Of a stretch of DNA of 33,536 bases, positions 1 through 33,536 are shown piece after piece; the stretch's first letter is position 1, and each line of letters opens with the position of its first letter. The stretch is from positions 1 through 33,536 of the forward strand of contig JAEUUX010000170.1 of the NCBI GenBank assembly GCA_016787295.1, given 5' to 3'. The notes under the pieces were generated by a model, which had not been told where the DNA came from, ran no database searches, and was given only the letters and a program-made list of their open reading frames with translations. Both the position numbers and the translations under genes were made by a program. This DNA is from Chitinophagales bacterium (GTDB lineage Bacteria > Bacteroidota > Bacteroidia > Chitinophagales > UBA2359).

Positions 1-138
1 ACTATGAAGCAACTTTTCATTACTATGAAGCAACTTTTCATTACTATGAAGCAACTTTTCATTACTATGAAGCAACTTTTCATTACTATGAAGCAACTTT
101 TCATTACTATGAAGCAACTTTTCATTACTATGAAGTAA
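1..138. repeat. 21-bp tandem repeat array, left end
   Basis: Six head-to-tail copies of a 21-bp unit start at 1, 22, 43, 64, 85 and 106. A degenerate seventh starts at 127 (GAAGTAACG instead of GAAGCAACT). The unit is the core ATTACTATGAAGCAAC followed by TTTTC. Copies are identical until the last. Several reading frames through the unit are open, but no start or protein family is recognisable, so it is treated as non-coding. A sister array with the same core and orientation closes the window at 33398-33536. The remainder to 273 holds only the inverted repeat listed separately. Confidence 0.95.
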
Positions 139-201
139 CGCAATATTGCTTTATACTAATTGAGGCAATTTAGCAGTAATAAATTTTTGTTAAAATTTTT
201 C

Positions 202-229
202 AATAGCTTGCAACCATTGATAAGCTATT
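202..229. other. Inverted repeat upstream of the 274 gene
   Basis: The arms AATAGCTT (202-209) and AAGCTATT (222-229) form an 8-bp perfect inverted repeat around a 12-nt loop, about 45 bp before the start of the 274 gene. It could be an operator or a 5'-leader hairpin. There is no T-run after it and no clear TAnnTTTG box nearby. Confidence 0.3.
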
Positions 230-273
230 AACGTCATTGTAGTAAAACCCTTTCACCTAATTTAATTTTCTTT

Positions 274-735
274 ATGCAAAAAAACCTTTTGTCGGCGAGT
301 ATTTCAGATGCCGACTTCGCCGTTGCCATGCAACATTTAGATGATTTTGAGCAAGGTTTTGCTTTTTTGCTACCATTGCCCAAACAAGACGCGCATGCCC
401 ACAGAATGGGTAGTAAAAGTGTAGGATATGTAAATGCTTGTGTTAATGCAGCTACTACATTTCCTAATCATGTCCCGCCGAGTATCAATCTTGTCGAATT
501 GGTCAAAGACAAACAACTATTTGACAAGTTGAGTATTGCTGTTGTTAAACTTTCTGCTATCTTGAACACATTACAAAACGGGAAAGCTGCCTTAGCCCAA
601 GATTTAATGCAACCTTGTAATGTGGTTTATAGTATAATGAAATTAGCAGCCAAAAGAGACGCTGCTATTCAAAGTGTCGTACAAGAATTGAGCAAACGTT
701 ATCAACATCGATACAAATCTTCTACAAATGAGTAA
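274..735 (+). CDS. Small hypothetical protein, Bacteroidota family of unknown function
   Basis: This is a 153-residue soluble protein with no signal peptide or membrane segment. The central part (about residues 45-85) carries MGSKSVGYVNACV, then VPPSINLVELVKDKQLF, and the C-terminal third has VYSIMKLAAKRD. That arrangement resembles small helical Bacteroidota proteins with an 'MGxKSV...VPP...D/ELxKD...VKxAAKR' pattern, which I know only as uncharacterised. The ATG start is the first in frame. The gene stands alone, is followed by a hairpin terminator, and faces a convergent minus-strand cluster. No function can be assigned. The coding status is fairly sure because the reading frame is long and the composition protein-like. 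Confidence 0.75.
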   Translation: MQKNLLSASISDADFAVAMQHLDDFEQGFAFLLPLPKQDAHAHRMGSKSVGYVNACVNAATTFPNHVPPSINLVELVKDKQLFDKLSIAVVKLSAILNTLQNGKAALAQDLMQPCNVVYSIMKLAAKRDAAIQSVVQELSKRYQHRYKSSTNE

Positions 736-780
736 ATAACTCGTCTGTAGTATTGCAAAAAGTACGTATTTTGTAAAGAA

Positions 781-825
781 AAACAGCGTAACAAGTCGAT
801 GGTTTGCTACGCTGTTTGTTTTATT
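781..825 (+). terminator. Probable terminator after the 274 gene
   Basis: AAACAGCGTA (781-790) pairs with TACGCTGTTT (808-817) as a 10-bp stem around a 17-nt loop, followed by a T-rich stretch. It lies 46 bp after the stop codon. Being nearly symmetric, it could also stop minus-strand transcription arriving from the SGNH gene. Confidence 0.6.
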
Positions 826-908
826 TAGAAAATTGTGATGAAATAAATCTCGATTTGAGCAGTGTTACTTTTAGGTTTAAAGGATAGCAAATTAAAATAA
901 TTCATTTT

Positions 909-1874
909 CTATTCCCTCAAAATCGTCACTAAATCTCTCCCCAAACGTTCCGAATACACCCTTGCTCCATGTCGGTTAAGGTGCGTAAAATTGGTAAAAT
1001 AGGCAGCTCGATAACACATCGAATCAGCTTCGTAGCGCAAAAAAGGAATGTTATGGACGTATGCCAAACTGTCTATACTATCAATAATTTGTGGAAGGTT
1101 GGTATAACAAGCCTTCGAAACACCATGAAATTCGGGAGTGTATGTAAAAATAATACCAATGTTATGTTGGTGACAAAGTTGTATCCACTGTTCTAACAAA
1201 TACACACCTGTTTGCGTAATTTTCAAGGTTTGCGGCACAGCACAAGGCACATGCGTTGTGGCAAGGCTATCAATGCCATTTTCAAAATAGCCGCGATATA
1301 TTTGGTTGTGGTATCGTTCCCAAGGCGAGCCATTGTTTTCGGGTGGCTGCCACCATGCTCCCAATAAAGTTTTTTTGAGGTGGTCGTCCAATAGCATTAT
1401 CCGCGTAAAAGGCACATAACGTTGCACAATATTGTATTTTTTATAGGCAACAAACATCGAATCTACGGCGCGATTGTGGCAATAAGGCACATAGCGCGTT
1501 GCCAACCAATCGGCAGAATCACTCGCTAACCATGATTTCTCTACGTTCAACAAAACATAGCGCGGCGCGGGGTGTTGTTGCAAATAGCCGTTCAACACCA
1601 AAAACATATCCGCCAAACGCCCGCCATCTATGCCTGCATTGAAACTGCTCCAATGTGTTATACTGTCAATAAGGCGCGGATTGTTGTGGTCTTGCATACG
1701 CGATGTGCCAAGCATTAACAAGTCATAGTGCGTTGTTCCTTCAAAAACTTCGGACAAAGTACTGTGTTTGTGGCGATAATGGTGTTTCCAAGCCGCCAAA
1801 AAATAACTATACAAAACCTGCAACAAACAGCTCGAAAGCAATAATATCCAGAAAATGCGGCGCAATAGATCCAT
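909..1874 (-). CDS. SGNH-hydrolase-like protein, AlgJ/DltD-type MBOAT partner
   Basis: A 321-residue protein has an N-terminal membrane anchor (about residues 7-27) and a periplasmic SGNH-like domain. Residues near 55 read LMLGTSRMQDHNNPRL, matching the GxSR nucleophile block of this class. The C-terminal block reads TNFTHLNRHGARVYSE, the usual position of the D-x-x-H catalytic pair, but with Asn where Asp is expected. The start codon is 6 bp after the MBOAT stop, so the two genes form a unit. Such pairs transfer acyl groups, usually acetyl, onto exported polysaccharides: MBOAT moves the acyl group across the membrane and the SGNH protein handles transfer. The polymer here is unknown. The Asn could mean an altered or lost catalytic role. 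Confidence 0.75.
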   Translation of the reverse strand: MDLLRRIFWILLLSSCLLQVLYSYFLAAWKHHYRHKHSTLSEVFEGTTHYDLLMLGTSRMQDHNNPRLIDSITHWSSFNAGIDGGRLADMFLVLNGYLQQHPAPRYVLLNVEKSWLASDSADWLATRYVPYCHNRAVDSMFVAYKKYNIVQRYVPFTRIMLLDDHLKKTLLGAWWQPPENNGSPWERYHNQIYRGYFENGIDSLATTHVPCAVPQTLKITQTGVYLLEQWIQLCHQHNIGIIFTYTPEFHGVSKACYTNLPQIIDSIDSLAYVHNIPFLRYEADSMCYRAAYFTNFTHLNRHGARVYSERLGRDLVTILRE

Positions 1875-1880
1875 ATGGGT

Positions 1881-3286
1881 TTAAAATTGAAAGTAAATAA
1901 AACTTTGGCGTTGTGTCATGCCAAGCAACACAATGGCTACCACCAAACCCACACAAAACGCCACATCGCGACGCGGATACGCATTAAAATTCGACAGGTC
2001 GGGGACAGATTTTTTCTCTACATAGACCATCAATATCACCGCCAACAAAGCCACCGCGCTGCCCGAATATTGTTGTAAAAAATCGTTGCAAGCATTTTGC
2101 CACAGCGCCCAACTATTGCTATAAAACAAACGCTGTATCATCTGCAAAGCACTTTCATAGTCATTGGCACGAAAAAAAATGCGGAAAAAACAACCTAACG
2201 AAAACGTTATCATAATGCCCATGATGCGTCCCCAAACATTGTCGGGCAATTGCAGTGGGCTATATTTTTTGTAGAAAATCCATGCGATATAAAACATGGC
2301 ATATAATTCGCCCCAAATGAAATAGTTCCAATTGGCACCATGCCACCAGCCGCTTATGGCAAAAACTACCATGACATTGAAATACCAATGTCGCCCAAAA
2401 ACGCTATTTTTCAGCGGCATATACAGATAGTCGCGCAGCCATTTGGACAAAGAAATGTGCCAACGTTGCCAATAATCTTGCAGATTGACCGCCAACAAAG
2501 GCTGATTAAAGTTGGGTGAAAGTCGAAAACCCATCGTTCGAGCCGAACCAATGGCTATATCGCTATAACCCGAAAAATCGGCATATAGTTGTATCCCAAA
2601 AAAATAGGAAGCCAATATAACTGCTGCGCCATTGCTTTGGGTCGGTTGTCCATAGATAGCATCGACATAGATAGCCAAACGGTCGGCAATAACCATTTTT
2701 TTGAATAATCCCCACAACATAAGCCGCAAACCTACCAATAGATTTGCGGCATCAAAATGGGAGACTTGTTGCAATTGTGGTAATAAATTTTGAGGACGTT
2801 CTATGGGTCCTGCCACCAATTGCGGGTAAAATAACACATATAAGGCATAAATGCCCAAATGACGAACAGCTTTTTGCTGTCCTTTATATACCTCAATGGT
2901 GTAACTCAATGCCTGAAAGGTGTGGAAAGATAAACCCAAAGGCAGCAACCAATGCAACAAAGGCAAAGGCGTTGCAGGAAACAATACCTTAATATTGGTG
3001 ACAAAAAAATTGTAATATTTGAACAAAAACAAAATTCCCAAATTGCCCGCAATACTGCTCAACAAAAATAGTTTTTTGTGTGCTGGATAGCGTTCCATAG
3101 CTATAGCCGCACCAAAATCTATCCCAATAATCAGAAACAATATCAAGATATAAGGTGGATAAAAAGCCATGTAAAAAACACAACTACTCAACAACAACAG
3201 CCACCACCGATGCTGTTGCGGAAGCCAAAAAAAAGTGCCGTGACAATTGGAAAAAAGAACAGAAAATCGATGGAATTAAACAACAT
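1881..3286 (-). pseudogene. MBOAT O-acyltransferase (AlgI-like), frameshifted near the N-terminus
   Basis: The main frame (about 438 residues from 3197) is a polytopic MBOAT protein with the active-site block SGWWHGANWNYFIWGE and the upstream block DYWQRWHISLSKWLRDYL. It has no ATG at the expected position. The canonical N-terminus is in another frame: ATG at 3286 gives MLFNSIDFLFFFPIVTALFF and then shifts out and stops at 3188-3190. The main frame continues upstream as WLPQQHRWWLLLLSSCVFY. The two join exactly if the A8 run at 3227-3234 had nine bases. The joined sequence matches a normal AlgI start, so this is a one-base deletion, a sequencing error, or a slippage (phase-variable) site. A late ATG at 3170 would lose the first membrane helix. 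The stop is 6 bp before the SGNH partner. Confidence 0.85.
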
Positions 3287-3390
3287 GGAACAGGAAAATT
3301 TGAGTCTTGTATTCGGAAAACAAACGGGTTTTGGTAGGCAATATTGTGTTGCGTAAAAATTATTGTGTGGACAAAAAACGATTATCCTAA

Positions 3391-5343
3391 CTATTGTGCG
3401 CCTTGTAATTTTGCTTCTAACTCTTGCACTTTGGCAGTATTGCCCAATATGCGATGCGCTATCAAAGCATTTTGTACAAAACTTTTATTGTTCGGGTCGA
3501 GGCTAATAGCTTTATCAAAATTTTCGGCTGCTTCTTGGTTTTTGTTTTGCATACCCATTGCCACACCCAAAAAATTGTAGGTAGAGGCATCGTTCGGGTT
3601 GTGTTCAAGCGATTTTTGGAGCAATTCGGCGGCTTTAACAGGGTTGTTGTTTTGCTGCCCTTCGAGGCTACCCCATTCGCGATAAGTAGCTGCTAAATTT
3701 TGATGAGCAATGGCAAAACCCGATAGCGCCGCCAAAGCCTTTTCGTACTGTTCAGCCGCAGCAGGGTAGTTTTTTTGTGCATAACGAACATTCCCTACAT
3801 TGAGATAAGCTGTGGGAGTTTGGTCAATAGCTAATGCTTTTTCGGCTTGCGTCGTGACAATACTAAACAAAGAATCGATTTGTGTGGGCGAAAGCGCAGC
3901 TTGATGTTCCACAAAGTATTTATAGGTTTCTGTGCCTAAATGGTCGTGGAGTCGCAAACTATTGGGTGCTTTTGGGCTATCGGTCAAAAACAAAGTGAGG
4001 TTGTTTTTCCAAGCAGGATTTCGCACGATGGTCATGCCACTAAACACCAAAGCCACCACGCCCATCACTCCCAAAGGCAGATAGGGAATTTTGTTGTCGG
4101 CAGCATTGAATTGTCGAATCGCGCCAAATAATGCTACTGTCAAAGCTCCACAAAACCAAAATGAGGGCAGATATGCCAAACGTTCGCCGAAAAGCGTACC
4201 AATGACCATCACAATTTGGCTATACAAAGCGAGCGACAATAGAAATCCCAACAGCAACCAACCCAAGACATGACGACGACGGAAAAATAGCATTACCGCC
4301 GCTCCCAACAAGCCCAACATCAACACCAAACTCACCCAAACCAAAGGACTCGCCCATGTTTGCAAAGGTAGTTGGTTGAAAGAATAGTCGCAAATAAGTG
4401 GATAAGGGAACAACAAAACCTGCACGTATTTGCCCAACACAAACACGCCTGTTGCCCATTGTGTGGATAAACTGTTGGCAGCAATAATAGGATTATCCAT
4501 TTTGTCGATGGTGGTGATACCTGCCGAATGGGTCAAGGCATATTGTCGCATTGCCAAAAACAAAATAGCAGGCAACAAACTAATGCCCAATTGCACCAAT
4601 GCTGTTCGGGTTTGTGCGTGGCGGTGGTAGTGCAACAAAGCAAAAACGGGCAACATCGTAATGGCATTCTCTTTGGACAATAAACTCAAGAAATAAGCAC
4701 CCATTGCCAGCAATAAGTAGGTTTTATTGTCGTTGGCGAGATAGCGCAAATATGCCCAAAGACTACACAAAAATAACAACAAACACAAAATTTCGTCGCG
4801 GCTTTTGATGTTGGCTACCGTTTCGGTGTGAATGGGGTGTGCCACAAACAACAAAGCGGCTGCAAAAGCCACCCAAACATTTTTTTTGCCCAACAGTTGA
4901 TAAAAAACCAAATATACAATACCTCCTGTTAGGGCATACAACAAAACATTCATAAAATGTCCAATGAACGGACTATTGGGACTAATCGACCACTCTATTG
5001 CAAACATTATCAACGACAAAGGACGATAAACACTGCCCGACGAGTTCGCACCTTCGACACCTGCTCGATAATTGGTCGTCAAAATATCCATAATACCTCC
5101 CCAACCTTTTTGGACATACGTATTAAGGCTAATACTCAAAGGATCATCTAACACAAAACCGTGTTGCAATGTATTGACATACAACAAAAATCCCAATACC
5201 ACCAAACCAAAGAAAAAATACCAGTGATATGGGGTAGTAGAAGCAAAAATGGTAGTTGCGGAGGTGCTACCTGAGCTTGTTTCTGTAGCAACAACAGGAG
5301 GAACTACAACCGTAGATTTATTTTTAGGTAAATGTTTTGCCAT
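3391..5343 (-). CDS. GT-C-fold membrane protein with C-terminal TPR repeats (TMTC-like)
   Basis: A 650-residue protein. ATG at 5343 (MAKHLPKNK) is preferred to an in-frame TTG two codons earlier. Residues 1-430 hold about ten hydrophobic segments with the motif HPIHTETVANIKSRDEIL, typical of the TMTC/O-mannosyltransferase-like GT-C family in Bacteroidota. Residues about 485-640 are tetratricopeptide repeats (for example AYLNVGNVRYAQKNYPAAAE and TYNFLGVAMGMQNKNQEAAE). By family it probably transfers a sugar from a lipid-linked donor or assembles surface glycans; the substrate cannot be read from sequence. It lies 104 bp upstream of the MBOAT start in the same direction, so a surface-glycan role would fit its neighbours, but that is inference. 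Confidence 0.8.
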   Translation of the reverse strand: MAKHLPKNKSTVVVPPVVATETSSGSTSATTIFASTTPYHWYFFFGLVVLGFLLYVNTLQHGFVLDDPLSISLNTYVQKGWGGIMDILTTNYRAGVEGANSSGSVYRPLSLIMFAIEWSISPNSPFIGHFMNVLLYALTGGIVYLVFYQLLGKKNVWVAFAAALLFVAHPIHTETVANIKSRDEILCLLLFLCSLWAYLRYLANDNKTYLLLAMGAYFLSLLSKENAITMLPVFALLHYHRHAQTRTALVQLGISLLPAILFLAMRQYALTHSAGITTIDKMDNPIIAANSLSTQWATGVFVLGKYVQVLLFPYPLICDYSFNQLPLQTWASPLVWVSLVLMLGLLGAAVMLFFRRRHVLGWLLLGFLLSLALYSQIVMVIGTLFGERLAYLPSFWFCGALTVALFGAIRQFNAADNKIPYLPLGVMGVVALVFSGMTIVRNPAWKNNLTLFLTDSPKAPNSLRLHDHLGTETYKYFVEHQAALSPTQIDSLFSIVTTQAEKALAIDQTPTAYLNVGNVRYAQKNYPAAAEQYEKALAALSGFAIAHQNLAATYREWGSLEGQQNNNPVKAAELLQKSLEHNPNDASTYNFLGVAMGMQNKNQEAAENFDKAISLDPNNKSFVQNALIAHRILGNTAKVQELEAKLQGAQ

Positions 5344-5382
5344 AAACAAAAAAGATTTTGAAAAGCTATAGCTATGAGATAA

Positions 5383-5422
5383 TACAAAGTGCCATAGACA
5401 GACATCGCTACAGCACTTTGTA
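5383..5422 (-). terminator. Hairpin between phoD and the TPR gene
   Basis: TACAAAGTGC (5383-5392) and GCACTTTGTA (5413-5422) form a perfect 10-bp stem with a 20-nt loop, 36 bp after the phoD stop on the minus strand. The tail on that strand is only TTATCT, so it may be a weak terminator or an mRNA 3'-end stabiliser. Confidence 0.45.
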
Positions 5423-5458
5423 GGAAAAAAAAGTGATTAAATCTGTTGCCTCAAAGTA

Positions 5459-7432
5459 TTACTTCATCACAACGATTTTTTTGCTCACAGTGCCTGTAGC
5501 TGTTTTGAATTGACAGATATAAGCACCATTTGGCAATTGAGAAGCATTAAATTTAAGCGAATAGATACCTACTTGTTGTTTTGCATTGAAAAGAGTTTGC
5601 AATTGTTTGCCTGTTTCATCAAAAATAGTGATGGACAAATCTTGTGTTTTATCGATAGCATAATGCAACACACCGATATTCATAACAGGATTAGGATAAA
5701 CACCCAAAACTGCCACCCCCGCTGTTGGCGGAGTGACATTGCCAATAGCAGTATATTCGGGAGCGGGCGAAGGTGGGTTATTAATAGCCGTTGATGGCGT
5801 AGTAGTAGGCAAAAGGTGTGCCACTTGGTCATCGGCATACAAACCTTTATCAAAAGTTTCGGTGGTAGCAGGAGCCGTTTTGGGTCCCACAAACCAATCG
5901 GCTTGTATACGGTCTTCGGTTACGTCCAACACATAATAACCATGGTCTTTGAGGTTAAGGTATTTGGCATGAAGATTTAAACCCAAGGCTACATTAGTCA
6001 CTTGGTCTATGGGCAAAGGCAATCCTGTCAATGCCTCATCGTTGGCAGATGAGATACTTGGCGTAACAAATTCCACACCCACAGCAGGTGCTCCTGTAGC
6101 AGGGTCATAGCCGTCCATCGAAGTAATAACATCTGTACCAATACCCACATGAATATCGCCTGTTAGTACCACAAAATTTCTAATATCGCTATTCGTTACA
6201 ACATCAACCACTTTCAAGCGTTCGGCAGGATAGCCGTCCCACATATCATCGTTGCCCAAAAGGTTGAGGGTATTAATGGTAGAAAATACAATTTGGTTGC
6301 CCAATACTGTCCATTTAGCAGTAGAATTAATCAATTCGTTGCTCAACCATTCATATTGAGCAGCACCCAAGATAGTACGATTAGGGTCACTCACAATAGG
6401 GTCGGTTAATGGGGCTTGTTGTTCGCGTCCTTCGTGTCGGGTGTCAATCATAATCAAATCCACCAAATCGCCATAATGAATAGTACGGCGCACCAAATAA
6501 GGATTATTCCCTTCGGCTTCGCGAATAGGCATCCATTCAAAATAGGCTTGTTGCGCAGCCGCTTTACGGTCGGCATACGAACCTTCGGTGGCATCATCAT
6601 GGTTTTGGGCACCATTCTGCCAAGCATCGTTCGCAACTTCGTGGTCGTCCCATACCGTAATAAAAGGGTGTTGTTGGTGGGCGCGGCGCAGGTCACGGTC
6701 TAATTTATACAAAGAGTGGCGTGTTCTATAGTCTGCCAAAGTGATGATTTCGTATTCAGGTTCAATCGCTCGCACACTATCCAAAGATGTAAAACCTTCG
6801 TTACCATATTCATAAATATAGTCACCCAAATGTATAACAGCACTCAAATCGCTGCGGTCGGCAATGCGGCTATAGGCATTGAAATAGCCATGTGCATAAT
6901 GGGAGCAAGAACCCACCGCAAAACGCAAATGACTTTGGTCGCTTGTAGAGGCAGGTGCCGTTCGGGTGCGTCCTGTAATAGAAGTATAACCATTAGCACT
7001 AAAGTTATAATAGTAAGTAGTATTGGGAGCCAGATTAACAACATCTACTTTTACCGTAAAATCGCGTCCTTCGTTGGTAAAGAAATCGCCTGTTTGAATC
7101 ACATTATTCATTTCGGGGTCAGTTGCCATTTGCCACGTCACATTCACACCTGCTTCGTTGTCAGGAGTATAACGCGTCCAAATGATAACACGATCACTCA
7201 AAGGGTCGCCCGAGGCAATACCATGATAAAAAGGTTTCAGCCCCTCATCAAAAGGCAAAACACCATACACCTCTGCATTGTCGCGCGATAAAGACTGCAA
7301 ATATGCCGAACCAGAATTGTTGTCTTTATGAAATACTTTTTCCCATGGCTGAATATTAATGCCTTCATGTTGGGCAAAAAGAGGCAAAGAAAACAAAAGA
7401 ACAAAAGAAAAAATAGAAAAGTTTGTTTTCAT
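5459..7432 (-). CDS. phoD: Secreted PhoD-like alkaline phosphatase with T9SS sorting domain
   Basis: A 657-residue protein with an N-terminal signal peptide (about residues 1-20, ending LPLFAQ). The PhoD N-domain begins near residue 68 (FYHGIASGDPLSDRVIIWTR). The metallophosphatase core has FAVGSCSHY, HLGDYIYEYG, VWDDHEVANDAW and VVLTGDIHVGIG, the metal-binding Asp/Asn/His blocks of PhoD enzymes. The last 80 residues form a type IX secretion C-terminal domain (GVYPNPVMN ... NGAYICQFKTATG ... KKIVVMK). It should hydrolyse phosphate mono- or diesters outside the cell or at the outer surface. The start is supported by the signal peptide. It lies 41 bp downstream of the flavoprotein gene on the same strand and may be cotranscribed. 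Confidence 0.92.
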   Translation of the reverse strand: MKTNFSIFSFVLLFSLPLFAQHEGINIQPWEKVFHKDNNSGSAYLQSLSRDNAEVYGVLPFDEGLKPFYHGIASGDPLSDRVIIWTRYTPDNEAGVNVTWQMATDPEMNNVIQTGDFFTNEGRDFTVKVDVVNLAPNTTYYYNFSANGYTSITGRTRTAPASTSDQSHLRFAVGSCSHYAHGYFNAYSRIADRSDLSAVIHLGDYIYEYGNEGFTSLDSVRAIEPEYEIITLADYRTRHSLYKLDRDLRRAHQQHPFITVWDDHEVANDAWQNGAQNHDDATEGSYADRKAAAQQAYFEWMPIREAEGNNPYLVRRTIHYGDLVDLIMIDTRHEGREQQAPLTDPIVSDPNRTILGAAQYEWLSNELINSTAKWTVLGNQIVFSTINTLNLLGNDDMWDGYPAERLKVVDVVTNSDIRNFVVLTGDIHVGIGTDVITSMDGYDPATGAPAVGVEFVTPSISSANDEALTGLPLPIDQVTNVALGLNLHAKYLNLKDHGYYVLDVTEDRIQADWFVGPKTAPATTETFDKGLYADDQVAHLLPTTTPSTAINNPPSPAPEYTAIGNVTPPTAGVAVLGVYPNPVMNIGVLHYAIDKTQDLSITIFDETGKQLQTLFNAKQQVGIYSLKFNASQLPNGAYICQFKTATGTVSKKIVVMK

Positions 7433-7473
7433 AGTTGGGTAAATTATTTTTAGATAATGATGAAAAAAAACAA

Positions 7474-8631
7474 CTAAATATCATACGTTAGCTGCACACT
7501 ATCCGTTTCCATTTCGGCTTGACAGCTTAGTATGTAGCCTTCTGCAATTTCGCGGTCAGACAAAGCATAGCAGGCCCGCATTTTTACCTTGCCATTCAAT
7601 ATCTTCGCCCGACACGACGAACACACACCCGACTCACACATAAATGGAGCATCTAAACCCGCATCTAAAGCAGCCGTCAAAATAGTTTCGTTGCTTGGTA
7701 CTTTTACTTCATATTGCTTGCCCTGCAACTGAATCAATGCAATGCCGCTACCTTGTGAGGCAGTAGCAGACACCACAGTTGGAGCAGTAGTTTTGGCAGA
7801 GACCTGCTGTTGTTGGCTCATGTCAAAATACTCAATATGTACTTGTTGTGCAGGAATAGACAAACCATTTCTAAGCGCCGATTCTACCGCCTGCATCATC
7901 TGCGTAGGACCACAAATAAAATATGCCGCTTCGGATAATTGTTGTTTATCAAAAGACCGTAGCCATGTCACATAATTTTGCTCCTGCCAAACACCCTTTT
8001 CGCCTTGCCAATCCGAAGTAGGTACTTCGTCTAAGATATGCACAACCTTTAACCTTTGTGGATATTGTTCGGCTAATTGTCGCAATTCGTCGGCATACAT
8101 TACTGCTTCCCAAGACCGATTGGCATACAACAAAGTAATCGTAGCGGCTTGGCGATACAATATATTTTTGGCTATGGACAAAATGGGCGTAATGCCACTA
8201 CCTCCTGCCATTAGAAAATAATGCGATGCCTTAGTTTCAGCAACCGTGAAATTGCCCAATGGTGGAAAAACAGACAATTGATGACCCGCCGCAACATTTT
8301 GCGTCAAAATACCCGACAGTTGCCCGCCTAACTTGTGCTTAACCCCAATGCGAAAAAAACTATCCGTATCAGGACAACTCGACAACGAATAAGAACGCAA
8401 AACAGGACTACCATTTATCTCATGTCGCAAAGTGACATATTGTCCCGCTTGGTAGCGAAAAACAGTGGATAGTTCAGGTGGAATAGAAAAATAGATAGAA
8501 ACAGCTTGGTCGGTTTCCTTTGTTACCTTGTCCACAGTCAACAAATAAAATTGTTGCAAGGGCTTTTGTTCGGTATTGGTTATAGGAGCAGAACCGCTCG
8601 TTTTTTTCTTAAAAAAGTCAAATAGACCCAT
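7474..8631 (-). CDS. FAD/NAD(P)H oxidoreductase with C-terminal 2Fe-2S ferredoxin domain (PaaE-like)
   Basis: A 385-residue protein starting at ATG 8631 (MGLFDFFKKK). The frame stays open far upstream, but only as the antisense of the next gene's repeats, so that part is not real. Order: a ferredoxin-reductase FAD domain with RSYSLSS, an NAD(P) domain with AGGSGITPILS, and a C-terminal plant-type ferredoxin with CESGVCSSC and a distant fourth Cys in YILSCQAE (CX4CX2CX29C spacing). This architecture moves electrons from NAD(P)H through FAD and the iron-sulfur cluster to an oxygenase, as in phenylacetyl-CoA epoxidase reductase PaaE. No paaABCD genes are adjacent, so the partner is unknown. A TACCTTTGC box lies about 52 bp upstream. 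Confidence 0.88.
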   Translation of the reverse strand: MGLFDFFKKKTSGSAPITNTEQKPLQQFYLLTVDKVTKETDQAVSIYFSIPPELSTVFRYQAGQYVTLRHEINGSPVLRSYSLSSCPDTDSFFRIGVKHKLGGQLSGILTQNVAAGHQLSVFPPLGNFTVAETKASHYFLMAGGSGITPILSIAKNILYRQAATITLLYANRSWEAVMYADELRQLAEQYPQRLKVVHILDEVPTSDWQGEKGVWQEQNYVTWLRSFDKQQLSEAAYFICGPTQMMQAVESALRNGLSIPAQQVHIEYFDMSQQQQVSAKTTAPTVVSATASQGSGIALIQLQGKQYEVKVPSNETILTAALDAGLDAPFMCESGVCSSCRAKILNGKVKMRACYALSDREIAEGYILSCQAEMETDSVQLTYDI

Positions 8632-8682
8632 ATTTAGTAGGTTGTAAAAGCAATAAAAATACAGAACATTGGAATAATCGTT

Positions 8683-8691
8683 GCAAAGGTA
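8683..8691 (-). promoter_or_regulatory. Bacteroidota -7 promoter box for the flavoprotein gene
   Basis: The minus strand reads TACCTTTGC, an exact match to the Bacteroidota TAnnTTTG -7 consensus. A TTTTGC about 22 nt further upstream could supply the -33 part. It faces away from the promoter at 8779. Confidence 0.65.
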
Positions 8692-8778
8692 CGCTTTTGC
8701 TACCACACTCTTAGCAAAAGTTTTAATTTTTTTAACAAAACAAAGCAGTAAAAAACAAAAACAAACCAAATTATTCCG

Positions 8779-8787
8779 TAACTTTGC
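8779..8787 (+). promoter_or_regulatory. Bacteroidota -7 promoter box for the RluB-like gene
   Basis: TAACTTTGC matches the TAnnTTTG consensus on the plus strand, 72 bp before the ATG at 8860. Together with the minus-strand box at 8683 it makes a compact divergent promoter region of about 230 bp. Confidence 0.65.
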
Positions 8788-8859
8788 ACCGAAAATTGTT
8801 GTGTAAACAATTGACCTGTATTTTATCTTCCTATTCATTTCTTTATTTTCCTTATAACT

Positions 8860-10554
8860 ATGAAAGAAAAAAGACCTCGTATCATTCGCCCGCGTGACCG
8901 TTCGGAAAACGATCCGCTGGGTAATTTTAATGCACGTAGTAATCGTTACGACCGTTCTGACGACGAACAAACAGACTCTAATGCTGCTGATGATGATAAT
9001 GCACAACAAGAACGCAACACTTATCGTCAGTACAATGACACCCCTGATGAAGATGGTGGTGGCTATCAGAACCGCAACTACAACCGTGACGGCGGCGGTT
9101 ATCAAAACCGTAACTACAACCGCGATGGCGGTGGCGGCTATCAAAACCGTAACAATAACCGCGATGGTGGCGGCTATCAAAACCGTAACTACAACCGCGA
9201 TGGCGGTGGCGGCTATCAAAACCGTAACTACAACCGCGATGGTGGTGGCGGTGGCTATCAAAACCGTAACTACAACAACGACCAACAGCAAGGCGATGGC
9301 GGCGGCGGTTATCAGAACCGCAACAACAACCGCGATGGCGGTGGCGGTTATCAAAACCGTAACTACAACCGCGATGGTGGCGGTGGCGGTTATCAAAACC
9401 GTAACTACAATCGCGATGGCGGCGGCAGTTATCAAAACCGTAACTACAACCGCGATGGTGGTGGTGGTGGCTATCAAAACCGTAACTACAACAACGACCA
9501 ACAGCAAGGCGATGGCGGCGGCGGTTATCAAAACCGTAACTACAACCGTGATGGCGGCGGCGGTTATCAAAACCGTAACTACAACCGTGATGGTGGCGGC
9601 GGTGGCTATCAAAACCGCAACTACAACCGTGATGGTGGCGGCGGCGGCTATCAAAACCGTAACTACAACCGTGATGGTGGCGATGGCTACCAAAACCGAA
9701 ATAGTGGCGGTTATCAAAACCGCAACAACAATCGGCAACAAGATTTTAGATCCAACAACTACCAACGTTTCCATCCCGAACCGCCACAATACCGCGATGT
9801 GTCTTTGTTTACCAATGCGGAAAACGGCGTAAGGCTCAACAAATTTTTGTCTAACGCAGGAGTCGCTTCGCGCCGCAAAGCCGATGAATTGATTGCCGAA
9901 GGACAAATTTCTGTAAATAATGTGGTGGTAACAGAAATGGGTTATAGAATACAAGAATCAGATACCGTTATCTATGAAGGCAAACGCGTTTATCCGGGCA
10001 GAAAAGTATATGTACTGTTGAACAAGCCCAAAGATACCATCACAACCACCGACGACCCACAAGGCAGACACACCGTGATGGAACTGATAGACAATGCAGC
10101 CGAAGACCGTCTTTATCCTATTGGAAGATTAGACCGCAACTCTACAGGTGTATTAATGCTCACTAATGATGGCGAATTGGCACAAAAACTATCGCACCCA
10201 AGTAGTGAGATTCGCAAAATATACCACATTGTATTAGATAAACCATTGACCAAAAACGATTTCCAACGCATTCTCGACGGCGTGGAATTGGAAGATGGCA
10301 TGATAAAAGTCGATGACTTAGGTTTTCCATATGGTGACGACAAAACCCAAGTAGGCATTGAAATCCATAGCGGCAAAAACCGCATTATTCGTCGCTTATT
10401 TGACCACCTTGAGTACAATGTCCTTCGTTTAGACCGTGTGATGTATGCAGGTTTGACCAAAAAAGGCTTAAAACGTGGTGATTGGCGCTACCTCACCGAA
10501 AAAGAAGTAGGTTGGTTACGCCGAATGAATGTCAAACGCGAAAACCCTTCTTAG
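8860..10554 (+). CDS. rluB: RluB/RsuA-family rRNA pseudouridine synthase with long repeat extension
   Basis: A 564-residue protein in two parts. Residues 1-310 are a low-complexity, Arg/Asn/Gly/Tyr-rich extension with 17 copies of YQNRN. From about residue 323 comes an S4 RNA-binding domain (RLNKFLSNAGVASRRKADE) and then the RsuA/RluB catalytic domain with GRLDRNSTGVLML, where Asp425 is the catalytic residue, and NRIIRRLFDHL near the end. The family converts a uridine of 23S (RluB, RluE) or 16S (RsuA) rRNA to pseudouridine. RluB is the likeliest because an S4 domain is present and Bacteroidota RluB-type proteins often have disordered N-termini; the exact target site is inference. The extension is probably disordered and RNA-binding. 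ATG 8860 lies 72 bp after a TAnnTTTG box. Confidence 0.88.
   Translation: MKEKRPRIIRPRDRSENDPLGNFNARSNRYDRSDDEQTDSNAADDDNAQQERNTYRQYNDTPDEDGGGYQNRNYNRDGGGYQNRNYNRDGGGGYQNRNNNRDGGGYQNRNYNRDGGGGYQNRNYNRDGGGGGYQNRNYNNDQQQGDGGGGYQNRNNNRDGGGGYQNRNYNRDGGGGGYQNRNYNRDGGGSYQNRNYNRDGGGGGYQNRNYNNDQQQGDGGGGYQNRNYNRDGGGGYQNRNYNRDGGGGGYQNRNYNRDGGGGGYQNRNYNRDGGDGYQNRNSGGYQNRNNNRQQDFRSNNYQRFHPEPPQYRDVSLFTNAENGVRLNKFLSNAGVASRRKADELIAEGQISVNNVVVTEMGYRIQESDTVIYEGKRVYPGRKVYVLLNKPKDTITTTDDPQGRHTVMELIDNAAEDRLYPIGRLDRNSTGVLMLTNDGELAQKLSHPSSEIRKIYHIVLDKPLTKNDFQRILDGVELEDGMIKVDDLGFPYGDDKTQVGIEIHSGKNRIIRRLFDHLEYNVLRLDRVMYAGLTKKGLKRGDWRYLTEKEVGWLRRMNVKRENPS
9055..9735 (+). repeat. In-gene repeats encoding YQNRNYNRDGGGG units
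   Basis: Seventeen near-identical units of 36-42 bp encode YQNRNYNRD followed by 3-5 Gly. Two units carry the longer variant NNDQQQGD; these lie 216 bp apart (9273 and 9489), which suggests a multi-unit duplication. All length changes are multiples of three, so the frame is kept. Synonymous variation (ggcggt, ggtggc) shows the copies are not all recent. Confidence 0.95.
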
Positions 10555-10697
10555 ACAACTATCCCGTGTAAGCATCATAGGAGTTTTGTCAATAAACCCT
10601 TATTTTTATATAAAACCCAACAGTGAATAGACTTCCGATGTCCGCCATTGGAAGTCTATTTTCCAATTCAATTTTAATAAACTATTTAACCAAAAAT

Positions 10698-11573
10698 ATG
10701 CAGTACCAACAACCTATGTTGCGCGACAACGCGCTACAAGGCAAAACCTATATTGTAACAGGAGGCGGGACAGGTTTAGGCAAATCCATGTCCAAATATC
10801 TATTAGAATTGGGTGCCAATGTGGTTATATGTAGCCGCAAACTACCCATCTTGGAAGCAACCGCCGCCGAACTTAGCCAAGCAACAGGTGGACAAATCTT
10901 ACCTTTGGCGTGTGATGTTCGCGAATACGAACAAATCGAAGCCGTTATTGAGCAAAGTGTTGCTCGTTTTGGACGTATTGATGGCTTGATAAACAATGCC
11001 GCCGGTAACTTCATCAGCCCAACAGAACGCCTCTCGCATCGAGCTTTTAGTTCAGTATTGGATATTGTTCTCAAAGGTTCTACTTTTTTCACCTTAGCAA
11101 TGGGTAAACATTGGATAGCCAATCAGCAAGCAGGTACAATATTGAGCATCGTAACCACCTACGCTTGGACGGGTTCTGCATATGTAGTGCCTTCAGCTTG
11201 CGCCAAAGCAGGCGTATTGGCAATGACACGCTCCTTAGCAGTAGAGTGGGCAAAATACAAAATCCGCCTCAATGCCGTTGCTCCTGGTCCTTTTCCAACC
11301 GAAAACGCTTGGGACAATCTTCTGCCACCGCCCATTCGCGAAGAATTTGACCCTGCCAAAAAAATACCCGTAGGGCGAACAGGCGAACACCAAGAGTTAG
11401 CCAATTTGGTAGCCTACTTGATGTCCGATTTCTCTGCCTACATCAACGGCGATTGTATCACTATCGATGGTGGCGAATGGCTCAAAGGCGCAGGCGAATT
11501 TTCTAACTTAGATATGGTACCAAAAGAAATGTGGGACATGTTGGAAGCATTTACCAAAGGCAACAAAAAATAA
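10698..11573 (+). CDS. Short-chain dehydrogenase, 2,4-dienoyl-CoA reductase-like
   Basis: A 291-residue Rossmann-fold enzyme. ATG 10698 (MQYQQPMLRD) is chosen over a GTG at 10623, because family similarity begins there. The cofactor loop TGGGTGLG is at residues 21-28 and INNAAGNF follows. The classic YxxxK is absent: the active site reads TTYAWTGSAYVVPSACAKAG, with Tyr155 and Lys170 fifteen residues apart. That spacing is the arrangement of DECR-type 2,4-dienoyl-CoA reductases, and PGPF follows. It should use NADPH to reduce 2,4-dienoyl-CoA during unsaturated fatty-acid oxidation. It is the first of a plus-strand series and ends 27 bp before lepB. A general SDR role cannot be excluded. Confidence 0.85.
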   Translation: MQYQQPMLRDNALQGKTYIVTGGGTGLGKSMSKYLLELGANVVICSRKLPILEATAAELSQATGGQILPLACDVREYEQIEAVIEQSVARFGRIDGLINNAAGNFISPTERLSHRAFSSVLDIVLKGSTFFTLAMGKHWIANQQAGTILSIVTTYAWTGSAYVVPSACAKAGVLAMTRSLAVEWAKYKIRLNAVAPGPFPTENAWDNLLPPPIREEFDPAKKIPVGRTGEHQELANLVAYLMSDFSAYINGDCITIDGGEWLKGAGEFSNLDMVPKEMWDMLEAFTKGNKK

Positions 11574-11600
11574 TCATCACCCAAAAGCAGAACATCAAAT

Positions 11601-12770
11601 ATGGCTAATGAATATCAAAACAAGAAAACCAACAAAATAGCTCCTCCTACCACAAAAAGTACTGCTACAGATACCCAATCTAACGCCAAGAAAAAATCAG
11701 CGAAACGCGAAATTCTCGAGTTCGCTATCATCATCTTGGTCATTGTGCCGTTTATCAACATGTTTATCATGCAATCCTACGCCATCCCGACTTCCTCGAT
11801 GGAAGGCGAAATGCTGGTCGGAGATAGATTATTTGTAAGCAAACTGCACTATGGTCCCCGCATTCCTATGACTCCCTTGGCGCTGCCTTATTTCCACAAC
11901 CGAATTACAGCCAACACCAAATCGTATGTAGAATGGTTAAAATTGCCTTATTACCGCCTACCCGGATTCAGGTCTATCCAACGAAACGATATTGTCGTGT
12001 TTAACTATCCCGGCGACAAAGAACAAGGCATGCCCGTTGACAAACGTGAAAACTATATCAAACGTTGTGTAGGTATCGCAGGCGACAGCCTAAGCGTAGT
12101 TGGTGGCGAGGTATATATCGATGGCAAACCCTCTTTGCATCCGCGCAACGTACAGTTTAGCTATTGGTTGATACCAGCCAATGTCAGTGACATGAATACA
12201 TTTGGAGAAACTCTGCAAAATACAGGAGTCAAAAACCGCGATATATTGGGACAAAGCGAACGTGGAATGTTGGTGCTACTCACCGACGAAAAAGCCGCCG
12301 AACTCAAAGCTAACACGAGTGTTTTTGCTCAAGTGGAAAAACGACTCAGCAATGCAGGCGATGCAGACCCCAATATGTATCCACAAGATACTTCTTTGCA
12401 CTGGAGCTTAGATAACTATGGACCTTTGTATCTGCCAAAAAAAGGAGACAAAATAAGCCTTAATGCCGAAAATTACAAAAAATACTATATCGCTATTCGC
12501 GATTACGAAGGACACAAAGATATTGCTTGGAACGCCACCGAACAACGTGCCTACATAGCTGGTAAAGCAGTAGATTCTTATGAATTTACGATGAATTACT
12601 ATTTTATGATGGGAGACAATCGCCACAATTCGCAAGACTCGCGCTATTGGGGCATGGTGCCAGAAGACCATATCGTAGGAACTCCTTTCTTTATCTGGTT
12701 ATCTACCGAACCCGAAGCTACTTGGGATAAATGGATACGTTGGGACAAAAGTTTCCGTATCGCACAATAA
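11601..12770 (+). CDS. lepB: Signal peptidase I
   Basis: A 389-residue membrane protease that removes signal peptides from exported proteins. After a charged Lys-rich head there is one membrane helix (about residues 35-57, [17 protein letters not shown]), then the catalytic block [14 protein letters not shown] with Ser66, and [12 protein letters not shown] with Lys154 as general base. The C-terminal box is [20 protein letters not shown] long insertion (about residues 175-310) separates the Lys box from the GDNR box, as is usual for Bacteroidota LepB. Start ATG 11601 is the first in frame. It sits between the SDR and the DUF1569 gene, all in one direction, with short gaps. Confidence 0.95.
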
Positions 12771-12828
12771 ATCCAACACGAAAAAAAGAACGCAACGGTT
12801 CTCCGCAAATTATCAAAATAAAAAATCG

Positions 12829-13281
12829 ATGAAAAGTCTATTCCTTGCAACTGACAACCAAACCATTATCGACCGCATCAATCGCCTAAGCGCCAATAGC
12901 TCACCACTTTGGGGAAAGATGACCGTTAGTCAAATGCTCGCACATTGCCAACAACCTTTGAAAATTGCCTTTGGTGAGGTTAAAACCACCCGCCGAACTT
13001 TGGTAGGCTTCTTGTTTGGAGGCTGGGCAAAAAAACAATTTATGTCAGGCAAACCTATCCAAAAAAACTTGCCAACAGATGCTAAGTTTGTTATTGCAGA
13101 TGACCGCAATTTTGAGCAAGAAAAAAAGCGCTTACAAGACTATCTAAACCGCTTTGCAAAAGAAGGAAAGCAGTCTATCATAGACCAACCACATCCTTTC
13201 TTTGGTAAAATGACTCCCGAAGAGTGGGACATACTCACCCAAGCACATTTAGAACATCATCTAAAACAATTTGGCGTATAA
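12829..13281 (+). CDS. DUF1569 / DinB-like protein
   Basis: A 150-residue protein of the DUF1569 family, a branch of the DinB four-helix fold. Visible signatures are LWGKMTVSQMLAHCQ near residue 30, with its conserved His, and HPFFGKMTPEEW ... HLEHHLKQF at the C-terminus. The His residues are placed to bind a metal. Function is unknown; DinB relatives include thiol-dependent S-transferases. ATG 12829 follows lepB by 58 bp. The gene ends just before a strong hairpin terminator, so it is probably the last of the SDR-lepB transcription unit. Confidence 0.85.
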   Translation: MKSLFLATDNQTIIDRINRLSANSSPLWGKMTVSQMLAHCQQPLKIAFGEVKTTRRTLVGFLFGGWAKKQFMSGKPIQKNLPTDAKFVIADDRNFEQEKKRLQDYLNRFAKEGKQSIIDQPHPFFGKMTPEEWDILTQAHLEHHLKQFGV

Positions 13282-13290
13282 ACCTAACAA

Positions 13291-13322
13291 ACAGCATACT
13301 TGCCCATGTATGCTGTTTTTTG
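13291..13322 (+). terminator. Rho-independent terminator
   Basis: ACAGCATAC (13291-13299) pairs with GTATGCTGT (13308-13316) around an 8-nt loop, followed directly by a run of T. It lies 9 bp after the DUF1569 stop and 25 bp before the miaA start. Confidence 0.85.
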
Positions 13323-13346
13323 TTGCTTTTTCTTTTATTTTTTACC

Positions 13347-14243
13347 ATGAAAAAACTCATTGTCGTGGCGGGTCCAACAGCAGTTGGCAAAACAAGTGTT
13401 GCTATTCAGTTGGCAAAACAATTAGGGACTGTAGTGGTGTCGTGTGATAGCAGACAATTTTTTCGCGAGATGAATATCGGTACTGCAAAACCCACTGCTA
13501 CCGAATTGGCGCAGGTGCAACACTATTTTATCGATTCGTTGTCTATATTTGACCCTTATACAGTGGGTGATTTTGAGCGCGAGTGCCACGTTTTGTTAAA
13601 TGGGTTGTATGAAAAACATGATTCTGTTATCTTGTGCGGTGGTTCGGGTTTATATATCAAAGCAGTGTGCGAAGGATTAGACCATTTTCCAAACATTCCG
13701 TCGCACATTCGCCCGCAATTGATGGACGAATGGGCAAAAAATGGCATCGCTTTTTTGCAGGACGAACTGCAACGCGCCGACCCTGTTGCATTTGCAAACA
13801 TCGACACCAATAATCCGCACCGTTTGTTGCGCGCTTTGGAAGTATGCCTTGCAACGGGCAAACCTTATTCTAGTTTTTTGCAACAAAAGTCAATAAATTC
13901 GCCTATTTTTGAGCCTGTGAAAATCATGCTTGACTTGGATAGAGAAGTATTGTACAACCGCATAAACCGACGTGTTGATGAGATGTTGAAAGCGGGTTTG
14001 TTGGCAGAAGTGGAAGCCTTGTTGCCACACCAACAGCTAAATGCTTTGCAAACTGTGGGTTATCAAGAGCTGTTCGATTATTTTAATGGAAAAATAAGCT
14101 ATGATTATGCTGTGGAGCTTATCAAACAAAATTCGCGCCGCTATGCTAAACGCCAACTAACATGGTTTAGGAAAGACACTTCCTATAGATGGTTTAATCC
14201 TGCTGATGTGGATAAGATATTGGCATACGTACAAGCGGAATAA
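13347..14243 (+). CDS. miaA: tRNA dimethylallyltransferase
   Basis: A 298-residue enzyme that attaches a dimethylallyl group to N6 of A37 in tRNAs reading UNN codons. The P-loop GPTAVGKT is at residues 9-16. SCDSRQFFREMNIGTAKP follows, with the substrate-binding DSRQ, then CGGSGLYIKAV and, near the C-terminus, NSRRYAKRQLTWFRK. The length matches the family. ATG 13347 places the P-loop correctly; upstream in-frame sequence has no similarity and overlaps the terminator. The gene therefore needs its own promoter, possibly in the short gap, or readthrough. Confidence 0.95.
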   Translation: MKKLIVVAGPTAVGKTSVAIQLAKQLGTVVVSCDSRQFFREMNIGTAKPTATELAQVQHYFIDSLSIFDPYTVGDFERECHVLLNGLYEKHDSVILCGGSGLYIKAVCEGLDHFPNIPSHIRPQLMDEWAKNGIAFLQDELQRADPVAFANIDTNNPHRLLRALEVCLATGKPYSSFLQQKSINSPIFEPVKIMLDLDREVLYNRINRRVDEMLKAGLLAEVEALLPHQQLNALQTVGYQELFDYFNGKISYDYAVELIKQNSRRYAKRQLTWFRKDTSYRWFNPADVDKILAYVQAE

Positions 14244-14303
14244 TAAGAGTAGTTTAGAAATGTACTATGTTTGTTGGGTGTTTGAATGGGCATATTGTGT
14301 AGC

Positions 14304-14471
14304 GCAATAGATAAATCATTTGCCTACAAAAATATGCCATATTTAGCATTGTTTTTATGGATTAATGGAACATATAGCGCTGTAAAACTTGACTATAAGT
14401 AGAGCGTTAGCTGGCGCATAGCGGATTTGAACAAAATTAAATGGGTAGATAATATTGGGGGTTATTTTTTT
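14304..14471 (+). repeat. Diverged copy of the 168-bp module
   Basis: The second half (about 14343-14471) is clearly homologous to the 168-bp units at 15102 onward, including ATGGAACATATAGCGCTG and the variant A tail. The first 40 bp are diverged. It abuts the 126-bp modules at the same boundary used elsewhere. The 60 bp between miaA and this copy show nothing recognisable. Confidence 0.8.
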
Positions 14472-14849
14472 GATGTGTATAATATTGTTGCCTAAATTTG
14501 CTTTGAGGGTTATTATTTCACCCTTTCAGGGTTTCAAAAGGATTTGTTGTTTGTTTTTGCTATAAACTTTTCACCCTTTCAGGGTTTTTCTTTTTTTGAT
14601 GTGTATAATATTGTTGCCTAAATTTGCTTTGATGGTTATCATTTCACCCTTTCAGGGTTTCAAAAGGATTTGTTGTTTGTTTTTGCTATAAACTTTTCAC
14701 CCTTTCAGGGTTTTTCTTTTTTTGATGTGTATAATATTGTTGCCTAAATTTGCATTGAGGGTTATCATTTCACCCTTTCAGGGTTTTAAAAGGATTTGTT
14801 GTTTGTTTTTGCTATAAACTTTTCACCCTTTCAGGGTTTTTCTTTTTTT
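14472..14849 (+). repeat. Three 126-bp repeat modules
   Basis: Copies begin at 14472, 14598 and 14724, each exactly 126 bp, and start GATGTGTATAATATTG. Each carries two CACCCTTTCAGGGTTT elements 53 bp apart, whose ACCCT-TTC-AGGGT arms can form a small hairpin. Copies differ by a few substitutions. There is no convincing coding frame. Confidence 0.95.
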
Positions 14850-15101
14850 GATGTGGGTAAAAATTGTTTATGCCAACAGAGTTTTATTATTTTGTGTCTA
14901 TTTTTCTTGTTGAAATAGTAATAACCCCAACGGGGTGACAAGTTTATAGCATAGATATCGCCAAACATTTTACATAAACCCTGAAAGGGTGATATAAATG
15001 AAGGATAATGATTATCATTTCACCATTTTGGAGTTTTAAAAGAGTCTATTCTTTGTTTTTTGCTATAAACTTATCACCTTTTTAGGGTTTGGATTTTTTT
15101 G
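14850..15101 (+). repeat. 252-bp repeat module, copy 1
   Basis: It starts GATGTGGGTAAAAATTG and contains ACCCCAACGGGGTGACAAG, AAACCCTGAAAGGGTGAT, and the palindrome AATGATTATCATT at 15007-15019. It ends with a weak CACC...AGGGTTT element in the opposite orientation. Sister copies lie at 16321 and 19631. Confidence 0.95.
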
Positions 15102-15941
15102 GTGCGAAATAATTATGGTATTTGTAAGAACATTGTGTGTTTAGTGTTGTTTTTATGGATTAATGGAACATAGAGCGCTGCAAAACTTGACTACAAATAG
15201 AGAGTTAGCTGGAGCATAGCGGATTTGAGCAAAATTAAATGCGTAGATAATATTGAGGGTTATTTTTTTGTGCGAAATAATTATGGTATTTGCAAGAACA
15301 TTATGTGTTTAGTGTTGTTTTTGTGGATTGATGGAACATAGAGCGCTGTAAAACTTGACTACAAATAGAGAGTTAGCTGGCGCATAGCGGATTTGAGCAA
15401 AATTAAATGCGTAGATAATATTGGGGGTTATTTTTTTGTGAGAAATAATTATGGTATTTGTAAGAACATTGTGTGTTTAGTGTTGTTTTTGTGGATTAAT
15501 GGAACATAGAGCGCTGCAAAACTTGACTATAAGTAGAGGGTTAGCTGGAGCATAGCGGATTTGAACAAAATTAAATGGGTAGATAATATTGGGGGTTATT
15601 TTTTTGTGCGAAATAATTATGGCATTTGTAAGAACATTGTGTGTTTAGTGTTGTTTTTATGAATTAATGGAACATAGAGCGCTGTAAAACTTGACTACAA
15701 ATAGAGGGTTAGCTGATGTGCAGCGGGTTAGAATGTGATAAGCTGTGCGGATAATATTGGGGGTTATTTTTTTGTGCGAAATAATTATGGTATTTGTAAG
15801 AACATTGTGTGTTTAGTGTTGTTTTTGCGGATTGATGTAATATATAGCGCTGTAAAACTTGACTACAAATAGAAAGTTAGCTGGCGCATAGCGGATTTGA
15901 GCAAAATTAAATGGGTAGATAATATTGGGGGTTATTTTTTT
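15102..15941 (+). repeat. Five 168-bp tandem repeat modules
   Basis: Copies start at 15102, 15270, 15438, 15606 and 15774 with an exact 168-bp period, beginning GTGCGAAATAATTATGG or close. A 50-bp segment near the end exists in two forms: A (TTAGCTGGCGCATAGCGG) and B (TTAGCTGATGTGCAGCGGG). The order here is A, A, A, B, A. No reading frame is conserved. Confidence 0.95.
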
Positions 15942-16320
15942 GATGTGGGTAATATTGTCGTGATAATCTGCTTTGATGGTTATCATTTCACCCTTTCAGG
16001 GTTTTAAAAGGATTTGTTGTTTTCTTTTTTATAAACTTTCCGCCCTTTCAGAGGGTTTGGATTTTTTTGATGTGTGTAATATTGTTGCCTAAATTTGCTT
16101 TGATGGTTATCATTTCACCCTTTCAGGGTTTCAAAAGGATTTGTTGTTTGTTTTTGCTATAAACTTTTCACCCTTTCAGGGTTTGGATTTTTTTGATGTG
16201 TATAATATTGTTACCTAAATTTGCTTTTAGGGTTATTATTTTACCATTTCGGGGTTTTAAAAGGATTTGTTGTTTGTTTTTGCTATAAACTTTTCACCCT
16301 TTCAGGGTTTTTCTTTTTTT
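15942..16320 (+). repeat. Three 126-bp repeat modules, second set
   Basis: Copies start at 15942 (127 bp; its second element has two extra bases, TTTCAGAGGG), 16069 and 16195 (126 bp each). The third is more diverged in its first hairpin element (TTACCATTTCGGGGTTT). Confidence 0.93.
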
Positions 16321-16571
16321 GATGTGGGTAAAAATTGTTTATGCCAACAAAGTTTTATTATTTTGTGTTTATTTTTTTTGTTTAAATAGTGATAACCCCA
16401 ACGGGGTGACAAGTTTATAGCATAGGTATTGCCAAACATTTTACATAAACCCTGAAAGGGTGATATAAATGAAGGATAATGATTATCATTTCACCATTTT
16501 GGGGTTTTAAAAGGATTTGTTGTTTGTTTTTGCTATAAATGTGTCACCCTTTCAGGGTTTTCTTTTTTTTG
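16321..16571 (+). repeat. 252-bp repeat module, copy 2
   Basis: A 251-bp copy of the module at 14850, with the same ACCCCAACGGGGTGACAAG and AATGATTATCATT (16478-16490) elements. The last 75 bp are of the 126-bp module type (GGATTTGTTGTTTG) rather than the GAGTCTATTCTTTG type seen in the other two copies. Confidence 0.95.
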
Positions 16572-16712
16572 GTGAGAACAATATTATTATGGAAATTTGG
16601 ATTAACAAATGTAATTTCACCCATTTGAGGGTTTTATTTGGTTTGTGCTTTTTTATTTTCTATTATTTTATTGCTTTTTTAGGGTTTGGATTTTTTTGTT
16701 TTCTATAAATGA
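16572..16712 (+). repeat. Degenerate end of the first repeat block
   Basis: AT-rich sequence with eroded fragments of the modules (GTGAGAACAATATTATTATGG, then CACCCATTTGAGGGTTTT and TTTTAGGGTTTGG). An open frame here has only Phe-rich, low-complexity content and is not a gene. Confidence 0.6.
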
Positions 16713-16745
16713 AACGTTGGCAGCGTTTTGAACGCTGGCAAGGTT
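16713..16745. repeat. REP-like palindrome
   Basis: The palindromic core CAGCGTTTTGAACGCTG can fold as a 7-bp stem. It is flanked by AACGTTGG and GCAAGGTT, which extend the imperfect symmetry. This looks like a dispersed REP-type element at the end of the repeat block. Confidence 0.6.
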
Positions 16746-16763
16746 CATATATTGAAGGAAATA

Positions 16764-16874
16764 TTGGGCGAGTGGCGAAGCGCGTTAGGGATTGTAGGGG
16801 CTGCCGTTAGGCAGGTGCTTGCACCGAAGCGTTAGCGAAGCCCCGTAAAGCCCGACCCGCAGGGGAACGCCCAA
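16764..16874. repeat. GC-rich structured intergenic element
   Basis: About 110 bp bounded by the inverted repeat TTGGGCG (16764-16770) and CGCCCAA (16868-16874), with internal GGCGAAGCGCGTTAGGG, CTGCCGTTAGGCAG and AGCCCGACCCGCAGGGG. Its GC content is far above its surroundings. I recognise this style (GGGCG...agcgcg...GGGAT...AGCCCGACCCGCAGGG...CGCCC) as a recurrent intergenic element in Bacteroidota genomes, probably a folded RNA or terminator-like unit; its function is not known to me. From 16875 to 17096, upstream of rluD, I see nothing further. Confidence 0.6.
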
Positions 16875-17096
16875 ATAAAATATTTTTATATTGCCTTATT
16901 TTTCTCTGTTATCGGGCTAAATGGGCAAAAATTAGGTATAATCACTGTATTTAGTGGGTGTTTTTTGGTAAAAAAGCCCAATTTTGTGTTGATAGGGTGT
17001 ATGTGTTCTGTCATTGAGGGGAGGGCTTTTGCTGTTTTTGGTGTATGCTCGCAGGGGTATGCGCTGTCATTTGTGTATTTTTTTTAATTGTTAGAC

Positions 17097-18218
17097 ATGA
17101 TAAACGAAACAAAATCTGATTTGCTCACAGAAGAAGACGATTTGTTGATGGAAGATGAACAATCGTGGTATGAGCATTTGCGACGTGTGGTGGATAAAGG
17201 GCAATCGCCGCTGCGAATAGATAAATATCTGGCACAGCTAACCGATAAGGCGAGTCGAAGCCGCATACAAAACGCCGCCGAAGCAGGAGCGATTAGTGTG
17301 AATGGCAAAGCTGTTAAGGCGAATTATAAGGTGAAGCCTTTGGACGAAATTGTATTGGTGCTGCCAAAGCCACAGCATAGTTTTGAGGTTTTAGCTGAAC
17401 AAATGCCGTTGGATATTGTGTATGAAGACGACGATGTGATTGTGCTAAATAAGCCGGCGGGTTTGGTGGTGCATCCGGGCGTTGGCAATTATACAGGTAC
17501 TCTGGTGAACGGTTTGTTGTATCATTTTCAGAATCTACCTATTAATCAGTCGGGTAGTGGGTTGAGTGTTGCGGCTGAACAACGTCCTGGTTTGGTGCAT
17601 AGGATTGATAAAAATACTACAGGTCTAATGGTGGTGGCTAAAAACGAGTATGCCATGACGCATTTGGCTAAACAATTCTTTGACCATAGTGTTGTGCGGC
17701 GTTATGTTGCTTTGGTGTGGGGTGATGTGCTACAAAACGAGGGAACTATTGTCGGTAATATTGACCGTCATCAAAGGTTCAGGAAATTGATGGACGTTTA
17801 TCCGCCCGAAGAAGGGATAGGCAAACACGCTGTCACGCATTATGAGGTTTTAGAACGCTTTGGTTATGTCACTTTGGTTAGTTGTCGCTTGGAAACGGGA
17901 AGGACACACCAGATTCGTGTACATTTCCAGCATATTGGGCATTCCTTGTTTAACGACCCTGAATATGACGGCGACCGTATCCGAAAAGGAACGGTATATA
18001 CTAAATATAAGCAGTTTGTTGATAATTGCTTTTCGCTCATTCCGCGTCAGGCTTTGCACGCTAAGATTTTGGGGTTCGTTCACCCTACAAGTGGCAAACA
18101 ATTGTACTTTGAGTCAGAATTACCCGATGATATGGTGCAGGTTTTGGACAAATGGCGGAAATATCGCAGCAATCATATCGAACCAGATACCACTGAGACA
18201 ATTGTTTTGAAGGATTAA
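17097..18218 (+). CDS. rluD: Large-subunit rRNA pseudouridine synthase, RluD family
   Basis: A 373-residue protein with an acidic N-terminal leader, an S4 domain (about residues 40-95, RIDKYLAQLTDKASRSRIQN and GAISVNGKAVKANYKV) and the RluA-type catalytic domain with RPGLVHRIDKNTTGLMVVAK, where Asp171 is catalytic. LETGRTHQIRVHFQHIGHSL follows. With the S4 domain it matches RluD, which makes pseudouridines in helix 69 of 23S rRNA, important for ribosome assembly. ATG 17097 is preferred to an in-frame TTG nine bases earlier. It is isolated, with large direct-repeat blocks on both sides, and is followed by a strong terminator. Confidence 0.93.
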   Translation: MINETKSDLLTEEDDLLMEDEQSWYEHLRRVVDKGQSPLRIDKYLAQLTDKASRSRIQNAAEAGAISVNGKAVKANYKVKPLDEIVLVLPKPQHSFEVLAEQMPLDIVYEDDDVIVLNKPAGLVVHPGVGNYTGTLVNGLLYHFQNLPINQSGSGLSVAAEQRPGLVHRIDKNTTGLMVVAKNEYAMTHLAKQFFDHSVVRRYVALVWGDVLQNEGTIVGNIDRHQRFRKLMDVYPPEEGIGKHAVTHYEVLERFGYVTLVSCRLETGRTHQIRVHFQHIGHSLFNDPEYDGDRIRKGTVYTKYKQFVDNCFSLIPRQALHAKILGFVHPTSGKQLYFESELPDDMVQVLDKWRKYRSNHIEPDTTETIVLKD

Positions 18219-18236
18219 TTTTCTATAGTTTTGCTT

Positions 18237-18276
18237 ACACTGCTATCAATGTTTGGTTGATAGCAGTGTTTTTTTG
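18237..18276 (+). terminator. Rho-independent terminator of rluD
   Basis: ACACTGCTATCAA (18237-18249) pairs with TTGATAGCAGTGT (18257-18269) around a 7-nt loop and is followed by a T run. It lies 18 bp after the stop codon. The stretch from 18277 to 18371 is AT-rich with two short degenerate echoes of the 168-bp module (GGTGGATAATATTGG). Confidence 0.92.
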
Positions 18277-18371
18277 TTATTATTTAAATAGTGGGTAAAA
18301 AAATGGTGGATAATATTGGGGTGAGTTGGAATGTGGTGGAATGGGTGGATAATATTGGAGTTTATTCTTTT

Positions 18372-18497
18372 GATGTGTATAATATTGTTGCCTAAATTTG
18401 TTTTTAGGGCTATCATTTCACCCTTTCAGGGTTTTAAAAGGGGCTGTTGTTTGTTTTTTCTATAAACTTTTCACCTTTTTAGGGTTTGATTTTTTTT
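18372..18497 (+). repeat. 126-bp repeat module
   Basis: One 126-bp module opens the second repeat block, with the same start (GATGTGTATAATATTG) and two CACC...AGGG elements, the second eroded (CACCTTTTTAGGG). Confidence 0.93.
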
Positions 18498-19504
18498 GTG
18501 CGAAATAATTATGGCATTTGTAAGAATATTGTGTGTTTAGTGTTGTTTTTGTAGATTAATGGAACATAGAGTGCTGCAAAACTTGACTATAAGTAGAGGG
18601 TTAGCTGATGTGTAGCGGGTTGGAATGTGATAAAGTGTGCGGATAATATTGGGGTTTATTTTTTTGTACGAAATAATTATGGCATTTATAAGAACATTAT
18701 GTGTTTAGTGTTGTTTTTGTGGATTAATAGAACATAGAGAGCTGCAAAACTTGACTACAAATAAAGGGTTAGCTGGCGTATAGCGGATTTGAGCAAAATT
18801 AAATGCGTAGACAATATTGGGGGTTATTTTTTGATGGAAATAATTATGACGTTTATAAGAACATTATGTGTTTGGTGTTGTTTTTGTGGATTAATGGAAC
18901 ATAGAGCGCTGTAAAACTTGACTACAAATAGAGGGTTAGCTGATGTGTAGCGGGTTGGAATGTGATAAAGTGTGCAGGTAATATTTGAGGTTATTTTTTT
19001 GATGGAAATAATTATGGTATTTGTAAGAACATTGTGTGTTTAGTGTTGTTTTTATGGATTAATGGAACATAGAGCGCTGCAAAACTTGACTACAAATAGA
19101 GGGTTAGCTGGCGCATGGCGGATTTGAACAAAATTAAATAGGTAGATAATATTGGGGGTTATTTTTTTGTGCGAAATAATTATAGCATTTGTAAGAACAT
19201 TGTGTGTTTAGTGTTGTTTTTATGGATTAATGGAACATATAGCGCTGCAAAACTTGACTATAAGCAGAGGGTTAGCTGATGTGTATCTGGTTGGAATGTA
19301 ATAAAGTGTGCGGATAATATTGGGGGTTATTTTTTTGTGCGAAATAATTATGGCATTTATAAGAACATTGTGTGTTTAGTGTTGTTTTTGTGGATTAATG
19401 GAACATAGAGCGCTGTAAAACTTGACTATAAGTAGAGGGTTAGCTGGCGCATAGCGGATTTGAGCAAAATTAAATGCGTAGATAATATTGGGGGTTATTT
19501 TTTT
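18498..19504 (+). repeat. Six 168-bp tandem repeat modules with alternating variants
   Basis: Copies start at 18498, 18666, 18833, 19001, 19169 and 19337; all are 168 bp except the second (167). The 50-bp variable segment reads B, A, B, A, B, A, so the effective unit is 336 bp. The third and fourth copies begin GATGGAAATAATTATG rather than GTGCGAAATAATTATG. No conserved reading frame exists. Confidence 0.95.
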
Positions 19505-19630
19505 GATGTGTATAATATTGTTGCCTAAATTTGCTTTTAGGGCTATCATTTCACCCTTTCAGGGTTTCAAAAGGGGCTGTTGTTTGTCTTTTCTATAAAC
19601 TTTTCACCCTTTCAGGGTTTTTCTTTTTTT
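19505..19630 (+). repeat. 126-bp repeat module
   Basis: An exact-length 126-bp module sits between the 168-bp array and the third 252-bp module, with two CACCCTTTCAGGGTTT elements. Confidence 0.93.
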
Positions 19631-19881
19631 GATGTGGGTAAAAATTGTTTATGCCGACAAAGTTTTATTATTTTGTGTTTATTTTTTTTGTTGAAATAGT
19701 GATAACCCCAACGGGGTGACAAGTTTGTAGCATAGGTATTGCCAAACATTTTACATAAACCCTGAAAGGGTGATATAAATGAAGGATAATGATTATCATT
19801 TCACCATTTTGGAGTTTTAAAAGAGTCTATTCTTTGTTTTTTGCTATAAACTTATCACCTTTTTAGGGTTTTTCTTTTTTT
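19631..19881 (+). repeat. 252-bp repeat module, copy 3
   Basis: A 251-bp copy. Its first half matches copy 2 at 16321 (GTGTTTATTTTTTTTG, AGGTATTGCC). Its last part matches copy 1 at 14850 (GAGTCTATTCTTTG, ATCACCTTTTTAGGG), so it is a mosaic. The AATGATTATCATT palindrome is at 19788-19800. Confidence 0.95.
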
Positions 19882-20040
19882 GATGTGTATAATATTGTTG
19901 CTAAAAATGGTTTATTTTTTCTTTTTTTCTATAATCATTTGACTCTTTCATGGTTTTCTTTTTTTGCGCTAAATAAAAAAATGTTTATACCGATAAAATT
20001 TTCTTATTTTATGCTTACCTTGTCACCGTTTTAAGGGGTA
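19882..20040 (+). repeat. Degenerate end of the second repeat block
   Basis: It begins as a module (GATGTGTATAATATTGTTGC) and then decays into AT-rich sequence with eroded ACTCTTTCATGG and CACCGTTTTAAGGGG elements. From 20041 to the next gene start I see no clear TAnnTTTG box. Confidence 0.6.
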
Positions 20041-20153
20041 TCTTTTTTTTGTGTCATAAAAAAAATATTTTTCATTGGTCACACAACAATTGCGCGGCTA
20101 TTTTGTTTGTAATAATCATAGACAACTTAAAAATAACTAAATTATTCCAAGAT

Positions 20154-23100
20154 ATGCGAAACGTAATCTTTTTTTTCATGCTTCTTTTTTGTGCAAACAT
20201 ACAGGAGTTGCACGCTCAAATGCCTAATTTCGAAAAAAATAAGACCCTCCTACAAGCCATGCGTTGGCGTTGTGTGGGTCCTTTTAGGGGCGGCAGAAGT
20301 CTTGCGGTGGCTGGACACGCTGCACAGCCCAACGTCTTTTATTTTGGGGCTGTTGGAGGCGGTGTGTGGAAGTCAAACGATGCAGGTAATAACTGGTCTT
20401 GTGTGTCGGATAGCACCTTCACGTCCTCATCTATTGGTGCGATAGCTGTTGCACCGTCCAACCCAAATGTTGTTTATGTTGGAACGGGTGAGTCGGAGAT
20501 TCGCGGAAACATTTCTTATGGCGATGGCATGTATAAGTCCGTAGATGGTGGCAAATCGTGGCAATTTATTGGACTAAAGGAGACTTATAGTATTGGTACG
20601 CTGGCTGTTCATCCCAAAGATGAAAACACTGTTTTTGCGGCGGCTCTTGGCAATGTTTTTATGCCCAACAGCTCGCGCGGAATCTATAAAACAAGCGACG
20701 GTGGAAAGAACTGGCGTTTGGTTTTGGCTAAAAATGATAGCACAGGTGCCGCAAATATTATTTTTGACCCCAATGATTCTAATATATTGTACGCCTCGTT
20801 GTGGCAATGCTATAGAAATCCATACAGCATGGGCAGCGGCGGAAAAGGTAGCGGCTTGTATCGCTCGACAGATGGCGGGGAGACTTGGAAAAACATCTCT
20901 ACTAATATGGGTTTGCCCAAAGGCATTCTCGGTAAGATTAGTATGGCGGTGGCACCAAGCAATTCGGAGCGCGTTTGGGCGATGATAGAGAGTGAAAATG
21001 GCGGTTTGTTTCGCTCCGACAATGGTGGAACGACGTGGACACGCATTAACGAAGAAAAAAAGATACGTCAACGCCCTTGGTACTTCAGTCAGATTTTTGC
21101 ACACCCTCAAGATGACCAAATTTTGTACGTGTTGAACGTCAATATGTGGAAATCTGTTGATGGTGGTAAGACGTTCCAAAGCGTTGCGACTAATCATGTT
21201 GACTATCATGACCTTTGGATAAACCCCACGCAACCTGATGTGATGATAGTGGGCAATGATGGCGGAGCGGAGGTTAGTTTGAACGGTGGACAAACGTGGT
21301 CGCAACAAGATGTGCCTACTGCGCAGTTCTATCATGTACAAATCGACAATCATTTTCCGTATCGTTTGTATGGCGCACAACAAGATAATACTTCGGTGCG
21401 TTTGTTAAGCCGCAATATTAATGGCTTTTACATTTCGACAGACCAATGGGAGTCGTCAGCAGGGGGAGAAGCGGGTTATATAACGCCGCATAGAACGAAA
21501 GAATCGGTAGTTTTTGGCGGAGAATATGATGGTTATTTGAGCAAATATGACCATCAAACAAAGGAGAACTACAATATTTCCTTATATCCTATCAGTACAA
21601 TCGGGCATGGGGCAGTTAGCAAAAAATATCGCTTCCAGTGGACATACCCTATCGTGTTTTCGAAGCATGATAATAGCTTGTTCATCACCTCACAGTTTGT
21701 GCATCGAAGCAAAGATGAGGGTATGAGTTTTGAAACTATATCATCAGACCTTACGCGCAACGACTCCACCAAACAACAGGCAAGTGGCGGACCGATTACC
21801 AAAGATAACACGAGTGTAGAGGTCTATAATACCATTTTTACCTTTGCAGAATCGCCGCGCAAAGCTGGAATTTTTTGGACAGGTAGCGACGACGGACTTA
21901 TACATGTTAGTCAGGACGATGGTAAGACATGGAAAAATGTTTCGCCGCCCGCTTCTTTGTTGCCCGAATGGTCATTGGTTTCGATGATTGAGGCTTCTTC
22001 GGAGAACGAAGGGACGTGTTTTGTGGCAGCGAACCGTTATAAACATGGCGATATGAAGCCTTATTTATTGAAAACCATTGATTTTGGTAAAACATGGCAG
22101 CGCATCGACAAAGGTTTGCCCAATACAGCTTACTGTAGGGTGGTGCGCCAAGACGCTTTGTATCCTAATTTGCTCTATGCAGGCACGGAAAAAGGCATTT
22201 TTATTTCGTTGGATAAAGGCAATACGTGGCAGTCTTTGCAATTGAACCTTCCGCTCACTCCCATACACGATTTGCAAATTCATGCCGAAGAAAAAGATTT
22301 AGTAATAGCCACACACGGTCGCTCTTTCTGGATTTTGGACAATTTAACACCCTTGTACGAATTAGCGGCGGACTATGCTGCCATTCAAAAAAGCGATTTT
22401 TATCTCTATACGCCACGTCCCGCTTATCGTTTAAACGGCGGCGGTGGCGGTGTCAGCAATACAGAAGGCGAAAACCCTCCCAACGCCGTACAAATCTATT
22501 ATCACCTGAAAATGCCAAGCAATAAGGAACTGAAAATGCAGTTTTGTAGCGAAAAAGGAGACACTATCGCCACCTATTCGAGCCAAAAAGACCGCAAAGG
22601 CAAGGCTGTGGAAGAAACCAAAGACTTTTATACCGATAAAGATAAGACAGCGTATGGCGTTTTGACGAACAAATCGGGACAAAACGTGTGTTTGTGGGAT
22701 ATGCGCTACGATGATGCCACTGCCATTGCCGAAGGAGAAATGTTGCTGTGGAGTGGTAGCATTAGAGGGGGCAAAGCGGCACCGGGCAATTATGTAGCAA
22801 AGCTCATTGTGGGCGATTCTTTGGTAGCACAACGCAATTTTAGTATCCGAAAAAACCCAACTTTAGCTGTTAGCGATGCCGATTATGCTGCACAAAGGGA
22901 GTTGTCAAAAAAAGTTATTGAAAAACTATCCGAAACGCACCAAACTATCAACAACTTGCGGCAGATTAGGAAACAAATCAATACCTATACGGCTACTGTC
23001 GAGGATACAAGTCAATTGGCAAGCCTCAAAAAAACCACCAAGCCACTTTTGGAGCGTTTAGACAAGATAGAGTCGGCGCTTATACAACACAAAGCAAAAG

Positions 23101-23345
23101 CTTTTCAGGATTTGTTGAACCATCCTGTTCGTTTAAACAACCAATTGGCAAGTATCAATAGCGCTATTAATATGGCAGACAGTCGACCAACCGCACAAAT
23201 GTACGCCGCTTTTGATGACATTAGCCAAGCTATTGATGTGCAAATTGCTGCCTTCAAAAAAATCATAGATACAGACATCCCTGCCTTGAACCGACAAATT
23301 CAGGACTTTTCTGTGCCGACAATTCGTTTGAAAAAGGCTAAATAA
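20154..23345 (+). CDS. Secreted BNR/VPS10 (sortilin-like) repeat protein, glycosyl-hydrolase-like
   Basis: A 1063-residue exported protein. ATG 20154 begins a signal peptide (FFFMLLFCANIQELHAQ); the in-frame region upstream is not similar to anything. Residues about 35-760 hold many BNR/Asp-box repeats of the form S-x-D-x-G-x-T/S-W (KSNDAGNNWSCVSD, KSVDGGKSWQFIG, RSTDGGETWKNIS, RSDNGGTTWTRIN). These form a WD40/YVTN/BNR beta-propeller pair as in VPS10/sortilin domains. The start of the mature protein, RWRCVGPFRGGRSLAVAG, is typical of this Bacteroidota family, often labelled glycosyl hydrolase without proof of activity. The C-terminal 200 residues are helical and charged, and no T9SS tail is evident. 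It stands alone and ends 91 bp before a strong terminator. Confidence 0.88.
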   Translation: MRNVIFFFMLLFCANIQELHAQMPNFEKNKTLLQAMRWRCVGPFRGGRSLAVAGHAAQPNVFYFGAVGGGVWKSNDAGNNWSCVSDSTFTSSSIGAIAVAPSNPNVVYVGTGESEIRGNISYGDGMYKSVDGGKSWQFIGLKETYSIGTLAVHPKDENTVFAAALGNVFMPNSSRGIYKTSDGGKNWRLVLAKNDSTGAANIIFDPNDSNILYASLWQCYRNPYSMGSGGKGSGLYRSTDGGETWKNISTNMGLPKGILGKISMAVAPSNSERVWAMIESENGGLFRSDNGGTTWTRINEEKKIRQRPWYFSQIFAHPQDDQILYVLNVNMWKSVDGGKTFQSVATNHVDYHDLWINPTQPDVMIVGNDGGAEVSLNGGQTWSQQDVPTAQFYHVQIDNHFPYRLYGAQQDNTSVRLLSRNINGFYISTDQWESSAGGEAGYITPHRTKESVVFGGEYDGYLSKYDHQTKENYNISLYPISTIGHGAVSKKYRFQWTYPIVFSKHDNSLFITSQFVHRSKDEGMSFETISSDLTRNDSTKQQASGGPITKDNTSVEVYNTIFTFAESPRKAGIFWTGSDDGLIHVSQDDGKTWKNVSPPASLLPEWSLVSMIEASSENEGTCFVAANRYKHGDMKPYLLKTIDFGKTWQRIDKGLPNTAYCRVVRQDALYPNLLYAGTEKGIFISLDKGNTWQSLQLNLPLTPIHDLQIHAEEKDLVIATHGRSFWILDNLTPLYELAADYAAIQKSDFYLYTPRPAYRLNGGGGGVSNTEGENPPNAVQIYYHLKMPSNKELKMQFCSEKGDTIATYSSQKDRKGKAVEETKDFYTDKDKTAYGVLTNKSGQNVCLWDMRYDDATAIAEGEMLLWSGSIRGGKAAPGNYVAKLIVGDSLVAQRNFSIRKNPTLAVSDADYAAQRELSKKVIEKLSETHQTINNLRQIRKQINTYTATVEDTSQLASLKKTTKPLLERLDKIESALIQHKAKAFQDLLNHPVRLNNQLASINSAINMADSRPTAQMYAAFDDISQAIDVQIAAFKKIIDTDIPALNRQIQDFSVPTIRLKKAK

Positions 23346-23436
23346 ACATGCTGGTTTTATATTGCAAAAATAATTGCGTCCAAATTGAGTGTTTGACATA
23401 CAAAATTTTTGCTAAATACCATTTTTTAAAAACAAC

Positions 23437-23474
23437 AAACCCCCTTGTTCAAGACTGAACAAGGGGGTTTTGAG
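23437..23474. terminator. Bidirectional rho-independent terminator
   Basis: AAACCCCCTTGTTC (23437-23450) and GAACAAGGGGGTTT (23457-23470) form a perfect 14-bp stem with a 6-nt loop. T follows on the plus strand, and GTTGTTTTTAAAA follows on the minus strand. It separates the plus-strand BNR gene from the convergent minus-strand cmr operon and could serve both. Confidence 0.9.
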
Positions 23475-23486
23475 TTTGTATACCTC

Positions 23487-23655
23487 CAGCGCGAGTCTGA
23501 AGTTAAGGGTTTCGAGACGTTGTACCCACAGCGCGAGTCTGAAGTTGGGGGTTTCGAGACCGCGCACCCCCAGCGCGAGTCTGAAGTTAGGGGTTTCGAG
23601 ACGTTATACCTCCAGCGCGAAACTGAAGTTGCTTCTATTGTTGTAGATATATGGC
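23487..23655. repeat. 42-bp tandem repeat array (three full copies plus partial)
   Basis: The shared segment CAGCGCGAGTCTGAAGTT begins at 23487, 23529 and 23571, and as CAGCGCGAAACTGAAGTT at 23613, an exact 42-bp period. A second conserved part, GGGTTTCGAGAC, lies in each unit. The plus strand has an open frame (23445-23696) giving a 14-residue repeat RESEVxGFETLYPQ, but it overlaps the terminator and has no recognisable family, so I do not call a gene. From 23656 to 23751, downstream of cmr6, nothing else is visible. Confidence 0.9.
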
Positions 23656-23751
23656 AATTTTATTTTCTACTCAACAATAATTATTTCTTAAAATAGTGTT
23701 GCGATTTTTTTGCGGGTCTTTTTGTCTGATGAGTTTGTTTGTTGGGGGGGT

Positions 23752-24615
23752 CTATAAAAATTGCCCATATCCCACATTGGTTTTGGCGCCAATGCCTATC
23801 GTTTTTAGCAAGGCTTTGTAGAAGTTCAAACGTTCTTGAGCGGTTAATAGGAAAGTATACTCCACATAATTTCCGTTTTCTTTGACATAATAATGGTTTT
23901 GCAAAACAAATTGGAAGCGAAACGTTACTTTCGGAAGTATTTTGAGCAAAGCAATAGGTATAGGGTTTTTAAACATATCCGCTACACCATCGCTTTTAGG
24001 GTTTTTGTGTGGCGTAATATAGTCGTCAGACAGAAAACAAGCTTTTGGAAAACCTTTGTGCGCAGGATGTTCGCTTTTGATAATGATTGCATCGTGAAAA
24101 ATATCGTTGCCTTTTATAGATTCGTTATCGCCATTGGCATTACCAAATATTTCGCGTTCCAATTTTTTGATGTCGATATCTTGCTTACCTTTGGGTAGCA
24201 GGGACTTGATAAACGCTATTTTTTGGTTGGCTTGTTCTTTGTCTTTGTCTTGCAAAGGAAACATACTGCGCAACAAACCTTTGACAGAGGAACCGGGAAT
24301 AAGTGGTAAACCTGTGGTGTGGTCAAAATAGAAACCAATTTTCAGTTCTCCCGACAAACCCGTACCATGTAAATATCCTGTTCCGATAAGCAAACCGGGA
24401 TAAGTGGTTGTTAGGTCACAATATTGTATTTTGTCACCAAACTCGTTATAGGCATACGGCGATTCTTTTGGCAAAGTTTGTTCAAAGATTTCTTTATTGG
24501 CTTTGTCAAAGATAGCTTTGTTATCCTTACTATCTTTTGTATCATGCCAATTGATTCCTTTGTAGTAGTTTTTATAATACAGCCAACCGACATTAGGTTG
24601 TTTAGTTGCTGCCAT
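23752..24615 (-). CDS. cmr6: Type III-B effector subunit Cmr6
   Basis: A 287-residue RAMP protein that caps the Cmr backbone near the 3' part of the crRNA. Family signatures are YPGLLIGTGYLHGTG, IGFYFDHTTGLPLIPGSS and VKGLLRSMFP near residues 75-125, then IFHDAIII (about 176-183) and a Gly-rich C-terminus IGIGAKTNVGYGQF. ATG 24615 is chosen because AAGGAGG lies just ahead, an unusually strong ribosome site for this phylum; a GTG two codons earlier overlaps it. The gene overlaps the end of cmr5 by 14 bp. It is the last gene of the operon, converging on the BNR gene. Confidence 0.92.
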   Translation of the reverse strand: MAATKQPNVGWLYYKNYYKGINWHDTKDSKDNKAIFDKANKEIFEQTLPKESPYAYNEFGDKIQYCDLTTTYPGLLIGTGYLHGTGLSGELKIGFYFDHTTGLPLIPGSSVKGLLRSMFPLQDKDKEQANQKIAFIKSLLPKGKQDIDIKKLEREIFGNANGDNESIKGNDIFHDAIIIKSEHPAHKGFPKACFLSDDYITPHKNPKSDGVADMFKNPIPIALLKILPKVTFRFQFVLQNHYYVKENGNYVEYTFLLTAQERLNFYKALLKTIGIGAKTNVGYGQFL

Positions 24616-25012
24616 TGTCACCTCCTTTTGAGTTTTCGTTTTTCAATTTTTCGAAAGTGCGAAGGCTTAGTTTAATGGCTATAGAGGCATTGATAATTGC
24701 TTTTTTCAATACCAATGATTTTTGGCGATCTCCTTGACATGCTAAAACAGCATTAAAAAGTCCTCCTTTTATTTTTAAAACTTGTTCGATAGCTTTCAAC
24801 AATTCAGGACGTTTTTCTTGTGTATTAGCATTTTCGTTTGAAAACACGGCGATAGTGGGCAGCAAACCCATTTGTATGATGCTGGCACCCAAAGAAGCAA
24901 TATAGCCGTTATATCCTGAAGGAACGCCTTTTTTCCCGTCCTTCGTTTCCACTAACTTTTCTTGCACAGCTTCGTATGCCGCAGGTATTAATTTTTCTAT
25001 TGTTTTTTGCAT
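24602..25012 (-). CDS. cmr5: Type III-B effector subunit Cmr5
   Basis: A 136-residue helical protein, the small (Cas11-like) subunit of the Cmr complex that forms the inner filament beside the target RNA. Recognisable parts are KKGVPSGYNGYIASLGASII and MGLLPTIAVFSN, followed by a helical C-terminus. ATG 25012 (MQKTIEKLIP) gives the normal family length; the frame remains open further upstream into cmr4 but that part is not similar. It lies 7 bp after cmr4 and overlaps cmr6, so the three are one transcription and translation unit. Confidence 0.88.
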   Translation of the reverse strand: MQKTIEKLIPAAYEAVQEKLVETKDGKKGVPSGYNGYIASLGASIIQMGLLPTIAVFSNENANTQEKRPELLKAIEQVLKIKGGLFNAVLACQGDRQKSLVLKKAIINASIAIKLSLRTFEKLKNENSKGGDNGSN

Positions 25013-25019
25013 GATGTTT

Positions 25020-25841
25020 TTATAGTTTAGTGAATTTACAAAAACCGTAACCAATGCTGGCGTTAGCTCCAATTTGGGTGATGTGATTCGCTATTCGTAA
25101 TAGACATTGAAAATCTTGATTGTCCAAAGGGCGTGCTATCAAAGTGTAAAAAACACTTTCGCGCGGCACAATTTCTTCGTACCAAAGATTTTTGCTTATA
25201 CCGTTCTCCAAATGGTTGCGAGCAATAACTGGTAAATTTTTTACTAATTCCTTGAAATCGTCATCAGGAAATAGTGCTAAATTATCGCCTAATAGTTTCG
25301 TTAGAATGGCTAATTTGGGCAACAATTGTTTGTCTATCGCAGTTGCTTTTTGGTCTTCGAGAATGGCGCTATTAATAGTATCGGAAAGTAAATAAATTTT
25401 ATCTGTCTTTTTGTTTAAGACTTCGCAGACTTCCTCGATTTGTGTTTTTGATGCTGACTGAACATTAAAAATTACCATGTCGTTGCACAATTGGCGCAAA
25501 GTGGCGAGCGAAAAAGCCCTGAAAAAAGGTTTTGTGTCGCTGCGAACGGGTAGGGATAAAAGTTGGGCAGTAAAAAACCGATGCGTTCCTGTTTGGCTTT
25601 TGCCATCGGAATTTTTATTGTTTTCGCTCCCAAAAATATCGTTGATTACATCTTTGTCGGAAAGCAACATTTCGGCATGTTGTCGCAAAGCGCCTTTCAT
25701 GCTCGAACTGTGTATGATGGGCATTTCGGTAATAACATCACGCTGCACTTGTTTGTCTATGATGCCATAATTGGTGTCGCCGCTACCGACGTGCATATTG
25801 GTGAGGCATCGAATGGTATAAAGGTCAGTGGTATACTGCAT
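25020..25841 (-). CDS. cmr4: Type III-B backbone and target-cleaving subunit Cmr4
   Basis: A 273-residue Cas7-like RAMP protein, present in several copies along the crRNA. The N-terminus reads RCLTNMHVGSGDTNYG followed by IIDKQVQRD. Asp29 occupies the position of the catalytic Asp that cleaves target RNA at 6-nt intervals in characterised Cmr4 proteins. IIHSSSMKGALRQHAE follows, and the C-terminus has ANASIGYGFCKF. ATG 25841 places this motif at the normal distance from the start; it is 7 bp after the cmr3 stop. Target RNA cleavage therefore looks intact. Confidence 0.92.
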   Translation of the reverse strand: MQYTTDLYTIRCLTNMHVGSGDTNYGIIDKQVQRDVITEMPIIHSSSMKGALRQHAEMLLSDKDVINDIFGSENNKNSDGKSQTGTHRFFTAQLLSLPVRSDTKPFFRAFSLATLRQLCNDMVIFNVQSASKTQIEEVCEVLNKKTDKIYLLSDTINSAILEDQKATAIDKQLLPKLAILTKLLGDNLALFPDDDFKELVKNLPVIARNHLENGISKNLWYEEIVPRESVFYTLIARPLDNQDFQCLLRIANHITQIGANASIGYGFCKFTKL

Positions 25842-25848
25842 AATATGA

Positions 25849-27036
25849 TTAAGGTTTGTTTGATGGTTGAGAAACAATAATGTATTGGTTATACCCAATT
25901 TGGCGAAAATCTTCGTGTTTGTCTATGAGTTGGGTTAGGTCGTTTTGTTTTTCTTTGCGGAAATACAAAACACTACCGCGTTTGAGCAGTTGATATTTGC
26001 GGCTTTTGGAGAGGGTGGCGTTTTTATCCGAAAGATTAAAATAGTGTTGCGTTTTATCTATATCGGTTTGCAAAAAACGGAAGGTCTCTACTTCCGTAAT
26101 GCCAAACAAACAATGGTCGAGCAGATTTTGCTCAACATACGTATCGGCAATTAGCACCATTTGTTGCACTTGGGAGTTGTTGCAGTTTTGGGATTTGATG
26201 TGCGAAATCGGATAGCCATAATTATCAGGAATAGCCTCAACAGCTTTAGCTTCGAGCATGAATGCTGAACGTTCGCCACCAATATGGACAATGCCGTTGG
26301 TGAGTTGTTGTGGTGTTTTGAAACAAACATAGAATGCAAAACAGTAACTTTTCTGCACATCATCTTTTTTGTTCAGACAAAAAGAAGTTTGTTTATAATA
26401 GCCTTTTTCGTCGTCGTCTTCGTATTCGTTTTCTTTGCTTCGGGTGTGTGGTTTGTGCGAATTATTGCGCTTAATGCCTATTTTTTCCACTGCCGTAAAC
26501 ATATCTTCATACGTTTTGCGTTCGCCACCACAACCGACAATATAGTGTGTTAGCTTTTCTTTTGCGGTGTACTCTTTGTGGCTTATTAAGCGAATGGTAT
26601 TATCTGCTTCGACTTGCAGTTGCCAATCTGTGATAGTGCTTGGTTGATAGCTTCGGTTAAAAGGTGCTATCCAGTAGTCTTTGTTGGTGTCGGGGTCGTG
26701 CAGAAAAACGGGAGAAAGGCAGTCAATATTGCCAAAATCGTTTTTACTGTATGTGTCATTAACACCAAAACTTTTGCTGCCTATGAGTTCTTTGGCTTTG
26801 GCTTTGTCGATATCTGTTATTGCTTGGTTGATGTTGAGCAGCAAACCTGCTTCGTGCAACAATTGGTAACGGATAAGCCCAAGTAAGGTTGTTTGTTGGG
26901 GATAATAGTTGGATTTAACCAAATAGTTTTCGTTATCATTGCCAAAAGTGTTTTCGCCGCCAAAGAAAAAAGGTGATAGCGGTCGTAGCACTATTAGGTA
27001 CTTTTGATGAGGCGTTTGTGAGGAATTGTTGGTCAT
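25849..27036 (-). CDS. cmr3: Type III-B effector subunit Cmr3
   Basis: A 395-residue Cas5-like RAMP protein that binds the 5' handle of the crRNA and contacts Cas10. The N-terminal LRPLSPFFFGGENTFG and QTTLLGLIRYQLL are typical of Cmr3. Later FGITEVETFRFLQTD (C-terminal half) and a final Gly-poor RAMP fold follow. The start ATG 27036 overlaps the cas10 stop as ATGA, implying translational coupling. There is an Arg/Glu/Asp-rich loop in the middle (about residues 195-215). Confidence 0.9.
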   Translation of the reverse strand: MTNNSSQTPHQKYLIVLRPLSPFFFGGENTFGNDNENYLVKSNYYPQQTTLLGLIRYQLLHEAGLLLNINQAITDIDKAKAKELIGSKSFGVNDTYSKNDFGNIDCLSPVFLHDPDTNKDYWIAPFNRSYQPSTITDWQLQVEADNTIRLISHKEYTAKEKLTHYIVGCGGERKTYEDMFTAVEKIGIKRNNSHKPHTRSKENEYEDDDEKGYYKQTSFCLNKKDDVQKSYCFAFYVCFKTPQQLTNGIVHIGGERSAFMLEAKAVEAIPDNYGYPISHIKSQNCNNSQVQQMVLIADTYVEQNLLDHCLFGITEVETFRFLQTDIDKTQHYFNLSDKNATLSKSRKYQLLKRGSVLYFRKEKQNDLTQLIDKHEDFRQIGYNQYIIVSQPSNKP

Positions 27037-28637
27037 ATTGTAGGTGGGGTGTTATTGTTTGGGGAACTTAGGAACTGAATAGTGCGCAATAGGGCATAGT
27101 AGGTTTTCATTGCCGTGTCTTCTTCTTTATCAAACGTTTTGTAGCATATCCACAACAAATCTGATACATACTCAATATATTTTTCTGTGTCGCCTTGGTG
27201 TATGGTTTCGTTGAAAAAGTTGGTAAAAAAGTGGATGAATGGGTTGCTGTCTGTTTCTCGCTGTTGCCAGATATGGTGAAGCAGGCTTTGGTTGTCGCGC
27301 AATTTGTAGATTAGCGACTGTAGACTTGCTTCTGAAAGGTGGATTTTGCCTATTTTTTCGATAAAATGGGTATATAATTGTCCTTCTTCACCTGTTTTTT
27401 TATGCAAAGTTGCTTCCCACCATTGTCCGCTGTGTTTTTGGATGCGGAAGGCGATGGCGTTTTTTGGGGAGGATTTCGCTTTTTCGAACAATAAGTTACG
27501 TGACATCTCCAAAGCCTCGAACATAGGGAATTTGTGATATGTAATAGATAAACCTAATGAAAGGCTCACCCCGTCACCAAACCCGCTATTAGCAAACTTT
27601 TTCTGAATACTGTCCATGAGTTCAAAAATACTGCTACCTTCGGCACAAACAGGTGCCAAAAACAATAAATCATCGCCACCAATATACAAAGGTTTTCCGC
27701 CATAGTTGCTAATCTCTTTCGCAGCCCATATAGCAAAATCGTACAATTTTTTAGAAAAACCAGTAAAATCATTTTCGTTAATGGCTTTTATCGTTTCGCC
27801 TATATTATCCCCATCGGCATGAACAATGCAAATATAACGATGGTAAGGCATCAGGTCTTTATTGTTTTTCAGTTTCGTATAAATCCCTTCTTCTTCGCCG
27901 CCATTATTCTGTGCAAATAATTCTGAATGGTTTTCGTATAGCCCAATAGTTGCTATATCAACAATGGAAGGAAAGCCATCGATATGTTTATATTTGCCTT
28001 TATTTTCAACTTGTTTAAAAGTTTCTTTAAATAGTTTGGAGCTATTAATGTTTTCGAAAAAAAGCTCTAAATAATTCGCTTTACTTCGTTTTGTATTAGC
28101 GTTAGTGCTTTCTTGCTCTTCTTCTTTAGGCACAACTTTGCATTGTAGTTCGAGGGTATCCAAATAAGGCGTAAGCGCAATAATGGCATTTTCGTTTGCT
28201 TTGAGCGTCTTTTCTACTATGCAGAATCTGAAATACTGTTTTATATACGCAGTTATGCTTTTTTCTTTTACTTCAATATTGTTTTTTTGAAAACAAGAAA
28301 TCATTATGCAGCTAACTTCGTTGAGGGTTTTCTCTATTGCCCTGTTAAGTTTTGCTGCCTCGTCTCCCTTGTTTTTACGAAAAATAAGGCGGTCAGGAAA
28401 AACACCTGCTCCATAATGATTCAGCGGTTCGTTACTATTCTCATTAGAATAATAAGGTATCAAAATTTGTTCGGAGGTGATACCTTCTTCTTGCAAGTTT
28501 TTAATGATATTGCCCATTATGTAGGAAAATAAGTAGCTGGCTCCCCACAGTTCGCGCGTAGCTCGTGCAAGAAGTAAGGTCTGATAAATCGGACCAATAG
28601 TAAGGGCGATATAAGAAGGCTGGGTAGATGAGCTCAT
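27033..28637 (-). CDS. cas10: Cas10 (Cmr2), cyclase-type, without HD domain
   Basis: A 534-residue signature subunit of type III-B systems. ATG 28637 (MSSSTQPSY) overlaps the hepT stop as ATGA; longer in-frame sequence upstream is antisense-like hepT DNA. The protein begins directly with the first palm-like domain (IGPIYQTLLLARATRELWGA). The second palm has HADGDNIGE (about residues 273-281) and YIGGDDLLFLAP with the GGDD catalytic pair at 320-323. No HD nuclease domain precedes the palm, and 534 residues is well short of HD-containing Cmr2 proteins. So it should synthesise a nucleotide messenger on target RNA binding but not cut DNA. In B. fragilis an HD-less Cas10 next to CorA makes SAM-AMP; the same product here is inference. 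Confidence 0.93.
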   Translation of the reverse strand: MSSSTQPSYIALTIGPIYQTLLLARATRELWGASYLFSYIMGNIIKNLQEEGITSEQILIPYYSNENSNEPLNHYGAGVFPDRLIFRKNKGDEAAKLNRAIEKTLNEVSCIMISCFQKNNIEVKEKSITAYIKQYFRFCIVEKTLKANENAIIALTPYLDTLELQCKVVPKEEEQESTNANTKRSKANYLELFFENINSSKLFKETFKQVENKGKYKHIDGFPSIVDIATIGLYENHSELFAQNNGGEEEGIYTKLKNNKDLMPYHRYICIVHADGDNIGETIKAINENDFTGFSKKLYDFAIWAAKEISNYGGKPLYIGGDDLLFLAPVCAEGSSIFELMDSIQKKFANSGFGDGVSLSLGLSITYHKFPMFEALEMSRNLLFEKAKSSPKNAIAFRIQKHSGQWWEATLHKKTGEEGQLYTHFIEKIGKIHLSEASLQSLIYKLRDNQSLLHHIWQQRETDSNPFIHFFTNFFNETIHQGDTEKYIEYVSDLLWICYKTFDKEEDTAMKTYYALLRTIQFLSSPNNNTPPTI

Positions 28638-28975
28638 ATATGGGTTAAAAGTTTTTTTAGTTTGAGTAAAAGCTGTGGCAAATGGTTTTTGATAATGTTC
28701 CATTCTATTTGTCTCTCTACACGAAAATACTCGTGTATCAGCACATTGCGAAAAGCCACCATTTTTTGCCATTCTATGTGGGTATGTTGGAGCATAAATG
28801 CTTCGGGCAGTTGACGGGTTGCCTCTCCCACTATTTCGAAACATCGGTCGACGGCATAACTTGTCTTATTGTCCGCCTCAAACATAGTATAATCCATGTC
28901 GGAAGTGAACACTAAAATAAGTTCCATATTGTGAACAATATCTTGTACGATGAGTTTTTCATCTCTTTTAGACAT
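28634..28975 (-). CDS. hepT: HEPN-domain RNase toxin, HepT/DUF86 family
   Basis: A 113-residue all-helical protein of the HepT (DUF86) family. The active-site motif RNVLIHEY (about residues 75-82) fits R-X4-H-X-Y exactly: Arg and His for RNA cleavage, and the Tyr that MntA-type partners modify with AMP. Conserved YAVDRCFEIVGEATRQLP is also present. The start overlaps the mntA stop by 8 bp, and its own stop overlaps the cas10 start as ATGA. So it is inside the cmr operon and coupled to both neighbours. In known pairs HepT is an RNase toxin silenced by MntA. Whether this pair is an addiction module or a working part of the CRISPR response is not shown by sequence. Confidence 0.9.
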   Translation of the reverse strand: MSKRDEKLIVQDIVHNMELILVFTSDMDYTMFEADNKTSYAVDRCFEIVGEATRQLPEAFMLQHTHIEWQKMVAFRNVLIHEYFRVERQIEWNIIKNHLPQLLLKLKKLLTHI

Positions 28976-29270
28976 ATTGCAAATCGTTTTTGATGTATTG
29001 CCAATAAGGGGCGGGTATAGCGCCTTCGGTTACTAAATCTATTTTTTTGTTCCCAAATAGTGTTTGTAGTTCAAAATAAAGATCTAGATATTCATAACCG
29101 ACTTGTTGATGTGTAAAGTTGACCAATAAATCAATATCACTGGTTTCGGTAGCCTCGTTTCGGCTATACGAACCAAATAAAGCTAAAGAGTGAATAGGAT
29201 ATTTAGCTTTAAGGGCGGGTAGTTCCTGTCGCAAAAGTGCTATAATGCTGTTGTTATTAATTGGTGTCAT
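28968..29270 (-). CDS. mntA: MntA-type minimal nucleotidyltransferase antitoxin
   Basis: A 100-residue DNA-polymerase-beta-like nucleotidyltransferase. FGSYSRNEATETSDIDLLV fits the MntA motif G-S-X10-D-X-D exactly, and KKIDLV supplies the third Asp. The chosen ATG 29270 (MTPINNNSI) gives the usual MntA length; a longer frame to 29339 reaches into the end of cmr1 without family support. Known MntA enzymes transfer AMP to the conserved Tyr of HepT and so block its RNase activity. It starts 53 bp after the cmr1 stop, the only sizeable gap in the operon, and overlaps hepT by 8 bp. Confidence 0.9.
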   Translation of the reverse strand: MTPINNNSIIALLRQELPALKAKYPIHSLALFGSYSRNEATETSDIDLLVNFTHQQVGYEYLDLYFELQTLFGNKKIDLVTEGAIPAPYWQYIKNDLQYV

Positions 29271-29323
29271 AAAACTTATTATTAAGATGAAACAAAATCT
29301 TAGTTCACCGAAGCAACGTACTT

Positions 29324-30553
29324 CTACACCTGCTTCCAATCTTTTCCTAAGTAATTTTTCAAAAAATCACCTAAATTTAAAATCATTTCAAGCGGTGGTG
29401 TTTTGATGTGCAAAGGAACACGGTCGTCAGCGCTAAATTCAAAAGTACGTTCGTACAAATCATCGGGTATTTCACCACAAAGGATATAGATGTGCTTATT
29501 AACGACTTTGAAAGTTAGCGGCGATTTAAAGCGCTCTATTTCGCCCGCCAAATCGTTAATTTTTACTTTATCTATAGGAATGCTTGCTTGCATATAGACA
29601 TATTCCTCTGCCAAACCCAATAGTATGCGAATGTAGCGCTCGTTGGGCCAAGCGACTATTTGTTTTGCTCCATCGGCTTGTTCGCGGTTTTCTTTGCGAT
29701 AATACAAACAGTCTTTAATAGGAACGGCTTCCCAAACAACAGGAAGTCCCTCTATTTTTTTTGTTAGATAATGTTGTTGCAATTTGGAGGGCGTTTGGCG
29801 AATCCCATCGCTGTTTTTCTTGCCTTTGCCGCTTTTCAATACCTGATAGGTGTCTGTTATCATCTTGAAAATTTGGTCTATTCCAATATACGTTTGGATA
29901 GAACAAAAAACAGGACGTGCATTTTGGCGAAAAATCTCTGTAATGCGTTCATCGTTCAAATTGGCAGTGGTGAAACTGCCAAAACCTTTGCTTTGGCGCG
30001 TACCAAAGTTGTGCAACAACAAAAATTCTTCAAAATATTTGTCAATAATATCGAGCAAGTCGGTATTAAGCGAAAAAAAAGTAACCGTAATGCTGCCTTC
30101 ACACAATACTCCTTTGCGGATAGAGTCAAAATCGGCTTCATAAGATTTGATGAACTGATTATCGGCAAAGTAGGGCGCAGGCGAAATGGGTATGTAAGCG
30201 TTTTTGCTAACCAAATCTTTCTGTTTTCCGTTGAGCAAACTTGCAAAAATGTAGTTTTTTGCGTTTCCTTCTTCCGTAATGCGCACTTTGTAGTCCAAGG
30301 CAGGGAACTCGGCTTGGTTTTTACCAATAAAAAAATGGCGTGCCTCTTTTTTTATGTTCTTCTTCCAATCTTTATCGGTCGAAGTAGGATCGTTCTGCCA
30401 AGATTCCTTAGCGATAATGAATTTATCCAACTTTGGTTTTAGTTCGGTGGCGCGCAAAGTAGCTCCATCTTGGTCGGCTTGAAAATGGATAATAGGTGTG
30501 TGTTGTTGTAATTGAAATTCTCGGATGAATCTTGACTGGTTGTTGTTTGTCAT
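29324..30553 (-). CDS. cmr1: Probable type III-B effector subunit Cmr1
   Basis: A 409-residue RAMP-like protein, first gene of the cmr operon. The N-terminus reads FQLQQHTPIIHFQADQDGA then TLRATELKPKLDKF, the form I associate with Bacteroidota Cmr1-type proteins, though it differs from the shorter archaeal Cmr1 signature. A Gly-rich stretch NFGTRQSKGFGSFTTA (near residue 190) is a RAMP hallmark. Position also argues for Cmr1: the operon then has all six subunits in the usual order. Cmr1 sits at the 3' end of the crRNA filament and helps seal the target RNA. A TACCTTTGC promoter box lies 43 bp upstream. If not Cmr1 it is another RAMP filling that place. Confidence 0.78.
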   Translation of the reverse strand: MTNNNQSRFIREFQLQQHTPIIHFQADQDGATLRATELKPKLDKFIIAKESWQNDPTSTDKDWKKNIKKEARHFFIGKNQAEFPALDYKVRITEEGNAKNYIFASLLNGKQKDLVSKNAYIPISPAPYFADNQFIKSYEADFDSIRKGVLCEGSITVTFFSLNTDLLDIIDKYFEEFLLLHNFGTRQSKGFGSFTTANLNDERITEIFRQNARPVFCSIQTYIGIDQIFKMITDTYQVLKSGKGKKNSDGIRQTPSKLQQHYLTKKIEGLPVVWEAVPIKDCLYYRKENREQADGAKQIVAWPNERYIRILLGLAEEYVYMQASIPIDKVKINDLAGEIERFKSPLTFKVVNKHIYILCGEIPDDLYERTFEFSADDRVPLHIKTPPLEMILNLGDFLKNYLGKDWKQV

Positions 30554-30595
30554 GATATGTACCTTTATGTTTTAATGGAATAGTATAATTTTGGA

Positions 30596-30604
30596 GCAAA
30601 GGTA
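30596..30604 (-). promoter_or_regulatory. Bacteroidota -7 promoter box of the cmr operon
   Basis: The minus strand reads TACCTTTGC, an exact TAnnTTTG match, 43 bp before the cmr1 start. It implies that cmr1 to cmr6, including mntA-hepT, is transcribed from its own promoter rather than only from corA. The gap from 30554 to 30677 contains nothing else recognised. Confidence 0.65.
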
Positions 30605-30677
30605 AAAAGTTTATTTGTGAAAATGGAGAAAGGAGAGAGAAAACAATAAACTATTTCGAAGTAGAAGCATCATTATC

Positions 30678-31109
30678 CTAATTACTTTTTTTCGAAGTTA
30701 CAATTTCTTCAACTTTTTCTATATATCGCAGCAAGTCGTCAAGCGAAATTTTATGCTCAACACCTATTTTAAACAAGCGCTCAAGGTGTTCAAAATCATC
30801 AGGCTTACTAACTGGTGAAGGTTCTTTTTCTGCTTATTTTCTCCTCAACTCCTTTCTTTCCTCCATTGTTTTGTCGAATTCGTGCCGTTGATTGTTCAAC
30901 AACTGCGTGAAATAACCATATACCAAAATGGCTATGACAAAAACCGTATTGCAAATCGGGAATATGTAGAAAAAAGGTAGCGTACCATACCAATTTTTTT
31001 CATCTAAGCATTTTAAAAAAAAGAAACTAACTGCATTAAGCACAGCGCATACAATAACAGCGCATACAATAACAGCCCAACATAGCGTTGATGTATTTTC
31101 TGTTGACAT
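30678..31109 (-). pseudogene. Small two-helix membrane protein, interrupted by an in-frame TAA
   Basis: ATG 31109 opens a 91-residue product with two membrane helices (about residues 9-32 and 43-67) and a charged tail ending MEERKELRRK, then TAA at 30834-30836. The same frame continues open for 51 codons to a TAG at 30678, encoding protein-like sequence: AEKEPSPVSKPDDFEHLERL, then FKIGVEHKISLDDLLRYIEK. No ATG precedes that second part. The simplest reading is one 143-residue gene with a nonsense mutation; readthrough or a separate small gene with a weak start are alternatives. The start is 5 bp after the corA stop, so it is cotranscribed with corA. Helix 1 carries a 15-bp tandem duplication (31045-31074, repeating AVIVC). 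Function unknown; its place suggests a CorA partner. Confidence 0.7.
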
Positions 31110-31114
31110 ACAAT

Positions 31115-32680
31115 TTATTTTTTTTGAAGTAAACGAATAATTCCGTCAGAAATAAAAAATACGATAGCAATAATGGCAACACCTATCCAAAATTTTTCAG
31201 TAGGTTTTCCTATTTCTGCATTGATGCCCAATATACCTGCAACGAGGCTTGCGGGCAAGAATTTACCTGCAATAAAAGTTAGATGCCCTTGTTGTATGGT
31301 ATCCGAAAAAGTGTTGAGTTCTTGTATTTCGCGCCCTAAATCTTCCACATCTTGACGAATGCGCATTTGTTGCTGAAGTTGGTCATACAATTCAATACCC
31401 TGCTCCTGTGGGCTAATCTCGCGAAAATAGATACGGTTAACAAACTTTATATAGCTTAAATATAGTTTGGCAATATGAGGGCGTTCTGCATCTAATTTTC
31501 TGAAATCGCTGCTCAAACGTTCAGATATGCGCGCCACTTCGCCCGAAAAGTTGATAAGCGAAGCCCGCTGCACCAAACACAGTAAAACCATCTGAAAGTA
31601 TATATAACGAACATGGTGGATAAGTACATTTTTAGGAAACCAAGAGTCGGTAGCCAACACAACCATCGAGTAGCGGCTTATGCCAAACAAATGTCCCGCA
31701 TATTTTCCATCTGCTTTATATCCTAACCAACGGTCGTAGGTTGCCGCCTCTAAGTGGCGATTCAACATCGTTTCACTATGGCAAGTTGAACCGCTACCAT
31801 CTACAAAAACATATTCGTACCATTGTTTTTTTGCTTCTTTTGCTTCTTCCTCTTCGTTTGCACTATCACTGTCGTCTTTTTCAGCTATTTTAGCCAAATC
31901 TTCCAACAAAGATTGATTAATGGCATAAGATAATACAAACATTCGGTCGTCCAAAATCGGGTGTATTAACACGTCACCCTTCAAATGGTGTTGGTACATG
32001 GTTACGAAACGTTGCCCCAAAAGTTTAGCAAAATGATTTGGCAATACAAATGGCATTTCCACCACTTGCTCCTGTTGGTCATAGTGCGAAAAATCTTCTA
32101 TTATCTCCGTGCCACCTATCCAATCAACATCTTGCAATTTGATGCTGTTAGCTAAAAAACTCCCTTTGGGAATTTGCGTTAGCCTATTATTATCCGTTCC
32201 CAAGAACTGTGGATAAAGGCGTCGCCCGCTATCATTGATTTTCAGTATATCATCAAAATCTTTGTAGGTGCGATTCTCCAAATGAAACGATAACACTCCA
32301 ATACCATCGTCATACAAATTGAGCAGTATTTTTTGAATGGAGAGTTGATAATCTTTTTTCGCAAAACTAATGTTATAGGTCGAAGTAGGGCAAACACCTT
32401 TATACTCAAACTGTAATGCCCCAATGTTGCGCTGTTTTTCGTCTAAACAAAGCACATCGCGCGCAAAGTCATAGAAATAGCTATATTCGTTATAAGTATT
32501 GTACCCCTGCTTGATTTGTGGAACAAATGTAAACGGCTCCCAATAAGGAACAGGCAATTGCTTTTGTATGTCCTTGAGTAAAGTGCGTCCGCTCAAAGGA
32601 GTTTTTGTGTGTTTTTCGCCTTGCCATATTTCCCACTTAAAAGGAAACAAAAAAACATGATAACTGTACAATTCGCTCAT
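31115..32680 (-). CDS. corA: CRISPR-associated CorA-like membrane effector
   Basis: A 521-residue protein. A large soluble N-terminal part (about 1-400), with an acidic EEEEAKEAKK loop, leads into long helices (EISPQEQGIELYDQLQQQMR) and two C-terminal membrane helices, the CorA/Mg-transporter layout. Helix 1 ends SLVAGILGIN, where magnesium-transporting CorA has G-M-N, so Met is replaced by Ile. A short loop (AEIGKPTEKF) and helix 2 (WIGVAIIAIVFFISDGI) follow. CorA homologues next to HD-less Cas10 are known membrane effectors of type III systems; in B. fragilis SAM-AMP triggers one. By that precedent this protein should disrupt the membrane when Cas10 signals. No TAnnTTTG box was found directly upstream; a terminator-like hairpin lies 39 bp before the start. 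Confidence 0.85.
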   Translation of the reverse strand: MSELYSYHVFLFPFKWEIWQGEKHTKTPLSGRTLLKDIQKQLPVPYWEPFTFVPQIKQGYNTYNEYSYFYDFARDVLCLDEKQRNIGALQFEYKGVCPTSTYNISFAKKDYQLSIQKILLNLYDDGIGVLSFHLENRTYKDFDDILKINDSGRRLYPQFLGTDNNRLTQIPKGSFLANSIKLQDVDWIGGTEIIEDFSHYDQQEQVVEMPFVLPNHFAKLLGQRFVTMYQHHLKGDVLIHPILDDRMFVLSYAINQSLLEDLAKIAEKDDSDSANEEEEAKEAKKQWYEYVFVDGSGSTCHSETMLNRHLEAATYDRWLGYKADGKYAGHLFGISRYSMVVLATDSWFPKNVLIHHVRYIYFQMVLLCLVQRASLINFSGEVARISERLSSDFRKLDAERPHIAKLYLSYIKFVNRIYFREISPQEQGIELYDQLQQQMRIRQDVEDLGREIQELNTFSDTIQQGHLTFIAGKFLPASLVAGILGINAEIGKPTEKFWIGVAIIAIVFFISDGIIRLLQKK

Positions 32681-32718
32681 GAAATTAATAAAGGTTTGGG
32701 GGGATAGAATGATGCAAT

Positions 32719-32757
32719 AAAAAAAATTGCAAGTCCGATATACCTATACCAACTTGC
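32719..32757 (-). terminator. Terminator-like hairpin between the WDGH gene and corA
   Basis: On the minus strand GCAAGT (32757-32752) and ACTTGC (32734-32729) pair, with an inner TATA/TATA extension, and are followed by a run of eight T (32726-32719). It should end the WDGH transcript. Only about 38 bp remain before the corA ATG, so it could also act as an attenuator in a corA leader. The rest of the gap from 32681 to 32909 has no further clear signal; CATAGTTTG near 32780 is one base short of a -7 box. Confidence 0.65.
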
Positions 32758-32909
32758 CTACTTCAGTACAAACTATGAAAGGCAACAAAAAGTTCCCGAC
32801 ACATTTATTTTTTCTTGTTTTTTTAAATAAATAGCAATGCTTTATTGTTGGAAAGTAGAATGAACGTTCAGCAAAACTGTACCGCTTCTCTCCTACCCTA
32901 TCCACTTTG

Positions 32910-33293
32910 TTATCGCTCATACAACTGTCTCAAACGTGCCAATACCTCTTTTGATTGATGTCCGTCCCAGATAGGCGAACAAGGCAAAGTAGTAGCAAAA
33001 CCCGCCTCGTCCCAACGGTTCATGGGTAGGTGATAGCTAATCTGCTGTCCTGCGGCGGTATCTATGCCCATAATAAACCAACCTTCCCATACCACGCCAT
33101 CATGATGAGCCATACTTCGCCAAATTTGGTGTTGGTCGGTTTCGTAGGTGTGTAATAAGTAGCACAAAGCCATAAATAACGTAATGCGGTGGTCATACAA
33201 TTCGGCGAAAGTATGATGTCCATCGCTAATCAAGTTAGTGTCGGCTTTACTTTGCTGGATAAGCCAATTTAAGGCTTGCTCTGTATTGGTCAT
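32910..33293 (-). CDS. WDGH-domain protein
   Basis: A 127-residue soluble protein with the features of the WDGH domain family: FAELYDHRITLFMALCYLL, WRSMAHHDGVVWEGWFIMG, ISYHLPMNRWDEAGFA, and near the end PIWDGHQSKEVLARLRQLY, which contains the WDGH motif itself. The family is common in phages and their hosts; its biochemical role is not known to me. ATG 33293 lies about 36 bp after a TATTTTTGC promoter box, and a hairpin with a T run follows the gene. It is transcribed toward corA but is separated from it by that hairpin, so a link to the CRISPR locus is only positional. Confidence 0.82.
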   Translation of the reverse strand: MTNTEQALNWLIQQSKADTNLISDGHHTFAELYDHRITLFMALCYLLHTYETDQHQIWRSMAHHDGVVWEGWFIMGIDTAAGQQISYHLPMNRWDEAGFATTLPCSPIWDGHQSKEVLARLRQLYER

Positions 33294-33328
33294 ATTAAAG
33301 AAAAATTATAACACAGTTATTCTGTTGC

Positions 33329-33337
33329 GCAAAAATA
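33329..33337 (-). promoter_or_regulatory. Bacteroidota -7 promoter box of the WDGH gene
   Basis: The minus strand reads TATTTTTGC, matching TAnnTTTG, 36 bp before the ATG. It is close to the start of the right-end repeat array. Confidence 0.55.
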
Positions 33338-33397
33338 CAACAACTATTTCATTTCACCAAGTTTTTTAATCAAGTTATTTATCGATGTTTCCCATGA

Positions 33398-33536
33398 ACT
33401 AACGATTCATTACTATGAAGCAACGATTCATTACTATGAAGCAACGATTCATTACTATGAAGCAACGATTCATTACTATGAAGCAACGATTCATTACTAT
33501 GAAGCAACGATTCATTACTATGAAGCAACGATTCAT
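33398..33536. repeat. 21-bp tandem repeat array, right end
   Basis: Units start at 33412, 33433, 33454, 33475, 33496 and 33517, after a partial unit from 33398. The unit is the same 16-bp core as the left array (ATTACTATGAAGCAAC), here followed by GATTC instead of TTTTC. Orientation is the same as on the left. The last unit is cut by the end of the window. Confidence 0.95.

Follow-up and report, generated by a model that had tools for sequence, protein, structure and literature searches.

A frame break near the start of an MBOAT gene

Why does a membrane-bound O-acyltransferase (MBOAT) gene in a Chitinophagales genome begin in one reading frame and continue in another? The gene lies in a window of 33,536 nucleotides, which is one whole contig of a 5.42 Mb genome assembled in 296 contigs and estimated to be 98.3% complete. 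The original prediction had placed an A8 run at 3227–3234, an AlgI-type N-terminus from ATG 3286 and the continuation of the protein in a second frame, and all of this was confirmed by translation (table 1). Read on the minus strand from ATG 3286, the gene yields 32 codons (MLFNSIDFLFFFPIVTALFFGFRNSIGGGCCC) before the stop TGA at 3190–3188, with the T8 tract falling on codons 18–20. The other frame, read from 3233, gives FFWLPQQHRWWLLLLSSCVFY... and stays open for 450 residues to the stop at 1881, the protein continuing in this frame as FFWLPQQHRWWLLLLSS... The MLFNSIDFLFFFPIVTA piece encoded ahead of the tract corresponds, as predicted from its translation, to the membrane segment found at the N-terminus of AlgI/DltB-like MBOATs.

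Both halves share one frame in all 104 usable homologues (see below), and the simplest reading is therefore that one base was lost within the tract: compared with an intact gene, the assembly is one base short inside T8. This is the single lesion in the gene, with no other in the 450 downstream codons; the summed length of the two pieces fits the family, and both match it from end to end. An alternative start in the downstream frame was considered and rejected. The first ATG, GTG or TTG in that frame is the TTG at 3197, and because this lies past the first membrane segment, no start in the downstream frame retains the N-terminus; the segment lost in this way is retained in 104 of 104 homologues.

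Table 1. Features of the frame-broken MBOAT gene and its partner (window coordinates).
Feature	Position	Strand	Detail or basis
MBOAT start codon, ATG	3284–3286	minus	sequence; start region shared with homologues
5' coding piece, frame 0, MLFNSIDFLFFFPIVTA plus first base of next codon	3235–3286	minus	translation; homologue column consensus
T8 tract (A8 on plus strand), site of frame loss	3227–3234	minus	frame-0 codons CTT TTT TTT GGC
Predicted RNA hairpin, 8 + 4 bp stem	3189–3218	minus	starts 8 nt after tract; MFE −14.5 kcal/mol (45-base segment)
Premature TGA, frame 0, codon 33	3188–3190	minus	sequence; codon arithmetic
MBOAT remainder, other frame, 450 codons plus stop, uninterrupted	1881–3233	minus	translation; profile
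Downstream partner gene, 321 aa, intact	909–1874	minus	6 nt after MBOAT stop

Protein family and genomic neighbourhood

The downstream-frame protein scores 85.9 bits against the MBOAT profile PF03062, for which the curated cut-off is 27. Its RWH and WWHG motifs align with those of the DltB structures 6bug and 8jem, and both motif histidines, which we take to be the catalytic ones, are retained. Against the DltB equivalog TIGR04091 it reaches 156.4 bits, below the cut-off of 375. The gene thus has in common with AlgI/DltB-type MBOATs (PF03062) a similarity over the full length, an M-L-F-N-S N-terminus, the RWH and WWHG motifs and a partner gene on the 3' side, whereas it differs from them in that its frame is broken after about 20 codons and in lying below the NCBIfam DltB cut-off. 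Judged from its sequence, it is a predicted ordinary AlgI/DltB-type MBOAT gene, frame-broken in this assembly. Three further MBOAT genes are present elsewhere in the genome, unbroken within their matches.

Relatives of the partner gene were found in 12 of the 112 homologous loci and, in 10 of these 12, on the same strand and downstream of the MBOAT gene. Because they lie 3' of MBOAT in 10 loci, the two genes form a recurrent unit. Pfam identifies no family in the 321-aa partner protein; by eye, it presumably resembles the SGNH-type acyltransferase partners.

Other parts of the window were also annotated. Genes for type III-B CRISPR effectors (RAMPs, Cmr5, Cmr3 and Cas10/Cmr2 by Pfam) occupy 23755–28844, and beside them, at 28634–29339, lies a HepT-like/nucleotidyltransferase pair that is likely to be a toxin–antitoxin module. 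As listed, the Cas10/Cmr2 ORF overlaps the HepT frame with its 5' end, and Cas10 therefore probably starts further inside that ORF. A long Gly/Asn/Arg-rich repeat array at 9055–9698, with units of 39–42 nt, lies in the tail at the N-terminus of a protein resembling pseudouridine synthases (named by eye).

The frame is continuous in homologues

We fetched 112 homologous loci; one of the searches gave at least 588 matches, of which the best 80 were kept. Of these loci 104 could be read at the tract; the match began too far inside the gene in the other eight, which were left out. The N-terminal segment and the rest of the protein lie in one frame in 104 of 104 cases (101 by an automatic test for an F-N-S-like motif and three by eye), and none of the 104 is broken or frameshifted at the tract site. 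The 5' piece in the window is close to the homologue column consensus (F-N-S, F-F-P, V-T). The originally proposed one-base shift in the A8 tract of the MBOAT gene therefore holds, given the single frame of the 104 homologues and the PF03062 match.

An earlier count of 89 homologues included 19 without an ATG 12–26 codons upstream; by eye, the translations of these 19 mostly have GTG/TTG-type starts or a longer N-terminus. Many of the named homologues belong to Bacteroidota, and the relatives compared are only about 36–53% identical to the window gene. There was no genome of the same genus among the 99 genomes searched, and viral contigs, searched with the flanking sequences while the tract length was left open, gave no match.

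Conservation of the run in relatives had been suggested as a check, and the tract proved to be poorly kept. The longest T run at the site is seven in one homologue and eight in one other, giving two of 104 with T7 or longer, and the T8-bearing homologue (L042) is in frame.

Tract length against the genome background

The run had been described as a long homopolymer, a description that gains no support from the genome. The window contains 18 A8 matches, where shuffling leads one to expect 24.7, and 314 A/T runs of at least 8 were counted in 738,165 readable bases of the sampled genome. Of these runs, 92 fall in predicted coding DNA, and at 71 runs of this length one frame is maintained for 45 bases on either side. 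A second T8 is found within the same MBOAT gene, at 2172–2179, and is unbroken; A/T runs of at least 10 are few (seven in the genome sample). Codon usage favours TTT over TTC by 3:1 (6555 vs 2194) and Phe codons are abundant at the homologous place, so coding alone is enough to produce a T tract. Runs of at least 8 are also found early in coding stretches, the first tenth of which holds 23 of 88, and a 5' bias of such runs in prokaryotes is reported in PMC2831843. Runs placed this early may give genes in general, and not the MBOAT gene in particular, a weak path towards loss. We conclude that the length of the A8/T8 run is background for this genome and that the tract is not special.

Frame breaks elsewhere in the assembly

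Whether the assembly is prone to such breaks was examined with a 3-periodic coding HMM, run over the window and 60 further stretches (61 sequences, 738 kb readable). It reported 20 same-strand frame switches, most of them at places where the stop of one gene coincides with the start of the next or lies close to it (overlaps or close junctions). The two most suspicious switches were considered as split genes and rejected, because the two sides match different Pfam families or just one of the sides matches any; they look like neighbouring genes. When one-base deletions were simulated, the HMM recovered 43 of 53 in inner runs but just 3 of 39 where the run lay near the end of a coding stretch, and it called none among 92 undeleted controls. 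With so low a recovery at the ends, the survey says little about a break this near to a start codon. That the assembly suffers from systematic homopolymer errors was rejected as an explanation, errors inside genes at runs of at least 8 being rare in the HMM survey. Systematic errors inside genes are unlikely; a stray error near a start is possible.

Repeats are a further feature of the contig. Both of its ends (1–139 and 33394–33536) consist of tandemly repeated 21-nt units that are related to each other (ATGAAGCAAC..TTCATT..), so that the assembly apparently broke at the same repeat family on both sides. Two ORF-poor regions, at 14462–16708 and 18491–19641, contain tandem arrays of 126-nt and 168-nt units that are up to 98% alike within arrays; the two have the 168-nt unit in common, as well as a CACCCTTTCAGGG motif. 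Rfam identifies no family in the window.

Explanations for the broken frame

The gene might still give some full-length protein, by design or as an accidental rescue, if ribosomes shifted by −1 on U UUU UUU ahead of the hairpin or if RNA polymerase slipped on T8, a route that the original prediction had not considered. The slippery heptamer is in the right phase (CUU UUU UUU GGC), reading after a −1 shift would continue in precisely the downstream frame and the rest of the MBOAT gene is undamaged. The strongest point in favour of recoding is the hairpin: its stability is matched by just 4 of 405 coding A/T runs of at least 7 and by 43 of 3000 random coding places (top 1–1.4%). However, a fold at least as stable is found at the same place in 13 of the 104 intact homologues, an in-genome paralogue (L002) has one of the strongest (−18.7), and z values of −1.67 and −1.19 for larger segments make the fold unexceptional in its wider context. 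Perfect stems of at least nine pairs are rarer (2 of 89 homologues at the site and 10 of 405 coding runs), which mildly favours the hairpin. The pairing exists because the Gln-Gln codons (CAACAG) are complementary to the Leu-Leu-Leu codons (CTGTTGTTG), and the hairpin is probably a by-product of coding for Q-Q ... L-L-L-L; with unbroken homologues equally strong, it was rejected as decisive evidence for recoding. No homologue of the 104 shifts frame at the tract site, which thus lacks the conservation by which a programmed −1 frameshift is recognized. As to the polymerase, PMC1088944 describes slippage-prone runs of nine, and of eight in some IS elements, together with ‘pseudo pseudogenes’. 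The MBOAT gene resembles these in that its frame is interrupted at an A/T run and slippage there would bring the full product back, and differs from them in that the run is 8 rather than 9 and is known here from sequence alone. In PMC1088944 and PMC5009743, transcriptional slippage is mainly described for runs of at least nine, and this tract has eight. Programmed recoding is unlikely, and slippage of either kind, programmed or accidental, is an improbable account of the locus. We attach very little credence to the more elaborate scheme of a two-layer expression dial, in which T8 and hairpin would form a lineage-specific −1 frameshift cassette that keeps a surface acyltransferase at a low constitutive level, and a tract lengthened by replication slippage would provide a second, heritable ‘high’ state.

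Phase variation would make T8 a contingency site at which slipped-strand mispairing toggles surface-polymer acylation, the assembly having caught the off state. The tract is early in the gene, where a slip leads to complete loss of the product, and by its family the gene acts in a cell-surface pathway. Phase-variable or frameshift-variable polymer acetylation is reportedly known from neuO and wciG. A short 5' tract also has a precedent in the A6/A7 of Listeria monocytogenes inlA, for which PMC2831843 gives an A6 to A7 reversion of about 5.5e-7; there too a one-base change in a short 5' A/T tract results in a very short product, although both inlA alleles come from isolates with measured rates, whereas the MBOAT tract is known from one consensus sequence. 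A poly-A/T run of at least 7 near a frameshift, a sign of phase variation in PMC3711429, is provided by the T8 at 3227–3234, but such runs are background here. Several related genes broken, or the tract kept, would be a further sign; none of 104 homologues is broken and only two have T7 or longer. The scarcity of A/T runs of at least 10 gives no sign of a contingency-locus lifestyle, and missing mismatch repair was rejected, MutS1 and MutL being intact and found with open frames. The original prediction had called phase variation a real option; with a background tract and open MutS1 and MutL it gains no support, and we give it a slim chance. Very improbable, finally, is a gene permanently off in the species with decay only beginning. 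The frame is broken, and three other MBOAT genes could make this one dispensable; against this, there is no further lesion in 450 codons, both motif histidines are retained and the partner gene is intact.

A singleton homopolymer slip as the preferred reading

We consider it likely that the locus carries a singleton homopolymer indel, which came about by recent mutation or through an error in the consensus; the gene is otherwise intact, and so is its partner. One base would have been lost from the T tract near the 5' end of the MBOAT gene by a one-off homopolymer slip. Replication may have slipped recently in the sampled cells, which would turn the acyltransferase off and leave three other MBOAT genes, or the slip may have occurred in sequencing or in the assembly consensus. 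To a real mutation we would give somewhat less than an even chance, and a consensus error seems possible but rather doubtful. Sequencing error and recent mutation, both of which the original prediction had listed, are the most likely readings. The case is like the singletons of the GeneTack survey (PMC3711429) in being a homology-supported frame break that relatives do not share; in that survey, singleton breaks with homology support are expected to be mostly sequencing errors, with recent indels as the other source.

We infer that the cause was chance and not a selected switch. Because one consensus sequence alone underlies this reading, chance is argued from absence, and the lack of a second lesion also fits a gene that is still expressed through slippage or switching.

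For annotation, the locus calls for caution: automatic gene calling would probably yield a pseudogene or an MBOAT cut short at its N-terminus, where the family evidence indicates one gene. Should both tract lengths prove to coexist, the locus would be an example of surface-polymer acylation that an environmental lineage of Bacteroidota can switch.

Follow-up and report, generated by a model that had tools for sequence, protein, structure and literature searches.

It is proposed that a small gene between corA and cmr1, in a type III-B (SAM-AMP-type) CRISPR locus of a Chitinophagales bacterium, encodes a membrane-bound partner of the CorA effector and was truncated by a recent nonsense change; we hold this reading with moderate confidence. 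The window (the whole stretch of 33,536 nucleotides analysed) carries a membrane ORF that is closed by an in-frame TAA and followed by further open codons in the same frame, and uninterrupted ORFs are found at the same position in many other genomes. A nonsense truncation, possibly only a base error, is an ordinary event; the point of interest is the partner family.

The small membrane ORF and its locus

The locus comprises CorA, cmr1, an MntA/HepT-like pair, cmr2/cas10 and cmr3 to cmr6 (Table 1), of which Cmr2 and Cmr3 were assigned by Pfam/NCBIfam and cmr1 and cmr4 to cmr6 by gene order and sequence. Judged by these genes it is a type III-B CRISPR locus with a CorA effector, and both PADLOC and the tree place its CorA in the CRISPR-linked family. 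Four queries detected no NrN, DEDD nuclease or SAM-AMP lyase in the genome itself, a draft of 296 contigs in which this contig leaves 0.9 kb on the upstream side of corA; the same NrN query matches 61 of the fetched CorA loci. The MntA/HepT-like toxin-antitoxin pair (28634-29339) lies between cmr1 and cas10 and has similar counterparts at CorA loci L028, L045 and L086. A WDGH-domain gene (32910-33293) upstream of corA was not seen at other CorA loci. The window holds 69 boxes of the Bacteroidota type TAnnTTTG, one of which (30597-30604) lies ahead of cmr1. Both contig ends (1-139 and 33394-33536) are occupied by related tandem arrays of a 21-bp unit, ACTATGAAGCAACTTTTCATT or a variant of it, which probably explain why the assembly broke there; between genes, tandem repeats whose periods (42, 126 and 168 bp) are all multiples of 42 lie at 14264-17000, 18300-20060 and 23452-23630.

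Table 1. Features of the corA-cmr1 region and their coordinates in the window.
Feature	Coordinates	Strand	Basis
corA, type III CRISPR CorA effector, 521 aa	31115..32680	-	PADLOC CorA, E=5.7e-116
Small membrane ORF, CorA-linked; 91 codons + TAA; two predicted TM helices	30834..31109	-	ORF reading; AF2 helices 3-37 and 43-95
TM helix 1 (predicted), residues ~9-33 of the small ORF	31011..31085	-	Sequence and AF2 helix 3-37
15-bp exact in-frame tandem duplication inside TM1 (AVIVC AVIVC)	31042..31071	-	Sequence
TM helix 2 (predicted), residues ~43-71; opens a long helix that continues beyond the stop in the model	30897..30983	-	AF2 helix 43-95
In-frame TAA at codon 92, truncating the small membrane ORF	30834..30836	-	Sequence
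Open tail, 51 codons + TAG in the frame of the small ORF; no ATG/GTG; coding-like	30678..30833	-	Sequence, codon score
Tail hairpin helix 1 (predicted), residues 104-118 when read through	30756..30800	-	AF2, pLDDT ~75
Tail hairpin helix 2 (predicted), residues 123-142 when read through	30684..30743	-	AF2; best motif site, motif trained without the window, p=0.07
cmr1, Cmr1-type N-terminus QHTPIIHFQ	29324..30553	-	Sequence and position; no Pfam match above cut-off
cmr2/cas10, GGDD motif	27033..28637	-	Pfam/NCBIfam, sequence

Only 5 bp separate the end of corA (31115) from the ATG of the small ORF (31109). The sequence-only reading had described a two-TM ORF directly past corA, ending in TAA and followed in frame by codons that run to a TAG (30678-30680) without an ATG of their own; the coordinates bear this out, and GTG is absent as well, while TTG occurs just twice in the tail. 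A frame of 51 codons stays open in 0.9% of base shuffles of the same composition. The codon score of the tail is 15.3, compared with 16.3 +/- 5.8 for 51-codon pieces of real window genes, and a score as high is reached by 0.5% of the wrong-frame pieces that served as window controls. Because shuffles rarely stay open and the codon score is gene-like, the tail was very probably coding until recently, in agreement with its earlier description as protein-like. Past the other real stops in the window the frame stays open for 38 codons at most, except at two genes with a successor gene in the same frame. The duplication inside the first TM helix is the sole exact tandem duplication of 12-60 bp in the window outside the repeat arrays; it fits as a second sign of recent change and is compatible with relaxed or fast evolution.

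Relatives between corA and cmr1

Relatives were reached through CorA, in six genomes drawn from the phylum, fifteen from the order, eleven from the order of G528 (taken as Bacteroidales) and 80 named GTDB loci, the comparison covering about 90 CorA loci. corA and cmr1 lie at most 100 nt apart in 51 of the 70 GTDB loci where both could be placed, and 17 of the 18 gaps of 100-1200 nt contain an ORF with one to three TM helices, where 0.2 would be expected from shuffled gaps. The small ORF is clustered on the CorA tree (11 changes, against 26.8 with shuffled labels; 0/500) and is distributed mainly in Bacteroidota; shorter forms of 48-53 aa at the Campylobacterota loci L039 and L076 may be unrelated to the family.

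Uninterrupted relatives at this position, present in many genomes, measure 98-213 aa. Past the last TM helix, the median length in 33 relatives is 91 residues (30 or fewer in three only), fused relatives have 67-136, and the window protein has 20 as translated and 72 when read through, the latter inside the family range. The group is defined here by an ORF of one to three TM helices directly between corA and cmr1, as the window ORF is, and by a cytoplasmic part of at least 67 residues that ends in a helix hairpin, of which the 20 residues of the window ORF as translated fall short. The TM part of the small ORF scores 903 against its relatives and 628 +/- 28 in shuffles (0/300 as good), a likeness that, as far as sequence comparison can tell, exceeds composition. 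For the tail, the corresponding comparisons with the relatives' C-termini were not significant, 902 of 5000 shuffles being as good by HMM (the C-terminus alignment is too diverse to discriminate) and 198 of 1000 by summed alignments, and a motif learned from the relatives without the window found its best site in the last helix of the tail (p=0.07). Homology of the tail to these C-termini is suggestive only (p about 0.07 to 0.2).

No convincing Pfam or PADLOC family was found for the relatives, and none of the loci compared held a gene closely related to that of the window. The first protein search (198 relatives) gave weak, unrelated matches only, no further relatives were found in the order containing locus L012, viral contigs and phages gave no useful homologues, and the plasmids yielded only the CorA of Arcobacter and Haliscomenobacter. 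Assignment of the tail as DUF6964 (E=0.0013) was dropped, as 12 of 14 control genomes also give sub-threshold matches to this profile; composition accounts for the matches to Tetraspanin, PIG-P and similar Pfam families, which were below cut-off too.

AlphaFold models of the read-through window protein (helices 3-37, 43-95, 104-118 and 123-142) and of the uninterrupted L015 protein (helices 2-87, 91-104 and 114-135) present a common predicted plan, in which a two-helix hairpin comes after a long helix anchored in the membrane; the models were built from single sequences, have low pTM (0.30-0.32) and serve for helix order only. In the read-through model the TAA falls just ahead of the hairpin.

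The tail is not attached in all loci. In L074 (L114 is the same protein) the TGA that ends the membrane ORF shares bases with the start (ATGA) of a soluble ORF of 62 aa, whose product is clearly a homologue of the C-terminal part of the fused protein of L015. L123 has a similar split whose soluble part has its own ATG. A separate soluble tail ORF is seen in two Bacteroidales. Such precedents raise the question of whether the window also has a natural two-part arrangement, with a working stump and a tail translated on its own, either through reinitiation at an internal TTG or through coupling. We judge this quite improbable: the window tail offers neither ATG nor GTG, it shares the frame of the stump, and its first in-frame TTG lies well within the first hairpin helix.

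At L012, which the CorA tree puts nearest to the window, the small ORF stops at the equivalent position and has no tail, and cmr1 follows about 25 bp further on. The stump could by analogy be the natural full protein and the open tail a product of chance or an old relic, a reading that appears rather unlikely given that the tail stays open over 51 codons with gene-like codon usage and that about 124 nt without an annotated gene lie between its TAG and cmr1, where L012 has almost none. Since L012 ends at the stop position of the window and the soluble part is an ORF of its own in L074 and L123, the tail is separable and sometimes absent, and its loss seems tolerable. The sequence-only reading had held that uninterrupted homologues beside corA would speak for mutation or readthrough, and homologues ending at the same place, or with a downstream segment that has its own conserved start codon, against both; the loci compared furnish the former in number, and the latter in part, in L012 and in L074 and L123, respectively.

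Origin of the interrupted frame and a proposed role

Of the two origins suggested earlier for the interrupted frame, a recent nonsense mutation is the best-supported reading, the uninterrupted relatives having a median of 91 residues past the last TM helix where the window protein has 20 (72 read through). The other, a readthrough-regulated tail, is not supported: although the tail is open, coding-like and in frame, none of 33 relatives combines an in-frame stop with a comparable open tail behind it, four long extensions among them (384-477 codons) being read as cmr1 in the same frame. Most window genes (15 of 21) also end in TAA, in general the stop codon least prone to leak, and programmed readthrough yielding a minor long form is in our view very improbable. 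A sequencing or assembly base error at the TAA, with an intact gene for a protein of ~143 residues, would require a single substitution in a draft genome and would give a protein whose architecture and 72 residues past the last TM helix match the family exactly; single substitution errors are nevertheless uncommon in assemblies, the other genes of the locus contain no frame breaks, and we consider an error unlikely.

Under the preferred reading, a partner gene truncated by a nonsense change, the full form would be that of the relatives, with one to three TM helices, the last continuing as a long cytoplasmic helix, and a two-helix hairpin at the end. We infer that the mutation is recent and that the partner adjoins CorA, where it would tune channel assembly or gating. 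The TAA at codon 92 would leave the membrane part alone, and the hairpin-coding segment would persist as 51 untranslated, still open codons. Loss of the hairpin would weaken or alter the tuning; it need not destroy the system, because the sister locus L012 is naturally without the tail. The stump may still function, given the natural end of L012 at this point and the separate tail ORF of two Bacteroidales; as the tail is missing from L012, the common ancestor of this sister pair may itself have ended at the stump.

CorA itself hints at such a partnership. Past the QGIE motif, its C-terminus has a median of 127 aa at loci without a separate small ORF and 110.5 aa at loci with one (p=8e-5, in statistics that ignore kinship), and it reaches at least 145 aa in 13 of 61 of the former and 0 of 34 of the latter; long C-termini often carry an extra TM helix and a tail. 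This is as expected if the extension of CorA replaces the partner, and the longer C-terminus resembles a fusion, a hint that the small protein works with CorA. Long C-terminal extensions with an extra TM helix and a soluble tail, and no separate small ORF, were observed at L102, L106/L067, L111, L016, L058 and L081. At the Chitinophagales locus L099 / L019, corA itself has an in-frame TGA, which makes it a second CorA locus with a broken gene.

We tentatively raise the possibility that many CRISPR CorA effectors are two-component systems, in which a dedicated small membrane subunit (encoded between corA and cmr1, or replaced by an extension of CorA) would control the SAM-AMP-gated channel via a detachable cytoplasmic hairpin, the window being a natural hairpin-less mutant.

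Comparison with known systems

The window resembles the Bacteroides fragilis type III-B CorA (SAM-AMP) system (PMC10600005) in that corA adjoins cmr genes with Cas10/Cmr2, and differs from it in that searches of the genome gave no homologue of NrN, DEDD or the lyase. The literature consulted names CorA, NrN and NYN, and mentions no small membrane protein in the corA-cmr1 interval. The sequence-only reading had regarded a partner at this place as foreign to the known CorA systems; none is indeed described in the CorA literature consulted, but such a partner recurs widely in corA-cmr1 gaps. The cause of the toxicity of CRISPR CorA when alone and the control of its gating are open questions (PMC10600005, PMC12255297). 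A small membrane gene that recurs beside corA, is represented in neither Pfam nor PADLOC and goes unmentioned in the literature consulted suggests itself as a candidate for a missing subunit; with its truncated copy, the window offers a natural experiment on the part that is required.

Two membrane proteins of type III systems invite comparison. PADLOC Mem_04 (two TM helices plus a globular domain, in type III operons) shares with the window ORF the two N-terminal TM helices and the type III operon; the match between them is weak (E=0.009, 13.7 bits) and covers the TM part only (positions 9-55 of 212), and neither the read-through form nor the relatives match Mem_04 at E 0.01. Cam3 (PMC11229360) differs in having six TM helices and another partner gene and is likened by role, not by sequence; it offers a functional parallel as a membrane protein that is always found beside the type III effector Cami1 and is proposed to be its accessory.
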